A stretch of DNA of 64,000 nucleotides from positions 1,014,001-1,078,000 of the forward strand of contig NZ_CP011393.1 of NCBI RefSeq assembly GCF_001644665.1, written 5' to 3'. Numbering within the stretch: position 1 is the stretch's first letter; every line of letters starts with the position of its first letter. This stretch comes from Fervidobacterium pennivorans (GTDB lineage: Bacteria; Thermotogota; Thermotogae; Thermotogales; Fervidobacteriaceae). The notes beneath the pieces were generated by a model, which saw only the letters and a program-made list of their open reading frames with translations, did no database searches and had not been told where the DNA came from. Below, piece after piece: positions 1 through 64,000 of this stretch. Both the position numbers and the translations under genes were made by a program.

Positions 1-2
1 AT

Positions 3-1121
3 GGTTACATGCCACCGTCCACAGGGTACCTGAAGTGGTTCGACATTGTCAAATACGAACAAGGATTTGTCCTTCTTTTGCCTGTGGTTAAAGACGGAAA
101 TGTTTCAGTACCTGCGTTTAAACCGCTACCAAAACTATCTGCCGTCTTTCTTGAATACTCGAGATGGCTCGAAATAATGGAGATAAACACCGTTGGAGAA
201 CTAAATGAAGTGATTGCAAAAGGCGAACGAGCGGTAACTGATTTAATAATACTTGCAGAAGCACTCCATGAAAAAAGAATAGCTATGATATCTGAAGAGA
301 TTAAGAAAAAAGGTAACGTCAGATTGGTGCTTATCGCAGGTCCTTCATCAAGTGGAAAGACAACGTTTTCAAAAAGGTTGATGGTACAACTAAAGGCGAG
401 TGGTTTTAAGCCCGTCACTATATCCTTAGACGACTACTTTGTTGACAGGGAGAAAACACCTCGCGACGAAAATGGTAATTATGATTTTGAAGCACTTGAA
501 GCGATAGATGTTGATTTATTCAACAGAAACTTAGTTGACCTTTTCAATGGCAAAGAAGTTGAAATACCGAAATTCAATTTCGTTATGGGGAAAAGAGAGC
601 CAATGGGAACAAAGATGAAAATAGACAAGGATCAGATAATAATAGTTGAGGGTATACATGGACTCAATCCAAAACTAACAGAACTTGTGCCTGAAGAATT
701 AAAATTCAAAATCTACGCAAGTGCGCTCGCTCAGCTTAACTTGGATAACGTCAATAGATTACACACGACCGATGTGAGGCTTCTAAGAAGAATGGTGAGG
801 GATAGCAAGTTTAGAGGACACGATGCACTTGCAACACTAAGAATGTGGGATAGTGTGAGACGCGGAGAGGAAAGAAACATCTTCCCGTATCAAGAGAATG
901 CAGATGCGATGTTCAATAGCGCACTTATTTACGAAGTGTCTGTTCTCAAAATCTTTGCGGAACCTCTTCTGACGGTAGTTCCCGATGATGTTCCTGAATC
1001 AACGGAAGCTAACAGGTTATTGAAGATACTTGATTATTTCTTACCTATCACTAACATAGAAGACATTCCACGAACATCCATTATAAGAGAATTCATAGGT
1101 AGGAGCGCATTTAGGTATTAA
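3..1121 (+). CDS. Uridine kinase-like P-loop protein, 5' end cut by window
   Basis: The reading frame is open from the left edge, so the true start lies outside the window. A Walker A loop (GPSSSGKTTF) begins about 110 residues after the first in-window Met, followed by DDYFVDRE and VEGIHGLNP, which are typical of the uridine kinase / phosphoribulokinase family. The region before the P-loop fits the threonyl-tRNA-synthetase-like N-terminal part found in ~550-residue Thermotogae and Firmicutes homologues. These are annotated as uridine kinase-like nucleoside kinases; the real substrate is not established. A 30-39 nt gap separates it from the next gene, so the two may be co-transcribed. Confidence 0.85.
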   Translation, partial: GYMPPSTGYLKWFDIVKYEQGFVLLLPVVKDGNVSVPAFKPLPKLSAVFLEYSRWLEIMEINTVGELNEVIAKGERAVTDLIILAEALHEKRIAMISEEIKKKGNVRLVLIAGPSSSGKTTFSKRLMVQLKASGFKPVTISLDDYFVDREKTPRDENGNYDFEALEAIDVDLFNRNLVDLFNGKEVEIPKFNFVMGKREPMGTKMKIDKDQIIIVEGIHGLNPKLTELVPEELKFKIYASALAQLNLDNVNRLHTTDVRLLRRMVRDSKFRGHDALATLRMWDSVRRGEERNIFPYQENADAMFNSALIYEVSVLKIFAEPLLTVVPDDVPESTEANRLLKILDYFLPITNIEDIPRTSIIREFIGRSAFRY

Positions 1122-1160
1122 TTTCAAAAAAATTTAAGGAACCTTAGCGAGGTGAGGCTT

Positions 1161-1679
1161 GTGGAAAACCAACTTGGACCAACTGAAAGAAAATATCTTT
1201 TGGCAGTCTACTTAACACTAAACGAAATGGGATGGACCAGGCTGAAAAAGATATCAAACTTTTTAAGAGTTAAGATGCCTTCAGCAAAGCAATTTCTGGA
1301 AAGATTAGCAAGTGCAGGTCTACTTTATTACGAACACAGAGGAGGTATTTCTTTAACACCAGAAGGAAAAAGAATAGCTGTTGCAGAAAACGCACGGTTT
1401 AATGCCGTTAAGATATTCTTTTGTGAGATTTTACAACTTTCTTCAGAAGAAGCGGATGAAGCAGCATGGAACATATATTTCAACCTAAGTGAAAACACGG
1501 TGAATAAATTCTCAGACTTTGCAAGGTTTCTTTTTGAAGACGAAGGAAAAGAAATTGTCGAAAAGTTCAGGAAATTCTTATCACAGCCACGCAAAAAGTT
1601 AGCTCCCTGTCCATTAACAATGCATATCTCTGGTGTTGAAAATACCCAAGAGCGAACTAAGGAGGAAGCAGAAAAGTGA
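1161..1679 (+). CDS. DtxR/MntR-like winged-helix regulator
   Basis: About 172 residues. The N-terminal ~75 residues look like the winged helix-turn-helix of the iron/manganese-dependent repressor family (helix, then SAKQFLERLASAGLL as recognition helix, then a wing with YEHRGGISLTPEGK). The following region resembles a divergent dimerisation/metal domain, but a full set of metal ligands is not obvious, so metal dependence is uncertain. Two GTG codons are possible: 1152 lies inside the ribosome-binding site, while 1161 follows GAGGTGA with a 5-nt gap, so I chose 1161. It is translationally coupled to the next gene. No target operator could be identified. Confidence 0.7.
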   Translation: MENQLGPTERKYLLAVYLTLNEMGWTRLKKISNFLRVKMPSAKQFLERLASAGLLYYEHRGGISLTPEGKRIAVAENARFNAVKIFFCEILQLSSEEADEAAWNIYFNLSENTVNKFSDFARFLFEDEGKEIVEKFRKFLSQPRKKLAPCPLTMHISGVENTQERTKEEAEK

Positions 1680-1942
1680 TGAAGGATGATAAGTTAAACG
1701 TTCAAGAACCCGTTGAATACGATATTTTAGTAAAAATAAAAAAAGAAGACGTTCACATCCTAAACTATTTGCTTGAAGCTGAAGATAATGTTATGAACAT
1801 AAGGAGCTTCGAAGGTGAATATCTCAAAGTCATTGCTACAAAAGACACAGTAGTTGACGCAATCAGGCTTCTTGAAAATGTAAGAAGTTTAGTCGATTTG
1901 GAAATCGTAGCGTTAAAACCAAATAACGGAAGTGCTGGATAA
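1679..1942 (+). CDS. DUF4911 family small protein
   Basis: An 87-residue alpha/beta protein resembling the DUF4911 family known from Thermotogae; function unknown. Its ATG overlaps the stop codon of the upstream regulator by one base (TGATG), and AGGAGG sits 13 nt upstream. A GTG three bases earlier is an alternative start. The coupling and the terminator immediately downstream make it the last gene of the regulator's transcript. No membrane segments, signal peptide or catalytic motif are visible. Confidence 0.7.
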   Translation: MKDDKLNVQEPVEYDILVKIKKEDVHILNYLLEAEDNVMNIRSFEGEYLKVIATKDTVVDAIRLLENVRSLVDLEIVALKPNNGSAG

Positions 1943-1962
1943 TAACTTGCGTAAATAATGAA

Positions 1963-2000
1963 GACCCCAACACGTTTTTCTGTTGTTGGGGTTGTTTTTT
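1963..2000 (+). terminator. Rho-independent terminator
   Basis: CCCCAACA at 1965-1972 pairs with TGTTGGGG at 1984-1991, followed by a T-rich tract. It ends the transcript of the preceding regulator/DUF4911 pair. Confidence 0.85.
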
Positions 2001-2041
2001 GTTAATACTGCACGCTTATAGATTCTTTCAGGGGGGATAGT

Positions 2042-2620
2042 ATGGGGGTTGATTTCCAAGGGCTGAACTTACCTGTTCAATTCAAGGATTACATCTTACG
2101 GTCAGTTTCTTTAGATGATATCGAAAAGGCATACTTGATGCGCAAGAAAGTTACTGCAGAAAGCGATACGATACTTTCCGAACCTGACGAGATAACTATG
2201 GAAGGAATGACAAATTGGATAAAGAACTGGCTATCAATGGACAACAGGTTGTTTTTAGTTGCTGAATACGCTCATGACATCGTTGGTCAATTGTGGGTGT
2301 GGTTTTTGGATAACAAAAAGAAAACAGCGCATGTTGCCGAACTTGGGATGGAGATTATACTAGAACACAGGGGTAAAGGACTTGGTTCCAAATTTACGGA
2401 ATTGGCTATTGATTGGGCAAAAAATAACGGCGCTATCAGAATTGAAGCAGAAACCTTGGAAAAGAACATACCCATGCGAAAAATATTAGAAAAATATGGT
2501 TTCCAACTAGAGGGTAAAAAAAGCTGTTATCTTAAGAACCCTTATACTTACGAGAACGTGGTCATTTACGGAAAGATTTTAAATGAACAAAGGTGCATGG
2601 AACAGAACTTTCAAAGATAA
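2042..2620 (+). CDS. GNAT family N-acetyltransferase
   Basis: 192 residues with a single GNAT domain. The acetyl-CoA pyrophosphate loop is visible as EHRGKGLGSKF (R-x-x-G-x-G) near residues 108-118, after the beta-4 strand ELGMEII. The acyl acceptor cannot be predicted. The ATG follows a G-rich ribosome-binding site (AGGGGGG). It stands alone between a terminator and the next promoter, so it is probably monocistronic. Confidence 0.85.
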   Translation: MGVDFQGLNLPVQFKDYILRSVSLDDIEKAYLMRKKVTAESDTILSEPDEITMEGMTNWIKNWLSMDNRLFLVAEYAHDIVGQLWVWFLDNKKKTAHVAELGMEIILEHRGKGLGSKFTELAIDWAKNNGAIRIEAETLEKNIPMRKILEKYGFQLEGKKSCYLKNPYTYENVVIYGKILNEQRCMEQNFQR

Positions 2621-2655
2621 CGCATTACAAAAGTAATAGACTGTATTTCTTGAGT

Positions 2656-2684
2656 TTGTGAAAAACTACATAACCTAGTATAAT
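2656..2684 (+). promoter_or_regulatory. Sigma-A-type promoter for the adenosyltransferase operon
   Basis: TTGTGA (2656-2661), a 17-bp spacer and a perfect TATAAT (2679-2684), about 50 bp before the adenosyltransferase start. Confidence 0.7.
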
Positions 2685-2733
2685 AAGTTTTAGACGAGAC
2701 AGCCTTATTCTAAAAAATTTGGAGGGGACAATT

Positions 2734-3258
2734 ATGTCAATTACGACGAAAACTGGCGATATGGGAGAAACAAGTCTTGCAAACGGAGAACGCATATCAA
2801 AAGCACATCTTAGGGTTGAAAGCTATGGTACTGTTGACGAATTGAACTCATTTTTGGGGCTGGTCAAGCATTTCTTACCCGATTACGAAAGGGAAATCGT
2901 AGAACAGGTCCAAAGGGACCTTTTTAGACTGGCAGCCGAACTGGCAAAAGGAGAAAAATTTGTCAGGTTGATAAATGACGAAGACGTTGAAACGCTTACG
3001 AAATATGTTCACACCTATGAGGAAACTGTAAAACTTGATTCTTTCGTCCTACCGGGCGAAACTATTCCAAGCGCTTATTTAGATGTATGCAGAACAATTG
3101 CAAGGCGAGCAGAACGGCTCGTCGTACGTCTTTCAGAACAAGAACAAGTAAGACCAGAAATTATAAAGTATCTGAATCGTCTCTCTGATTTGCTTTACAT
3201 AATGGCTCGTTTCGTAGAAGGTAAACACTTAACAAAGATAAGGGGAAGTGAATTATGA
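2734..3258 (+). CDS. pduO: PduO-type ATP:cob(I)alamin adenosyltransferase
   Basis: 174 residues, a normal length for the PduO-type corrinoid adenosyltransferase that converts cob(I)alamin to adenosylcobalamin. Visible family motifs are TKTGDMGETSLANG at the N-terminus, the YGTVDELNSFLG helix, and CRTIARRAER plus YLNRLSDLLY near the C-terminus. An upstream TTG (2719) is possible, but GGAGGG sits 7 nt before the ATG at 2734, so I chose that. The gene overlaps the histidine ammonia-lyase start by four bases (ATGA). With the cobalamin riboswitch at 61754 it suggests real B12 use in this organism. Confidence 0.92.
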   Translation: MSITTKTGDMGETSLANGERISKAHLRVESYGTVDELNSFLGLVKHFLPDYEREIVEQVQRDLFRLAAELAKGEKFVRLINDEDVETLTKYVHTYEETVKLDSFVLPGETIPSAYLDVCRTIARRAERLVVRLSEQEQVRPEIIKYLNRLSDLLYIMARFVEGKHLTKIRGSEL

Positions 3259-4760
3259 AAATGTCAAGTACTGTAAACGCTCCCCATGTTACAATAGACG
3301 GTGAACATCTAACTTTGGAAGATGTTCATCTTGTAAGTCGGGAGCATGCCCAAGTTGCGATATCTTTAGAAGCTTACGAAAAAGTAAAAAAAAGTAGAGA
3401 AATTGTTCAAAGGTTTCTTGACGTGGGCAAACCCATATACGGTGTCAACACGGGATTTGGCGCGCTAGCAAATATTCGAATATCAAAGGAAAAACTCAAA
3501 GAGCTACAAAAAAACATAATTCTCTCACACTCTGCAGGTGTAGGTAATTATCTTCCTGAAGACTTCGTGAGAGCAATTATATTAATAAGAGCCAACGCAT
3601 TAGCTAAAGGACTCAGTGGTGTTAGACCGATAGTTGTGGAAAAACTCGTGGAGCTCTTGAACAAAAAAATAACGCCTGCTGTTCCGGAAATAGGTTCAGT
3701 TGGCGCAAGTGGTGATTTAGCTCCCTTATCGCACATTGCAATGGTATTAATTGGGGAAGGAAAAATCGTCAGAGATGGAAAAGCTGTTCTCTTCAATCCC
3801 TCAGATTATGGTTTCCAACCAATACATTTGGAAGAAAAAGAAGGTTTAAGTTTGATAAACGGGACTCAGTTCATGGCAGCACACTTAGCTTTAATCGTAC
3901 GTGACTTAGAAAAACTTATGAAGATAGCCACCTTAATTGCCGCTTCAAGTGTCGATGTACTTTTCGGAACTCCTGCAGCATTCGACGAAAGAATACAGCT
4001 CGCGAGACCGCATCCAGGTCAGATAAAAGTTGCACAGATGCTCAGGGAGTTTCTCGACGGAAGTCAAATCAGAGAGAGCCACAAAAACTGTGGGAAAGTG
4101 CAGGATGCTTACACACTGAGAACGATACCTCAAGTTTACGGAGCGGTCTTGGATACTATCGAATGGGTTAAAGAAGTTGTCCAGCGTGAAATTAACTCTG
4201 CTACTGACAATCCTTTAGTTTTCGAAGATGGAATCGTCAGTGGTGGCAATTTCCATGGAGAACCTTTGGCTCTTTGCGCAGATTACTTATCAATCGCATT
4301 AACTTCGATGGGAAATATGATAGAAAGGAGAATTGATAGATTAGTTAATCCAAAGGTCAACGAAGGTCTACCACCGTTCCTTGCTGGTGGCGAAGAAGGT
4401 CTAAACAGCGGTTATATGATTTGGCAATACACGGCTGCTGCCATATGTAACGAAAACAAGGTCCTTTCTCATCCAGCAAGTGCTGATTCTATACCGACTT
4501 CAGCTTATCAAGAAGATCACGTTAGTATGGGAGCTAATGCGGTTAGAAAGCTTAGGAAAATCTTTGACAACATTGTCTCACTAATTAGCATTGAAGCGAT
4601 GCTTGTTTCTGTTGCCTTAGATTCGCGAAGACCCTTAAGGAGTTCTTGTAAAATTGAAGATTTTTATGGTAAAATTAATGTAAGATTATCAGAAGATAGA
4701 TATTTTGGTGAGAATTTTGAGAAAGTTAAAGAAGTGATTCTTAAGGAGGTGTTTTCATGA
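3255..4760 (+). CDS. hutH: Histidine ammonia-lyase (aromatic amino acid lyase family)
   Basis: 501 residues, typical of histidine ammonia-lyase, which removes ammonia from L-histidine to give urocanate. The Ala-Ser-Gly triad that cyclises to the MIO cofactor is present at about residues 151-153 ([13 protein letters not shown]). YGVNTGFG near residue 62 and [11 protein letters not shown] are further family signatures. Tyrosine or phenylalanine lyase activity cannot be excluded by eye. Start and stop overlap neighbours by four bases on both sides, so it sits in a tightly coupled operon with pduO and a chemoreceptor. No hutU, hutI or hutG is in the window, so the degradation pathway is not complete here. 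Confidence 0.9.
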
Positions 4761-6745
4761 GTTTGCGAGCAAAACTTATCTTGTCTTTGGTTTTGGTTGG
4801 CGTTGTTGCCTCAGTTGTGAGTGTCTTTGTCTCGGTGCTTGTATCTACTTCAGTAGTTAGGGACGCTGCAGCTCAAATTCAAACTCTTGTTTTGAGCTCT
4901 GTCAGAAAGGACGTAGAAATCTACATAAATAAAATTGTCAAACCGTTGTACGAATATTCAGCCAGTGGTGCTATATCACCGTACATGATGAATACAAGTG
5001 ACGAACTGGGAATCTCTCAACTGGGATGGGGTGTTAGAAACGCTTACAGTGCCCTAAACCCGAAGGGGTATTTAGATATCTTTGTGATTCTGCCAGATAA
5101 GCGAGTCGTTTCTAAAGATGGACTTGTCGGTGTTAAATTTCCAAGCGATGTAATTGAGAACATACTAACGAAAAAGAAAGAGTACGATATCTACATCCCG
5201 TATGAACACGGTGGCAAACAACTTATTCTGGTTGTGGCCGCTGTAAAAGATTTTGGAGAAAACGTTATTGGAGTATTGGCTGGATTGTATCCTTTAGATG
5301 ATTTACAAAAAATGGCTTCTAAAGTAAAGATAGGGAAATCGGGTTACTTGACACTTGCTTTTGGAACATTAACAGTTGCTCATCCAAAAGCAGAGTATGT
5401 TGGAAAACTTGACTTAACTAAAGAGGAAGCATTAAAAGAACTTGCACAGGCTATTATTTCAAAAACCAAAGGAAGTGTTGTTTACAACTTCAACGGGAAA
5501 AAATTCGCAGCATTTGAGAGGATAGGAAGTTACAATTTAACGGCCATAGGCATAATACCGTATTCTGAAGTCACAGATGCTGCTAAAAAGATTATAATGT
5601 CTGGCGTGTTTGCTGGAACAATCATTGCGCTTGGTGCAGCTTTGATTGCACTCTTTTTAACAGACACTATAACCAAACGTATCAACCATGTCGTTGAAGT
5701 TGCTCAGAAAGTTGCAAACAACGATTTAACAGCTGAAATTTCCGAAGATAAGCTTGGTAAAGATGAAATTGCTGAACTCGGTCGTGCATTTAAAATACTT
5801 ATAGGTAGCTTTAAGCAAACAGTTGGAGAGGTTATGAAACTTGGTGCACAGGTATCATCCGTTTCCTTCATGCTTGATGACCTTGCAAAGAATTCGGCTG
5901 AAGCAGCAATGGCATCCAAGGAAACAGTTCAGAAAACAACGCTTGAGGTCCAAGATATTGCGGCGGCAACACAAGAGGCAAACAGCGGTATGGAAGAGAT
6001 TGCCGCAGGTGCTCAAAACATAGCAAGATATTCAGAGAAACTATCCCAAAGTGCAGAACTTATGAAAGAAAATGTCACAACTGTTTCTCATAGAATGTCG
6101 GAAGTCGAGACATCAGTAGGTGAAATCAGAAGTGGTATGGGCGAATCATTAAATGCTATAGTTGAACTAACAAAATTCTCGAATCAGATAGGTGAGATAG
6201 TCGATACTATTTCGAGCATAGCGGAACAAACGAACTTGCTGGCACTAAACGCGGCAATAGAAGCGGCCCGTGCAGGAGAAGCGGGAAGAGGTTTTGCAGT
6301 CGTTGCGGACGAAATAAGAAAACTTGCCGAAGAGAGTAGGCAAGCAACTAAAAAGATAGCAGAGATACTTGGGAAAATAGGTGAGCAAGCGAAGAAGGTT
6401 GAAAAAGTGACGACAGGAGTAAGTCAAAAAGTAGATGGTTATGTTGCAACAGTTAAGGAAGCCGGAGAAAGTCTGAAAATGTTGATAGAAAAGATAGAAG
6501 AGGTTTCGAAGATGACAGCCGACTTGGCAGCAACGGCCGAAGAGCAGAGCGGCGCAACAGAGGAAGTCAGTGCTGCGATGGATAAAATCACTAAGAACAT
6601 CCAAGAAGTGGAACATGATATCGAGGAAATGGCAGCACAAATTGCAAATCAAGCAGAACAAGTTAACGAGGTTAAGAACTATTCAGACGAACTAGCAAAA
6701 GCTGTAAGTGATTTGAACGAGTATGTGAAAAAATTCAGGATTTAA
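4757..6745 (+). CDS. Methyl-accepting chemotaxis protein with extracellular Cache-type domain
   Basis: 662 residues. The order is: N-terminal membrane segment (residues ~9-33); an extracytoplasmic sensor of ~240 residues resembling a Cache domain; a second membrane segment (~276-300); HAMP (~301-355); and a long helical signalling domain. The conserved hairpin tip is at about residues 488-525 ([15 protein letters not shown], then [15 protein letters not shown]). It should bind a small ligand outside the cell and signal to CheA/CheW. The ATG overlaps the hutH stop (ATGA) and follows AAGGAGGTG, so it is co-translated with an amino acid lyase. A histidine or related amino acid ligand is only a guess. 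Confidence 0.92.
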
Positions 6746-6763
6746 AATTTTGAAAATCACAAT

Positions 6764-6797
6764 CAAAAAACCCCCGCCAAAAAGTGCGGGGGTTTTT
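6764..6797. terminator. Bidirectional terminator between convergent genes
   Basis: CCCCCGC (6771-6777) pairs with GCGGGGG (6786-6792), with an A-run on the left and a T-run on the right. It can therefore end the chemoreceptor transcript (+) and the acidic-protein transcript (-). Confidence 0.85.
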
Positions 6798-6818
6798 GTG
6801 TTTATTCAATTTAACAAT

Positions 6819-7226
6819 TTACTCTTCTTCTTCCTCGTCGATTTCATCGAGAAGTTCTTCGTAATGTGGTTTCAATTCTTCCTCTTCCTCTTCTTCAAGG
6901 CTCTCTATGGTTCTTTCCTTTATCTCTTCTTTTGCTTGTCCAAGCGGGTGAGCAGGGTCTAATTTCCCAGAGAATATCTCTATTTTTTCTCCGTTCTCGT
7001 AGATATACTCTTTTGCATTTACTGGCGTCTTTAACACTTCAAGAACGGTTTGCATAACTTCCTCATCCAGGTCTTCGTTTTCTGGGAACTTGATAATAAG
7101 AGAACCATTTTCGAATTTTATTTCGCATCTCTTTTCTTCGACTATCCTTCTAAGTTCTTCATTTTTCAGTGCATAATCTGCTCGCTGTTCACTTACGGTC
7201 AGTTCCATAACGTAGTAGAACGACAT
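6819..7226 (-). CDS. Hypothetical acidic protein with poly-Glu C-terminus
   Basis: 135 residues, not recognised. The N-terminal half looks like a small alpha/beta fold; the C-terminal third is strongly acidic with two Glu-rich runs and ends in five Glu residues. AAGGGGTG lies a few bases before the ATG, which starts 3 nt after the rpsT stop, so it is co-transcribed with ribosomal protein S20. Compositional bias could mimic nucleic acids or bind basic proteins, but that is speculation. Confidence 0.7.
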   Translation of the reverse strand: MSFYYVMELTVSEQRADYALKNEELRRIVEEKRCEIKFENGSLIIKFPENEDLDEEVMQTVLEVLKTPVNAKEYIYENGEKIEIFSGKLDPAHPLGQAKEEIKERTIESLEEEEEEELKPHYEELLDEIDEEEEE

Positions 7227-7228
7227 TC

Positions 7229-7516
7229 TTACACCCCTTGCTCTTTAGCAGCAACGTAAGCTTTAACCTTTGCTGCTAGTCTTGATTTCCTCCTGCTTGC
7301 TTGGTTCTTGTGAATTGCGCCCCTTCTTGCCGCCTTATCGATAGCGCTTTGAGCTACTCTGAAGAGCTGTTGTACTTCTTCAACAGACTTGCCTTCAGCT
7401 ATAGCTTTGAGAACAGCTTTAATCTTGTTTTTCATACTGGTTTTGTAAGCTTTGTTGAGTATCCTTCTTTTCTCAGACACTCTTACACGTTTTGCCGCTG
7501 ACTTTGTGTTAGGCAT
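7229..7516 (-). CDS. rpsT: 30S ribosomal protein S20
   Basis: 95 residues, Lys/Arg rich, with the family's start ([12 protein letters not shown]) and the [14 protein letters not shown] motif near the C-terminus. It binds 16S rRNA in the small subunit body. The ATG follows AGGAGGG. The ~105-nt leader between metK and rpsT holds a small hairpin (CCCATC at 7571-7576 with GATGGG at 7581-7586). S20 is autoregulated in some bacteria, but nothing here proves that. Downstream is the acidic protein gene. Confidence 0.95.
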
Positions 7517-7621
7517 ATGAACAAATCCCTCCTACTTTTTCGTTTTTGGTTTTTTCTTCCTAATCGATTCCCCATCCTTAGATGGGACTTTTCTCACTCT
7601 CTATAATCCTAAAATAAATAA

Positions 7622-8812
7622 TTACAAATTGAACGCAGCTCTTAATTCTTTAACCATGTCGGTCTTTTCCCATGTGAAATCAGGGTCGTTCCTACCGAAG
7701 TGACCATATGCCGCTGTCTTTTTGTAAATTGGTCTAAGAAGATCAAGCTTCTTGATAATAGCTCCAGGTCTGAAGTCAAATAGTTCTGTTATTACTTTCA
7801 ACAGTTTTTCTTCGTCAACTTTTGCCGTTCCGAAGGTATTTATCATTATAGATACCGGTCTTGCAACTCCGATAGCGTAAGCAACCTGAATCATAAATCT
7901 GTCTGCCAAACCTGCTGCAACAATGTTCTTGGCAACGTACCTTGCAAAGTAATGTGCTGACCTATCGACTTTTGTTGGGTCCTTACCACTGAACGCGCCA
8001 CCACCATGGGGTATAGCTCCACCGTATGTGTCAACTATAATTTTTCTTCCCGTAAGTCCAGTATCCGCAGAAGGACCACCAAGGACAAAACGACCCGTAG
8101 GGTTTACGAGAATTCTCATCTTCTCATCTCTTAAGTTTTCAGGAATGACTGGATCAATTACATATTTCACAAGCGCTTCTTTAATTTCTGGAATTGTAAC
8201 ATCTGGTTCGTGCTGTGTAGAAATCAAAACTGTGTCAACTCTTATCGGTTTATCATTTTCGTCGTATTCGATGGTAACTTGCGTTTTACCATCTGGTCTC
8301 AAGAAAGGTACTGTTCCGTTCTTTCTAACTTCCGCAAGTTTCATGGCAAGTTTGTGTGCAAGCATTATTGGAAGAGGCATAAGCTCTTCTGTTTCGTTTG
8401 TTGCGTATCCAAACATCATTCCCTGGTCACCGGCTCCGATTTTTTCAAACTCATCTTCTGCTTTTTGACCTTCTTTGTACTCTGCTGCTTCGTCAACACC
8501 AAGTGCAATATCTGGTGACTGGCTGTGTATAGAAGAAAGAACCGCACAAGTTTCACCATCAAAACCGTACTTTGCTCTTGTGTAACCAATTTCAAGAACC
8601 GTCTTTCTTACAATATCTTGGACATCAACGTACGCCCTTGTCGTTACTTCACCTGCAACAATAGCAACACCTGTTGTGAGCAACGTTTCAACAGCAACAC
8701 GGGCTTTTGGGTCTTCTGCAATAATCGCATCTAAGATGGCATCACTAATCTGATCTGCCATCTTATCTGGGTGTCCTTCCGTAACACTTTCACTCGTGAA
8801 CAACCTTCTCAT
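7622..8812 (-). CDS. metK: S-adenosylmethionine synthase
   Basis: 396 residues, full length. It makes S-adenosylmethionine from methionine and ATP in the cytoplasm. Signatures seen: [17 protein letters not shown] at the N-terminus (ATP/methionine binding), [12 protein letters not shown] in the middle, and [16 protein letters not shown] as the phosphate-binding loop. The ATG overlaps the stop of the upstream small gene (ATGA), so it belongs to the hfq-hflX-M23 transcript. No SAM riboswitch is seen directly upstream, as expected for an internal operon gene. Confidence 0.97.
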
Positions 8813-9138
8813 CTCTCTGCCTCCCTTTCGTAAGTTTCTTTTGATATAAACTTTCCACCTTCTATTTCGATGCTCACTGGCTTATAAGAGCCAGTGAACT
8901 TTGCTCTTAGTTCAATCTTATTGGGACATTTTGAACCTACATAAATCTTCTCAATTTTGAAAGGTGCTGACCTGTTATCGTAATCTATTATAAAATCATA
9001 ACCAATACGTAGGTGACTTCTAAATAACTCTCCACATTTACTACACTTGATATATACAACTAAGGCGTTGGACTCCTTATAAAACGGGTTCTTTTCCAAA
9101 TCTGCTTCTGTTTTCTCTCTCTTTTTGAAGAAAAACAT
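8809..9138 (-). CDS. Hypothetical protein with a single CxxC
   Basis: 109 residues, not recognised. [12 protein letters not shown] segment (near residue 33) looks like half of a zinc ribbon; a later SKCPNK may add a third Cys. The rest is beta-rich. GTG 9147 overlaps the upstream stop, but AAGAAGG sits 8 nt before the ATG at 9138, which I prefer. It lies between an M23 peptidase and metK and is coupled to metK by a four-base overlap. Confidence 0.65.
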
Positions 9139-9143
9139 ATGAA

Positions 9144-10157
9144 TCACCTTCTTTGAACGTTGAAAGAAAACTTTCCAACATTTCCAAAAGCATCACCTAT
9201 TTCGAGCACTACTTTGTAGGAGCTCATGTTATACTCTTTTACTCTGTTCACCTTGACGTAAGGGAGCAACTCATCACTATATAACTTGTAATATCCTTTA
9301 TAAATAAGTGATGTCATTACAGTGTGTTCGTCATACAGAGAATAAGGTTTCTCCCAATATTCCATAGGTAACCTGTCAAGTATTATATGATACACCAAGT
9401 CACCTGAAAAGTACACTTTTATTTCTTTAATTCCAAGTAAATTTTTTGCTAATTCTGTGTATGCTTCAGCAGCTATTTTTGGATATGTTCCGGAAAACTC
9501 GTATGTAGCATTTTCGGAATACGGGTATTCTTTACCATCTATTATCAAACTCTTCAAAATAATCCTCATTTGTACGGGTTTCAACAAACTTTTGTCAATA
9601 AAATCCAAGGGGTCATAGATGTTCTTTTCCTCTTTGTCTCGAACCTCGAAATGACAATGTGGTTGTGCGGCTTCACCGGTCTTCCCAGAATAACCTATTA
9701 CCTCACCTGCAGAAACTTTCCAATCGTCTGATAAAAACTCAACAACAATTCTTCTAGACCCGAACTCTTCTCTCAACATATTTGCCAATTTTTCATATTT
9801 CTCTGCAAACTGCGAAAGGTGAGCGTACAACGTCCTGTACCCATCTGTGTGCTCCAAAACTACAGTGTTACCATATATGTTATCCAAATCTATCTCCAAT
9901 CTTCTTACAAAACCATTATCAACAGCTTTAATAGGAATTCCTTCTTTTAGAAAAGTGCTAAAGTCTATTCCCGAATGGAAATGTGGAACCTTTCCAGTGG
10001 CTCGGAACTCCAAGAATGCAGCGGTAATATACGAACTATCTACGGGTAGTTGATACAAAGCTACGAGTAAAGATGGTACAAAAGCTATGAAAAAGAAGCT
10101 GACAAACAAAATAAATTTAAAGCGGTTTAAGGGATGTCTAACTTCTAATACCTCCAT
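9144..10157 (-). CDS. Membrane-anchored M23 family metallopeptidase
   Basis: 337 residues. One hydrophobic segment (residues ~13-36) acts as signal or anchor, followed by an M23/LytM-like zinc endopeptidase domain. The zinc ligands are visible as HSGID (His61, Asp65) and the HCHFEV motif near residue 170. Family members cut peptidoglycan cross-bridges or, if degenerate, activate amidases; here the ligands look intact. The C-terminal ~140 residues are a beta-rich extension of unknown role. GTG 10163 is possible, but AAGGAG is spaced 8 nt from ATG 10157. It sits 12 nt after hflX. Confidence 0.88.
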   Translation of the reverse strand: MEVLEVRHPLNRFKFILFVSFFFIAFVPSLLVALYQLPVDSSYITAAFLEFRATGKVPHFHSGIDFSTFLKEGIPIKAVDNGFVRRLEIDLDNIYGNTVVLEHTDGYRTLYAHLSQFAEKYEKLANMLREEFGSRRIVVEFLSDDWKVSAGEVIGYSGKTGEAAQPHCHFEVRDKEEKNIYDPLDFIDKSLLKPVQMRIILKSLIIDGKEYPYSENATYEFSGTYPKIAAEAYTELAKNLLGIKEIKVYFSGDLVYHIILDRLPMEYWEKPYSLYDEHTVMTSLIYKGYYKLYSDELLPYVKVNRVKEYNMSSYKVVLEIGDAFGNVGKFSFNVQRR

Positions 10158-10169
10158 GTTCACCTCTCC

Positions 10170-11441
10170 TTAGAGATAAAAATTCTCAACCTTTGCATTT
10201 AAAATATGTTCTATTTTGAGCACAATACTCTCAGGTCCACTTATTTGGACAAAATCAAAATCACCTAAAGAATCCAACTTCTCTATAGTCACGTATTCAA
10301 AATACTTAGAAATTAATCCATAATCTGAATGGCTTATTCTGAGCTTCACGCGGACATCAAAAGATTTAAAATATTCCTCCATCTTTGAGAACAACCCATC
10401 CAAGCCCTTTCCTTGTTTCGCGGATATGAAAACCCCATTAGGGTATTCGTACCTTATAAGCTCAAGTTTATCACCTGGCAGCACATCTATTTTATTAAAA
10501 ACAAGAATTATTGGCTTTTCGTGAGCTCCAATTTCTTCTAACACGCTGTATGAGGCGCGGATTTTGTCTTTGTAAAATGGATCCGAAATATCAACAACAA
10601 GCAACAACAGGTCCGAATAGAGTATTTCTTCCAGTGTTGAGTGAAAAGCCTCAACAAGTGTGTGAGGTAGCTTACTTATGAACCCTACTGTATCTCCAAC
10701 AAGGCAACTTCGACCACTCGGTAATTTAACCTTTCGGATAGTTGGATTTAATGTGGAAAAGAGTTTATCTGAAACAAAGATGTCTTTTTCACCTGAAATT
10801 GAACTCAACAACGTACTTTTCCCAGCGTTCGTATAACCAACAATTGAAACAAGGTAATATCCGCTTTCTAATCTGGACTTCCTTGCATTTTCTCTGTTGA
10901 GTTTTAATTTTGCGAGTTCCTTTCTCAAAGTTGAAATTCTTTGCTTTACCCTTCTTTTATCAAGTTCAAGCGCAGTTTCACCCGGACCCCTCGTACCTAT
11001 ACCTGCGCCAGGATTTGACAAATACAAACCTTTTCCTCTCAGTCGAGGCAATTCATAAATAAGTTTTGCCATTTCCACTTGTAGCTTCCCTTCGTGAGTC
11101 GTTGCATGCCTGGAAAAAATTTCAAGGATTACCTGCGTTCTATCAAGGATAGGAACACTTAAAACATTTTCTATGTTTCTTTGTTGAATTGGTGTTATTT
11201 CATCATCAAAGATAACTACATCAATTTGGTGTTCTTCACAAAAGTTTTTTACCTTCTCAAGTTTCCCACTACCGACGTAAGTTGCCGGGTCTGGTTTTTC
11301 TCTGCGTTGAATTATTGTGTCCAAAATCTCTATATCCAGTGTCTTACACAACAACTCTAATTCTTCAACAGATTCCTTAGTTTTATAATCGAAAGCCTGC
11401 GTTATTGCTACTATTATTCCTTTTCTCCTAAACTGTGTCAT
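10170..11441 (-). CDS. hflX: GTPase HflX
   Basis: 423 residues. It has an N-terminal HflX domain with GPGETALELDKRR and a glycine-rich stretch, a coiled linker, then the G domain with G1 GYTNAGKSTL, G3 DTVGF and G4 NKID, and a C-terminal domain. HflX binds the 50S subunit and splits stalled ribosomes, notably under heat stress. It follows hfq, a classic neighbour. The ATG lies close behind a G-rich ribosome-binding site, with only a short gap. Confidence 0.95.
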   Translation of the reverse strand: MTQFRRKGIIVAITQAFDYKTKESVEELELLCKTLDIEILDTIIQRREKPDPATYVGSGKLEKVKNFCEEHQIDVVIFDDEITPIQQRNIENVLSVPILDRTQVILEIFSRHATTHEGKLQVEMAKLIYELPRLRGKGLYLSNPGAGIGTRGPGETALELDKRRVKQRISTLRKELAKLKLNRENARKSRLESGYYLVSIVGYTNAGKSTLLSSISGEKDIFVSDKLFSTLNPTIRKVKLPSGRSCLVGDTVGFISKLPHTLVEAFHSTLEEILYSDLLLLVVDISDPFYKDKIRASYSVLEEIGAHEKPIILVFNKIDVLPGDKLELIRYEYPNGVFISAKQGKGLDGLFSKMEEYFKSFDVRVKLRISHSDYGLISKYFEYVTIEKLDSLGDFDFVQISGPESIVLKIEHILNAKVENFYL

Positions 11442-11481
11442 CCCCCCTTCTACTACTGAACTTCTATAAACCTATATAAAC

Positions 11482-11769
11482 CTACTCTTGCGTTTCTTCA
11501 AACCCTTGTTGGTCTTGCTCTTGCTGTTCGCCCTCTTGTTCCTCCGTTTTCATTAGCATGATGTACTGAGCTGGTTGAATTGTACTAATAGCGTGCTTGT
11601 AAATAAGCATCTGTTGCCTACCGTTTTCTAAAAGAACAGTAAAGTTGTCAAAGGACCTAACAATACCCTTGGCTTGAAAACCGTTAACTAAATAAACCTT
11701 CACCTCTATCTTCCGAGTTCTAACAATGTTCAGAAAACGATCCTGAAGGTTAAACTTCTCTTTTGCCAC
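11482..11769 (-). CDS. hfq: RNA chaperone Hfq
   Basis: 95 residues. The Sm1 motif (VKVYLVNGFQAKG.VRSFD) and the Sm2 motif with YKHAIST are intact, as is the N-terminal NLQDRFLN involved in RNA binding. The C-terminus is a short Glu/Gln-rich tail. Hfq hexamers pair small RNAs with mRNAs. The start is GTG behind a GGGGG ribosome-binding site. It is first in an operon with hflX, the M23 peptidase and metK. Confidence 0.96.
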   Translation of the reverse strand: MAKEKFNLQDRFLNIVRTRKIEVKVYLVNGFQAKGIVRSFDNFTVLLENGRQQMLIYKHAISTIQPAQYIMLMKTEEQEGEQQEQDQQGFEETQE

Positions 11770-11822
11770 TCAAATCCCCCCAATGTTTATAAAGAATGAA
11801 AAAAATAGCACAATGCAATGTG

Positions 11823-11850
11823 ATTATACCACAAGTTATGTAGATTTCAA
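11823..11850 (-). promoter_or_regulatory. Promoter of the hfq operon
   Basis: On the minus strand: TTGAAA, 16-bp spacer, TATAAT preceded by TGG (extended -10), about 55 bp before hfq. Confidence 0.75.
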
Positions 11851-11915
11851 AGAGAGGTTTTTCGAAAGTTTATACTACTTTTTACTCCATTCTTTTGTAT
11901 ATTTTTTTGTCTAAT

Positions 11916-11944
11916 TTGACAAATTATTTTGATAGTGATACAAT
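11916..11944 (+). promoter_or_regulatory. Strong promoter of the DUF2089/bactofilin operon
   Basis: Perfect TTGACA (11916-11921), 17-bp spacer, TACAAT (11939-11944). The predicted start site falls at the ribosome-binding site (11951-11960), so the 5' leader would be only ~10-15 nt. Confidence 0.8.
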
Positions 11945-11964
11945 ATTTTTGGGAGGTGAGTACC

Positions 11965-12363
11965 GTGGCAAAAATGCTACCGAGATGTCCGGTATGCGGG
12001 AAGCCAATGAAAGTTGTGCAGCTTAGATGTGATGATGATGGTGTTACCGTTAGTGGCGCGTTTGAAGCACCCGCATTTGCATACTTAGATGAAGAAGACA
12101 CAAGATTCATTATGATGTTTCTCAGAACAAAGGGTAACTTGAAAGAGATGGAACGGCTAACAGGTATCGGATATTTCGCATTGAGAGGAAGGCTTGACAA
12201 AGTCTTAGAAAAGATGGGGCTCACGCCAATAGAAGAGGAAGAAGAACAGGTTAACTCTGAGGATGTCTTCAAGCTTCTGAAAGAGAAGAAAATCACCGTT
12301 GAAGAGGCCATATCTATTTTAAAAAAGAAAAGAGGTGAAAACGATGGGAGAACTTCCGAATGA
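11965..12363 (+). CDS. DUF2089 family protein (zinc ribbon plus helix-turn-helix)
   Basis: 132 residues. It begins with a zinc-ribbon half (LPRCPVCGKPM) and continues with a helical domain containing FLRTKGNLKEMERLTGIG, which resembles the DNA-binding part of DUF2089 proteins. It ends in a short helical hairpin, ITVEEAISILKKK, that recurs in the next two genes. I chose GTG 11965 because GGGAGGTGAG sits just upstream; the longer ATG frame (11929) would start inside the promoter. It is a likely regulator of its own operon. It overlaps the next gene by 20 bp. Confidence 0.8.
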   Translation: MAKMLPRCPVCGKPMKVVQLRCDDDGVTVSGAFEAPAFAYLDEEDTRFIMMFLRTKGNLKEMERLTGIGYFALRGRLDKVLEKMGLTPIEEEEEQVNSEDVFKLLKEKKITVEEAISILKKKRGENDGRTSE

Positions 12364-12841
12364 CTTACTTGCGATTTTACAAGCTCTTGCCAGAAAGGAA
12401 ATTACCGTTGACGAAGCAGAGCAACTTATCGAAGCAATTATGGATAAGCGAACCGAAGAGCGGAGAAAAGGGTCAAAAAGTTACATTGGTAGGGATTTCA
12501 TAATCAACCCAGGCGAGGAGTATTTTGGAAAAGTCGAAGTAGTGAATGGCAAAGCCATCATCAATGGAAGACTAATTGGTGACCTTGAAGTTGTCTTCGG
12601 GGAACTGATTTTTTCGGGAGAGGTAGCAGGAAATGTTGAGCTTGTAGGGACAAACATCGTCTGGAATGGCGGACATATCGCAGGTAATCTTGAAATGGTA
12701 GGTTGTTCTTACAAAGGTGCTAAACCCATAGTGGATGGAAAAGTCAACGAGGTGAATAACTTTTTCATAAATGGTGTACTTGGAATTGTCAGAAATCTCG
12801 TAGTGAAACATTTTTTGTCGGGTATAAAAATCGAAGAATAA
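12344..12841 (+). CDS. Bactofilin-like polymer-forming protein
   Basis: 165 residues. Residues ~1-33 form a SHOCT-like helical hairpin (EITVDEAEQLIEAI). The rest is short beta strands with regular Gly turns (NGKAIINGRLIGDLE, SGEVAGNVELVG), as in bactofilin/DUF583 right-handed beta-helix proteins. No signal peptide or membrane segment is seen. It probably assembles on the inner face of the envelope, by analogy with bactofilins. AGAGGTGA is placed for the ATG at 12344 (a GTG at 12335 is inside that site). Confidence 0.7.
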   Translation: MGELPNDLLAILQALARKEITVDEAEQLIEAIMDKRTEERRKGSKSYIGRDFIINPGEEYFGKVEVVNGKAIINGRLIGDLEVVFGELIFSGEVAGNVELVGTNIVWNGGHIAGNLEMVGCSYKGAKPIVDGKVNEVNNFFINGVLGIVRNLVVKHFLSGIKIEE

Positions 12842-12877
12842 TTTTCAGAGCAAATACAGATAGGTAGGTGAGGAGAG

Positions 12878-13954
12878 ATGGATAAAGCAGAATTAAGACA
12901 AGTGTTAGAAGCGGTCGAAAGAGGAGAAATAAGCCCAGAAGATGCTGAAAAATTGATAGAAGCGATTTACAATAAAGAAAATGAGGAAAAAAGCAAAGAA
13001 GAAGAGTTTGTAGAAGTAACAGAGGAAATTGAAGAGAACAAAGAAATACACCGAAATATTTCCATGACCAGCGGAAAACTTATAATCAAAGGTAAAGTCA
13101 ACGGAGACGTATCTGTAGTAAACAGTATCGTCGAAATCCATGGTATTATAAACGGAGATTTGAACGCCGTAAGGTCCAAGATAATCTGGGCCGGAGGGAA
13201 GGTAGAAGGAGATGTAAATTCAATACTCTCAAAAGAGGAAGGCACTCCGAATGTCTCTGGAAAACACAATGTTATAGCATTTGAGGTTCCTTTTGTTGAA
13301 AAATTGTCTAAAAAGATGACTTTTAAATCCGACAAGGAAATTTTCATTGAAGGAGAACAAAAAATAGAGTTTCTAAAGAAAGAAAAAGTTATAGTAAACG
13401 GAAAACTATCAGCCGTTTCAATCGAATGCGATAAGCTTATTTTAACAGGAACTTTAGGGGTAGTAGATTTAAGAGCAGGCGATGTGGTTATCTCTACGAA
13501 TGGTATACTAGCTTCAGAAAGGATAGAAGCTGAGAGAATTGTCAATAATGGTGAGTGCAATTCGAAGATTTTAGAAACAGAAAGAATCACAAACTCAGGT
13601 GTTATCAAAACAGACGAAATCAAATGCGAAAGTGTAGAGAATTCAGGCACGATAATAACAAACACTTGTATTGGGGAAGAAATCGACAACAAAGGCTCAG
13701 TCGAATGTCAGGAATTGCGTTTTGAAGAAGTCAGCAACAGAGGTAAGTTAAAAGTTGAGAAATTATTTGCAGAAAAGCTAAACAACTCGGGAGAATTGCA
13801 AGTGAAAGAATTAAACTTGGAAGAACTTTATAACACCGGACAACTAAATGCGAAAATTCTTGAAAGTGATTATGTTGAAAATAAAGGAAAAATCATTGCT
13901 GAGGAATTTAGCTGCGAAGAACTAAAAGGTAATCCCATAATTAAATTGGATTGA
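12878..13954 (+). CDS. Bactofilin-like protein with 16-residue NxG solenoid repeats
   Basis: 358 residues. It has a SHOCT-like hairpin at the N-terminus (GEISPEDAEKLIEAI), an acidic linker, a bactofilin-like beta region (residues ~65-220), then a regular solenoid. At least eight tandem 16-residue units start with N-x-G at residues ~223, 239, 255, 271, 287, 303, 319 and 335 (NNG, NSG, NSG, NKG, NRG, NSG, NTG, NKG). Such a period fits a right-handed beta-helix coil. No signal peptide. GGTGAGGAGAG precedes the ATG. Same operon as the preceding two genes; probably an envelope scaffold, function unproven. Confidence 0.75.
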   Translation: MDKAELRQVLEAVERGEISPEDAEKLIEAIYNKENEEKSKEEEFVEVTEEIEENKEIHRNISMTSGKLIIKGKVNGDVSVVNSIVEIHGIINGDLNAVRSKIIWAGGKVEGDVNSILSKEEGTPNVSGKHNVIAFEVPFVEKLSKKMTFKSDKEIFIEGEQKIEFLKKEKVIVNGKLSAVSIECDKLILTGTLGVVDLRAGDVVISTNGILASERIEAERIVNNGECNSKILETERITNSGVIKTDEIKCESVENSGTIITNTCIGEEIDNKGSVECQELRFEEVSNRGKLKVEKLFAEKLNNSGELQVKELNLEELYNTGQLNAKILESDYVENKGKIIAEEFSCEELKGNPIIKLD

Positions 13955-13982
13955 GATTCCACACAGAAAGGGGCGTGATGGC

Positions 13983-14285
13983 ATGTTTTGGGGTGTGATA
14001 CTTTTTACAGCCGGTATTTTTATTCTCCTTAGTGTGATTTTGTCAGTAACATCTCCAGTTTGGTTAATTTTTGGTGCGATAGTGCTGGTTGGTGGTATCG
14101 TTAGTTTGATAAAAAGTTTTCCAAATGGTCTTGGATTATCAATCATAGGGGTTCTAATCATTGTTCAATCCCTAGGTTACATCAAAATGGGATTCTGGGA
14201 ATTCGTTGTAGCAATCATTGCCGCTGGGTTGATAGAGATTGGTTTGAAACTCATAGTTGCAAGTTATAGAAAGGAAAAGTGGTAA
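13983..14285 (+). CDS. Small membrane protein, LiaI/LiaF-like
   Basis: 100 residues with three to four hydrophobic helices (about 3-22, 26-43, 50-66, 72-92) and a basic C-terminus. It resembles the short transmembrane region of LiaI/LiaF-type envelope-stress proteins. It sits 28 nt after the solenoid gene and just before a terminator, so it is the last member of the operon and could anchor the soluble polymers at the membrane. Confidence 0.65.
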   Translation: MFWGVILFTAGIFILLSVILSVTSPVWLIFGAIVLVGGIVSLIKSFPNGLGLSIIGVLIIVQSLGYIKMGFWEFVVAIIAAGLIEIGLKLIVASYRKEKW

Positions 14286-14307
14286 AGTTTATAATCAACT
14301 GTTAAAG

Positions 14308-14352
14308 AACAACAAGCGGGGATAGAGTAAGCGTCCCCGCTTTGTTGTTTAA
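14308..14352. terminator. Terminator between convergent operons
   Basis: A long stem: AACAACAAGCGGGGA (14308-14322) with TCCCCGC...TTGTT (14334-14349), followed by T-rich sequence. It probably serves the + operon and, less well, guaB on the - strand. Confidence 0.8.
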
Positions 14353-14390
14353 TTTGATTTTTCGATATAGAAAAATTTGCCGGCCACAAC

Positions 14391-15938
<1,548 letters not shown>

Positions 15939-15950
15939 TCAATATTCTTT

Positions 15951-15980
15951 ATAATAAAGCAGACCCCTTTTTGGGTCTGC
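15951..15980 (-). terminator. Terminator after tRNA-Gly
   Basis: Minus strand: GCAGACCC (15980-15973) pairs with GGGTCTGC (15966-15959), followed by TTTATTAT. It lies between tRNA-Gly and guaB. Confidence 0.7.
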
Positions 15981-16005
15981 CTTCTTTTCTACTCATTCTT
16001 TTGTT

Positions 16006-16081
16006 TGGAGCGGGCGACGGGATTCGAACCCGCGGCCCTCAGCTTGGGAAGCTGATGCTCTACCAACTGAGCTACACCCGC
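16006..16081 (-). tRNA. tRNA-Gly (anticodon CCC)
   Basis: 76-nt cloverleaf on the minus strand. Acceptor stem GCGGGTG pairs with CGCCCGC (one G-T). The anticodon stem TCAGC/GCTGA encloses the loop TTCCCAA with anticodon CCC. The T arm contains GGTTCGAATCC. The discriminator is U, as expected for glycine, and CCA is encoded. Confidence 0.96.
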
Positions 16082-16096
16082 TCAAGCTCTAATTAT

Positions 16097-16125
16097 ATTA
16101 TATCATTAGGCAGAGATATTTTCAA
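16097..16125 (-). promoter_or_regulatory. Promoter of tRNA-Gly
   Basis: Minus strand: TTGAAA, 17-bp spacer, perfect TATAAT, about 16 bp upstream of the tRNA 5' end. Confidence 0.85.
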
Positions 16126-16155
16126 GACCCTTGAGTTCCGCGATTTGACCTGATA

Positions 16156-17328
16156 TCAGAAGTTAGCAGATCCTCCAACAAATGCTGTTTGTTTCCATTG
16201 GCTGTCTTCCCAAATGTACTTTACACCAGCGTAGAATCCTGCAAACACTGGATAAGCTATCGTTAGCCTTGCTTGCGTGTTATCATCAAAGAATTGCCCA
16301 CCTTCAAAAGGTGTTTCATCGTAAAGATAACCATAAAGAACTAGGCCATTTGTCCCACCGATAGCTGGTATGTTTATAATTCCTTCGCCAGATAATGTCA
16401 CGTTTCCTTCAAAGTTACCTTTCAAAAGAACTGCTACTTTACCATATGGACTTAACGTCAAAGCAAGGTTAGCAATGTATCCTAGGTCTGATTTGTATTT
16501 ATCCGGCCCAAAGTCAGGTTGTGATTTTTCAAAACTGTAGTTCCTTGAAATCAACCATGGTTTGAAACCATCCGATGCGTAGAATGGACCTGCAACGAAT
16601 TGAAACACACCAAAATCACCAAAAATACCACCAAAAACTCCATATCCGATAGTTCCATCCTTCCACATCTGTGCTCCAGCCTCTGCACCGATCGAGAATC
16701 CAAGCACGTTCGTAGTGAGAGAAATGCCTGCCGCATAGGTAAGAGGCGTAGCAACCGCATCCTCCCTTAAACCGTCCATATCAACTCCACCAAACGCTGA
16801 AAGTTCAAATAAAGAAATCTTAGAACTTACAACCGCTGTATATACTGGGTCAGATTGTGTAAAGGTAAATGTTGAAAGTTGCGCAAGTTGATATGGAACG
16901 TGGACAGAAGCACTCAACGTTCCCATTCTAATACCTGCATCCAGGGTTCTTGCATTAGGATTCGAGTATCCACTGAAAACAAAGCCCATTCCGTAAGTTA
17001 CGGGTCTCATCCTTCCATATCTAAACCAAACGTTCCCCAAGTCTAACCCAAGTGCTGTTATGTTGATACCATCAATAATATTGGTACTCGGTGTCGAAGA
17101 ACCAGGATATCCAAAGTAGAAACTGCCAGTTGTTAAATCCGTTGCGTACGTTGTAAGTGTGAGTCCAAGTGTGACAGGACCTACTGTGAACTCTGGACCG
17201 AACTCGTAGACCATGTAGTTCTCGTTGCCAATCTGAACTGTACCGACGTTAAGATAAAACTCCGCAAAGCTCAATGTTGCAAAAAGGAGAACCAAAACAA
17301 AGACCGCTTTGAACGTATCTTTTACCAT
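16156..17328 (-). CDS. Putative outer-membrane beta-barrel protein
   Basis: 390 residues. A typical signal peptide (basic start, hydrophobic VFVLVLLFATLSFA, cleavage near residue 22) is followed by many alternating-pattern strands rich in Gly, Tyr and Phe. The chain ends in Asn-Phe, the C-terminal aromatic mark of outer-membrane barrels. I do not recognise a named family; it is likely a component of the toga (outer sheath). It has its own promoter and is monocistronic. Porin activity is possible but unproven. Confidence 0.75.
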   Translation of the reverse strand: MVKDTFKAVFVLVLLFATLSFAEFYLNVGTVQIGNENYMVYEFGPEFTVGPVTLGLTLTTYATDLTTGSFYFGYPGSSTPSTNIIDGINITALGLDLGNVWFRYGRMRPVTYGMGFVFSGYSNPNARTLDAGIRMGTLSASVHVPYQLAQLSTFTFTQSDPVYTAVVSSKISLFELSAFGGVDMDGLREDAVATPLTYAAGISLTTNVLGFSIGAEAGAQMWKDGTIGYGVFGGIFGDFGVFQFVAGPFYASDGFKPWLISRNYSFEKSQPDFGPDKYKSDLGYIANLALTLSPYGKVAVLLKGNFEGNVTLSGEGIINIPAIGGTNGLVLYGYLYDETPFEGGQFFDDNTQARLTIAYPVFAGFYAGVKYIWEDSQWKQTAFVGGSANF

Positions 17329-17415
17329 CGCCTTTCACCTCCTAATAGTTTTGACCAGCGTAATCGCTAAATCGTTCATCCCTTTAGAAAAGTTATTTTC
17401 TCATCAAGTTATATA

Positions 17416-17424
17416 ATTATACCA
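17416..17424 (-). promoter_or_regulatory. Extended -10 promoter for the barrel protein
   Basis: Minus strand TGG-TATAAT at 17424-17416, ~90 bp upstream of the ATG. The -35 region is poor, so this relies on the extended -10. Confidence 0.5.
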
Positions 17425-17439
17425 CAATTTATTTCAACA

Positions 17440-17471
17440 CATAAAAAAAGAGCCGGGTTGAAAAACCCGGC
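17440..17471 (-). terminator. Terminator of the 2-oxo acid fermentation operon
   Basis: Minus strand: GCCGGGTT (17471-17464) pairs with AACCCGGC (17459-17452), followed by CTCTTTTTTT. It ends the nine-gene operon. Confidence 0.88.
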
Positions 17472-17523
17472 GTAATGCGCGTGTCTATCTAATCCGCCTT
17501 TAAGAGTGTATTTGTGTTTGACC

Positions 17524-18069
17524 TCACAGCTGGCTTTTTGCTATCTCAATACCTTTTAAAATCGCTTGCTTGTTAATCTCAATAAGCGAGGCTTTTCCTC
17601 CGGCAAGTTTTTTCTCAAGAGCTTTGAAGACACTATCGACATCAACAACATTCATTGCACCAACAACGGCACCAAGCATAACCATGTTTGCAACTTTTAG
17701 ATTTCCTAATTCATCAGCAATTTCATTACAAGGTATTTTTACAACGTGTATGTCCTTCCTGGTGGGTTCCCTATCTACAACCGACTGATTGATGAAAAGA
17801 TATCCATTTTCCGTAACAGCAGGTTCAAATTTCAGAAGGGACGGTATATTCATCGCAACAATAACTTCTGCACTGCTAGTCACAGGAGATGCAACAGGTT
17901 CGTCACTTATAACAACGGTACAATTCGCGGTTCCTCCCCTCATCTCAGGTCCATATGATGGCATCCAAGTAACGTTCTTACCCTGGAGCATTCCCGCTAA
18001 GGATATGATTTGCCCCATCAACATAACACCTTGTCCACCAAAGCCGGCAAATATCATCCTTGTTGTCAT
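17524..18069 (-). CDS. 2-oxoacid:ferredoxin oxidoreductase, gamma subunit
   Basis: 181 residues with the gamma-subunit signature [13 protein letters not shown] at the start and [14 protein letters not shown]. It is part of the thiamine-diphosphate enzyme that oxidatively decarboxylates 2-oxo acids to acyl-CoA with ferredoxin reduction. It overlaps the beta subunit stop by four bases. Given the butyrate kinase and transaminase genes upstream, a branched-chain (VOR-like) substrate is likelier than pyruvate, though 2-oxoglutarate (KOR) remains possible. Confidence 0.9.
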
Positions 18070-18821
18070 TGTTCATCCCCTACCTTGTCAACAAATACTC
18101 CAAGTGGGTATTCCGGAACCATGTGTTGTTCCAACCATTTGAGTGCTGAAACGGGGTCAATACCCCAGTTCGTTGGGCATGTGGATAGTACCTCAACCAT
18201 TCCAAATCCCAAACCTTTTATTTGAGCCAAGAACGCCTTCTTTATTGCTTTCTTTGTTTTTACAACATCCTGAGGTGTATTAACTTTTGTCCTAGCCAAG
18301 AACGCAACACCGCGAGCTTCTTTTATGATTTCAGCAACGTGAAGCGGATAGCCATCGTTTTCAGCACTTCTGCCGTAAGGTGTCGTTGTTGTTTTCATAC
18401 CTAATAGCGTGGTAGGTGCCATCTGTCCACCTGTCATTCCGTAAATTGCGTTGTTTACAAAGATAGTTGTAATCTTTTCACCTCTGTTTGCCGCATGAAC
18501 AATTTCCGCAGTTCCTATAGCTGCGAGGTCTCCGTCCCCCTGATATGTGAATACGTAAAGGTCTGGCCTTGCCCTTTTGATACCAGTAGCGACAGCAGGT
18601 GCTCTACCATGCGCCGCAACTGTTGCGTCAGTGGTAAAGAAATGATACGCAAATACTGAACAACCAATAGGAGCTACTGCTATAGTCTTCTCTCTTATAC
18701 CAAGTTCATCAATAACCTCTGCAATTAACCTATGAATGATTCCATGGGTACATCCTGGACAGTATGTGAATTCTCTTTCAGTTAATGCTTCCGGCTTTTT
18801 CAATATGACTTCAAATGCCAT
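18066..18821 (-). CDS. 2-oxoacid:ferredoxin oxidoreductase, beta (ThDP-binding) subunit
   Basis: 251 residues. YCPGCTHGI near the N-terminus and the ThDP/Mg motif [10 protein letters not shown]...[11 protein letters not shown] are clear. This subunit binds thiamine diphosphate and forms the active site with alpha. The short length and the single Cys pair suggest that iron-sulfur clusters reside on the separate delta subunit. An ATG at 18827 is too close to GGGAGGT; the second ATG (18821) has 7-nt spacing. It overlaps gamma by four bases. Confidence 0.92.
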
Positions 18822-18826
18822 ATACA

Positions 18827-19888
18827 TTACCTCCCGAGCTTAGATTTTAATGCTTGGAGTATTTCGTCTGGTGTTGGCACAACTCCTCCGAGCCTTCCGT
18901 AGTATTCAATTGGCGCATGGTCTTTCACTGCAAGTTTAACATCTTCCAACATCTGTCCCATGTTCATTTCAACATCAAAAATCAATTTCTTGCCTCTCGA
19001 AATTTCTTCAAGTCGTTCGTATGGGAATGGCCATAGTGTAATAGGTCTGAATAGTCCAACCTTTATACCTTCCTTCCTTGCTTGTTCAACAACGCTTTTA
19101 GCAATTCTTGCCACTGTTCCAAACGCAGTAATGACCACTTCTGCATCATCTAGTTTATATTCTTCCCAACGTTTCTCTTTCGCTTCAATTTTTTTGTATT
19201 TTTCAACAAGCTCAAGGTTCATTTTTTCCAAAACATATGGGTCAATATCAAATGATACAACTATATGTTTTTCTCTCCCTTTGGCACCTGTTAAAGCCCA
19301 GCTCCCGTGATTGGGTAACGTATTTAAATCCCTGAACTCAGGGAATGTGACTGGTTCCATCATCTGACCAATAACACCATCGGCGATTATCAATACCGGA
19401 TTTCTGTATTCATCAGCAAGGTCAAATGCAAGATATGTCAGGTCAACTGCTTCCTGCACTGTTGACGGTGCAAGAACAATAAGCTTATAATCTCCGTGAC
19501 CTCCACCTTTGGTTGCTTGCCAATAGTCTCCTTGCGAGGGTTGAATGTCTCCAAGCCCAGGTCCACCACGCACAACATTGACGAGAACTGCTGGTAACTG
19601 TGCACATGCCATGTAAGAAATGCCTTCCTGCATCAAGCTAAAACCTGGTGAAGATGTAGATGTCATAACTCTTGTGCCCGTGCATGCTGCACCATATACC
19701 ATATTAATGGTTGCAACTTCACTTTCTGTCTGTAAGAAAGTTCCACCAACTTCTGGCATTCTTTTCGACATGTATTCAGGTAGTTCATTCTGTGGTGTTA
19801 TTGGGTAACCAAAAAACAAACGACAACCTGCACGTATCGCTGCTTCACCTATTGCTTCCGTTCCCTTTACCAAAACTCTTTCGCTCAT
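18827..19888 (-). CDS. 2-oxoacid:ferredoxin oxidoreductase, alpha subunit
   Basis: 353 residues. The N-terminus carries [14 protein letters not shown] and the substrate-site motif [13 protein letters not shown] typical of KOR/VOR alpha chains, plus the [10 protein letters not shown]-like [13 protein letters not shown] stretch. GAGGAGG lies 9 nt before ATG 19888; the frame extends upstream to 19939, but that would overlap the ferredoxin subunit and lacks a ribosome-binding site. It lies between delta and beta in the usual delta-alpha-beta-gamma order. Confidence 0.92.
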
Positions 19889-19902
19889 TTGTTTTTCCCT
19901 CC

Positions 19903-20133
19903 TCAAGCACTTTCTACTTCTCGGTAAACTGTTATACAAACATCAGGACACATATTGTAACAAAAGCCACAGGCAATACATTTTTCAACATGCTTAGGTT
20001 CCGCGGGGTGATAACCTTTTGAATTGAACGAATCGCTAAACTCAATAACTTTCATCGGACAAACGCTTATACACAATCCACAACCTTTGCATCTTTCCTG
20101 ATTAATCTCTATCTTTCCTCTAACCTTCGGCAT
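19903..20133 (-). CDS. 2-oxoacid:ferredoxin oxidoreductase, delta (ferredoxin) subunit
   Basis: 76 residues with two canonical 4Fe-4S motifs: CKGCGLCISVCP and CIACGFCYNMCP. It carries electrons from the ThDP centre to external ferredoxin. It lies 15 nt upstream of alpha and is the first of the four oxidoreductase genes. Confidence 0.92.
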   Translation of the reverse strand: MPKVRGKIEINQERCKGCGLCISVCPMKVIEFSDSFNSKGYHPAEPKHVEKCIACGFCYNMCPDVCITVYREVESA

Positions 20134-20170
20134 AAGTATCCTCCTTTGCTAACGGTTTGAATGCTAACAT

Positions 20171-20818
20171 TCAAATCATTTCCATTTTCATGAAACGATG
20201 AATCCTAAATACAGGATACTTGAAATCATCTTCTTTGATAAAATCTGGAACAACTGTCCACTTCACAGGAACCTCGATAATTTCAGAAACTTTGGAAAGT
20301 ATTTCTTCTCCTTTTCTTATAATGTCTGGTGTGGTTTCGTACGATAAATTTGTGTTGTTAATTAGGTAATCCACCTTAACTCTTGCAATCCTTCTCAACT
20401 GTTCGTATGCTCTGATTATCCCATCAACTGTTGAAGAAAATGGTCTTGCAATGTTTACAACCATGCTTATTTCTGCATCACCAAGGTAAGGTTTCAAGTA
20501 ACCTAGCACAACAACACCGTTTTCTTCTCCTCCAACGTCTACAACTGCTTTAAACTCAGGATTCAAAAGGTAACCAATCGCAGCACCTGTGATAATTGGT
20601 AAATCTGCGTTCCTTAATGCTCCTTTTGGATAAACTGTCACAAGTCCTGCTTTTTCGAGGACCTCGGCAATATCTCTTGTCCTGAAGTATGGAGAAATAA
20701 TGTCGCCGTCTATAATTGCAACTTTTTTGTGCTCTTCCTTCAGTTTCAAAGCCCAGTTGATTGCTACTTCTGTCTTACCACTTCCAAACAAACCGATAAA
20801 TGCGTAATTCTTTGCCAT
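20171..20818 (-). CDS. P-loop NTPase of unknown role in the fermentation operon
   Basis: 215 residues. A Walker A loop (GLFGSGKTE) is at residues ~8-16, then a SIMIBI-like DGDIISPYFR and VVDVGGEENG, resembling CobB/MinD/ParA nucleotide-binding proteins. There is no membrane segment and no iron-sulfur motif. I chose ATG 20818 because AAAGGAAG is 8 nt upstream; ATG 20839 directly follows the buk stop without such a site. Its position between buk and the ferredoxin subunit suggests a role in assembly or control of the oxidoreductase, but this is inference. Confidence 0.75.
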   Translation of the reverse strand: MAKNYAFIGLFGSGKTEVAINWALKLKEEHKKVAIIDGDIISPYFRTRDIAEVLEKAGLVTVYPKGALRNADLPIITGAAIGYLLNPEFKAVVDVGGEENGVVVLGYLKPYLGDAEISMVVNIARPFSSTVDGIIRAYEQLRRIARVKVDYLINNTNLSYETTPDIIRKGEEILSKVSEIIEVPVKWTVVPDFIKEDDFKYPVFRIHRFMKMEMI

Positions 20819-20841
20819 TTGTTTTACTTCCTTTCCCATTC

Positions 20842-21951
<1,110 letters not shown>

Positions 21952-22848
21952 TTACGATTGTTCACTCATCAAACACGTTAGTGCTAACGACAAAAGCTTT
22001 GTTTCATCGCTATCGGCTCTTGATGTAAGTGCAACAGGACATTTTGCACCAATTATTGCTGAGGCAACCTTTGCACCTGCGAGAAAAACCACTGCTTTAT
22101 AGAAGATATTTCCAGCCTCGATATCTGGCATAATCAGTACATCGGCATCACCTGCAACAGGACTAACAATCCCCTTGTGTTCGGCTGCCTCTTTTGATAC
22201 TGCGTTATCTAATGCAAAAGGACCATCTACTATACAGTTTTTGATTTGCCCTCTTTCGTTCATTTTCGCAAGTAGTGCAGCATGTATCGTAGCTTCCATC
22301 TTTGGATTGACAACTTCAATTGCACCTAAAATTGCTACCTTCGGTTTCTCCACACCAACGGCTTTCCTAGCAACAAGAACTGCATTTTCGATAAGGTGAA
22401 CCTTCTGCTCCAAATCAGGGGCTATGGTCATTCCTGCGTCTGTAACAATGAGCAATTTATGATAGAGCGGTGTCTCAAAAATACTAACAAGAGACATTGT
22501 TCTTCCTGTTTTCAGATTATACTCATCTTTCAAAACAGCCTTCATTAAATCTCCGGTTTTTATGTTACCTTTCATAACAAAATGTGCTCTGCCATCCACA
22601 ACTGCTTTGACAGCATCATCTGCAGGGCTTTTTGAGTCAACTATTTCAAAATCTTTGATATTTAAACCTGCTTTTTCGGCAACAACTTCTATCTTTTTAG
22701 CATCCCCAAATAACAAGGCATCAACAATCCCTTCTTTCTTTGCCATATCGACGGCTCTCAAAACAACATCATCATCTGCCGCTGCAACAGCAACCACTTT
22801 CTTGCCTACACCTTTAGCTTTATCTAAAAGCTCTTGAAGTTTCTTCAT
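21952..22848 (-). CDS. ptb: Phosphate butyryltransferase
   Basis: 298 residues, usual length. It moves the acyl group from CoA to phosphate, feeding butyrate kinase. Family features seen: KGNIKTGDLMKAVL, TDAGMTIAPDLEQK and GPFALDNAVS. It lies between the two buk genes, spaced 3-25 nt, in the same operon as a 2-oxoacid oxidoreductase, so the acyl-CoA is probably isobutyryl-, isovaleryl- or 2-methylbutyryl-CoA. Confidence 0.92.
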   Translation of the reverse strand: MKKLQELLDKAKGVGKKVVAVAAADDDVVLRAVDMAKKEGIVDALLFGDAKKIEVVAEKAGLNIKDFEIVDSKSPADDAVKAVVDGRAHFVMKGNIKTGDLMKAVLKDEYNLKTGRTMSLVSIFETPLYHKLLIVTDAGMTIAPDLEQKVHLIENAVLVARKAVGVEKPKVAILGAIEVVNPKMEATIHAALLAKMNERGQIKNCIVDGPFALDNAVSKEAAEHKGIVSPVAGDADVLIMPDIEAGNIFYKAVVFLAGAKVASAIIGAKCPVALTSRADSDETKLLSLALTCLMSEQS

Positions 22849-22851
22849 TTC

Positions 22852-23928
22852 TTACACCTCCTGAGGTCTCCATATTTTTGGTTCTTCAACACCGGTAAGA
22901 ACGCGCAAAGCCCCGTAGGCAAGAGCTTCCATCTCCATCTCACCAGGAACTACAAAGATAGGGGCAAATTTGAAGATATAGGATTTTATCATATCGACAA
23001 ATCTTTCACTATAAGCCATACCACCCGTAAGAACAATTGCATCTACCTTGCCTTTCAAAGCAACACACATGGCACCTATTTCTTGTGCAATCTGGTAAGC
23101 CATAGCTTCTATCACTTCCAATGCTTTCGGGTCACTTTCCGCCATTTTGAATGCTTCCCTCAAATCATTTGTACCAAGATAAGCCACAAGTCCTCCCTTA
23201 CCGACAAACATCTTTTTCATTTGTTCTTTCGTGTACTGTCCTGAATAGCACAATTTAACAACATCTCCAACAGGCAGTTCTCCGGTCCTCTCAACACTGA
23301 ACGGACCTTCGTCGTTGGCGTTATTTACATCTATCATCCTTCCTTTTTCAAACGGTGCAACTGAGATACCACTTCCAAGGTGAGCAATGACCATATTTAA
23401 TTCGTTGAATTTCTTGCCTAACTCTTCAGCGATTCGTATGCCAACAGCGCGCATGTTCGATATGTGTGAAAGACTTTTTCTCTCGATGTCCCTTATCCCA
23501 GATAACCTTGCTTCTGGAATCATTTCGTCCACACTTACCGGGTCGGTAATGTAAACTGGAATGGTTCTTGATGCTTTTTTGGATAGTTCATAACCGATAA
23601 CCGCCGCTAAATTTGAGGCATGTTGAACTTTTGTCTTATTTATTAAATAATCCACCATGGTTTCATCAACGATATAAGTTCCACTTTCAACTGGTGGTAG
23701 TATTCCACCGCGAGCAGCTATAGCATCAAATTGGTCAATTGTTAAGTTGTGCTTTCTTAAAAATTCTTCAACTGCGCTCGCTCTCATTTCTTTTTGGTCC
23801 ATTACTGTCGGATATTTATCCAGCTCTTCGACGCTGTGTTGAAGTATCTCTTGAAGAATCTTTTGCTTATCTTCAAAAACGGCAACTTTCGTACTTGTTG
23901 CTCCGGGGTTAATAACCAAAATTCTCAT
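22852..23928 (-). CDS. Butyrate kinase (copy 2)
   Basis: 358 residues, same family and architecture as copy 1 ([36 protein letters not shown]). The two paralogues differ along their whole length, so this is not a recent duplication. Different chain-length or branching preference would explain keeping both; that is inference. It starts 1 nt after the aminotransferase stop, so it is tightly coupled. Confidence 0.92.
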   Translation of the reverse strand: MRILVINPGATSTKVAVFEDKQKILQEILQHSVEELDKYPTVMDQKEMRASAVEEFLRKHNLTIDQFDAIAARGGILPPVESGTYIVDETMVDYLINKTKVQHASNLAAVIGYELSKKASRTIPVYITDPVSVDEMIPEARLSGIRDIERKSLSHISNMRAVGIRIAEELGKKFNELNMVIAHLGSGISVAPFEKGRMIDVNNANDEGPFSVERTGELPVGDVVKLCYSGQYTKEQMKKMFVGKGGLVAYLGTNDLREAFKMAESDPKALEVIEAMAYQIAQEIGAMCVALKGKVDAIVLTGGMAYSERFVDMIKSYIFKFAPIFVVPGEMEMEALAYGALRVLTGVEEPKIWRPQEV

Positions 23929-23929
23929 A

Positions 23930-25165
23930 TCACATCAACCCTTTCTTCTTACCATATTCAACAACAGTTTCCTTAAGTCTTTTGACTCCCTCAATTATTT
24001 TCTCTTCTGACGGTAAGCAGAATGAAAGCCTCATCGAAGAGCTCTTACTATCGTCTATTGTAAAAGCTTCACCTGGGATGTAATAAATCTTCTTTTCTTT
24101 TGCTCTCTCAAACATCTCCATCGTGTCGTAGCCTTCAGGAAGTGTGAACCACACAAAGAGACCACCTTGTGGATTGACCCATTTCGCTCCCTTTATATCT
24201 GAGAAGTTCTCTTCGAGAGCTTTTATCATCGTGTCCTTTTTCTTCTTATACAGTTCAATTCCTAGCTTCAGGTATTCAAGTAAGTCATACCTTTCCAAGA
24301 ATCTTGCGGCTATCCTTTGGTTCAAGCTCGGGCTACACAAATCAGCTGCCTGTTTTGCAAGGGTTGCTTTTCTAACGATATCCGCACGCCCGATTATTAC
24401 ACCTATTCTCAAACCAGGTGTGAGAATCTTGCTAAATGTGTTCAACAGAATTACCCTATCCGGTCCAGCTAGTTTATACAAGGAAGGTAAATGCTCTCCT
24501 TCAAATCTGAGAAGCCCATATGGGTCATCTTCAAGGATAGGAATGTCGTATCTTTCGGCTATTTCTATCAATTTTTTCCTTTTTTCTAGACTCATCGTGA
24601 CACCAGCGGGGTTGTGGAAGTTTGGAACGGTGTATATGAATTTAACATGCTTTATCTTTCCAGCTAGGTCAAGTTCCTTTAGTTTTTTCTCCAAATAATC
24701 CACATCCATCCCATCGTCTAGTAGAGGTACTGTTTCAAACTTTGTAAAAGTCATTCTGAACGCACTTGCTGCACCAAGGTAGACTGGGAACTCAACAAAG
24801 CATATGCTATCTCTGTCAAGTAGGACTCTGGCAAGAAGGTCGAGGGCTTGCTGCGAACCTGTGGTGAAAAGTAGATTGGGTCTATCAAGACCTGTTATTC
24901 CATAAATCCTTTCAAGGAGCTTTATCATCTGTTTGGCAAGTTCATCGTCACCTTCAGTAGTGTTGTATTGAAGAGTGTACGCATATTCGTTTTCTATGAC
25001 TTCCTTTGCAATCTCAGCAAGCTCGTGACGTGGGAATGTGTTTGGATCCGGGACTCCACCTCCAAATGATATTGAACCCGGCACGGAGGCATATTTGAGC
25101 AATTCTCTAATTAAAGAAGACCTTAGGTTCATACCAACTTCTGACAATTTGCTCTCTAGCTCCAT
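23930..25165 (-). CDS. PLP-dependent aminotransferase, class I/II (LysN/2-aminoadipate type)
   Basis: 411 residues. The fold-type I pattern is clear: GGVPDPNTFP, TTGSQQALDLLARV, NFHNPAGVTMS, and the PLP lysine in NTFSKILTPGLRIG. The family includes broad-specificity transaminases for branched-chain, aromatic and 2-aminoadipate substrates. As the first gene of the operon it would supply 2-oxo acids to the ferredoxin oxidoreductase. AAGGAG is 10 nt before ATG 25165; the GTG at 25174 is too close to it. Confidence 0.88.
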   Translation of the reverse strand: MELESKLSEVGMNLRSSLIRELLKYASVPGSISFGGGVPDPNTFPRHELAEIAKEVIENEYAYTLQYNTTEGDDELAKQMIKLLERIYGITGLDRPNLLFTTGSQQALDLLARVLLDRDSICFVEFPVYLGAASAFRMTFTKFETVPLLDDGMDVDYLEKKLKELDLAGKIKHVKFIYTVPNFHNPAGVTMSLEKRKKLIEIAERYDIPILEDDPYGLLRFEGEHLPSLYKLAGPDRVILLNTFSKILTPGLRIGVIIGRADIVRKATLAKQAADLCSPSLNQRIAARFLERYDLLEYLKLGIELYKKKKDTMIKALEENFSDIKGAKWVNPQGGLFVWFTLPEGYDTMEMFERAKEKKIYYIPGEAFTIDDSKSSSMRLSFCLPSEEKIIEGVKRLKETVVEYGKKKGLM

Positions 25166-25497
25166 GAATCCCACACTCCTTGTTGTCGTATTTTTGGCAC
25201 AACATTCTATACAAGTATTGCTCTCCAGTTATATGTTAGCAACAATATGCCAAAAAGCAAAAAGAAAATTCCAATGTATGTTCACGTTATAAATAGATTA
25301 AGTGAGATTTCCAATGGATTTTTGCCTTGCAAATCATTGCATGAAAAAAATTGCACTATTAAGCATGTTGTCAAAAATACTTTCCAAGATGTAAAATATT
25401 GGTGAATTTATTCTCATTTCAGTGATACATTAAGTCGTGTTAAATCGCGTTAAGGGATGAAAAATTCCACACCAATACGACAGAAGGAGGGGTTTTT
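25166..25497. other. Divergent intergenic region, 332 nt
   Basis: AT-rich region between the fermentation operon (-) and the serine genes (+). It holds a + strand promoter candidate (listed separately), an inverted repeat TGCAA-atca-TTGCA (around 25328-25341), and a near-direct repeat GTGTTAA/GCGTTAA just before the + ribosome-binding site. I see no convincing promoter for the minus operon and no conserved RNA motif. Confidence 0.5.
25368..25397 (+). promoter_or_regulatory. Candidate promoter for the aminotransferase-serA pair
   Basis: TTGTCA (25368-25373), 18-bp spacer, TAAAAT (25392-25397), leaving a leader of about 95 nt. Confidence 0.5.
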
Positions 25498-26640
25498 GTG
25501 ATAAGAAAGTATTTGTTACTATCACCCGGTCCAACACCAGTTCCTCAGGAAATACTACTTGAGGGTGCCAAAGAAACGATTCACCACAGAACACCAGAAT
25601 TCGTTAAATTGTTAGAAGAAACCCTTGAGCTCACGAAATACGTCTTTCAAACAAAACACCCAGTTTACGTATTAACATCATCAGGAACCGGTGCTTTGGA
25701 AACAGCTGTTGTTAACCTCGTTAATCCAGGCGAGAAGGCTATAATAGTAAACGCAGGTAAATTTGGCGAAAGATGGGTTGAAATCGCAAGAGCTTATGGC
25801 GTTAACGTTGTTGAAATCAAACTACCCTGGGGTAAGGCTGTCACACCAGAAATGATTGAAAAGGCGATGAAAGAAAACCCTGATGCAAAAGTTGTATTCA
25901 CAACCTACAGTGAAACTTCGACAGGAACAGTTATTGACTTAGAAAACATCGCAAAGCTAACAAGAGATACTGACGTTATACTTGTAACAGATGCTGTCAG
26001 TGGTCTTTTAGCAGAACCTCTGAAAATGGATGAATGGGGAGTCGACGTTGTAGTTAGCGGTTCACAAAAAGGTTGGATGTTGCCTCCAGGACTTGCATTT
26101 ATAGCTATCAACGACAAGGCATATGCAAAGGTTGAAAAATGCACGAACAGTAGGTACTACTTCGACCTTAGAAAGTACAAAAAGAGCTCACCAGATAACC
26201 CATGGACAACAGCAGTTAACCTGATTTACATGCTGAATAAAGCCGTTAAGATGCTCAAAGAAGAAGGTATTGAAAACGTTTGGGCAAGACACGCACTCTA
26301 TGGAGAAGCAACAAGAGCCGCAGTTAAGGCTTTAGGTTTAACATTCTTCTCTGAAAGACCGGGTAACGTTCTAACTGCTGTTAACTCACCAGAAGGTATT
26401 CCATCAAGCAAACTGACAAAACTCATGAGAGACAAATACGGTGTTACAATAGCAGCCGGGCAGGAACCTATGAAAGATGAAATATTCAGAATTTCCCACC
26501 TTGGTTACCTTACACCATTTGACATCATTACAGGTATCACGGCTCTTGAATTCGCGCTCAACGAAATGGGATACAAAGTTGAAATTGGAAAAGGTGTCGT
26601 TGCAGCTGAAGAAGTACTTTTTAAAGGGCTGGTGAAGTAG
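25498..26640 (+). CDS. Class V aminotransferase (alanine-glyoxylate / serine-pyruvate type)
   Basis: 380 residues. [12 protein letters not shown] at the N-terminus and the PLP lysine in [12 protein letters not shown] identify the small class V family. Starts with GTG, AAGGAGG 7 nt upstream. The next gene, one base away, is a phosphoglycerate-dehydrogenase-like protein, and the same pair occurs in Thermotoga; I infer that it serves as the phosphoserine (3-phosphohydroxypyruvate) aminotransferase or in serine-glyoxylate exchange. The substrate cannot be told from sequence alone. Confidence 0.88.
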
Positions 26641-26641
26641 T

Positions 26642-27550
26642 ATGAGGATTCATATTAACGATCCTCTTGACAAACAAGCCACAGAGAGGCTTAAAAGCGT
26701 ACCTGGAGTAGAATTAACCTCTGAACACTTGGAAAAAGAAGACCTTCTCAAAATAATGCCAGAAATAGAAGTACTAATCGTTAGAAGTGCTACCAAAGTA
26801 ACAGCGGACATTATCGAGGCAGGCACAAAGCTCAAAATTATCGGACGAGCTGGCACTGGCTTGGACAACATTGATGTGAAGGCAGCAGAAGCAAAAGGAA
26901 TAAAAGTCATTAATACCCCAGGTGCGAACAGCATATCGGTAGCGGAATTAACTATTGGACTAATGATAGCTTGTTCGAGACACATCGCACGTGGAACTAT
27001 CGACCTCAAGAACGGAAAATGGACAAAAAAAGAACTCGAAGGTCACGAACTTTTTGGAAGAACTGTTGGTATCATCGGATTTGGAAACATTGGGCGTGAA
27101 GTTGCAAAAAGGTTACTCGCATTTGATATGAAAATCTTAGCTTATGACCCGTTTGTCAAAGAAACTGACATGAACGTTAAGATGGTAGATTTGGACACAC
27201 TTTACAAAGAAAGTGACTACATAACAATACACGTGCCACTCACACCAGAAACAAAGAATCTTATAAACAAAGAAACCATCTCAAAGATGAAAGATGGAGT
27301 CATAATAATAAATGCAGCAAGAGGAGGCATCATTGACGAAGAGGCATTATACGAAGCTTTGGTAAGCGGTAAGGTCTACGCTGCCGGTCTTGATGTCTTC
27401 GAAGTAGAACCCCCCACCGATGAACTAAGACAAAAATTACTCGCTCTGCCAAATGTTGTTGCAACACCTCACATAGGTGCATCAACATTCGAGGCGCAAG
27501 AAAGAGTCGGAATGCTACTTGTCGAAAGACTTATAAAAGAAATTGCGTAA
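26642..27550 (+). CDS. serA: D-3-phosphoglycerate dehydrogenase (short form)
   Basis: 302 residues, a 2-hydroxyacid dehydrogenase without the C-terminal ACT domain of longer SerA. Visible are GTGLDNID, the NAD-binding GFGNIGREVA, the catalytic Arg in NAARGGIIDEEAL, and the His in TPHIGAST. It should oxidise 3-phosphoglycerate as the first step to serine. It is one base downstream of the class V aminotransferase, and a terminator follows. Confidence 0.88.
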   Translation: MRIHINDPLDKQATERLKSVPGVELTSEHLEKEDLLKIMPEIEVLIVRSATKVTADIIEAGTKLKIIGRAGTGLDNIDVKAAEAKGIKVINTPGANSISVAELTIGLMIACSRHIARGTIDLKNGKWTKKELEGHELFGRTVGIIGFGNIGREVAKRLLAFDMKILAYDPFVKETDMNVKMVDLDTLYKESDYITIHVPLTPETKNLINKETISKMKDGVIIINAARGGIIDEEALYEALVSGKVYAAGLDVFEVEPPTDELRQKLLALPNVVATPHIGASTFEAQERVGMLLVERLIKEIA

Positions 27551-27585
27551 CGATATTCGAAAGCTTATTACCAACACAATCCACC

Positions 27586-27612
27586 AGGGGAGCTTCCACG
27601 CTCCCCTTTTCG
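27586..27612 (+). terminator. Rho-independent terminator
   Basis: AGGGGAGC (27586-27593) pairs with GCTCCCCT (27600-27607), followed by TTTCG/TTTG. It ends the serine pair transcript. Confidence 0.85.
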
Positions 27613-27726
27613 TTTGTCCAATATTATCAATTCATATATACAATTGATTAACATTTTAGTTACGATAGAATTTATCTCATTTGATACGCTTTTTGTTCTA
27701 TAATTCAAGCATTATCGAATTTTTAC

Positions 27727-27753
27727 TTATCACTCTTGACAGGTGAGTGCTAA
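27727..27753 (+). promoter_or_regulatory. CIRCE operator (HrcA-binding site)
   Basis: TTATCACTC-N9-GAGTGCTAA. The right arm matches the CIRCE consensus exactly and the left arm differs at one base; the spacer is exactly nine bases. The -35 box of the hsp20 promoter lies inside the nine-base spacer, ideal for repression by HrcA. Confidence 0.9.
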
Positions 27754-27764
27754 TTATGTATAAT
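27736..27764 (+). promoter_or_regulatory. Promoter of hsp20
   Basis: Perfect TTGACA (27736-27741), 17-bp spacer, perfect TATAAT (27759-27764). It overlaps the CIRCE element. Confidence 0.9.
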
Positions 27765-27816
27765 ATAAGTGGAGTTCGTAAGGAAAAATATAAAACAACG
27801 AGCAGGGGGTGAGAGT

Positions 27817-28245
27817 ATGTTAGCAAGAAGAAGCGACTTATTTGAACCATTCATGGAATTGCAGAGAGAAGTTGACAGACTATTCTCGGAATTTATGAGA
27901 CCATTCAGAACAGATGTAGAATTTCTTCCAAAAGTCGATGCCTATGAAACAGAAGATAAAGTAGTTCTCGAACTCGAAATTCCTGGAGTTAAAAAAGACG
28001 AACTAAAAATCGCTGTAGAAGACGGAATCCTAAGAATATCGGGTGAAAAGAAAGCTGAAAGAGACGAAAAAGGTAGGAACTACAGAATAGTTGAAAGAAG
28101 CTTTGGTAAATTCGAAAGAGCGTTTTTACTGCCAGACTACGTGGACATCCAAAACATCAAGGCAAAATACAACGATGGAGTTTTGACAATAGAATTACCA
28201 AAGAAGAAGGAAGAAAAACCCGCTCTTGAGATAAAAGTTGAATAA
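27817..28245 (+). CDS. hsp20: Hsp20/alpha-crystallin small heat-shock protein
   Basis: 142 residues. The alpha-crystallin domain spans residues ~38-132 (PKVDAYETEDKVVLELEIPG..., GILRISGEKK), and the C-terminal anchoring motif is present as PALEIKVE. It is an ATP-independent holdase. The frame reaches upstream to 27769, but that start would lie just after the -10 box; GGGGGTGAG sits correctly for ATG 27817. Single gene with a CIRCE-controlled promoter and its own terminator. Confidence 0.95.
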   Translation: MLARRSDLFEPFMELQREVDRLFSEFMRPFRTDVEFLPKVDAYETEDKVVLELEIPGVKKDELKIAVEDGILRISGEKKAERDEKGRNYRIVERSFGKFERAFLLPDYVDIQNIKAKYNDGVLTIELPKKKEEKPALEIKVE

Positions 28246-28270
28246 GCAGGATAACTAGTGCGTCAACAAG

Positions 28271-28308
28271 AAGGGCTCTCGTGAAAACGAGAGCCCTTTG
28301 ATTTTTTT
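28271..28308 (+). terminator. Rho-independent terminator of hsp20
   Basis: AAGGGCTCTCGT (28271-28282) pairs with ACGAGAGCCCTT (28287-28298), then a T-run (28302-28308). Confidence 0.92.
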
Positions 28309-28696
28309 AGCAATCTTTTGCATTTCCTGAAAGTTTGCAAGAAATTGCAAAGTGAAAGAACATAGCTTTCTCCTAGGTTTTTACTCTTTCATGTTCGTAG
28401 ACAAAGTCAATTTTGAACGTTTCGTTAGAGCAAGAGTCTAAAATTATGGAAGCGTACTAAGAACGGTAATTCCCCAACTATGGATTGTTTAATTTACAAC
28501 CCCTGACTTCTAAGAATTTGAAACTGTCAGTCTTATTAAAAAGTGAAGGGTGAAAAGCTTATTAGTATATGTTGTGTCAAAGAAAGGAGGTTGAGAGAAA
28601 CATTTTGAAAAAGTTTGGACGATTTACGATTTTCCGTCACATAACAACCTGTTCGATCTATTAAAGTAAAAAACAAAACAAAGGAAGGTGATGGTT
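28309..28696. other. Unassigned intergenic region, 388 nt
   Basis: No open gene is convincing. AAAGGAGG at 28583-28590 looks like an unused ribosome-binding site; the nearest start (TTG 28605, 19 codons) is too far away for confidence. No promoter with good boxes, no hairpin with T-run, no tRNA. It could be the long leader of the following envelope-protein gene, a decayed gene, or an unrecognised RNA. Confidence 0.4.
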
Positions 28697-29176
28697 ATGA
28701 GAAGGGTTTTGATTATTGTTTTTCTTATTGTAGCATTAATCTCAGCATTTGGCTTTGAAATATCTGCGTTCGGTGGTATGGAACTTGGTGGGAAAAACAG
28801 ACCGTATTTCGGTGCACGTATAGGAACGCTTTCTGGAGGAATTTCTCTGATGTTAGAAGGTTATTACCCGCTTTCGTCTTTCAAACAGTTGGGGGAAATA
28901 AACATCGAGGAGATTCAGTTTATAGAAATTGACCCCTACATCTACGTAGGAATACCGTTGATGGGAACTTTGATTTACGCAGGAGCTGCACCAATCATCA
29001 TTTTGGATATCAAAAATACACAATTTGCGATGTATCAGGATATATTCCATCTTAAAGCAGGTATAAGGTTTGGAACCGGAATAATATTCTTCGCTGAAGG
29101 AATGGCAACAATGAACACGTCATTCCAAATTTTCGATACCTACGCAGTCTCTGTCGGCGTAGGTATTGGGTTCTGA
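28697..29176 (+). CDS. Secreted beta-rich protein, outer-membrane-like
   Basis: 159 residues, not recognised. It has an N-terminal signal peptide (MRRVLIIVFLIVALISAFG), then alternating hydrophobic strands and a C-terminal Phe (VGVGIGF), as in small outer-membrane barrels. AAGGAAGG is spaced for ATG 28697 (two earlier starts fall in or next to it). It lies 13 nt before a VWA lipoprotein gene and probably works with it at the envelope. Confidence 0.65.
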   Translation: MRRVLIIVFLIVALISAFGFEISAFGGMELGGKNRPYFGARIGTLSGGISLMLEGYYPLSSFKQLGEINIEEIQFIEIDPYIYVGIPLMGTLIYAGAAPIIILDIKNTQFAMYQDIFHLKAGIRFGTGIIFFAEGMATMNTSFQIFDTYAVSVGVGIGF

Positions 29177-29189
29177 GGGAGTGATGATT

Positions 29190-30233
29190 ATGAGAAGAAT
29201 GCTTGTAAGCATCTTAAGTTTTTTGTTTGTTCTAGTTTTTTTGTTCAGCTGTTCTGAGATACCACAGGCTCCGAAAGTTATACCACCTGACCCTACTGGA
29301 ACAACGAAACCATTAATATCGGAATATGCAGTGAGCGAAATTTATGGAAGTGTAGATAAGCAACCGACACTGGTGCCCATCGCCGTTCCAGACCCAGTGC
29401 GTGTAAGAATAAGCCTGCCCGGCGTTGAAAATTTACAGCCAAGCGAATTAAGAGTTTTCGAAGATAACAGAGAGCAAGGATTCGTGCTTTACAAAGAATC
29501 GTCAGTGAAAAACAAATTAGATATTGCTATTATTCTCGACGTAACTGGAAGTATGTGGAATGCTATTGACGGCGCTAAAAACAGCATAATCTCTTTTGCG
29601 AACTCACTTGCAAATAGTGGATTAGATGTCAAGATTGGTGTCATACCATTCGACGATTACGTGAATCCTCCAAGCGATATCGACGTTGAGCCTGGATTTC
29701 TAAATCTAACATCTCCTGCTTCTGCTCAAGAATACGTTGCATCGCTTTATGCCGGCTACGGCGGGGATGCTCCAGAGAACCCTTACGATGCGATAATGTT
29801 TGCCGCGACCGCTCTTGAATGGAGACCCGGCGCACAAAGAATAATGATTGTTATTACCGATGCACCAGCACATTATAAGGACGACGGAACACCATTTGCC
29901 CACTTTACAAAGAATGAAATGCTATCAACACTCGTTGGATATTTTACCATACACGGTGCTTTTGTTCCAAGCTGGTATTACAGTGAATCCGACACTGACT
30001 TTTCTAACCCTGGGGATGTAAGAGAGCTCTGCCAGAAAACAGGTGGTGTAATAAAATATACTGATACATCTGGAAATGTTGATCTTACGGGACTCGGAAT
30101 AGTGGAGTACGTAACTTCATCTTGGATTGTCACATTTGAGAGTGATTCACCGGCATCAACACACACGATAGAAATTTTCTATACAAAGGGTTCAGATAAA
30201 AGATACCTCAAACTTCAGGACGTCACATATTAA
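29190..30233 (+). CDS. VWA-domain lipoprotein
   Basis: 347 residues. The signal peptide ends in a lipobox-like LFLFSC, so Cys ~24 should be lipidated. The von Willebrand A domain starts near residue 112 with the MIDAS motif DVTGSMW (Asp117, Thr, Gly, Ser121) and later has VITDAPAHYKDDGT. It likely binds protein partners through a divalent metal at the cell surface or periplasm. GAGGGAG supports ATG 29190. It is followed by a terminator. Confidence 0.85.
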   Translation: MRRMLVSILSFLFVLVFLFSCSEIPQAPKVIPPDPTGTTKPLISEYAVSEIYGSVDKQPTLVPIAVPDPVRVRISLPGVENLQPSELRVFEDNREQGFVLYKESSVKNKLDIAIILDVTGSMWNAIDGAKNSIISFANSLANSGLDVKIGVIPFDDYVNPPSDIDVEPGFLNLTSPASAQEYVASLYAGYGGDAPENPYDAIMFAATALEWRPGAQRIMIVITDAPAHYKDDGTPFAHFTKNEMLSTLVGYFTIHGAFVPSWYYSESDTDFSNPGDVRELCQKTGGVIKYTDTSGNVDLTGLGIVEYVTSSWIVTFESDSPASTHTIEIFYTKGSDKRYLKLQDVTY

Positions 30234-30250
30234 CTCTCAGGAGGTTAAAC

Positions 30251-30283
30251 AACAAAGCGGTGCCCACAGGGCATCGCTTTGTT
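30251..30283. terminator. Bidirectional terminator
   Basis: AACAAAGCGGTGCCC (30251-30265) pairs over 15 bp with GGGCATCGCTTTGTT (30269-30283), with one G-T pair. It lies between convergent transcripts; the T-run is weak on both sides. Confidence 0.7.
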
Positions 30284-30301
30284 TCTGGTAACTTATCATT
30301 C

Positions 30302-31042
30302 TTATTCAAAAACCTTTTTTACCTCGTCTTTTGTAAGCTCTCTCCAAGCTCCAGGTTTTAGAGTCTGGTCAAGTATTAGTCCACCAATTCGAACTCTTTT
30401 TATCTTTCCCCACTCTATTCCTAGCTTTTTACACATCTTTTTTATTTGGTGGTACTTTCCTTCAATGATAGTTATGGAAACCGTTCTTGCATCGATTTGC
30501 CTAATCCTGCCTGGAAGAAACTTTTCCCCATCAACCTCTAATCCTCTTTCAACCATTACTTCCATTTCTTGAGTGATGGTCACAGGTTTTCTTGGGTATA
30601 TGTAATATTCTTTTTCCACTTTCTTTTTTGGTGATATCAATCTATGTGTAAACTCACCATCGTTAGTTAGAATCAAAAGACCTTCTACGTCCTTGTCGAG
30701 TCTACCAGCTATGTGGAGCTCATTAACGTATGGATGCTCAATAAGATTGAGCACACTCGGTTCGTTTTCGGACGTTGTAGATACAAAACCAGCAGGTTTA
30801 TTTAGCATTATATAAACAAAACGATGAGCCTCCACAGTTACATCATCTATTGTGATAACATCTTCTTCCGTCACATAGAATGCAGGGTTATAAACTGTTT
30901 CTCCGTTAACTTTGACGCGTCCGTCTTTAATATACATCTTAACTTCTGTTCGAGAGCCAACATGTGCGTTCGACAAAAATCTGTCCAAACGAATCTTTTT
31001 TATTCGATTCTCTTTTTCTTTTTCGTATTCTTTCATTCTCAT
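30302..31042 (-). CDS. RsuA/RluB-family pseudouridine synthase
   Basis: 246 residues. An N-terminal S4 RNA-binding domain (IRLDRFLSNAHVGSR, residues ~18-75) is followed by the synthase domain with catalytic Asp in GRLDKDVEGLLILTNDG. The residue after the second Asp is Val where Thr is usual (GRLDxDTxGLL), a mild deviation. The C-terminal motif EGKYHQIKKM is typical. It modifies uridine in 16S or 23S rRNA; the exact site cannot be told. Last gene of the efp-nusB-folP transcript. Confidence 0.9.
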   Translation of the reverse strand: MRMKEYEKEKENRIKKIRLDRFLSNAHVGSRTEVKMYIKDGRVKVNGETVYNPAFYVTEEDVITIDDVTVEAHRFVYIMLNKPAGFVSTTSENEPSVLNLIEHPYVNELHIAGRLDKDVEGLLILTNDGEFTHRLISPKKKVEKEYYIYPRKPVTITQEMEVMVERGLEVDGEKFLPGRIRQIDARTVSITIIEGKYHQIKKMCKKLGIEWGKIKRVRIGGLILDQTLKPGAWRELTKDEVKKVFE

Positions 31043-31059
31043 CTTACCTTCTTCCTTTA

Positions 31060-31902
31060 TTAACCGTTAAAATTCTTAATCGCTTCCAAGACTTTAACAA
31101 CCTCTATATTCTCTTTCACATCATGAACTCTCACAAAATCGACGTTGTGCAGAACGCAAAAAGCAGTCAAAGCAAGTGTACCATTCAGCCTTTCTTCTGG
31201 TGGTAGGTTTAATATCATGCCTATCATCGATTTTCTACTTGCACCAATCAGGACCGGGTATCCAAGCTCTTTGAATTTTTCTATGTGCTTAAATATCGCT
31301 AAATTGTGTTCAAGCTTTTTTCCAAAACCGATGCCAGGGTCGATTATCAATTGCTCAATTCCGTGACTTTTGGCAAATTCGATTCTTTCCTTGAAGAACT
31401 CAATGATTTCTCCAACAACATCTGTATATTCCGGATTTTCCTGCATTGTCTTCGGAGTGCCTTTCATATGCATTATGATTACTGGACATTTGTAATGCGC
31501 AGCTACATCAACCATCTTTTCGTCAAACCTTAAAGCACTTATGTCGTTAATTATATCCGCTCCTTCTTCTAAAGAAAGTCTTGCAACTTCCGATTTGTAG
31601 GTATCAACGGAAATAGGGATATCGAAATTTCTCCTTATGAGTTTCACTGCTGTTACAGTTCTTCTTATTTCCTCTTCAAGAGGAACCGGTTCTGCACCCG
31701 GTCTGGTACTTTCTCCACCAATGTCTATAATATCGACACCGTTTTTTATCATGTCTTCTACTTTTTCTAATAGCTCAGTTTCACTAACACGGCTACCAGA
31801 ATAGAAAGAATCTGGCGTTACGTTTATTATGCCCATGACTTTTGTTCTTTTGGAATTCATGAGTTCATCAATCAAACGAACATTTCTATCCACTCTATCC
31901 AC
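31060..31902 (-). CDS. folP: Dihydropteroate synthase
   Basis: 280 residues, TIM barrel. GIINVTPDSFYSG and DIGGESTRPGAEPV are the two DHPS signatures, with DPGIGFGK and GASRKS further on. It condenses p-aminobenzoate with dihydropterin pyrophosphate for folate synthesis. GTG 31911 lies within the GGGAG ribosome-binding site, so GTG 31902 is preferred. No other folate genes are nearby except glyA, 10 kb away. Confidence 0.94.
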   Translation of the reverse strand: MDRVDRNVRLIDELMNSKRTKVMGIINVTPDSFYSGSRVSETELLEKVEDMIKNGVDIIDIGGESTRPGAEPVPLEEEIRRTVTAVKLIRRNFDIPISVDTYKSEVARLSLEEGADIINDISALRFDEKMVDVAAHYKCPVIIMHMKGTPKTMQENPEYTDVVGEIIEFFKERIEFAKSHGIEQLIIDPGIGFGKKLEHNLAIFKHIEKFKELGYPVLIGASRKSMIGMILNLPPEERLNGTLALTAFCVLHNVDFVRVHDVKENIEVVKVLEAIKNFNG

Positions 31903-31918
31903 GTCACTCACTCCCTAT

Positions 31919-32431
31919 CTATTGTTCCTTTGTGACAATTATACTTAGGATTTGAACATTTGGAGGACTGAGAGGAATTAGAGTTTTCTCATAGCAGTCA
32001 GTCTGTATGATAAGATATTTTTTATCTTTCGATAGATAAAGTTTATATAATCCTTCAAGTGTGTATACTCGTCTATTTATCAATTTATAGCCACTGCCAA
32101 AAGGCTCATAGACGTCTCTGTATATAATCGTTCTACCGTCAAAAGCCTTCATGGCTTTGTAAAGCACTCTTTTAAGTTGTCCGTCTATCTCTTCATCGAA
32201 TGCGAATGTCGTATAGTTTTCAGTTTGACTGACTTTAACATTCGGATTTGCAACGCTGTGTCTGTGAAAGTCAAATCTCAGGTAGTTTATCATATGAAAA
32301 GTTCTCAAAGTTCTTCGGTTCGTATCTAAAATATAAGCCATGTGTTGCAACACATGGCTGTATCCATCGAACGCACATGTCAGAATCAAACTCGCAACGA
32401 CCAAAAATATAATAAATTCTACGTAACTCAC
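31919..32431 (-). CDS. Hypothetical single-pass protein, N-terminal helix
   Basis: 170 residues, not recognised. The first ~20 residues are a hydrophobic helix with Glu at position 5 (MSYVEFIIFLVVASLIL), recalling the mature N-terminus of type IV pilin-like proteins, but no prepilin leader with a processing Gly is encoded upstream in frame. The rest is a soluble, mixed domain with two Cys residues. Starts with GTG behind a G-rich stretch. It lies between nusB and folP in the same direction. Confidence 0.6.
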   Translation of the reverse strand: MSYVEFIIFLVVASLILTCAFDGYSHVLQHMAYILDTNRRTLRTFHMINYLRFDFHRHSVANPNVKVSQTENYTTFAFDEEIDGQLKRVLYKAMKAFDGRTIIYRDVYEPFGSGYKLINRRVYTLEGLYKLYLSKDKKYLIIQTDCYEKTLIPLSPPNVQILSIIVTKEQ

Positions 32432-32532
32432 AAAATGAGAACCCCCACTTTCCCCCTTGAGATACGTTTAAGCAACAATAAGCAGAAACGATAAGAAAGA
32501 AAAAGAAATTAAACTCAGCAAACGAAAAGCTT

Positions 32533-32967
32533 TTACAAATCAAACTTTTCCTTTGGCGCTTCTGTCTTTGCTATCTTGTCCAACACACCATTAACAAACT
32601 TCCCACTTTCCTCGGCCCCGTATTTTTTGGCAATTTCCACCATTTCGTCCAAAGTAACTTCTATCGGTACGTCCATTTCATAAAGTAGCTCGTAAGCTCC
32701 TAACCTTAAGATACTACGGTCAATATACGACACTCTTCCAAAATCCCAGTTCAAAAGATATTTTGAAATTACTTCATCTATTCTCTCTCTGTTCTCATGT
32801 ATTCTTTTCAAATACCTTTCAACATCTTTTTTTACTTCATGTATTCTCTCATCGTTCAATGTGTCGCGTAATATATCCTCGAATTCATCAGGCCTGAAGT
32901 CCAGTTGGAAAAGCGCTTTCACTACAGCTTCTCTAAGCTTCCGTCTCTTTGATACCAAATCATTCAA
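32533..32967 (-). CDS. nusB: Transcription antitermination factor NusB
   Basis: 144 residues, all-helical, with the family's N-terminal RRKLREAVVKALFQLD and the central DRSILRLGAYELLY plus NEAVEIAKKYG-like DEMVEIAKKYG motifs. It binds boxA RNA with S10 in rRNA antitermination. It lies 26 nt downstream of the Asp23 gene, a common pairing. Confidence 0.94.
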   Translation of the reverse strand: MNDLVSKRRKLREAVVKALFQLDFRPDEFEDILRDTLNDERIHEVKKDVERYLKRIHENRERIDEVISKYLLNWDFGRVSYIDRSILRLGAYELLYEMDVPIEVTLDEMVEIAKKYGAEESGKFVNGVLDKIAKTEAPKEKFDL

Positions 32968-32993
32968 CCCCTTGAAATAACTTATCTAGAAAT

Positions 32994-33311
32994 TTATGAA
33001 TTTTTGTTAAATTCCCTCTCTGAGACACCTATGACTACAACATTTACCGCCTCGACGACCTTTTCCGTCATCTGGGAAACATTCTCGGTTATGGTTTTCA
33101 TGATGTTTTTGGAGAATTCTAGTATATTTTCTCCGTATGGAGCCTCAAGCTTAACGTTGATTATAACATTATCTTCGGGAGTTCTTTCAACGGATATGTT
33201 TTTTCTCAGCTTTTTAAAATCTTTGTCATCTGGTTCGACACCGTAGACCGAACAGATAGACCTATAGGCAATCTCAGAAATAACGTTATCTGATACTGTT
33301 ATGTTTCCCAT
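32994..33311 (-). CDS. Asp23/Gls24 family protein
   Basis: 105 residues. The alpha/beta pattern ITVSDNVISEIAYRSI at the start and VNVVVIGVSE at the end match the Asp23/Gls24 (alkaline shock) family. The family is common next to nusB and efp and has an unclear role, perhaps envelope-associated. AAAGGGGGAAG supports ATG 33311 over the upstream in-frame start. Confidence 0.85.
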   Translation of the reverse strand: MGNITVSDNVISEIAYRSICSVYGVEPDDKDFKKLRKNISVERTPEDNVIINVKLEAPYGENILEFSKNIMKTITENVSQMTEKVVEAVNVVVIGVSEREFNKNS

Positions 33312-33360
33312 AAATCTTCCCCCTTTCAAGGGTTGCAAGTTTTTAACGCACGCTAAGAGA

Positions 33361-33918
33361 TTACGCTCTTTCTATGTATTCTCCAGTCCTTGTGTCAACC
33401 TTAATCTTGTCACCAACGTTTATAAAGAAAGGAACGCTTATCTTTAAACCTGTCTGCAAAACCGCAGGTTTTCCTCCACCGGAGACAGTGTCACCTTTAA
33501 AGTTTGGTTCCGTTTCAACAACCTCTAAAACAACAGTTGTTGGAAGCTGTATACCGATTGGTTTTTCGTCATGCATTACGAGATCTACTTGTGTGTTTTC
33601 AACAAGATAGTATTTCGCCTCATCCACTTCCGACTCTGGAATTGCATATTGTTCGTATGTTTGTAAATCCATGAAATAGTAGTTTTCTCCATCGTTGTAC
33701 AAGTATTCCGCTTTTCTGAATGAAAGTTCCGCTTCTTCAACCTTTTCACCACTTGCAAAGTTAACATCTCTAATGAGACCCGTTGACAAGCTCTTAAGTT
33801 TTGTTCTGATGAGTCCAGAACCTCTTCCTCTGAAGTGCTTGTTAACATCAATGATTCTGTATATGTCACCTTCGTACTTTATGTACATGCCTTTTTCAAG
33901 GTCACCAACTTCAATCAT
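33361..33918 (-). CDS. efp: Elongation factor P
   Basis: 185 residues, three beta-barrel domains, with the C-terminal signature [17 protein letters not shown] and [10 protein letters not shown]. It relieves ribosome stalling at polyproline. The tip of the first domain reads [11 protein letters not shown]: Arg stands where E. coli has the beta-lysylated Lys34. GGAGGG lies before the ATG. A deleted insertion sequence sits 16 bp upstream of the start codon, beyond the ribosome-binding site, so the native promoter region is separated or replaced. Confidence 0.96.
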
Positions 33919-33942
33919 GCAAATCCCTCCAACTCTTTTTTG

Positions 33943-34330
33943 GATAATGTTAACTAAAAGTATTGAAACTTTCCAAAAACCGCATTATCCTTTAAAGAGG
34001 GGACACCCCCCAACCATCTCTTGACAAAGGAGGTATCCCGATATGAACAACTCAACGCTCTCTTGTCCTAAATGCGGTTCCACCAGCTTATACAAAAACG
34101 GTCACGACAAATACGGTAACCAACAATTCCTTTGCAAACTCTGCCATCTTTCTTTCAAACTTTCCCATTCTCAAAAACGCAAAAACTTCCCTTTCCCTTA
34201 TCCCAAATGCACTTCTTGTGGTAAATCTAAGGTCTTTGTGTAGTGAAGAATCTTTGGAAAACGCACAATGGTAATATCAATCACATTCTTTCACACTTAC
34301 ACTCTTTCATCACTACAAGTTAACACTATC
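33943..34330 (+). mobile_element. Internally deleted insertion sequence (copy A), 388 bp
   Basis: Same element as copies B and C, with both 12-bp inverted ends (GATAATGTTAAC / GTTAACACTATC). It has lost ~670 bp of the transposase. The element is flanked by a perfect 8-bp direct repeat CTTTTTTG (33935-33942 and 34331-34338), so it is a genuine insertion with both ends intact. It could be moved in trans by copies B or C, like a MITE. Confidence 0.95.
34043..34323 (+). pseudogene. Truncated transposase remnant of copy A
   Basis: The first ~62 codons (zinc-ribbon region, CPKC...CKLC...CTSC) match the full transposases. The sequence then jumps, within CTSCGKS, to the last ~35 codons in a different frame and hits a stop at 34243. 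All catalytic residues of the DDE domain are missing, so it cannot be active. Confidence 0.93.
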
Positions 34331-34364
34331 CTTTTTTGTTTATTTAGAATCCATTTTAGCCAAT

Positions 34365-35765
34365 CTATTCGTATTTTACAACTAGCACCGTAGTGTCATC
34401 GTGCTGAACTGTTCCATGAGAGAACTCAAAGACCGCGTTCATTATTTTATCAACTATGTCTGACGCTTTCAAGTATCTGTTCCTTATTATCAGCTCTTGT
34501 AACCTCTCAAATCCGAACTCTTCACCTGCTATATTTCGAGCTTCAACAACACCATCAGTGTAAGCTACTATAAGGTCATTCTTTTGAAGCTTGAATCTCT
34601 CGACATCGTACCAACCTTCGCCAAGTATTCCAAAAGGTGTACCCGTAGATTCAAGCTTTATTATTTTGTTTTCCCTAAGTATATACAGAGGGTCGTGACC
34701 TGCGTTAACGTACTCCAACTCACCATCAGGGGTGATTTTAAAGATAATCGATGTAATAAACCTTCCTGTTTCAAAATCCTGATGTATCATCCTATCAAAT
34801 TGTTCAGCCAGCATTTTTAAATCATCAGAGATTTTAGTTGAAAGTCTAAACATACTTCTAAAAGAAGACATTATAAGTGCCGCTGGCAAACCTTTTCCGG
34901 AGACATCTGCTATGCAGCATATTATTGTTCCATCATCTCTTGCAAAGACATCGTAATAATCACCACCAACTTGAATTGCTGGTGCACTTTGTGCACATAT
35001 ATCAAACCTTTCGTTGGTGGGAAATTCCTTTGGCAACAACCCCATCTGGATACTTCTTGCAATCTGAATCTGCTCTTCGAGTCGCTTTTTCTCTATCTCT
35101 CTTTGGAGCATCACATATCTGTTAACAGCTGTAAGAATTTGTTGTGCAACCGCTTCGGCAATTTTTTTGTCTCCTGCTGTGAATATCTTCTTGGAACCAT
35201 AAGCGGAAAGAACCATTATTCCATAGTCCCCTATCTCTGATTTAAGAGGAATCGCAATGTGTCCTCCAACATCATTATCAACGTCAACAAAAATTGTATT
35301 TTCTTCTTGTTGATATCTTTGAATTAATTCATTAATGATATTTTCAGTGCTTTTATCACCGTAGTATTCTAAATATTGCTTATCATTAATCCTAAGTAAA
35401 ACAGCACCTGTGGAAAAGTTAACAGCATTTTTTAAGAGCTTCAGGACACTGCTCAGAATCATCCAAGGTTCTTCAACAGAAGAGATTATCTTATTTATTT
35501 CAAACAAAGCAGATAGCCCCTCGTATGTTGCAGTTAATTCTTCTAGCTGAGCATCAATAAGTTGTTGTAATGCTTCGTTGTTAGACTTCTGGTCTAAAAC
35601 CCATCTTTGTATATACTCATAGAGCTCTTTAGTTGCAACAAACAAATCTTCCAGACTATTCACTGGTTTAAAATCCCTTTCGAATAGCCTGGATATTTTC
35701 TCCAAGAATTCCACAAGGGGTTTCAATGTTTCCATAATCTGTATCTCATTCCCTCTATCAACCAT
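34365..35765 (-). CDS. PP2C-type (RsbU/SpoIIE-like) phosphatase with GAF-like sensor
   Basis: 466 residues. The N-terminal ~90 residues are helical, residues ~95-240 form a GAF-like domain, and the C-terminal ~210 residues are a SpoIIE/RsbU serine phosphatase with metal-binding motifs [27 protein letters not shown] and AYTDGVVEA. Such enzymes dephosphorylate anti-sigma antagonists or other regulators. It overlaps the CheY-like gene upstream by 8 bp, so the receiver probably controls it. No anti-sigma factor or antagonist is nearby. Confidence 0.9.
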
Positions 35766-36120
35766 TTACTAAACTTTTTACCTCCTCAACAAGCTGTGTG
35801 GGGCTGAACGGCTTTGTCATTACTTTTTTTGCACCAAGCGAGAGTGCTATTTGCTCATCATCTTGACCGCCCTTTGCGGTCAAAACAATCACCGGGATAT
35901 CTCTTATCGTTTCGTCTTTCTTCATCTCTTTCAAGACAGTAAATCCATCCATTCGAGGCATCATGATATCAAGAATAACCACATCCGGATGCCATGAACG
36001 CATTTTTTCCAGTCCATCTACCCCATCCACAGCTTCTTCAACTTCCATTCCCAATTTTTTCAAATTGAACACTGTAATCTTTCTCAGCACATCCGAGTCA
36101 TCAACAACAAGAACTTTCAT
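35758..36120 (-). CDS. Single-domain CheY-like response regulator
   Basis: 120 residues. The acidic pair Asp7/Asp8 (VVDDSD), the phospho-acceptor Asp in [12 protein letters not shown] (near residue 51), the Thr in VLTAKGG and the Lys in MTKPFSP are all present. There is no output domain. The overlap with the downstream phosphatase gene suggests a receiver-phosphatase module split over two genes. It overlaps the DUF2344 stop upstream by four bases. Confidence 0.94.
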
Positions 36121-36716
36121 GAAGGTTTCCCCCCGTTTTTATTTAACAAATCGCGTAGTTCGGTTTCTTTTGAAAATGCTTTCGTTCTGATAGCTAAGAA
36201 AACACCATCTATCAAGTAAGGGTTAAATATCTTCTGTCGGTCTACAGTGTATTTTACCATATAAAGTCCTTTTTTCAAAGTGACCTCACAGTGTTCCATT
36301 ACTTCACTAGGCACAAATGATTTACCTGAATGCTTGTAAACTACCTGTTCAAGGGCTGGAACCTTTCGCGAAAACAAGACATACTCATAAGAAGAGACGA
36401 TTTCGTTTAGATTGATTTCTATTGGAAATATCTCATCCAACTCCAAGCCATTGACAGAAACATCTTTTATACCACGTTTTAAGTTTTCAATGTCAAGGTT
36501 GTCAACAGTCTCTTCGAGTTTCACATTTACATAAAGTGCCAAATCAATTACACCTGTGGCGACCGTGTCCAAAAAGGAAACCTTCGGTTTTGGGTGAAAT
36601 CCTTCAGAATACTGGATTTTTAAACCTGCTCTTAGCAAAGTCCTAATGACTGCATTTGAAGTTTCAATAGCTGACAAGAATCTCAAAAGTCCTTTCTTTT
36701 TGAACAATAAAATCAT
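36117..36716 (-). CDS. DUF2344 / radical-SAM-linked protein (TIGR03936 type)
   Basis: 199 residues. The motif [13 protein letters not shown] with preceding [21 protein letters not shown] is the hallmark of the DUF2344 family, usually fused or adjacent to a radical SAM enzyme. No radical SAM protein is in this window next to it, so its partner must lie elsewhere. It overlaps the CheY gene by four bases (ATGA). Confidence 0.85.
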
Positions 36717-36743
36717 TGCGCCCTCCAGAAGTAATTCATTAAT

Positions 36744-37490
36744 TTATTCTTCACCAAGGTAGACAGTTTTGACCATTTCGTTTGCCAAAACTTCCTCGGG
36801 CTTTCCTTCCGCCAAGACTTCTCCTTTGTGTATCACGTACAACCTATCAACAATAGGTTTCAACGCTTCTACGGAATGGTCAGTAATGATTACACCCATC
36901 CCTCTTTCTTTCAAACTTAATACGACTTTTTGTATTTCTTTTACAGTTTTTGGATCTATACCGATAAACGGTTCATCAAGAAGGACGAATCTTGGTTTTA
37001 GTGACATCATCCTTGCCAGCTCTAATCTTCTTTTCTCACCGCCAGAAAGGGAGAAAGCATACTGTTTTCTCAACGATTCTATTCCAAACTCGGTAAGTGT
37101 GTTATTGATAATGGATTCTATTTCTTTTTTCTTCAGTTTTTGAAACTCCAAAACAAGTCTGATATTATCCTCCACCCTTAAACCCCTAAAAACCGACGTT
37201 TCTTGCTGGAGATACGTTATCCCAAGCCTAGCCCTTTTATGAATAGGCATGTTTGTGATATTTTTACCGTTGAAATAGACTTTTCCTTTCGTTGGGACAA
37301 CTACACCTAGTATGATGTTAAATAAAGTAGTCTTGCCTGATCCGTTTGGACCAAGCAAGCCTACCACCTCTCCGGTGTTTACATACATATTAACGCCCTT
37401 AAGAACTTCTTTTCTGCCAAATCTTTTGTATATCCCTTCGCAGGAAATCTGGTCGAAATCCTTTCCCGTTTCTACTATCTTGTGACGCAT
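36744..37490 (-). CDS. lptB: LptB-like ABC transporter ATP-binding protein
   Basis: 248 residues. Walker A GPNGSGKTT, Q-loop segment YLQQETSVFRGLRVEDNI (LptB-type), signature LSGGEKRR, Walker B FVLLDEPFIGID and the switch His in ITDHSVEAL are all intact. The Q-loop context matches LptB, the ATPase of lipopolysaccharide export, rather than branched-chain amino acid transport. The ribosome-binding site is weak (TTGGAAT). It lies 43 nt from a Skp-like periplasmic chaperone, supporting an outer-envelope role. Confidence 0.85.
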   Translation of the reverse strand: MRHKIVETGKDFDQISCEGIYKRFGRKEVLKGVNMYVNTGEVVGLLGPNGSGKTTLFNIILGVVVPTKGKVYFNGKNITNMPIHKRARLGITYLQQETSVFRGLRVEDNIRLVLEFQKLKKKEIESIINNTLTEFGIESLRKQYAFSLSGGEKRRLELARMMSLKPRFVLLDEPFIGIDPKTVKEIQKVVLSLKERGMGVIITDHSVEALKPIVDRLYVIHKGEVLAEGKPEEVLANEMVKTVYLGEE

Positions 37491-37532
37491 ATTCCAAGTA
37501 GTTTTCCGTGTTCGTAGTTGTTGTCTAATTCA

Positions 37533-37967
37533 TTACTTCTTAGATGTTTTTAGATACTTGATGAATGCATCCGTTATATTATAAGCCTGACTGCCGTAAG
37601 CCATTGTCGTGCTGTTGAAAATAAAATCATACCCCATTACTTCAGCATATTCTTTGACCTTTGCCAAAATTTCGGCTTCTATCTGTTGTTGAGTTTGCGC
37701 TATCTTGTTATTAATCAATTGCTGGTATTCTAAATACTTTTGCTGTTTCTGATTTTGGTCTTTTATTTTGTCGAGTTCTGCTTGGTATTTTGCTATTTCG
37801 TCCTGCATCTGCTTTTGGAAATTAACCCACTTATCGTAGTTTTGTAAGACCTTGTTTGGATCGATATACCCCAGCTTTGGACCTGTTTTGGAATCTGCTG
37901 CCGTTCCAATAATAACAGCGAGAACTACAAACGTTGCAACTAAAACGTAGAAAAAGTACTTGCTCAT
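37533..37967 (-). CDS. OmpH/Skp family periplasmic chaperone
   Basis: 144 residues. A signal peptide (VLVATFVVLAVIIGTAADS) is followed by LGYIDPNKVLQNYDKW, the start of the Skp/OmpH fold, then a long Gln/Lys-rich coiled coil (~residues 45-105) and a C-terminal strand with VMGYDFIFNS. Skp holds unfolded outer-membrane proteins. Its placement before lptB fits envelope biogenesis in a bacterium with an outer sheath. Confidence 0.88.
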   Translation of the reverse strand: MSKYFFYVLVATFVVLAVIIGTAADSKTGPKLGYIDPNKVLQNYDKWVNFQKQMQDEIAKYQAELDKIKDQNQKQQKYLEYQQLINNKIAQTQQQIEAEILAKVKEYAEVMGYDFIFNSTTMAYGSQAYNITDAFIKYLKTSKK

Positions 37968-38009
37968 GCTAAAGACACCTCCAAATGTGATGATTTAAAA
38001 TTGCCCAAC

Positions 38010-38990
38010 TTATTGTTGGTTCATCTTTCTTTGCAATACGATAGAAGCTGCTCCAAGTATGCCTGCATCTTCAACCAATGGACTTTGAACAATCTCATAG
38101 GTTCCTTTAAAAGAAGGCATAACAAGATGTTTAACTTTTTCTCTTAATGGTGTGAAAAGAATATCACCGGCACGAGAAACTCCACCGCCGACAACAACTA
38201 TACTTGGATTAAATATGTGGATGAAGTTAGCCACACCTATAGCTAATGCATTAACAACTCTGTTCACTATAGTTTGACCAAGCAAATCTCCGTTTCTTGC
38301 AGCGTCGAAAACAATTTTTGCACTAATTTCTTCAGCTTTGAATATTTCAGATTCCGGGAATTTTTTCTGTCCCTCTATAGCCATTCGCTTTATTGCTGTA
38401 GCTGAAGCTATCGCTTCGAGGCAACCATAATTTCCACACCCACACAAAGGTCCATTCGGCTCTACTATAACATGCCCTAATTCAGTTCCTATTCCATCTT
38501 TTCCCGTTATTAGAACACCGTGAGAAATAACCCCTCCACCTACACCTGTCCCAAGTGTTAGTGCAACTATATGCTCGTGCCCTTTACCTGCCCCAAACCA
38601 CTTTTCACCAAGCACAAATGCATTCGCATCGTTCTCAACAAAGACAGGTTTGTTAAGCAAAGAAGAAAGCTCTCCACCAAGTTCAAAATCCACCCAATCA
38701 GGGAAATTTGGTGAGAAGCGTACAATTCCCCTATCGTGGTCTATAGACCCCGGTGAACCTACTCCAACACCAGTGTATTCGAAACCTTCTGTTATTTCCA
38801 AGACAGCCTGTGCCATTCGCTCAACTACTTTAACTCTCCCCTCATGTACTTTTGTTTCTCTCTCAATCTTTTTTATAATCTTTCCATCCTTTGCATCAAC
38901 CAAACCTACTTTGAAAAAGGTTCCACCTAAATCTATACCTACTATGTACACTCGCTTTTCCTCCCTTAGCAAGTTACTGGTATCTGCCAC
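38010..38990 (-). CDS. ROK family sugar kinase (glucokinase-like)
   Basis: 326 residues. The ATP motif GIDLGGTFFKVGLVD is at residues ~18-32, the sugar-binding ENDANAFVLGE is central, and the ROK zinc motif CGCGNYGCLE has its Cys residues intact. It lacks the N-terminal DNA-binding domain of ROK repressors, so it is an enzyme, probably glucokinase, though fructose, mannose or N-acetyl sugars remain possible. It has its own extended -10 promoter. Confidence 0.9.
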   Translation of the reverse strand: MADTSNLLREEKRVYIVGIDLGGTFFKVGLVDAKDGKIIKKIERETKVHEGRVKVVERMAQAVLEITEGFEYTGVGVGSPGSIDHDRGIVRFSPNFPDWVDFELGGELSSLLNKPVFVENDANAFVLGEKWFGAGKGHEHIVALTLGTGVGGGVISHGVLITGKDGIGTELGHVIVEPNGPLCGCGNYGCLEAIASATAIKRMAIEGQKKFPESEIFKAEEISAKIVFDAARNGDLLGQTIVNRVVNALAIGVANFIHIFNPSIVVVGGGVSRAGDILFTPLREKVKHLVMPSFKGTYEIVQSPLVEDAGILGAASIVLQRKMNQQ

Positions 38991-39016
38991 CGAGTTGAAT
39001 ACAAAAATCCTAAATC

Positions 39017-39025
39017 ATTATAACA
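39017..39025 (-). promoter_or_regulatory. Extended -10 promoter for the ROK kinase
   Basis: Minus strand TGT-TATAAT, ~27 bp upstream of the ATG. No good -35. Another TATAAT on the + strand (39044-39049) might serve disA. Confidence 0.5.
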
Positions 39026-39232
39026 CAACCTCACGTAATGGTGTATAATATTTAATGGAAGTTTTGACTACAAGTTTGAAACATCGACTTGCTAAAAGTA
39101 ATTGTACCACATCAAGCCTTGGAAAACCCTTAGAATTTTGAGGAAATCGCTATGAATCGCTTTACAAGATGAGAATTTTTCAAAAGGCATATCTTTTAAA
39201 TTCAAAATAATGCTTTCCAAGGATGTGATTGT

Positions 39233-40297
39233 ATGCCTGAAGTCATTGAACATGAGCTGATTGAGAAGATAAAACTTCTATCTCCGGGTACAAAACTTAG
39301 AAAAGCCCTCGATGATATCATTCATGCTCAGTTGGGGGCATTGATAGTCTTTATCGATGAAGAGGAATTCCCAAAATATTCCAGCATACTGCAAGCAGGC
39401 TTCAAATTAGACTGTCCATTCTCACCTGAACGATTGTACGAACTTTCAAAAATGGATGGAGCCATAGTTATGGACAAGAACGCATCAAAAATCTTGGCTG
39501 CGAATGTTCACATAGTGCCGGACCCTAGCATTTCTACAACGGAAACTGGGACTCGTCACAGAACAGCGGAAAGATTGGCTAAACAGTTGGGGGTTATGGT
39601 TGTAGCTGTTTCAAAGAGAAGAAACGTTGTGACACTGTATTATAAAGACAAAAAATATGTTTTTGGTGACATAAACCTTGTCTTAACAAAGGTTGGTCAG
39701 ACGATTAATGCTCTTGAAAGATTCAGAGAATCTTTTGACAAAAGTTTAGAAGTGCTTGACAAACTTGAGATTGAAGGAAGCGTTTCATTAGGTTCTGTTT
39801 GCGAGATACTCATCAGAGGAATAGAAATCAAATCAATATCATCCAGTATCGAAACGAGTATCATTGAATTAGGTGTTGAGGGCCGGTTGTCTCAACTTAG
39901 GTTGCGAGAAGTTCTTAAAGACCTAGATGAGATACTGATTTTGATAATCATGGATTACTCAAAAAAAGATATTACCGAAGACGAGGCAAAACAGATTCTC
40001 GAAACTATGCTTAAAATCGACCATCGACTTGTTCCATTTGCTAAAGTATTAGGATACGATGTTGTGAATTCACAGCAAGTTTCAGACACAATTGTAAGAC
40101 CAAGAGGTTACAGAATCCTGAAAAATGAAGTTCATATACCAATGAACATATCGCAAAATGTTATCAAGTCTTTTAGGTCCATAGACCAACTTGTTAAAAC
40201 AAATCCAAATGTACTGCAGAAAGTAGAGGGCATTGGTGATAAACGGGCTAGAGCAATTTTGCGAAGATTACGTGAAATAAAGAAAAGGCGCCAATAA
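39233..40297 (+). CDS. disA: DNA integrity scanning diadenylate cyclase DisA
   Basis: 354 residues. The N-terminal DAC domain shows the catalytic DGA (KMDGAIVMD) and RHRTAE motifs; a helical linker follows, and the C-terminus carries helix-hairpin-helix DNA-binding elements (VEGIGDKRARAILRRLREI). It makes c-di-AMP from ATP and pauses at DNA branches. AAGGATGTG precedes the ATG. Its last codons form the 5' arm of the terminator that follows. Confidence 0.96.
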   Translation: MPEVIEHELIEKIKLLSPGTKLRKALDDIIHAQLGALIVFIDEEEFPKYSSILQAGFKLDCPFSPERLYELSKMDGAIVMDKNASKILAANVHIVPDPSISTTETGTRHRTAERLAKQLGVMVVAVSKRRNVVTLYYKDKKYVFGDINLVLTKVGQTINALERFRESFDKSLEVLDKLEIEGSVSLGSVCEILIRGIEIKSISSSIETSIIELGVEGRLSQLRLREVLKDLDEILILIIMDYSKKDITEDEAKQILETMLKIDHRLVPFAKVLGYDVVNSQQVSDTIVRPRGYRILKNEVHIPMNISQNVIKSFRSIDQLVKTNPNVLQKVEGIGDKRARAILRRLREIKKRRQ

Positions 40298-40313
40298 GGC
40301 GCCTTTTCTATTA
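40281..40313. terminator. Terminator overlapping the 3' end of disA
   Basis: AGAAAAGGCGCC (40281-40292) pairs with GGCGCCTTTTCT (40298-40309). The disA stop codon (40295-40297) lies in the loop. It works in both directions; the convergent gene ends at 40331. Confidence 0.85.
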
Positions 40314-40330
40314 CTCTAACAACGCATTAC

Positions 40331-41566
40331 TTAAATCAGATGAACCACAATACCACTTTTCAATTTTGGTTCGAACCATGTGGACTTTGGTGGCATAATT
40401 TTACCTTCATCGGAAACTCTCAAAAGGTCATCTATAGAAGTAGGATACATAGCAAACGCTACTTTGAATGCCCCACTATCAACAAGTCTTATCAACTCTT
40501 CAATTCCAAGAATTCCTCCAACAAAGTCTATTCTTTTGTCGGTTCTTGGGTTTTCGATTCCAAGTATCGGAGCAAGAAGGTTATTTTGCAGTATCGACAC
40601 ATCAAGTGAGGCAATAACGTCGTTTTCGTCGTATGTTCCACTCTTCGGTTCCAACCTATACCACTTGCCCGACAAATACATACCTATTGTGTGTTTTCTT
40701 TCCGGTTTGTAAACACCTTCCACAGGTGTAACTTCGAACTTTTCTGACACCTTTCTCAAAAATTCATCCTCACTCATGCCATTCAAATCCTTAACTACCC
40801 TATTGTAATCAAGTATCTTTAATTGATTGTGCGGAAAGAGTGCCGCCAAGAAGAAGTTAAATTCTTCCTCTCCAGTGTAGTTCGGATTTTCGCTTCTAAA
40901 ATCAATTGCAGCCCTTACTGCTGCTGCAGCTCTGTGGTGACCATCAGCAATATAGAACGCTTCAACATCCTTAAACGCATCAACAATCTTTTTGATTTCT
41001 TCTTCATCTCTCAAGACCCAAACTATATGTCTTACTCCCGTTTCATCAGTAAAATCGTATTCCGGGGTTCCTGTTGCATGCTTGAAAATCAAATTATCGA
41101 TTTCTGGTTTAGATTTGTACATCAAAAATACTGGTCCAGTGTGGGCTTTGACTACTTTGACATGTAGTGCCCTTTCGTCTTCCTTATCTTTTCTTGTAAG
41201 TTCATGCTTCTTTATCTTGTTTTCGATGTATTCGTCCACCGAAAATGTGGCGAAGAAACCCGTCTGGACATGGTCTTTCCAGTGTTGTTGATATATGTAA
41301 ACGCAAGGCTTATCTTCAACGAACATATAACCATTTTCAATAAGCCATTCCAGATGCTTTCTTCCAGTTTCTAGGACCTTTGTGTCATGCGTGTCTACAG
41401 GATATTCAAAGTTTATTTCGGGCCTAGAAACCTTGTAGAATGTGTATGGATTATTCTTTGCTACCTCTCTAGCCTGCTCTTCCGTTACAACGTCGTATGG
41501 TTTGGCAGCGATTTTAGAAACCATTTCCGTTGTTGGTCTCAAAGCTTTGAACGGTCTGACAACCAT
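40331..41566 (-). CDS. DUF1015 family protein
   Basis: 411 residues. VVRPFKALRPTTE, KPYDVV near the start and YIADGHHRAAAA in the middle are the family's conserved stretches. Biochemical role is not certain; some relatives are thought to be kinases acting on small molecules, which would fit its position 26 nt after glyA. GGAGGTG supports ATG 41566; the GTG at 41572 is inside that region. Confidence 0.85.
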   Translation of the reverse strand: MVVRPFKALRPTTEMVSKIAAKPYDVVTEEQAREVAKNNPYTFYKVSRPEINFEYPVDTHDTKVLETGRKHLEWLIENGYMFVEDKPCVYIYQQHWKDHVQTGFFATFSVDEYIENKIKKHELTRKDKEDERALHVKVVKAHTGPVFLMYKSKPEIDNLIFKHATGTPEYDFTDETGVRHIVWVLRDEEEIKKIVDAFKDVEAFYIADGHHRAAAAVRAAIDFRSENPNYTGEEEFNFFLAALFPHNQLKILDYNRVVKDLNGMSEDEFLRKVSEKFEVTPVEGVYKPERKHTIGMYLSGKWYRLEPKSGTYDENDVIASLDVSILQNNLLAPILGIENPRTDKRIDFVGGILGIEELIRLVDSGAFKVAFAMYPTSIDDLLRVSDEGKIMPPKSTWFEPKLKSGIVVHLI

Positions 41567-41592
41567 CGTCACACCTCCTAATTTACCTTATC

Positions 41593-42870
41593 TCAAGATA
41601 ACTTTATTTTTCCTTCATACAATGGGAATTGCTTGCACAATTCGATTACTTGTGAGGAAACCTCTTTGGCAACACTTTCGTCGATGTTACCTTCCTCATC
41701 TTTTATGTTCCTCAAAACTTTAACGATTAGGTCGGCAATAATTTCCATTTCTTTTTCTTTCATGCCACGTGTAGTTAGAGCAGGAGTTCCAAGCCTTATG
41801 CCACTGGCAACGAATGGTGACCTTGTTTCGTTTGGTATTGTGTTCTTGTTAACCGTGATATGACAATATCCGAGCGCTGTTTCAGCAGCTTTACCTGTTA
41901 CATTGAGAGGATTCAAATCAACGAGCATCAAATGAGTATCTGTTCCTCCAGATACAATCCTAAGTCCTCTTTCTTCCAATGCTTTTGCCAACGCTTTCGC
42001 ATTGGCAACTACTTGTTTCTGGTATTCTTTGAACTCTTCAGTAAGAGCCTCTTTAAAGCACACTGCCTTGGCGGCTATCACATGCATTAATGGACCACCC
42101 TGAATACCGGGGAATATGGCTTTGTTAATTGCTTTGTAAAGTTCCTCATCGTTTGTCAAAATCAAACCACCGCGTGGCCCACGCAACGTTTTATGTGTTG
42201 TACTCGTGACAACGTGTGCATATTCAAGTGGGTTCGGGTAAAGTCCGGCAGCAACAAGACCTGCAAAGTGCGCCATATCAACAACGAGGTAAGCGCCAAC
42301 TTCGTCCGCAATTTCCCTGAATTTTTTGAAATCTATAATCCTTGAATAAGCACTACCACCTGCAACGATTATCTTTGGTCTGTGTTCCAACGCAAGCCTT
42401 CTAACTTCATCATAATCAATTACTTCAGTCTGCGGATTAACACCGTATTGGACTACCTTGTAGATTTGACCTGAGAAGTTTACACTTGCACCATGTGTGA
42501 GATGTCCACCATGGCTCAGAGACATACCCATAAGTACAGAACCGGGTTCTGCAAGTGCGAAGTATGCTCCCATATTTGCCTGAGAACCTGAGTGTGGTTG
42601 AACGTTGGCGTACTTCGCATTGAAAAGTTTTTTTGCACGTTCTCTTGCAAGCGTTTCGGCAACGTCTACCCACTCACAACCTCCATAGTATCTTTTCTTT
42701 GGATACCCTTCTGCGTACTTGTTCGTTAAAACACTACCCATCGCTTCCATCACAGCCAAAGAAACAAAGTTTTCGGATGCTATAAGCTCAAGTCCGTACT
42801 CTTGCCTTTCCCATTCTTTTAAAAGCACCTCGTAAATCTCTGGGTCAGTAACCTTAACGTGTTCCCACAT
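41593..42870 (-). CDS. glyA: Serine hydroxymethyltransferase
   Basis: 425 residues, full length. [10 protein letters not shown] at the N-terminus and the PLP lysine in [14 protein letters not shown] are diagnostic. It interconverts serine and glycine with tetrahydrofolate. AGGAGGTG supports ATG 42870 rather than the upstream in-frame start at 42894. It is first in a two-gene transcript with DUF1015. Confidence 0.97.
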
Positions 42871-42926
42871 ACCCGCACCTCCTAACATTACCATGCATTA
42901 GTCCGTTATCCATTATACATTCTCAA

Positions 42927-42957
42927 TAAAAAAACGTGGAGTCCAAAAAACTCCACG
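42927..42957 (-). terminator. Terminator of the esterase/phospholipase transcript
   Basis: Minus strand: CGTGGAGT (42957-42950) pairs with ACTCCACG (42942-42935), followed by a run of seven T (42934-42928). Confidence 0.88.
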
Positions 42958-43070
42958 CATCTTTGAAAAATTACTTTATTCATGTATTTTTACCATTTAG
43001 ATATCAAAAACATAGCTATCGAATCTTATTCTTCATATATGCTTAGTATACGCTTCCTAAGTTGTTTCAA

Positions 43071-44069
43071 TTATTTGTGCGCGTATGTTGTTAAATAACT
43101 TTCAAGGAAAGCTTTTATCGTTCCTGTCATAACGACTATTATCTCTTTGGTTACTTTGTAAAGCTCGTCAAGTTTACCTTCCGCTTCCAATTTTTTGTAG
43201 TCATCGATTGTTGGAATCCGTTCTATCAAAATATCTCCCATCGCAGCTTTTATGTGTTTGTGAACCTCAGGGAATCTTGAATAACCGTACATCATAACTT
43301 CGTTTATAACTGCTTCATAGTTGGAAGGTATCCTTCTTTTCGGAGTGTTTATTATCAGGTTGCGAACTTCTTCGCTGTGTTTTGAGTAATGAATCAAGTA
43401 AGCTAAATAATTATCGTAAGCGTAATGCGCGTTGTTCAAAAGGTTCTTTGTTTTCTTATCCATCAAACTTCTCACAACTTCCCAGAAAGTGCCAGGAGTT
43501 CCATGGTAGGGCTGGAAAAGGTCTTCCATGTAATGGAGAGCGTAAGAGAGAAATCTATATCCCCAATATTCATCCCCTTTAGCAAACGCCTCTTTTGACA
43601 TATCAACAAAATACAAGAACGACCTGTCACCTTCAAATGCTTCAATCAATCCGAGCTTGTACCTCATGTGTCTAACCCCTTGACTGTTACCTATAAGTGA
43701 CTGGAGAGGAGAAAGATTCAACTCTTCATCCATGCCAAAATCTGGGAACTGTGCGTAAATAGTTAATATTTGCCATGCAGGAAGCTTCCCATCAACTGGA
43801 GCTGGGTCTGGTGGAAACTTTCCATCGTTCATTGGGTCAAAAAATTTTCTTTGACCAGCAAAATCATCGGTGTAGTAATACTTCGTGTTGTAAACTCGGG
43901 TTTCTTTATACGTATAAGGTCTTATCTCGACTAACTTATCGAGATTCATGCTCAGTGATTTCACAACCAGATAAGTATAAGACTCATGCCCACTCCAAGA
44001 GAACAAGAAACTTGAAAGTGTTAAAAAAATTGACAATAGGAAAAACAAAAAATGGTTCTTTTCCAACAT
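43071..44069 (-). CDS. Secreted phospholipase C / S1-P1 nuclease-like zinc protein
   Basis: 332 residues. A signal peptide of ~24 residues ends ...FLFS, so the mature chain would start with Trp in WSGHESY. In zinc phospholipase C and P1 nuclease the N-terminal Trp is itself a zinc ligand. Other candidate ligands are HYMEDLFQPYHG (His, Asp, His), the Asp in FPDFGMD, the His in GVRHMRY and the His in NNAHYAYDN. The substrate (phospholipid or nucleic acid) is open. It lies 29 nt after a secreted esterase. Confidence 0.75.
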   Translation of the reverse strand: MLEKNHFLFFLLSIFLTLSSFLFSWSGHESYTYLVVKSLSMNLDKLVEIRPYTYKETRVYNTKYYYTDDFAGQRKFFDPMNDGKFPPDPAPVDGKLPAWQILTIYAQFPDFGMDEELNLSPLQSLIGNSQGVRHMRYKLGLIEAFEGDRSFLYFVDMSKEAFAKGDEYWGYRFLSYALHYMEDLFQPYHGTPGTFWEVVRSLMDKKTKNLLNNAHYAYDNYLAYLIHYSKHSEEVRNLIINTPKRRIPSNYEAVINEVMMYGYSRFPEVHKHIKAAMGDILIERIPTIDDYKKLEAEGKLDELYKVTKEIIVVMTGTIKAFLESYLTTYAHK

Positions 44070-44098
44070 ACTCTCACCTCAAATTATGCTTTTCCGTT

Positions 44099-45277
44099 TT
44101 ATTTACCAAAGAAATACAACAAAGCCTCTGGTAATCTTCTTGCCCATGCACTTTCCGAATGTGGTGCTCCCCTATCTTCTACGTACATAACATCAAGATT
44201 TTCCTTGGTTATCAATACCTTATAAAGTTCACGAGCATCATTTAAATGGGCTTCCGGATTAGAGCCTTCTGCTGTCCCCATGTCAACATATATCATAGTA
44301 AAAGCTTTTGCCTCAGCGCTCTTTATATAATCGATTAACCGTCTATTTGCAAACCACACAGAAGGACTCATCGCTCCAACTTTTGAGAAGACATCGTTGT
44401 ATTCAAAACCTATGTAAAGAGAAATCAACCCTCCCATAGAAGAGCCCATTATCGCGGTATTTTCTCTATCTGACAAAGTTCTGAAGTTCTCATCGATATA
44501 AGGCTTAAGCGTATTCACAATAAATTTAGCATAGGAGTCCCCCTTCCCTCCACCATAGTTACTATCAACCCACGGAGAATACTCATTCATTCTCTCTGCA
44601 CCTGTGTTGTATATGCCAACAATTATGATGGGGCGTATCAGCCCTTTCTTTATTAAATCTTCCGCAGTCTCATCAGCTCCCCACTCAACTCCAGAGAACG
44701 AAGTTGATGCATCAAAAATGTTCTGCCCATCGTGCATATACAAGACAGGATATCTTTCATTTGAAGTTTCGTAGTCTGGAGGAAGGTAAATGATTATGTC
44801 CCTTTTATTTCCTAACTCAGGGGAGTAAAAATCTTTTATGAGCTTTATGTTTCCCGTGTAAGTTTTTCTTAAACCAGCCTGTTGTTTTTCCACAAAATCC
44901 CTCCAATGATTCACAGTTATATTAACAACCATATCTCTGTCCACGTTCAGCACCCTGTTCGGTATCTCCTGACCCCGTTGACCTTTCTCGACTGTTTCCC
45001 AGGAGCCCCGTGTGAATTTGTATTCTATAGGACCACTCAGCTCGAGTGTTATTGTGTATGTATCTCCCGACCTAACCAGCCTATGCTTTGGGTCCCCTGG
45101 ATTCCAGTTGTTAAACGTCCCTGCTATATAAATATCATCGTCGAAAGGTGTGTAAGTCGGAACCTCAACGATAAATGTAACTTTGAAGCCAAATATTGTC
45201 GTGAAACTACCTAAGACCATAAATAGAACGAAAAGTAACCCCCTTTTGATAAAGGTTCCTGGCAACTTCCACTTCAT
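44099..45277 (-). CDS. Secreted esterase with N-terminal starch-binding-like domain
   Basis: 392 residues. It has a signal peptide (residues ~1-30), then a CBM20-like beta domain (IYIAGTFNNWNPGDP, residues ~48-140), then an alpha/beta-hydrolase of the esterase D family with nucleophile Ser in MGSSMGGL and His in APHSESAW. It probably releases acyl groups from polysaccharides or small esters outside the cytoplasm. It has its own promoter and is co-transcribed with the phospholipase-like gene. Confidence 0.87.
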   Translation of the reverse strand: MKWKLPGTFIKRGLLFVLFMVLGSFTTIFGFKVTFIVEVPTYTPFDDDIYIAGTFNNWNPGDPKHRLVRSGDTYTITLELSGPIEYKFTRGSWETVEKGQRGQEIPNRVLNVDRDMVVNITVNHWRDFVEKQQAGLRKTYTGNIKLIKDFYSPELGNKRDIIIYLPPDYETSNERYPVLYMHDGQNIFDASTSFSGVEWGADETAEDLIKKGLIRPIIIVGIYNTGAERMNEYSPWVDSNYGGGKGDSYAKFIVNTLKPYIDENFRTLSDRENTAIMGSSMGGLISLYIGFEYNDVFSKVGAMSPSVWFANRRLIDYIKSAEAKAFTMIYVDMGTAEGSNPEAHLNDARELYKVLITKENLDVMYVEDRGAPHSESAWARRLPEALLYFFGK

Positions 45278-45329
45278 AAATACCCCTCCAAGTGATAAAG
45301 TTAAACTTTCATTAAGTAACTTTACATAG

Positions 45330-45357
45330 ATTATATCATACCTTCCATGTAGAACAA
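45330..45357 (-). promoter_or_regulatory. Promoter of the esterase operon
   Basis: Minus strand TTGTTC, 16-bp spacer, TATAAT with TGA before it (extended -10), ~50 bp upstream of the esterase ATG. Confidence 0.65.
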
Positions 45358-45476
45358 AAATACTATTCGTGTTTTTTCAAATTTCGTCTATAGGCACTCT
45401 ACAACTTGTGTTTAATGTTCCGATAATATAATTAGAAAAACTTAACCTGTCATTCCCAAAGGATGGTGGTGACACA

Positions 45477-46364
45477 ATGAGAATAGAAGAGTACAACGTG
45501 GCACTTTCCTCCGAAAACCTTAGTTTGAAATATGTTAGAAACTCGTCTAAGGTTCGCACATACAGAGCTCCTTCGACTATCGAAATTACGGTGCATGAGA
45601 AGGCACCTATGATTGATGAAAAGACTTTGAGCAAAATAAAGATATTAAAGATGATGCTTGAGAAACTTACGGGCAAGAAGTTGAAAATTTACCTACCAGG
45701 TCCTCAATACGAAATTTCAGTAACTAAAAAAGATGCTCAAGATATCACAGAAATTGAAAGCGAGGCAGAAACGCTTAACATTCAGTACTCGAACTTCTCG
45801 GCGAGTGGTCAGGTAAGAACTAAAGAAGGTAAAATTATCGATTTCTCCGTACAATTATCTCTTTTCCAGCTTAGCTATTCTTACGAAAAGGTTTATGGAA
45901 AGGTTGTAGACCCTCTGATACTTGATTTGAAAACTCCAAATGGCAAAAAACAATTAGTAGAAATTGATTTGAACTTCGATGGAGAACTGGATAAATTCTA
46001 CATTGGCGGTGGGAGAGGACTATTGGTATACGACAAGAACGGAAATGGAAAAGTAGACGATGCAACAGAATTGTTAGGTCCTGTAACAAAAGATGGCTTT
46101 TCTGAGCTCGCCAAGTTGGATAGCGATGGTGATAATTGGATAGACGAGGACGATTTAGAATTCCTAAAATTGAAGATTTGGACAACCGATGAAAACGGGA
46201 AGGAAAAACTTGTCGGTTTGCTTGACTTAAGCGTCGGAGCGATATTTCTTGGAAGTGTAAGCACGCCATTTGATTACTATGACTCCGTTGTAAGACGAAC
46301 CGGCATTTATCTTACGGAAGATGGAAACGTTGGAACAGTTAGGCAGTTCGATTTCAAAGTCTAA
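45477..46364 (+). CDS. EF-hand/calcium-loop protein of unknown function
   Basis: 295 residues. The N-terminal ~130 residues are not recognised. The C-terminal part holds Ca-loop-like motifs (DLNFDGELDKF, YDKNGNGKVDDA, LDSDGDNWIDEDD) followed by LKIWTTDENG. This arrangement also occurs in EF-hand repeats of large secreted bacterial proteins, including RTX-related ones. No signal peptide or membrane helix is visible, so export would need another route. It is followed by a terminator and therefore single. Confidence 0.75.
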   Translation: MRIEEYNVALSSENLSLKYVRNSSKVRTYRAPSTIEITVHEKAPMIDEKTLSKIKILKMMLEKLTGKKLKIYLPGPQYEISVTKKDAQDITEIESEAETLNIQYSNFSASGQVRTKEGKIIDFSVQLSLFQLSYSYEKVYGKVVDPLILDLKTPNGKKQLVEIDLNFDGELDKFYIGGGRGLLVYDKNGNGKVDDATELLGPVTKDGFSELAKLDSDGDNWIDEDDLEFLKLKIWTTDENGKEKLVGLLDLSVGAIFLGSVSTPFDYYDSVVRRTGIYLTEDGNVGTVRQFDFKV

Positions 46365-46429
46365 AATCCTATCTTTCAACCCTAATGCCTCTATGCTGGT
46401 ACGCATAACCTCACCTTACGAAAACTTTT

Positions 46430-46457
46430 GTCCACCTGAAAAGGTGGACTTTTTTGT
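46430..46457 (+). terminator. Rho-independent terminator
   Basis: GTCCACCT (46430-46437) pairs with AGGTGGAC (46442-46449), loop GAAA, then TTTTTT. Confidence 0.9.
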
Positions 46458-46470
46458 TTTCTCTGATTTT

Positions 46471-46479
46471 TGGTATAAT
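46471..46479 (+). promoter_or_regulatory. Extended -10 promoter for the deacetylase operon
   Basis: TGG-TATAAT with a T-rich, weak -35, ~47 bp before the ATG. It likely drives the deacetylase and the three genes after it. Confidence 0.6.
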
Positions 46480-46525
46480 TTTAATGAAAGAGAGCGCAAT
46501 CTGAACGTTCAAAGGAGAGATAAGG

Positions 46526-47647
46526 ATGGTCAACATGTCGAATGCAATTTCACCCGTTGAACTCAGACATAAACTTCATATGTCTCCAGAAATCGCGTTC
46601 AACGAATACAACACTCAACAAATACTTACTGATGCGTTGGAAAAGCTTGGAGTGAAGTACGAAAAAGTCGCTAAAACAGGGCTAGTGGTTGTAATCGAAC
46701 GTGAACCCACGAAACCTTCTGTTCTTTACCGAGCCGATATGGATGCACTACCTATAAAAGAAGAAACCGGTTGGGAATTCGCTTCTAAAAACGAAGGTTT
46801 TATGCACGCATGCGGACATGATATCCATATGTCCGTAATGTATGGGGTGATTAAGAAAGTATTGGAAGAAAACATTGAAGGAAATTACGTTTTTGTCTTT
46901 CAGCCAGCTGAAGAAACTATCGGTGGTGCGAAATTCGTCCTCGATGAAATGAGAGAGAAGTACAAAGTAAAATTCGCAACGGCATTGCATGTGACAGATG
47001 AATACGAACTTGGCGAGTTCGCTTCAACCAACGGAACATTATTCGCTTGCGCAATGGAAGTCACAGCTAAATTCAAAGGATTATCAGCACATATCGCACA
47101 AAAAGAAAAAGGGATTGACGCTATTAAAAAAGCGGTAGGTTTCCTTTCCGAGTTCTACGATAATCCTATTGACAATGCAACAAAAGGTCAAAGGGTGTTG
47201 GCTGGTTTCGGAAAAATATTTGGTGGGAGTGTTCGGAATGCCGTTGCAGATTTTGCACAAATAGATGGTTCTATCCGTGGAGAGACACTTGAAATCGTCC
47301 TGGAAAATTTCGAAAGATTGAAAAAGATGGCAGAGAAATACGAAGGCAGTCTGGAAAAAGGAAGTCTTTACCCACCCGTCGTTAACAATGCGAATCTATT
47401 TGAAGTTTTCAAGGATTTCCTTAATAGAAACTCTTATAAATTCATAGATTGTGGGATGAAGTACACGGGTGAAGATTTCGGATTTTTCACCATGAAATAT
47501 CCATCTATAATGTTTTGGGCGGGTGTTAGAACTAAGAACGAAATCGTTGGGTTACACAACCCAAAGTTCCTTCCGGACGATGAGGTTGTTCCATACCTTG
47601 TTGATTTTATGGTAAAATGGTTAGTTGAACTGCAAAGTCAATTTTAA
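46526..47647 (+). CDS. dapL: N-acetyldiaminopimelate deacetylase (M20 family)
   Basis: 373 residues. M20 metallopeptidase motifs are visible: YRADMDALP, ACGHDIHMS and FQPAEETIGG with the bridging Glu. Length and sequence style match YkuR/DapL, which removes the acetyl group from N-acetyl-LL-diaminopimelate. DapH and the rest of the pathway lie a few kb away on the other strand, which supports this over a general aminoacylase. AAAGGAGAG precedes the ATG. Confidence 0.85.
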   Translation: MVNMSNAISPVELRHKLHMSPEIAFNEYNTQQILTDALEKLGVKYEKVAKTGLVVVIEREPTKPSVLYRADMDALPIKEETGWEFASKNEGFMHACGHDIHMSVMYGVIKKVLEENIEGNYVFVFQPAEETIGGAKFVLDEMREKYKVKFATALHVTDEYELGEFASTNGTLFACAMEVTAKFKGLSAHIAQKEKGIDAIKKAVGFLSEFYDNPIDNATKGQRVLAGFGKIFGGSVRNAVADFAQIDGSIRGETLEIVLENFERLKKMAEKYEGSLEKGSLYPPVVNNANLFEVFKDFLNRNSYKFIDCGMKYTGEDFGFFTMKYPSIMFWAGVRTKNEIVGLHNPKFLPDDEVVPYLVDFMVKWLVELQSQF

Positions 47648-47701
47648 GTTCCTCAGACAAAACAGCAGAAAATAAAAGCATTAGAAAGGAAGGTGTCATG
47701 T

Positions 47702-48460
47702 GTGATTGTATTCATGACAGATTGGGGTAATTCACACTACGTTGGTATCTGCAAAGGTGTAATTCGTCAGATAACAGACGCAGAAATTATAGACCTTACA
47801 CACAATATCACACCGTATAACGTGCGGGAAGCGATGTACATATTAGACAGAAGTGTTGACTACTTCCCTGAGAAATCCGTCTTCCTGATTGTAGTAGATT
47901 ACGGCGTTGGAACTGCCAGAAAAGCGATAGCTGTCGAGACAGAAAAGTACTATTTTGTCGCCCCTGACAATGGTGTTCTTACTTTAGTTTTGGAAAGACA
48001 CCAGCCGAGAAAAATTGTAGATCTTGTGAACAAAAAATATCACTTTGGAACGTCAAAAACATTCCACGGACGTGACATTTTCTCCCCAGCTGCTGCATAT
48101 ATCACAAAAGGTATTTTCGATGATTTGGGAACGAGATTGCCAAATTACGCTACCGTGCCTTACCGAAAGGCTCATATGAGTACTACAGGTATCTCTGGTG
48201 AAGTAGCTTATTTCGATAGATTTGGTAACATAGAAACAAATATACCTTTTGCTTGGATTGCCGACAAAGAACAGGTAAAAATAAAAGTTGGAAATAAAGC
48301 CGTTCTTGTTCCTGTTGTTGAAACTTACGCGGATGTAGAAGAAGGGGAACTGTTAGCCCACGAAGATAGCACAGGATACATTGAAATCGCTGTAAACAAA
48401 GGAGTCGCAAGAGAACGGTTTAAATGTTTCGAAGGATGTGAACTAGAAATCATATTCTGA
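47702..48460 (+). CDS. SAM hydroxide adenosyltransferase (DUF62 family)
   Basis: 252 residues. IVFMTDWGNSHYVG at the start, VVDYGVGT, APDNGVLT and FHGRDIFSPAAA are the family signatures shared with fluorinase-like enzymes; bacterial members hydrolyse S-adenosylmethionine to adenosine and methionine. GTG 47693 overlaps the AAGGAAGG ribosome-binding site, so GTG 47702 is preferred. It follows the deacetylase by ~55 nt. Confidence 0.88.
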   Translation: MIVFMTDWGNSHYVGICKGVIRQITDAEIIDLTHNITPYNVREAMYILDRSVDYFPEKSVFLIVVDYGVGTARKAIAVETEKYYFVAPDNGVLTLVLERHQPRKIVDLVNKKYHFGTSKTFHGRDIFSPAAAYITKGIFDDLGTRLPNYATVPYRKAHMSTTGISGEVAYFDRFGNIETNIPFAWIADKEQVKIKVGNKAVLVPVVETYADVEEGELLAHEDSTGYIEIAVNKGVARERFKCFEGCELEIIF

Positions 48461-48484
48461 GAAAAGAATTAAAAGAGGTGGTCT

Positions 48485-49072
48485 ATGAAGCGGCACATAA
48501 CAATTAGCAAAATTTTAATGATAATACTTCTGATATCAATCTCAAATGTCGTGATAGCAGGCGAACTTTTTGAATTCGCCTATGTTTTTTTAACATCCCA
48601 CAAAGTGCCAGAAAACCACGCAAAACTCATGGCTAAAACTTTGGAAGAGGAATCAAAGATTGTTCCAAAGAGTGTGGATCCTTTATATATACTTGCCTTT
48701 GGTCTCACGGAAACAAATTTTATGAACATTTTCGGTGACCAAGGTAAGGCTGTGGGTTACTTTCAAATCCACGAAAATGCTGTTTTTTACGTGGCTAATT
48801 TTTACGAAGATGTTAGGCAATTCAAACAACAACACAGAAATCACGCAGAACTCATCAATTATCCGGACTGGCAAGTGAAAATTGCGTATCGATACATCTA
48901 CTTAACCTTGCGCTACGTATTTGATTGGGACCTTGCAAGAGCGATATCTGCATATAATGGCAGGTCGGATAAGTATAACATTTACACCGTAAAGTTCTTC
49001 AATTATTATGCGAAAATAATTAGTGAATACGTCGCATTTTTAGATTCAAAAAGTTTAAGCACAAGCAAGTAA
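48485..49072 (+). CDS. Putative lytic transglycosylase-like protein (SLT fold)
   Basis: 195 residues with a signal peptide (~residues 1-25). GLTETNF with the candidate catalytic Glu, GKAVGYFQI and AISAYNG follow the order of soluble lytic transglycosylase motifs (E...S, GxxQ, AYN), although GYFQI replaces the usual GLMQI. It would cleave peptidoglycan outside the cytoplasm. Spacing to the upstream gene is 24 nt. Confidence 0.75.
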   Translation: MKRHITISKILMIILLISISNVVIAGELFEFAYVFLTSHKVPENHAKLMAKTLEEESKIVPKSVDPLYILAFGLTETNFMNIFGDQGKAVGYFQIHENAVFYVANFYEDVRQFKQQHRNHAELINYPDWQVKIAYRYIYLTLRYVFDWDLARAISAYNGRSDKYNIYTVKFFNYYAKIISEYVAFLDSKSLSTSK

Positions 49073-49110
49073 TTTTCACTTCACTAACGACGTTGAGCAG
49101 GTGATTTATA

Positions 49111-49851
49111 TTGAAACTGACCATAGGAAAATACATTCCAAAAAACTCCCCGATTCACAACTTAGACCCCAGAGTAAAGATGATTTCTGTGCTCTTTCAA
49201 GTTACCAGTGTTATGCTCGTTAAGAATCTTTTAGGTTACATAATCCCAGTGGCTTTCTTTGTTTTATTCATGGCACTATCAAGGATTAAGCCGGTTGTTT
49301 ACTTGAGAAGTTTAAAAAGCATGTGGTTTTTGATAGTCTTTGCTGTTGTTGTTCAGTATTTCATAGGTGGTATATCTTCCAGCCTTTACATAGGTCTTCG
49401 ATTATCACTCATCTTTCTTTTCGCCACCATGTTCACTTACACAACTCCTCCGCTGCTGACAGCACGAGGTATCGTGGACATTCTTAAATACTTCGGTGTA
49501 AAAGACGAACAGCGAGAAGATTTTGGTATGATGCTTGCGATATCAATTCGTTTCATTCCCATACTCCTTGATGAAGCTGACAGAATTATCAAAGCCCAGA
49601 TATCTCGAGGTGCAAAGTATTCTGAAAAAGGTCTCAGAAACAAATTATCTGCAATTACGAGCATAATAATTCCTTTGTTAGTTTCTTCATTAAGAAAAGC
49701 TGAAGAGCTATCCTTAGCGCTTCAGGCTCGAAAATACGGTATAACGAAAAGAACGCATTACTACACACTCAACTGGTCAAGAAGGGATGCAGTATACCTT
49801 ATTGCTAATGTAGGATTGTTGCTTGGCGTTTTAATAATGCGTATATTTTAG
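49111..49851 (+). CDS. ecfT: Energy-coupling factor transporter membrane protein EcfT
   Basis: 246 residues, with five or more membrane helices and the two cytosolic coupling motifs containing Ala/Ser-Arg-Gly/Lys (ISRGAKY near 165 and LQARKYG near 206) that contact the EcfA ATPases. It is the shared component of vitamin ECF importers. Starts with TTG behind AGGTGAT. No EcfA or S component is adjacent. The stop overlaps the convergent aminotransferase stop by four bases. Confidence 0.9.
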   Translation: MKLTIGKYIPKNSPIHNLDPRVKMISVLFQVTSVMLVKNLLGYIIPVAFFVLFMALSRIKPVVYLRSLKSMWFLIVFAVVVQYFIGGISSSLYIGLRLSLIFLFATMFTYTTPPLLTARGIVDILKYFGVKDEQREDFGMMLAISIRFIPILLDEADRIIKAQISRGAKYSEKGLRNKLSAITSIIIPLLVSSLRKAEELSLALQARKYGITKRTHYYTLNWSRRDAVYLIANVGLLLGVLIMRIF

Positions 49852-50987
49852 CACTCAACAACTTCACAAAATCTCTTGTAGACCTCGTCGATTTGCTCTC
49901 TGGTTATATTTAGTGGTAGCAGGAACCTTACAACACCGTTTGCTAAGATATTAACCAAGAGTCCTTGGTTTATAAACCTTTCTATCCATTTTGAATCGAC
50001 AGACAACTTCGGCTTTAACCCCCTCATCAATCCCATACCGAGTACATTTCCAAGGTTTGAAAAACGTTCTTCAAAATACTTACCCGTTTTTACAACATGG
50101 TTTAACAAATGCTCATCAATCATTTCCAAAACCGCTTTTCCTGCAGCAAGTGCTAATGGATTTGGAGCAAAAGTAGAACCGTGTTCACCTGTTTTAAAAA
50201 CATCAGCATATTCCTCAAGCATGATACATGCTCCAAGTGGTAGTCCGCCACCAATACCCTTTGCCACAGTGACAATGTCTGGTTGGATTGAAAAGTGCTG
50301 ATACGCATAAAACTTTCCTGTTCTGCCGAGTCCACTCTGGACTTCATCAGTTATGATGAGATAGCCATGTTCTTTTTTGTAGTTTGATACCAGCTGGACA
50401 ATCTCCTGCGGAATAACATCTAAACCACCACTACCATGTACTACTTCTAAAAAGACCGCCGCTATGTGTTTTTCCTCTTCCAAAAATCTTTTTACAGTTT
50501 CATAATCATATGGAAGAAAAACGACGTTTTCATCATTAATGAATTGACTTCTTATATTTTCAAATCCAGTCACACTCAACGCACTTAAAGTCCTCCCATG
50601 AAAGTTTCTAACGAATGAAAGTATCTTACCCGTCTTCTTGACCTTTCTGACAACTTTTAGGGCACATTCTGTACTTTCCGCACCCGAGTTTGTGAAAAAA
50701 ACTTTTCCATATCTTCCCGTTTCTTCGGCAAGTCTTTGCGCAACAAACAAGGCATCCTCATCAAGGAAAAAGTTTGAAAGGTGAACGTATTTTTCCATCT
50801 TTCTTTTCATTGCATGTATTATCCTCTCATGGTTGTGCCCAAAAAGAAGGACACCAATACCCATGAATGTATCGATGTAAGATTTTCCATCTTTATCCCA
50901 AACATAAATTCCTTTAGCGTGTGATACTTTGATAGGGTACCTATTATACGTACCAGCTATATATATCTCTTCTGTCGAAACGTTCAT
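49848..50987 (-). CDS. Class III aminotransferase, probable N-acetyl-LL-DAP aminotransferase
   Basis: 379 residues, ArgD/GabT-like. TNSGAESTECALK, ITDEVQSGLGRTG and the PLP Lys in TVAKGIGGGLPLG are clear. By position it was the last gene of the aspartate/lysine operon before insertion-sequence copy B separated it from lysC (ancestral gap ~30 bp). That makes N-acetyl-2-amino-6-oxopimelate the likeliest substrate; acetylornithine is the alternative. GGGGAGGA precedes the ATG. Confidence 0.85.
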   Translation of the reverse strand: MNVSTEEIYIAGTYNRYPIKVSHAKGIYVWDKDGKSYIDTFMGIGVLLFGHNHERIIHAMKRKMEKYVHLSNFFLDEDALFVAQRLAEETGRYGKVFFTNSGAESTECALKVVRKVKKTGKILSFVRNFHGRTLSALSVTGFENIRSQFINDENVVFLPYDYETVKRFLEEEKHIAAVFLEVVHGSGGLDVIPQEIVQLVSNYKKEHGYLIITDEVQSGLGRTGKFYAYQHFSIQPDIVTVAKGIGGGLPLGACIMLEEYADVFKTGEHGSTFAPNPLALAAGKAVLEMIDEHLLNHVVKTGKYFEERFSNLGNVLGMGLMRGLKPKLSVDSKWIERFINQGLLVNILANGVVRFLLPLNITREQIDEVYKRFCEVVEC

Positions 50988-51011
50988 TTAGATTCCTCCC
51001 CGATTTTTTCA

Positions 51012-52060
51012 GATAATGTTAACTAAAAGTATTGAAACTTTCCAAAAACCGCATTATCCTTTAAAGAGGGGACACCCCCCAACCATCTCTTGAAAAAGGA
51101 GGTATCCCGGTATGAACAACTCAACGCTCTCTTGTCCTAAATGCGGTTCTACCAGCTTGTACAAAAACGGTCATGACAAATACGGTAACCAACAATTCCT
51201 TTGCAAACTCTGCCATCATTCTTTCAAACTTTCCCATTCTCACAAACGCAAAAACTTCTCTTTCCCTTATCCCAAATGCACTTCTTGTGGTAAATCTATG
51301 CAAATTTACAAAGTCCGTCGCTCTTTCGTTGTCTTCCGTTGTAGAACCCGTCATACCAAAGATAGAGTACCTTTTAACCTCCCCGAACCAGTCACTTTTA
51401 TTCCTGAGAAATTTAAATATTTCCGTTTTCCTATCTACTTCATCTTAAAAGCTTTCGTTTTGTATATGAAACACAATATGTCTTATCGCTCTCTTGCTCA
51501 TTCTCTTAATATCAAAGTATCTCATGTCACCATATACAAATGGGTTATTAAATTGTGTACTTTATTCTCTGTACTTTTTCCAACATTTACCATCGAAAAT
51601 GTTTTCTCAGTTCATGCTGATGAAACTGTTCTTGTGTTCAAAGAACAAAAGTACTATGTTTGGCTATTAGTTGATCACGAAACTAACTTAATTCTTTGTT
51701 GGCATGTCTCAAAGTATCGTGATATGGGACAAGTCAAAGTGTTGCTCGAGAAGTTCTTTGGTAATTCAAAACCTAAAAACATTGAACTTATTACTGATGG
51801 ACTTGGTGCATATGAAAGTGCAGTAAAGCTGTTGTTTAGAAATATCAATCACGTAGTAGTACCGCTCGGTAAAAACATGTGTGAATCTAAGTTTTCATTA
51901 CTGAAAGACTTTTTCCGACTCAAGCGAGGGCTGAAGAATACGAAGAATTTAGCGAAATATATTCAAGGATTTTGTGTAGTGAAGAATCTTTGGAAAATGC
52001 ACAATGGTAATCTCATTCTTTCACAACTGCATTCTTTCATCACTACAAGTTAACACTATC
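51012..52060 (+). mobile_element. Insertion sequence copy B, 1049 bp
   Basis: Ends GATAATGTTAAC and GTTAACACTATC form a 12-bp inverted repeat with one mismatch (weaker pairing extends to ~26 bp). Perfect 8-bp target repeats TTTTTTCA flank it (51004-51011 and 52061-52068). It lies between lysC and the class III aminotransferase, opposite to their direction. Confidence 0.97.
51112..52053 (+). CDS. DDE transposase of copy B (IS6/IS240-like, with zinc ribbon)
   Basis: 313 residues. It has an N-terminal zinc ribbon (CPKC, CKLC, CTSC), then a helix-turn-helix-like NMSYRSLAHSLNIKVSH, then a DDE domain: HADETVL, ITDGLGAYESA and CESKFSLLKDFFRLKRG. The family label is tentative; 8-bp target repeats fit IS6. 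Compared with copy C it lacks one codon just before the catalytic Glu (KNMCES versus KNNQCES) and two codons near the end, so activity is doubtful. AAAGGAGGT precedes the ATG, and the stop lies in the right inverted repeat. Confidence 0.92.
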   Translation: MNNSTLSCPKCGSTSLYKNGHDKYGNQQFLCKLCHHSFKLSHSHKRKNFSFPYPKCTSCGKSMQIYKVRRSFVVFRCRTRHTKDRVPFNLPEPVTFIPEKFKYFRFPIYFILKAFVLYMKHNMSYRSLAHSLNIKVSHVTIYKWVIKLCTLFSVLFPTFTIENVFSVHADETVLVFKEQKYYVWLLVDHETNLILCWHVSKYRDMGQVKVLLEKFFGNSKPKNIELITDGLGAYESAVKLLFRNINHVVVPLGKNMCESKFSLLKDFFRLKRGLKNTKNLAKYIQGFCVVKNLWKMHNGNLILSQLHSFITTS

Positions 52061-52071
52061 TTTTTTCAATT

Positions 52072-53295
52072 TTACAAATCAAAAGCCTTGCAAATACTTT
52101 TCACCAATTCTTCTGCCACATTTTCTGGAACCAAAACGGAGATTTTGATTTCCGATGTTGTTATTAGCTCCGGTTCAATACCATGTTCGGAAAGCACTTC
52201 CAAAAGCTTCGAAGCAACGCCGTAATGAGACCTCATACCCGTTCCAACAACCGTAATTTTTGAAAATTTCCCATAGAAGTGGTATTTGGCGCCGTAATCG
52301 GCAAGTGTTTCGTTAAGCAGTTCTTCTATTTTGTCAAGCCTTTCAGGAACGACCGTGAACGACACATGTGTTGATGTACCGTTCTTTACAAGAGATATCA
52401 TGTCGACGTTTATCCCTTTCTCTGCAACTCTCTTAAAGATATCCGTTACCACTTTTGCATCATTTGGCAAGTCCATTATAGAAACCTTTACCTGATTTTT
52501 GTCCAAACTAACCCCTGTAACAAGTGGCTCTTCAAGCCATTCAGGTATTCTGTCAACCACCCAAGTTCCCTCCTCATCGTTAAATGATGAACCACAGTAC
52601 ACTCGCACGTTGTATTTCTTGGCTATTTCAACTGAACGTGAATGTAGTACTTTTGCACCCGTTGCTGCCATCTCAAGCATATCATCGTACGTAACATACT
52701 TGAGTTTCTTTGTCTCAGGATAAAGCTTTGGGTCACACGTATAAACACCTGCAACATCACTGTAAATCTCACAATCGCACCTTAATTTGGCAGCCAAAGC
52801 TACCGCCGAGGTATCGGAACCACCTCTACCAAGTGTTGTAAGATGCTCGTCTTCGGTAATTCCCTGGAAACCGGTTATCACAAGCACGTCGTAAATATCT
52901 AGATAATCTTTCAACTTTTTCGTGCTAATGTCTAATATTCTAGCATTGTTGTGGTTTTTCGTTGTCAAAATCTTTACCTGGAATGCATTTAGCGAAATAG
53001 CATTTACTCCTAAATCTTTTAATGCCATTGCAACAAGAGCACAAGAAGCTTGTTCGCCTGTTGTCAGTAACATATCTAACTCTCGTTCATCAGGTTTACT
53101 TGACACGCTCTTGGCAAGTGAAATTAAACTGTCAGTTGTCTTACCCATTGCAGAGACAACGGTCACCACTTTGTAACCTTCTTGGACTTTCTTTGCTATT
53201 CTGCGTGCAACGTTTCTGATTCTGTCCGGGTCAGCTACCGATGAGCCTCCATACTTTTGAACAACTATTCTATTTTGAATAATGTCCTTCGCCAA
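52072..53295 (-). CDS. lysC: Aspartate kinase
   Basis: 407 residues. VVQKYGGSSVAD and the GRGGSDTSAVALAAKL motif mark the kinase domain; two ACT domains fill the last ~150 residues (VSIMDLPNDAKVVTDIF..., ITVVGTGMRSHYGVAS), so feedback by lysine or threonine is likely. The frame is open to 53388, overlapping dapH by 62 nt; TTG 53295 with GGTGAGG 5 nt upstream gives a normal-length enzyme. GTG 53310 is an alternative. It follows dapH closely. Confidence 0.93.
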   Translation of the reverse strand: MAKDIIQNRIVVQKYGGSSVADPDRIRNVARRIAKKVQEGYKVVTVVSAMGKTTDSLISLAKSVSSKPDERELDMLLTTGEQASCALVAMALKDLGVNAISLNAFQVKILTTKNHNNARILDISTKKLKDYLDIYDVLVITGFQGITEDEHLTTLGRGGSDTSAVALAAKLRCDCEIYSDVAGVYTCDPKLYPETKKLKYVTYDDMLEMAATGAKVLHSRSVEIAKKYNVRVYCGSSFNDEEGTWVVDRIPEWLEEPLVTGVSLDKNQVKVSIMDLPNDAKVVTDIFKRVAEKGINVDMISLVKNGTSTHVSFTVVPERLDKIEELLNETLADYGAKYHFYGKFSKITVVGTGMRSHYGVASKLLEVLSEHGIEPELITTSEIKISVLVPENVAEELVKSICKAFDL

Positions 53296-53326
53296 TTTTT
53301 CCTCACCCACCTGCTCTTTGAATATC

Positions 53327-54073
53327 TTACTTGTTAATTTCTCTGAGACTTTCCAAAATTTGTGTCTTATTAGCTGTCTTTTCATCAACTTTTTTGATTA
53401 CCTTAGCTGGAACGCCTGCAACAACAGTGTAAGGCTCCACATTATTAACAACAACCGCACCGGCGGCAACAACGGCATGATGTCCTATTCTTACGCCTTC
53501 CAAAATCACAGCGTTCGCCCCAACGAGCACATAGTCCTCAATGACAACAGGTGTAGCACTTGGTGGTTCAACAACGCCTGCCACAACAGTACCAGCACCT
53601 ATATGACAATACTTTCCAATTCGGGCCCGTGCACCAATTACAGCGTTCATGTCAATCATTGTCCCCTCACCGATTACAGCGCCAATATTTATAACAGCCC
53701 CCATCATTACAACAGCCCTGTCACCAATTTCAACGAGCTCGCGGATAATTGCACCTGGCTCTATCCTCGCGTTGAATCGGGATATATCTGCCAGCGGAAT
53801 TGCTGAATTCCTAGCAATGTACTCCACTTTGTATTTTTCAATTCCTTCATTTCTAAGCACCTGTGAGATGGCTTCAAAATCCCCAAATAGTACTCCAAAA
53901 TCTTTCCCGACAACGAAATCAAATTCAAATTCTTCAGATTTGTACTTGCTAAAATCAACACTATCTAATCTTCCTGAAATGTACACCCTTACCAGGTCCC
54001 TTTTCTTGCTTTTCGCAATAATCTCGATAATTTCTTCACTTGTTAATTCTCTTGCACTCTTTTTAAAAACCAT
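53327..54073 (-). CDS. dapH: Tetrahydrodipicolinate N-acetyltransferase
   Basis: 248 residues. The N-terminal alpha/beta domain (SAREITSEEIIE-like) is followed by a left-handed beta-helix of hexapeptide repeats ([20 protein letters not shown]...), typical of the acetyl type DapH rather than the succinyl type DapD. It acetylates tetrahydrodipicolinate in the DAP pathway. GGAGGG supports ATG 54073 over the longer frame at 54091. It lies 20 nt after dapB. Confidence 0.92.
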
Positions 54074-54093
54074 CCTAACCCCTCCACTCACCG

Positions 54094-54774
54094 TTATCTG
54101 GCTTGCGCAGATTCCAAAACGTCATCGTAGCTAAAAAAGCCCTTTTCTTTTCCCAGAACAAACAGTGCAGCATTTCTTACACCTATCACAAACGCCCTTC
54201 TTGATAAAGCTCTATGCGTAATTTCAACAGTTTCACCTGAGTTAGAAAAAATCAACGTATGTTCACCAAAGATTCCACCAACTCTTATAGAGCTTATTGG
54301 TATCTCCCTGCCCAAAGCTTGCTTAAGCATCTTGGCAGTCCCGGATGGAGCATCCTTTTTCTGGTTATGATGAATTTCAACCATAGCTGCGTCCCAATCT
54401 TCGAAATAGCTCGCATATTCCTTTATAATTCTTTTTAAGATAGCGATTCCTGTTGAAAAGTTATAACTTTGAACCACGGGAACATGTTCTGATAGTTCTT
54501 TCAATCTTGAAAAATGTTCTTCGGTTAGCGCGGTTGTACCTATCACAAGTCCACAGCTGTATTTTCTGCACAGTTCAACTGTTTCAAAAACAGCATCAGG
54601 TGATGAAAAATCAATTATTACTTGCGGTCGCTCAATTTCTTCAAGAACCCCTCTATCTTTTCTCAAAACGCATAAATCACCTAACGAAGAGAAATAACTT
54701 TGAATTTCCACACCCATCTTCCCGTTTGCACCCACTAAACCGTATCTTATGTTCACTGTGTTTGGTCTATTCAT
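54094..54774 (-). CDS. dapB: 4-hydroxy-tetrahydrodipicolinate reductase
   Basis: 226 residues, slightly short for the family. The nucleotide-binding loop [10 protein letters not shown] is at the N-terminus, the catalytic region [15 protein letters not shown] in the centre. It reduces the product of DapA with NAD(P)H. GGGGGTGA precedes the ATG and remains intact after insertion of copy C just upstream. Before the insertion its ATG overlapped the dapA stop (ATGA). Confidence 0.94.
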
Positions 54775-54797
54775 TCTATCACCCCCAGTTCCTTAAG

Positions 54798-55856
54798 GAT
54801 AATGTTAACTAAAAGTATTGAAACTTTCCAAAAACCGCATTATCCTTATAAAGAGGGGACACCCCCCAACCAACTTTTGACAAAGGAGGTATCCCGATAT
54901 GAACAACTCAACACTCTCTTGTCCCAAATGCGATTCCACCAGCCTATACAAAAACGGTCACGACAAATACGGTAACCAACAATTCCTTTGCAAAGCCTGC
55001 CATCATTCTTTCAAACTTTCCCATTCTCACAAACGCAAAAACTTCTCTTTCCCTTATCCCAAATGCACTTCTTGTGGTAAATCTATGCAAATTTACAAAG
55101 TCCGTCGCTCTTTCGTTGTCTTCCGTTGTAGAGCTTGTCGTACCAAAGATAGAGTACCTTTTAACCTCCCCGAACCAGTCACCCTTATTCCTGAGAAATT
55201 TAAATATTTCCGCTTCCCTATCTTTTTCGTCTTAAAGGCTTTTGTTTTGTATATGAAACACAATATGTCTTATCGCTCTCTTGCTCATTCTCTTAATATC
55301 AAAGTATCTCATGTCACCATATACAAATGGGTTATTAAATTGTGTACTTTATTCTCTGTACTTTTTCCAACATTTACCATCGAAAATGTTTTCTCAGTTC
55401 ATGCTGATGAAACTGTTCTTGTGTTCAAAGAACAAAAGTACTATGTTTGGCTATTAGTTGATCACGAAACTAACTTAATTCTTTGTTGGCATGTCTCAAA
55501 GTATCGTGATATGGGACAAGTCAAAGTATTGCTCGAGAAGTTCTTTGGTAATTCAAAACCTAGAAACATTGAACTTATTACTGATGGACTTGGTGCATAT
55601 GAAAGTGCAGTAAAGCTGTTGTTCAGAAATATCAATCACGTAGTGGTACCGCTCGGTAAAAACAATCAATGTGAATCTAAGTTTTCATTGTTGAAAGACT
55701 TTTTCCGACTCAAGCGAGGGCTGAAGAATACGAAGAATTTAGCGAAATATATTCAAGGATTTTGTGTAGTGAAGAATCTTTGGAAAACGCACAATGGTAA
55801 TATCAATCTCATTCTTTCACACTTACACTCTTTCATCACTACAAGTTAACACTATC
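54798..55856 (+). mobile_element. Insertion sequence copy C, 1059 bp (most complete)
   Basis: Same 12-bp inverted ends as copies A and B, and perfect 8-bp target repeats TCCTTAAG (54790-54797 and 55857-55864). It inserted into the last codons of dapA, so the right end of the element now encodes the dapA C-terminus on the minus strand. The transposase frame is intact. Confidence 0.97.
54899..55849 (+). CDS. DDE transposase of copy C (IS6/IS240-like, with zinc ribbon)
   Basis: 316 residues, the longest of the three copies and probably the functional form. It has a zinc ribbon, helix-turn-helix, and DDE motifs HADETVL, ITDGLGAYE and NNQCESKFSLLKDFFRLKRG; the NN-x(2)-E spacing resembles IS6-type transposases. 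AAAGGAGGT lies before the ATG. It runs against the dap operon, so operon read-through yields transposase antisense RNA. Confidence 0.94.
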   Translation: MNNSTLSCPKCDSTSLYKNGHDKYGNQQFLCKACHHSFKLSHSHKRKNFSFPYPKCTSCGKSMQIYKVRRSFVVFRCRACRTKDRVPFNLPEPVTLIPEKFKYFRFPIFFVLKAFVLYMKHNMSYRSLAHSLNIKVSHVTIYKWVIKLCTLFSVLFPTFTIENVFSVHADETVLVFKEQKYYVWLLVDHETNLILCWHVSKYRDMGQVKVLLEKFFGNSKPRNIELITDGLGAYESAVKLLFRNINHVVVPLGKNNQCESKFSLLKDFFRLKRGLKNTKNLAKYIQGFCVVKNLWKTHNGNINLILSHLHSFITTS

Positions 55857-56746
55857 TCCTTAAGAATCCCCCTCAATTTTTCCACAGTTGATTCCTTTGG
55901 AGGAACAAGCGGTAGTCTAAACTCGTTGTTGAGTAATCTCATCAAGTGCATAGCCGCTTTAACAGGAAGTGGATTGGTTTCTATGAAAAGGGCTTTGAAC
56001 AATGGGATGAGCTCCATGTGAATTTTGAGGGCTTTTGAGATGTCACCTGAAAAGATTGCATTGACCATCTCTACCATCCGAGCGGGAACAACGTTCGAGG
56101 CTACAGAAATAACTCCCTTGGCACCTGCGCATATCATATGGAATGCTCTGTCATCGTTCCCAGAGTAGATGTAGAAATCAAGGTCCTTTGTCAGTCTGTA
56201 AATCTCATCGGATTGAGCAACATCAGGGTTAGCTTCCTTTATCGCTTTTATATTTCGACACTCCACTGCCAAGCGTGCCACGGTCTCAGGAGATATATTC
56301 ACACCGGTTCGGGAGGGAACGTTGTAGATGATAATTGGGACATCCAGGCGTTCTGATAGATACTTGTAGTGTGCATAAAGACCTTCTTGTGTGGGTTTGT
56401 TGTAGTAAGGAGTAACTATTAGTACGGCATCTGCACCAAACTTTTGAGCACTTAAAGAGAGTTCCAAAGTCTTTTTCGTATCATTGGTCCCGGTTCCAAC
56501 AATAACTTGAGCCTTACCTTCGCAAATTTCCTTTGTTAACGCTGTTAAACGTTCTCTTTCTTCAGCTGTCAAAGTAGCACCTTCTCCTGTTGTTCCAGCA
56601 ACGATGATAGCACTTACACCATTTTCAACCTGCCATCTCACAATCCTTTCATAACTTTCGTAATCAACCTCACCGTTAATGAACGGTGTTACTATCGCAG
56701 TTCCAACCCCGTGAAACATACGCATCTGACCTGATGAATTACTCAT
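55823..56746 (-). CDS. dapA: 4-hydroxy-tetrahydrodipicolinate synthase with IS-encoded C-terminus
   Basis: 307 residues. TTGEGATLT, YNVPSRTGV and the Schiff-base Lys region AIKEANPDVAQSD identify DapA, which condenses aspartate semialdehyde with pyruvate. The last ten residues (IVLTCSDERV) and the stop are read from the end of insertion sequence C. The flanks show that the original tail was LGVIE with the stop overlapping dapB. The change is distal and probably tolerated. ATG 56746 (GGGGGAG upstream) overlaps the dapF end by 8 bp. Confidence 0.94.
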   Translation of the reverse strand: MSNSSGQMRMFHGVGTAIVTPFINGEVDYESYERIVRWQVENGVSAIIVAGTTGEGATLTAEERERLTALTKEICEGKAQVIVGTGTNDTKKTLELSLSAQKFGADAVLIVTPYYNKPTQEGLYAHYKYLSERLDVPIIIYNVPSRTGVNISPETVARLAVECRNIKAIKEANPDVAQSDEIYRLTKDLDFYIYSGNDDRAFHMICAGAKGVISVASNVVPARMVEMVNAIFSGDISKALKIHMELIPLFKALFIETNPLPVKAAMHLMRLLNNEFRLPLVPPKESTVEKLRGILKEIVLTCSDERV

Positions 56747-57506
56747 GTTCGACTCCCCCTTCCAAATAGATTCCATCACTCTCAAAAATGACATTGAGAA
56801 TTCCGCCTTTTGTTTGAGCTGTTAATTTGTCTGGTATTTTGTTATCGCTAAGAATATAATACTTAACGAAACACGCTGTTGCCGTCGTCCCTGAACCGCA
56901 GGATAATGTTTCTCTTTCAACACCTCGTTCAAAAGTCCTAATCTCAAAGGTACTGGCGTCTAATACATTAAACAAATTAACATTGGCATCGAACTTATGT
57001 CTAAGCATCCTTGCAATTTCCATATCGAACCTCCAAATTGCTTTTCCGACGTTCATAACAAGGTGTGGTACACCTACTGTAATCAATATCCCTTCGAAAC
57101 CCGAAAGTTCTTCTTGAGGCACGAAATAATTAACAACAGGGTCTGGCATTTGGACAGAAATTCTTTCTCCAATGTATCCAACAAGCACGCCTGCGTTTGT
57201 TTCTATGCTGATTTTCCCAAAAGCGTCGAAATACTCTGAGAGAAATTTCAGAAACGCTCTTGCACCATTTCCACAAAAAGTTGCTCGTTTTCCGTCTCTG
57301 TTAAAATAATCCATAAAGAACCGCTTACTATGTTGTTCAACAAAGATAACTCCATCTCTGTCTTCAACAACTTCGAGCACAATCTTTTCCTTTGCCACAT
57401 CGTTTAGAGTTGTCTTCGTTGCATCGATAATGACAAAAGTATTACCTGCCGCCGAATATTTGCAAATTAAACTAACTCCAAGGTTTCTTAACTCATCTTC
57501 CCTCAA
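56739..57506 (-). CDS. dapF: Diaminopimelate epimerase
   Basis: About 255 residues. Both active-site cysteines are present, in TFCGNGARAF and ETLSCGSGTTA, as is the N-terminal KYSAAGNTFVIID. It converts LL-DAP to meso-DAP. The start is uncertain: no ATG is in frame; TTG 57506 overlaps the asd stop region, TTG 57527 is further upstream, and neither has an ideal ribosome-binding site, so translational coupling with asd is likely. Confidence 0.9.
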   Translation of the reverse strand: MREDELRNLGVSLICKYSAAGNTFVIIDATKTTLNDVAKEKIVLEVVEDRDGVIFVEQHSKRFFMDYFNRDGKRATFCGNGARAFLKFLSEYFDAFGKISIETNAGVLVGYIGERISVQMPDPVVNYFVPQEELSGFEGILITVGVPHLVMNVGKAIWRFDMEIARMLRHKFDANVNLFNVLDASTFEIRTFERGVERETLSCGSGTTATACFVKYYILSDNKIPDKLTAQTKGGILNVIFESDGIYLEGGVEHE

Positions 57507-58509
57507 CTTCCTTCGCCTCGCTTTCAAAAACTAAATCAGAATTCAACTGACTATGTAGCTTCAGAATCCTAACAGCATTCGTTGCAGCTCCAACTCTGAG
57601 GTTATCTGCCACAACCCACAATCCAAAGGTGTGCGCATCAAAGAGTCTTATCCTACCGACGTGGACGTAGTCATCACCAGCTACTTCTACTGGCGTAACG
57701 ATATCGTCATGAAGTATTACATCCTCACCTGAGGCAATAGTTTCTACTAAGTCTTCTTTTGACATTATTGGGAAGAGAGTTCGAGCTACAACACTTTCCG
57801 AATGTCCCACTCTAACAGGAACCCTTACAGTTGTTGGGAATACAGCGATAGACCTTGAATTCAATATTTTCCTTGTTTCGTTTATCATCTTCCACTCCTC
57901 TTGAGATATATCATCTTTTAAATCGCCTATAAGTGGAATGACGTTGTGGGCAATCTGTCTTGGGAAAACTGCATGTGTTGTATCACCGGCAAGTTGCCTT
58001 TCGTATTCAACAACTGCCTTATGACCTGCTCCAGAAACAGCCTGGTATGTTGAGACAAATATCTCGTGCAGATGGTATCTATCATGTACTCTGTAGAGTG
58101 CTAAGACCATTTGAATAGTTGAACAATTCGGGTTTGCAACGATTCCATGGTATCCCTTTAGCAGCTTCCCGTTTATTTCCGGAACAACAAGCGGAATTTC
58201 TGGGACCATTCTAAACGCAGATGAGTTATCAATCACCGTTGTTCCCGCTTGTGCTGCAATCGGTGCGTATCTTCTTGAAACATCTGCACCAGCTGAGAAA
58301 AGCAAATAGTCAAAACCTTCCCTCATAGCTTCTTCTGTAAGAACCTCGACCTTCACTTGTACACCTTTGAACGTTAAAGTTTGACCGGCTGACCTTTCCG
58401 ATGCAAAGAGTCTGAGTTCGGAAACTGGAACCTCACTTTTTTCAAGAACCTCAACCATCGTTCTTCCAACCGCTCCTGTTGCTCCTACAACACCGACTTT
58501 GAACCCCAT
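57493..58509 (-). CDS. asd: Aspartate-semialdehyde dehydrogenase
   Basis: 338 residues. GATGAVGRTMVE at the N-terminus binds NADP, the catalytic Cys is in ANPNCSTIQM, and QAVSGAG and the VPVRVGHSE His region follow. It makes aspartate semialdehyde for the lysine branch. AAGGAGG precedes the ATG. It is the first structural gene after a leader with an intrinsic terminator, so operon expression should depend on read-through. Confidence 0.96.
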   Translation of the reverse strand: MGFKVGVVGATGAVGRTMVEVLEKSEVPVSELRLFASERSAGQTLTFKGVQVKVEVLTEEAMREGFDYLLFSAGADVSRRYAPIAAQAGTTVIDNSSAFRMVPEIPLVVPEINGKLLKGYHGIVANPNCSTIQMVLALYRVHDRYHLHEIFVSTYQAVSGAGHKAVVEYERQLAGDTTHAVFPRQIAHNVIPLIGDLKDDISQEEWKMINETRKILNSRSIAVFPTTVRVPVRVGHSESVVARTLFPIMSKEDLVETIASGEDVILHDDIVTPVEVAGDDYVHVGRIRLFDAHTFGLWVVADNLRVGAATNAVRILKLHSQLNSDLVFESEAKEVEGR

Positions 58510-58560
58510 AACTGATACCTCCTTTTTTTATGATGGATTGGAGAATTTGTAAGCCTAATA

Positions 58561-58595
58561 AAAAAAGCGGGCTACAGTTTTTCACTGTAGCCCGC
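58561..58595 (-). terminator. Attenuator terminator of the lysine operon leader
   Basis: Minus strand: GCGGGCTACAGT (58595-58584) pairs over 12 bp with ACTGTAGCCCGC (58578-58567), loop GAAAA, then seven T. Its 5' arm (GCGGGC, 58595-58590) is also part of the competing antiterminator stem. It stands 52 nt before asd. Confidence 0.93.
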
Positions 58596-58672
58596 CTATG
58601 GTAGTCTTTTGTTACTGGCTTGCGTGGGTTTTTATCCCAAGCCAAACGCAAGCTGACCACCATAAAGCGGGC
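58590..58672 (-). promoter_or_regulatory. Antiterminator stem of the lysine operon leader
   Basis: GCCCGC (58672-58667) pairs with GCGGGC (58595-58590), and TATGGTGGTC (58664-58655) pairs with GACTACCATA (58606-58597) with one G-T. The enclosed sequence can form a smaller hairpin GGCTTG/CAAGCC. This structure and the terminator are mutually exclusive. Confidence 0.75.
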
Positions 58673-58751
58673 AGCTGCGTTTAGCTTTAGATTTCATATT
58701 GATTTCAACGTTCATGAAGTTCTCAATTGATAAATTTTGATAATCAAGCAC
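58632..58751 (-). CDS. 39-residue leader peptide of the lysine operon
   Basis: GTG start at 58751, preceded by AGGAGG (58767-58762) at 10 nt; stop TAA at 58634-58632. The middle of the peptide reads MKSKAKRSC, so three AAA Lys codons occur within five codons (58694-58680), directly before the first antiterminator strand (58672). The stop codon lies between the two antiterminator strands. A ribosome pausing at Lys codons would leave the antiterminator free; one reaching the stop would mask it. No homology was recognised; the coding claim rests on the ribosome-binding site and architecture. Confidence 0.65.
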   Translation of the reverse strand: MLDYQNLSIENFMNVEINMKSKAKRSCPLYGGQLAFGLG

Positions 58752-58837
58752 GTTATGATGTCCTCCTGACTCAATCTCATTAAATCTCTGTTTTACTTGT
58801 TTTTTCTCACTTTTTCTAACGTAACATATTTGGCTTT

Positions 58838-58868
58838 ATTATATCACAAAACTACCATACCTTGTCAA
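58838..58868 (-). promoter_or_regulatory. Promoter of the asd-dap-lysC operon
   Basis: Minus strand perfect TTGACA (58868-58863) and perfect TATAAT (58843-58838) with a 19-bp spacer; the start site near 58830 gives a leader of ~320 nt. Confidence 0.7.
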
Positions 58869-58882
58869 TACATGATTTTAAC

Positions 58883-58910
58883 TAAAAAAGCCCTCCGTTA
58901 AAAGGAGGGC
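58883..58910 (-). terminator. Terminator of the sucC-sucD-yitT transcript
   Basis: Minus strand: GCCCTCC (58910-58904) pairs with GGAGGGC (58896-58890), followed by TTTTTT. Confidence 0.9.
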
Positions 58911-58944
58911 AAGACTATGAGCAAAGAACATGGGAAGGGATTTA

Positions 58945-59808
58945 TTATACAATCTCTTTGAAACCTTCTCCGTAAACATACCTTGCCTCGTTCACAAGAA
59001 AGAAAGCTTTTGGATCAACAGTTCTGATTGTATTGACCAATTCATGAAGTTTTCGTCTTTTCAAAACAATCAACAACACATTACGTGGCAAGCCAGTATA
59101 CCCTCCTTTGGCTTCGAAGACAGTGCAACCTCTACCTAATTCCGATAAGACAAAATCCTTGATTTCGTCAATCTTCTCGGAAACGACCCATACATTTACG
59201 GAAAGTTCCAAGCCCTTCAATACAAAGTCTATGGTTGTTCCGTTGACTATTATGGCAAGTATCGAATACAAACCCGTATCAATGTTGTAAACGAGCCCTG
59301 CGGCAAGACCTATGGCAAAGTCGATGAACAATATTGACATACCAAATGGTGCACCAAAAAACTTGTTCAATATCTTTGCAATAATATCAGTTCCACCTGT
59401 CGAGGCGTTTTGGGAAAACGCTATAGCCATACCAATGGCAGTTAGTATATCCCCAAAGAATACAGCAAGAATTACGTCTTTACCTTGATACTTGTAAATA
59501 GGCAATATCCTGTCGAAGAAATCTATCAAAAAATTCAGCAAAAAAGTGCAATATATCGTTTTAAAACTGAAGTCAAATCCTATTATCAGAAATGCTGTCA
59601 GAAAAAGTGTAATATTTATGATATACATCCATATACCCACTGAAAGTGGGATTAATCTGTTCAAGACTATTGCAAGACCTGAAGCTCCACCAGCCGCGAT
59701 GTTATTTGGAATAAGGAAAATAACCAACCCCAGAGCTGTGAGCAATACTCCAAAGGAAGAGAGGAAGTATTCCTTTACCAAATTCTCCAAGCGTCTTTCA
59801 CTTCCCAC
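58945..59808 (-). CDS. YitT family membrane protein
   Basis: 287 residues. The first ~200 residues hold five or six membrane helices (VLLTALGLVIFLIPNNIAAGGASGLA is the family's opening signature); the C-terminal ~85 residues are the cytosolic DUF2179 domain (GRGCTVFEAKGGYTG). Function unknown; some relatives are linked to transport of small solutes. GTG start, overlapping the sucD-like stop by 34 bp, so it is co-transcribed under the cobalamin riboswitch. Confidence 0.88.
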   Translation of the reverse strand: MGSERRLENLVKEYFLSSFGVLLTALGLVIFLIPNNIAAGGASGLAIVLNRLIPLSVGIWMYIINITLFLTAFLIIGFDFSFKTIYCTFLLNFLIDFFDRILPIYKYQGKDVILAVFFGDILTAIGMAIAFSQNASTGGTDIIAKILNKFFGAPFGMSILFIDFAIGLAAGLVYNIDTGLYSILAIIVNGTTIDFVLKGLELSVNVWVVSEKIDEIKDFVLSELGRGCTVFEAKGGYTGLPRNVLLIVLKRRKLHELVNTIRTVDPKAFFLVNEARYVYGEGFKEIV

Positions 59809-60626
59809 GGAAATTTCACCACCTTAACTCCTAATTCTTTTAGTCTTTGTTCCTTAAAAGAAACCTTTCCCCTTTCTCCTTCAATAATTGCTCCCGCATG
59901 CCCCATACGTTTCCCTTCTGGAGCATGTCTACCTGCGAAGAAAGCAACGATGTTTTCTGGAGAGAAGCCTATTTTTAATGCATGCTCAACACCTCTTACC
60001 TCATCTTCACCACCAATTTCACCAATTAGCAATACTTTTTCGTAACCTAGTTTTTTCACTATCTCAAAAGCTTCCGAAACATTTGTCCCCACAACGGGAT
60101 CTCCACCCAACCCAAGTGCTACACCGACACCTGGATTCTCACTCAGATGTTTCGCTGTTTCATACATTAGCGTGCCGCTTCTTGAAATGATGGCTACATT
60201 TCCTGCTTTAAAATACTTTTCCGGCATGATACCAACCTTAACTCGCTCATGAGGGTTTATAACACCTGGGCAATTGGGACCAACTATTGTAGCTCCCTTT
60301 TCTCTTGCCAGTTTCAACATCTTTAGCGTATCGTGAACAGGAACATGTTCAGTTATTATTACAAAATTCACCACACCATTATCAACAGCATCCTTAAACG
60401 CTTCTAAAACATTTTGAGGTGGAACAAAAAAGACAGCTGTATCTGGCTTTTCAAAACTCTCACTGAGGCTTTGATAGACTGGCACACCATCCATGCGTTG
60501 TATATGTTTGTTCTTACTCACCACACATACTACATTCGTCCCGTATTCAATCATCCTTTTGAGGTGATAACTTCCATATCTTCCTGTTCCGCCGTAAACA
60601 CAAACTGTATTTGTTTTAAAAAACAT
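59775..60626 (-). CDS. sucD: Succinyl-CoA synthetase-like alpha subunit
   Basis: 283 residues. A CoA-binding Rossmann domain (VYGGTGRYGSYH at the start) and a ligase domain with GPNCPGVI and the phospho-His loop GHAGAII are seen. It joins the beta subunit to form an NDP-forming acyl-CoA ligase. Sequence is rather divergent from classical SucD, so the acyl group could be succinyl or another acid. GAGGGGTG supports ATG 60626; it overlaps the beta stop by 11 bp. Confidence 0.85.
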   Translation of the reverse strand: MFFKTNTVCVYGGTGRYGSYHLKRMIEYGTNVVCVVSKNKHIQRMDGVPVYQSLSESFEKPDTAVFFVPPQNVLEAFKDAVDNGVVNFVIITEHVPVHDTLKMLKLAREKGATIVGPNCPGVINPHERVKVGIMPEKYFKAGNVAIISRSGTLMYETAKHLSENPGVGVALGLGGDPVVGTNVSEAFEIVKKLGYEKVLLIGEIGGEDEVRGVEHALKIGFSPENIVAFFAGRHAPEGKRMGHAGAIIEGERGKVSFKEQRLKELGVKVVKFPWEVKDAWRIW

Positions 60627-61683
60627 CGTTAACACCCCTCTTTTGAACCTTCTCATCTTCTTGAAGTCTTTCAATTAAATCTTTCATATCGTCAACAGCA
60701 TAAATTCCGTGCTTTTTTAATAATTCTTTTGCCAGAAATTCGTTGTTTCCAGACAACCTAATATAAATTTCGAAATCTGGGTCTTCTTCTTTAAAATTCA
60801 CAACGCCTTTGGCTATTTCCAAACAATCGGTGATGCCCCCAAAGATATTCAAAACTGCTTTACTACACAAAGACATGACTTTTTTCAACGCCTCGTAAAC
60901 ACTTTCCATTGTTGCACCACCGCCCAAATCACAAAAATTAGCTGGTTTGTAACCATGCTCAACAAGTATATCTATCGTTGCCATAACAATCCCTGCACCA
61001 CAGCCAATCACGCCAATTTCTCCATTTTCAAACGGCACGAAAGAATTTGTTTCTTCAGTATCCTCATATGCCCACAATTGTCTATACAGCGCACTGTCAT
61101 CCACATGAAACACGGCATCTAACGCGTAAAAATCTCCGTCTTTAAAAACAAAAGGATTAATCTCGAGCAACGTTAAATCGTATCTTACGAATATATCGTA
61201 CAACTGCTTCGCAAATTCCTGAAGGTCTTTGGGAAGTTCTCGTATGTTGCTTGTACGCAGCACTTTGTCTGGATATTTCGATGCAAATTCTTCTATGTCC
61301 ACACCACCAACCTCAGAATACACAAACACAGCGTCTCTGACATTTCTGTCGATTGAAAGTGAAATGTATCTCTCAGTGTCATGCGGAATGTATTCTTCAA
61401 CTAATACTCCGTAGGGTTCCTCTCCTTTTATCTTCATCCCCAAAATCTTCCTAATACCTTCGAGACTTTTTTCCAAATTTTCGGCGACCACAATTCCGCC
61501 GGCTTTCATCCTCCCACCAACTAATACTTGAGCTTTAAGGACCTGCGGAAAACCGAGCCTTTCCAAGCACTTCCTTAAAGACTTTTCTTCTGCTAGTTCT
61601 TCGGATGTTACCAAATAGCTTCTTGGTACTCTTACTTTTTCCGCCCTCAGGATATCCTTTGCCAAATACTCGTGAATCTTCAT
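60616..61683 (-). CDS. sucC: Succinyl-CoA synthetase-like beta subunit
   Basis: 355 residues. The N-terminal ATP-grasp (KIHEYLAKDIL, VLKAQVLVGGRMKAGG, LEINPFVF) is followed by the ligase domain (GCGAGIVMATID, NFCDLGGGAT, NIFGGITDC). It is slightly shorter than typical SucC (~388). It is the first gene downstream of a cobalamin riboswitch and terminator. A link to B12-dependent methylmalonyl-CoA/succinyl-CoA metabolism is plausible but not shown. Confidence 0.87.
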   Translation of the reverse strand: MKIHEYLAKDILRAEKVRVPRSYLVTSEELAEEKSLRKCLERLGFPQVLKAQVLVGGRMKAGGIVVAENLEKSLEGIRKILGMKIKGEEPYGVLVEEYIPHDTERYISLSIDRNVRDAVFVYSEVGGVDIEEFASKYPDKVLRTSNIRELPKDLQEFAKQLYDIFVRYDLTLLEINPFVFKDGDFYALDAVFHVDDSALYRQLWAYEDTEETNSFVPFENGEIGVIGCGAGIVMATIDILVEHGYKPANFCDLGGGATMESVYEALKKVMSLCSKAVLNIFGGITDCLEIAKGVVNFKEEDPDFEIYIRLSGNNEFLAKELLKKHGIYAVDDMKDLIERLQEDEKVQKRGVNDVF

Positions 61684-61711
61684 ACCTTTCTACCCCCTTT
61701 CGAGATTTAAA

Positions 61712-61745
61712 GAAAAATACCCCCAAAAATCGATGGTTTTTGGGG
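61712..61745 (-). terminator. Terminator of the cobalamin riboswitch expression platform
   Basis: Minus strand: CCCCAAAAA (61745-61737) pairs with TTTTTGGGG (61729-61721), then GTATTTTTC. It lies between the aptamer and sucC, so B12 binding likely controls termination. Confidence 0.8.
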
Positions 61746-61753
61746 CACCCATT

Positions 61754-61918
61754 CCCTTAAAGGCAGGTCTCCCGACTCGTGGATCACCCTACTCCCTGCG
61801 CCTTCCCAGCATTAAAGCCAGTGGCATTTTGCAGGTTTCGTCCCCACTCACGGTGGCCCGACCGTCCCGGATTTTCACCGGAGTTCCCTTTTAAGCACGT
61901 AAGTGCACCTTTAAGGGG
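61754..61918 (-). ncRNA. Cobalamin (B12) riboswitch aptamer
   Basis: On the minus strand the closing stem CCCTTAAAGG / CCTTTAAGGG surrounds the conserved core. Visible are GGTGAAAATCCGGGACGG, GGGCCACCGTGAG, and the B12 box GAGTCGGGAGACCTGCC (61778-61762). The match to the cobalamin riboswitch class is strong. It is ~70 nt upstream of sucC with an intrinsic terminator between. No clear promoter was found in the AT-rich DNA up to 62196. Confidence 0.95.
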
Positions 61919-62196
61919 AGGGAGTATTAAATTTTTGTGATTTAAAATTCTTATTATCCAACAAAAATGCTAACTTACTCGTTTGCAAAAATCAACCCCA
62001 AACTAATGACCTTTTGAGGCTATTAATAGCTGTTAAACGACAACATTTAATTATTTTCACGTTTTGCTTTTGTTCCGTTAACTCTATAAAGCAGAAAGAA
62101 TTTCCCAGCACGCACAGTATCGAAAAAATAAACGCTATCTTAATCTAAGTTTATCAATAGAAAGCAAAGTAAAATCAATATTTACAAGCATAGCGA

Positions 62197-62225
62197 TTGA
62201 CCCGCATTTAAAAACCAAATATAAT
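62197..62225 (+). promoter_or_regulatory. Promoter of the solute-binding protein gene
   Basis: TTGACC (62197-62202), 17-bp spacer, perfect TATAAT (62220-62225); leader of ~75 nt. Confidence 0.82.
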
Positions 62226-62305
62226 TATTTTTGCTAAAGAGGGGGGAAGCTGCAAGGGACACTATTTTTCAAACATCAGACACTACACTGAGAGGAGGAA
62301 GTCAC

Positions 62306-64000
62306 ATGAAAAAGTCACTGGCACTCTCGCTACTTGTATTTGCCTCTATTCTCCTACTTGCAGCTTTCGACCCAACAGTATTTGTTGAAGCAACCATAGG
62401 TGAACCAGACACGCTTGATCCCCATCTAGCATATGACACAACAAGCGGTGAAGTACTCTACAATATCTATGAAAACCTCATAGCCTACAAAGGTCAAAGC
62501 GTTAGCGAGTTTGAGCCGAGACTTGCTACGGAAGTTCCAACTGTCAAGAACGGACTCATTAAAGATGGTGGAAAAACGTATATTTTTCCAATTAGAAAGG
62601 GTGTAAAATTCCACAACGGTAATCCACTTACCCCAGAAGATGTGAAGTATTCATTTGAACGCGGTCTTCTTTACGACCCAGATGGTGGTCCAATGTGGAT
62701 GCTCTGGTATGCTATCTTTGGTTTCCATTCGAGAGACGAAGCTATTGAACAGTTTGTTGGAAAGCCTGTTAGCGAAATATTCGACCAGAATGGGCAGCCA
62801 AAACCAGAATATAGAGAAAAACTTGTTAATTTTTACAAGCAAGTCATTGACCCGGCGATCCAAGTTCAAGGAGATAATGTGGTAATTAAGCTCAAGAGAC
62901 CATATGCTCCTTTCCTCAACATCATCGCACAGAGCTCACACTGGGCAGCAATACTTGACAAAGAAACATGTGTGAAAATTGGACTTTGGGATGGTAAACC
63001 AGACACATGGTGGAAATACAAAGACGTTACGAAAGAACAGTCACCACTCTATTCTTATGCAATTGGAACAGGTCCGTACAAACTTGTAGAATGGGACAGA
63101 AAACAACAAAAAGTAATTCTCGTTGCAAATGAGAATTATTGGAGAGGACCAGCAAAGATTAAGAAAGTAATAATTTGGGCAATTCCTGAGTGGTCAACAA
63201 GAAAAGCAATGCTCGAAAAAGGTGATGCAGATACTATTGACGTCGCAATTGAATTTGTTGACCAACTTAGCTCAAACAAAGATATCCAAATAATAAGAAA
63301 CCTTCCAACGCTTGCTGTTACGGTTCTGTTGTTCAACTGGTCAGTTAACCCTAACAGCAAATTCATAGGTAGTGGAAAGCTTGATGGAAACGGAATACCA
63401 CCTAACTTCTTCAGTGATATTAATGCAAGAAAAGCGGTTGCCGCAGCTATCAATTACGATGCACTTATCCAGGAAGTGCTAAAAGGTTCTGGTAAAAGAG
63501 TTCCAACAGCTTTACCACAAGGCTTGCTAGGTTACGACCCTTCATTACCACTTTACAAGTTCAGTTTGAACGAAGTAAAAATGTACCTACAAAAGGCTTG
63601 GAACGGACAAGCTTGGCAGAAAGGTATTAAATTCAGCATCGCGTTCAACGAAGGTAACACAGCAAGGCAACGAGTTGCAGAAATGATAAAGATGTACATG
63701 GAAATGGCAGCACCTGGAAAGGTTAAAATTGAAGTTCAACCACTTCAGTGGCCCAATTTCCTTGATGCAACACAGAACGGAGAAATTCCGGTTTCCATAA
63801 ACGCATGGCAAGCGGACTTTCCAGACCCAGATAACTTCATATTCACACACTACCACAGTATGGGAGATTACGCAGATAGACAGGGAGAGGCATTCAAAAA
63901 ATTTGTGAGCACTCCAAGAAAAGAACTGGGTGGAAAGAGCCTTGACCAACTTACTGAAAATGCTGCAGCAGAGACAGACGCACAAGTTAGAGGAAAACTC
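62306..64000 (+). CDS. ABC transporter family 5 solute-binding protein, 3' end cut
   Basis: 565 codons to the window edge without a stop; typical members have ~600. A signal peptide (residues ~1-20, LLVFASILLLAA) is followed by EATIGEPDTLDPHLAYDTTSGEV, GVKFHNGNPLTPEDVKYSF and GTGPYKLVEW, the hallmarks of the DppA/OppA family. No lipobox Cys is visible, so it is probably anchored differently or soluble in the periplasm. In Thermotogae such proteins bind peptides or oligosaccharides; the ligand is open. AGGAGG precedes the ATG. Confidence 0.93.
   Translation, partial: MKKSLALSLLVFASILLLAAFDPTVFVEATIGEPDTLDPHLAYDTTSGEVLYNIYENLIAYKGQSVSEFEPRLATEVPTVKNGLIKDGGKTYIFPIRKGVKFHNGNPLTPEDVKYSFERGLLYDPDGGPMWMLWYAIFGFHSRDEAIEQFVGKPVSEIFDQNGQPKPEYREKLVNFYKQVIDPAIQVQGDNVVIKLKRPYAPFLNIIAQSSHWAAILDKETCVKIGLWDGKPDTWWKYKDVTKEQSPLYSYAIGTGPYKLVEWDRKQQKVILVANENYWRGPAKIKKVIIWAIPEWSTRKAMLEKGDADTIDVAIEFVDQLSSNKDIQIIRNLPTLAVTVLLFNWSVNPNSKFIGSGKLDGNGIPPNFFSDINARKAVAAAINYDALIQEVLKGSGKRVPTALPQGLLGYDPSLPLYKFSLNEVKMYLQKAWNGQAWQKGIKFSIAFNEGNTARQRVAEMIKMYMEMAAPGKVKIEVQPLQWPNFLDATQNGEIPVSINAWQADFPDPDNFIFTHYHSMGDYADRQGEAFKKFVSTPRKELGGKSLDQLTENAAAETDAQVRGKL

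Follow-up and report, generated by a model that had tools for sequence, protein, structure and literature searches.

Ribosome-coupled attenuation is regarded as a mainly proteobacterial (and actinobacterial) strategy, and the genes for lysine synthesis as the territory of the L-box riboswitch. The His, Leu, Thr and Trp leaders are represented in Rfam, Ile/Val and Phe attenuators are mentioned besides, and a gammaproteobacterial origin has been suggested for ribosome-mediated attenuators (PMC3766115, 2013). A lysine riboswitch is stated for most Thermotogales species (PMC3766115), and a survey of this riboswitch, in whose text Fervidobacterium does not appear, assigns one before a lysine operon to all Thermotogae species (PMC5584792). 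The latter statement does not hold for Fervidobacterium, for family f2 and for others. In the literature searched we found no description of lysine-codon attenuators or of attenuation in Thermotogota; an earlier prediction is possible.

The window analysed here is a stretch of 64,000 nucleotides from the genome of Fervidobacterium pennivorans. An earlier note, made from the letters of the sequence, had placed upstream of its lysine/DAP operon a leader-peptide attenuator and not a riboswitch. The analysis described below leads us to consider it very probable that the asd leader controls transcription by ribosome-coupled attenuation, with the charging of tRNA-Lys as the signal.

The leader upstream of asd

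The controlled operon is transcribed from the minus strand and begins with asd (57493..58509; NCBIfam NF011456, 361 bits versus a cut-off of 223), whose Shine-Dalgarno sequence is located at 58523-58518. Downstream follow dapF, dapA, an IS insertion, dapB, dapD and lysC (52072..57527), each gene scoring above the cut-off of its NCBIfam model, with dapD being of the acetyltransferase type. No homoserine dehydrogenase (PF00742) was found in any of the 20 searched genomes of the own family (f1), while the same model was present in 14/14 control genomes. Hence asd most likely serves lysine/DAP alone in this family, as is likely for Fervidobacterium itself, and lysine is the one signal that such an operon would naturally follow. 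The IS that splits the operon between dapA and dapB extends over 54798-55857 (transposase ORF 54899-55849, plus strand) and is missing from that junction in the close relative G004 (L103). A second copy is found after lysC at 51012-52061, and a degraded one near 33936-34330.

Read on the minus strand from 58868 to 58509, the region contains in this order a promoter, an AGGAGG sequence, a 39-codon ORF, a terminator and asd. The promoter (58838..58868) consists of TTGACA at 58868-58863, a spacer of 19 nt and the extended −10 element TGATATAAT at 58846-58838. A consensus promoter scan with spacers of 16-18 nt missed it on account of the spacer length; a promoter of like layout, with spacers of 18-19 nt, is present in the leaders of relatives. 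In the genome G002 the same IS as in the operon (98.7% identical; L104:7541-8602) abuts the leader upstream, at the place of the promoter in the other species, and transcription of that leader may start from the adjoining IS. The Shine-Dalgarno sequence AGGAGG (58762..58767) precedes the leader ORF (58632..58751), which starts with GTG and encodes MLDYQNLSIENFMNVEINMKSKAKRSCPLYGGQLAFGLG followed by a stop codon. Within it, the stretch AAA TCT AAA GCT AAA (58680..58694) provides three AAA codons in five positions, as the earlier note had pointed out together with promoter, AGGAGG and ORF.

The RNA of this leader can adopt two arrangements. Strand A (58672..58685) and strand B (58641..58655) are the 5′ and 3′ arms of a protector hairpin, A:B, with a fold energy of −25 to −34 kcal/mol, and strand C (58655..58671), the 5′ antiterminator strand, is located in its upper part; A:B is able to close once B has been transcribed. 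After the stop codon TAA (58634-58632) a copy of A, strand A′ (ACGCAAGCC, 58617..58625), can pair alternatively with B inside the antiterminator. The 3′ antiterminator strand C′ (58591..58606) pairs with C (58671-58655 with 58606-58591) over about 16 pairs with one bulge, and overlaps the base of the stem of an intrinsic terminator (58560..58595; 12-bp stem 58595-58584/58578-58567, T7 at 58566-58560). The 16-bp antiterminator pairing that shares a terminator arm had been noticed before, with coordinates right within 1 nt, and so had the 12-bp terminator with its T-run and the position of the leader stop codon between the two antiterminator strands. The long A:B hairpin taking up the antiterminator strand, as well as the post-stop strand A′ pairing with B, go beyond that earlier reading. 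Folding of the leader beats that of its shuffled versions (z = −6.5, 0/200 shuffles). The parts are thus present as listed, and their arrangement exceeds chance, since it is kept in nine genomes of two genera and its stems covary in wider relatives.

Comparison of positions 58300-59100 with Rfam at gathering and at permissive thresholds gave no family near its gathering score, only sub-threshold chance matches. The lysine riboswitch (RF00168), which was recovered in the control Thermotoga maritima, has no match in the leader or anywhere in the F. pennivorans genome; the T-box (RF00230) has none in the leader, and the His, Leu, Thr and Trp leader families are unmatched throughout the window and at ten related loci, the latter giving no other Rfam regulatory family either. 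These results support the choice of an attenuator over a riboswitch. In the whole window Rfam recognizes a cobalamin riboswitch (61745-61927, minus strand, 117 bits) and a tRNA, both outside the leader.

Control codons and alternative stems in the relatives

The gene asd was found in 19/20 genomes of family f1, and nine asd leaders were compared, namely those of F. pennivorans, G001-G005 and G008 from its own genus (g1) and of G009 and G010 from the sister genus (g2); the incomplete assemblies G006 and G007 stand outside this count. The element precedes asd in all nine. Every one of them has the ORF in the same frame, a purine-rich ribosome site, variable N-terminal residues and the codons AAA GCT AAA, and the stop codon is located exactly 37 nt past the start of strand C (9/9). 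In g2, Ser is replaced by Gly and Leu by Pro in concert, and the two changes convert an A-U pair of A:B to G-C, so that what is kept is the RNA pair and not the peptide. Two observations count against the attenuator reading: leaders of the own genus contain just two or three Lys codons, and the TACAG/CTGTA segment of the terminator is invariant in g1 and g2, with no alternative partner to explain it. An exact-pattern scan of genome contigs returned two contigs only, both from genomes already in the sample.

A covariance model built on the nine leaders (R1) found elements beyond the own family, and a second one built on 16 elements (R2) lengthened the list further; targets were identified via the ORFs downstream of each element. 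Elements are linked to dapA (L042, L044, L058), to dapD (L043, L045, L064-L069, L083), to dapF (L081), to asd (L046) and to the homoserine dehydrogenase gene hom (L048). Genome G078 has two of them, one each on dapA and dapD, and G076 has three, with Lys codons before dapD and dapA and Thr codons before hom. The reverse-strand matches of the models were rejected as self-complementary stems. Weak matches in G054, G062, G071, G074, G013, G018 and G019, together with G021:C18, G008:C6, G004:1140646, G002:628891, G076:357528, G000:266088 and several others, were discarded as well, lacking matched codons or a biosynthetic gene and looking like ordinary terminators or chance.

Strand C starts with CCCG, the exceptions being CCTG (G021) and TCCG (G082f). 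A Lys codon is located exactly 11 nt before C in 23/23 elements on asd, dapA, dapD and dapF, as AAA in 10 and as AAG in 13; in the F. pennivorans leader it is the codon at 58682-58680. More Lys codons are found 14, 17 and 20 nt before C, in combinations that change between elements. In the hom element the same four positions, 11, 14, 17 and 20 nt before C, are occupied by Thr codons (ACA ACA ACT ACA). The wider relatives keep Lys only, the next residues being R/H/C and then S/N/Y, and the other two reading frames contain 99 and 75 stops in all elements together. The comparison of asd leaders proposed in the earlier note bears out its expectation in every readable leader of the Fervidobacterium type, where ORF, stop and Lys codons are retained, with AAA/AAG exchange in the wider circle and, as also anticipated, covarying stems. 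It fails for the Thermosipho-like genera g3-g5, which have an L-box before asd.

Two versions come from more distant relatives. On the aspartate kinase of family f8 (L073) a somewhat different element reads KKQVKYSP, its final Lys codon preceding C by 9 nt. In G030 a leader ORF (L105:1501-1597, minus strand) that contains a run of five Asn codons and is accompanied by a competing terminator precedes asparagine synthetase A (388 bits versus a cut-off of 309) and is a candidate asparagine attenuator. In G025 a leader ORF with spaced Phe codons (QQFVFAFRTKPSCGFV; L107:1501-1606) and a C:C′ pairing of −25 kcal/mol is followed by a gene for a TrpX-like ABC transporter binding protein, which scores below the NCBI cut-off; the leader is possibly an aromatic amino-acid attenuator. 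Genes for an amino-acid permease or for an ABC binding protein of family 3 are likewise preceded by relatives of the element (L070, L071, L080, L082, L116). Their leaders have mixed Lys/His codons (RKHDKY, KHHAKY, KKHHVKY, KHYNR) and perhaps sense more than one basic amino acid.

The pairings were evaluated in two ways. In the alignment of 16 elements, A:B and the terminator have 95.5% standard pairs and 12 pairs altered on both sides, a result attained in 0/500 shuffles and falling to 0-4 when the partners are slid. In 17 representatives, with L082 (G084t) excluded from this test and from folding, the energy of each strand paired with its true partner was set against 10,000 random reassignments of partners. 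For C:C′, without the shared CCCG/CGGG, it was −19.8 versus −11.9 (sd 0.9) kcal/mol permuted, for A:B −20.1 versus −14.9 and for B:A′ −17.6 versus −12.3 kcal/mol, with 0/10,000 reassignments as good in each case; these figures are not strict probabilities, since some of the representatives are closely related to one another. All 16 aligned elements, the Thr version included, share the terminator core CGGGCTA/TAGCCCG without variation, and stem sequences outside this core are free to covary. Such invariance exceeds what the alternative pairing requires, and a common origin is one reading of it.

Proposed model and rival explanations

Judged by its sequence features, the leader appears to resemble a classical amino-acid attenuator and to possess what defines one in testable terms, although it falls outside every Rfam leader family. 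Frame, start region and stop of the ORF are kept in the nine asd leaders, and an ORF is present in the wider relatives. The control codons correspond to the end product of the genes they precede (Lys in 23/23, Thr before hom and Asn before asparagine synthetase A), antiterminator and terminator are mutually exclusive through the overlap of C′ with the terminator base, and an intrinsic terminator lies ahead of the first structural gene.

Taking together the anatomy of the leader, the conserved frame, the identity of the control codons with their fixed register and the covariation of the alternative stems, we infer that the leader is translated and responds to lysine through ribosome stalling and a kinetic race, and propose the following model. 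The ribosome would start on the leader ORF close behind RNA polymerase. When Lys-tRNA is scarce, it would stall on the AAA codons. A ribosome reaches about 12-13 nt beyond its A-site codon on the downstream side; with a Lys codon 11 nt before C, it would thus cover strand A and leave C almost entirely accessible. Pairing of B with A′ and of C with C′ would follow and occupy the terminator stem at its 5′ base, and the polymerase would continue into asd-dapF-dapA-dapB-dapD-lysC. When lysine is plentiful, the ribosome would reach the stop codon and depart, allowing A:B to close and to sequester C before C′ is made, and C′ would be free to build the terminator.

In equilibrium folding with A covered and the 3′ arm of the terminator not yet made, C:C′ with B:A′ inside forms with P about 0.99. 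With A free and the last bases of the terminator not yet made, C:C′ still wins, and in the complete transcript with A removed the base of the terminator is still preferred (P(C:C′) about 0.3), because the contest is limited to the CGGG base and is fought by equal sequences. Equilibrium folding alone gives no switch, and hence a kinetic co-transcriptional race must be assumed, in which the hairpin formed first would decide the outcome while the polymerase crosses the T-run, in line with the view taken of other attenuators.

Between the Lys codons and the vicinity of the stop, the peptide sequence is almost invariant in Fervidobacterium and the sister genus, as would be expected if the nascent peptide KAKRSCPL..GGQLAF, on sensing lysine or some other ligand within the exit tunnel, stalled the ribosome in the style of TnaC or SpeFL. 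The invariant residues coincide, however, with paired RNA, and the joint Ser to Gly and Leu to Pro change in g2 preserves a base pair. The residues upstream of the Lys codons, by the criterion taken from TnaC and SecM, vary, with non-synonymous exceeding synonymous changes in 6/7 pairs. Wider relatives retain Lys alone, and the hom element has Thr instead. An arrest peptide, which the earlier note had kept as an alternative, is very unlikely on these grounds; the lack of conservation upstream and the Thr codons in the same register before hom largely answer that concern. A different source of stalling would be the Arg, Cys or Pro of the leader, or translation speed in general, given that CGC, AGC, TGC and CCG come after the Lys codons in Fervidobacterium. 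Those residues either vary among the relatives or are set by the pairing, while Lys alone is constant, at the fixed register and on lysine genes in 23/23 elements, so that tuning to them has hardly any probability left.

The very high nucleotide conservation in g1 and g2, both terminator arms included, would also suit direct sensing of lysine by a riboswitch or protein-binding RNA of a kind not yet described, the ORF being incidental. Conservation of the frame, of the start region and of the exact stop position argues against it, as do the interchange of AAA and AAG, the Thr and Asn versions that fit their target genes, the free covariation of stem sequences outside the core and the lack of any Rfam match; we hold direct sensing to be scarcely probable. 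Ribosome-coupled attenuation governed by lysine codons remains the preferred reading, and in our view the switching of codons with the target gene is the strongest indication of codon-specific stalling.

Distribution in Thermotogota and comparison with known systems

No genome searched combines the L-box with a strong attenuator match. RF00168 is present in 57 of 103 Thermotogota genomes and in 0 of the 20 with a strong attenuator match (E < 1e-10 with model R2), counts that are not phylogenetically independent. Attenuators are found in part of f1, in f2 and in f5, riboswitches in part of f1, in f3, f7, f9 and f10. In the f1 genera g3-g5 the riboswitch is located directly before asd (110-127 bits), where the attenuator is missing. 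The distribution agrees with the suggestion of the earlier note that a Lys-codon attenuator would be an unusual replacement of the L-box. Taken as a whole, the elements probably represent a phylum-wide, codon-programmable attenuator scaffold (A:B and C:C′, with a core that is usually CGGGCTA) that is retargeted via codons at one fixed register, with Lys for asd, dapA, dapD, dapF and lysC, Thr for hom, Asn for asparagine synthetase A and probably Phe or Lys/His for transporters, and that alternates in evolution with the lysine riboswitch on the lysine operon. The homoserine dehydrogenase gene of G081 (L091) showed neither a leader nor a terminator of the matching kind.

In related genera the same operon is governed in one by a direct lysine sensor and in the other, most likely, by a sensor of tRNA charging, a natural replacement in which both strategies can be compared. 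An attenuator implies tight coupling of transcription and translation in thermophiles, whose RNA stems have to rearrange at high temperature. Attenuators specific for lysine and asparagine would moreover lengthen the list of known specificities.

With the trp, his, thr and leu leaders (RF00513, RF00514, RF00506, RF00512) the Fervidobacterium leader shares a short leader ORF, translated in those systems, control codons for the product of the pathway, alternative antiterminator and terminator structures and a stop codon between the antiterminator strands. It differs from them in having Lys as its control codons, a specificity that PMC3766115 does not name, and in occurring in Thermotogota, whereas the origin suggested for that class is gammaproteobacterial (PMC3766115). 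In addition, its antiterminator strand is enclosed by a protector hairpin and its antiterminator is completed by a further stem, B:A′; antiterminator and terminator share no more than the base of the latter, and Rfam has no match for the leader. The L-box (RF00168) occupies the same place before the same lysine operon in g3-g5, but it senses lysine directly and without translation. The T-box likewise responds to the charging of tRNA and is able to control a terminator; unlike the Fervidobacterium leader, it binds the tRNA directly and does not need a leader ORF.
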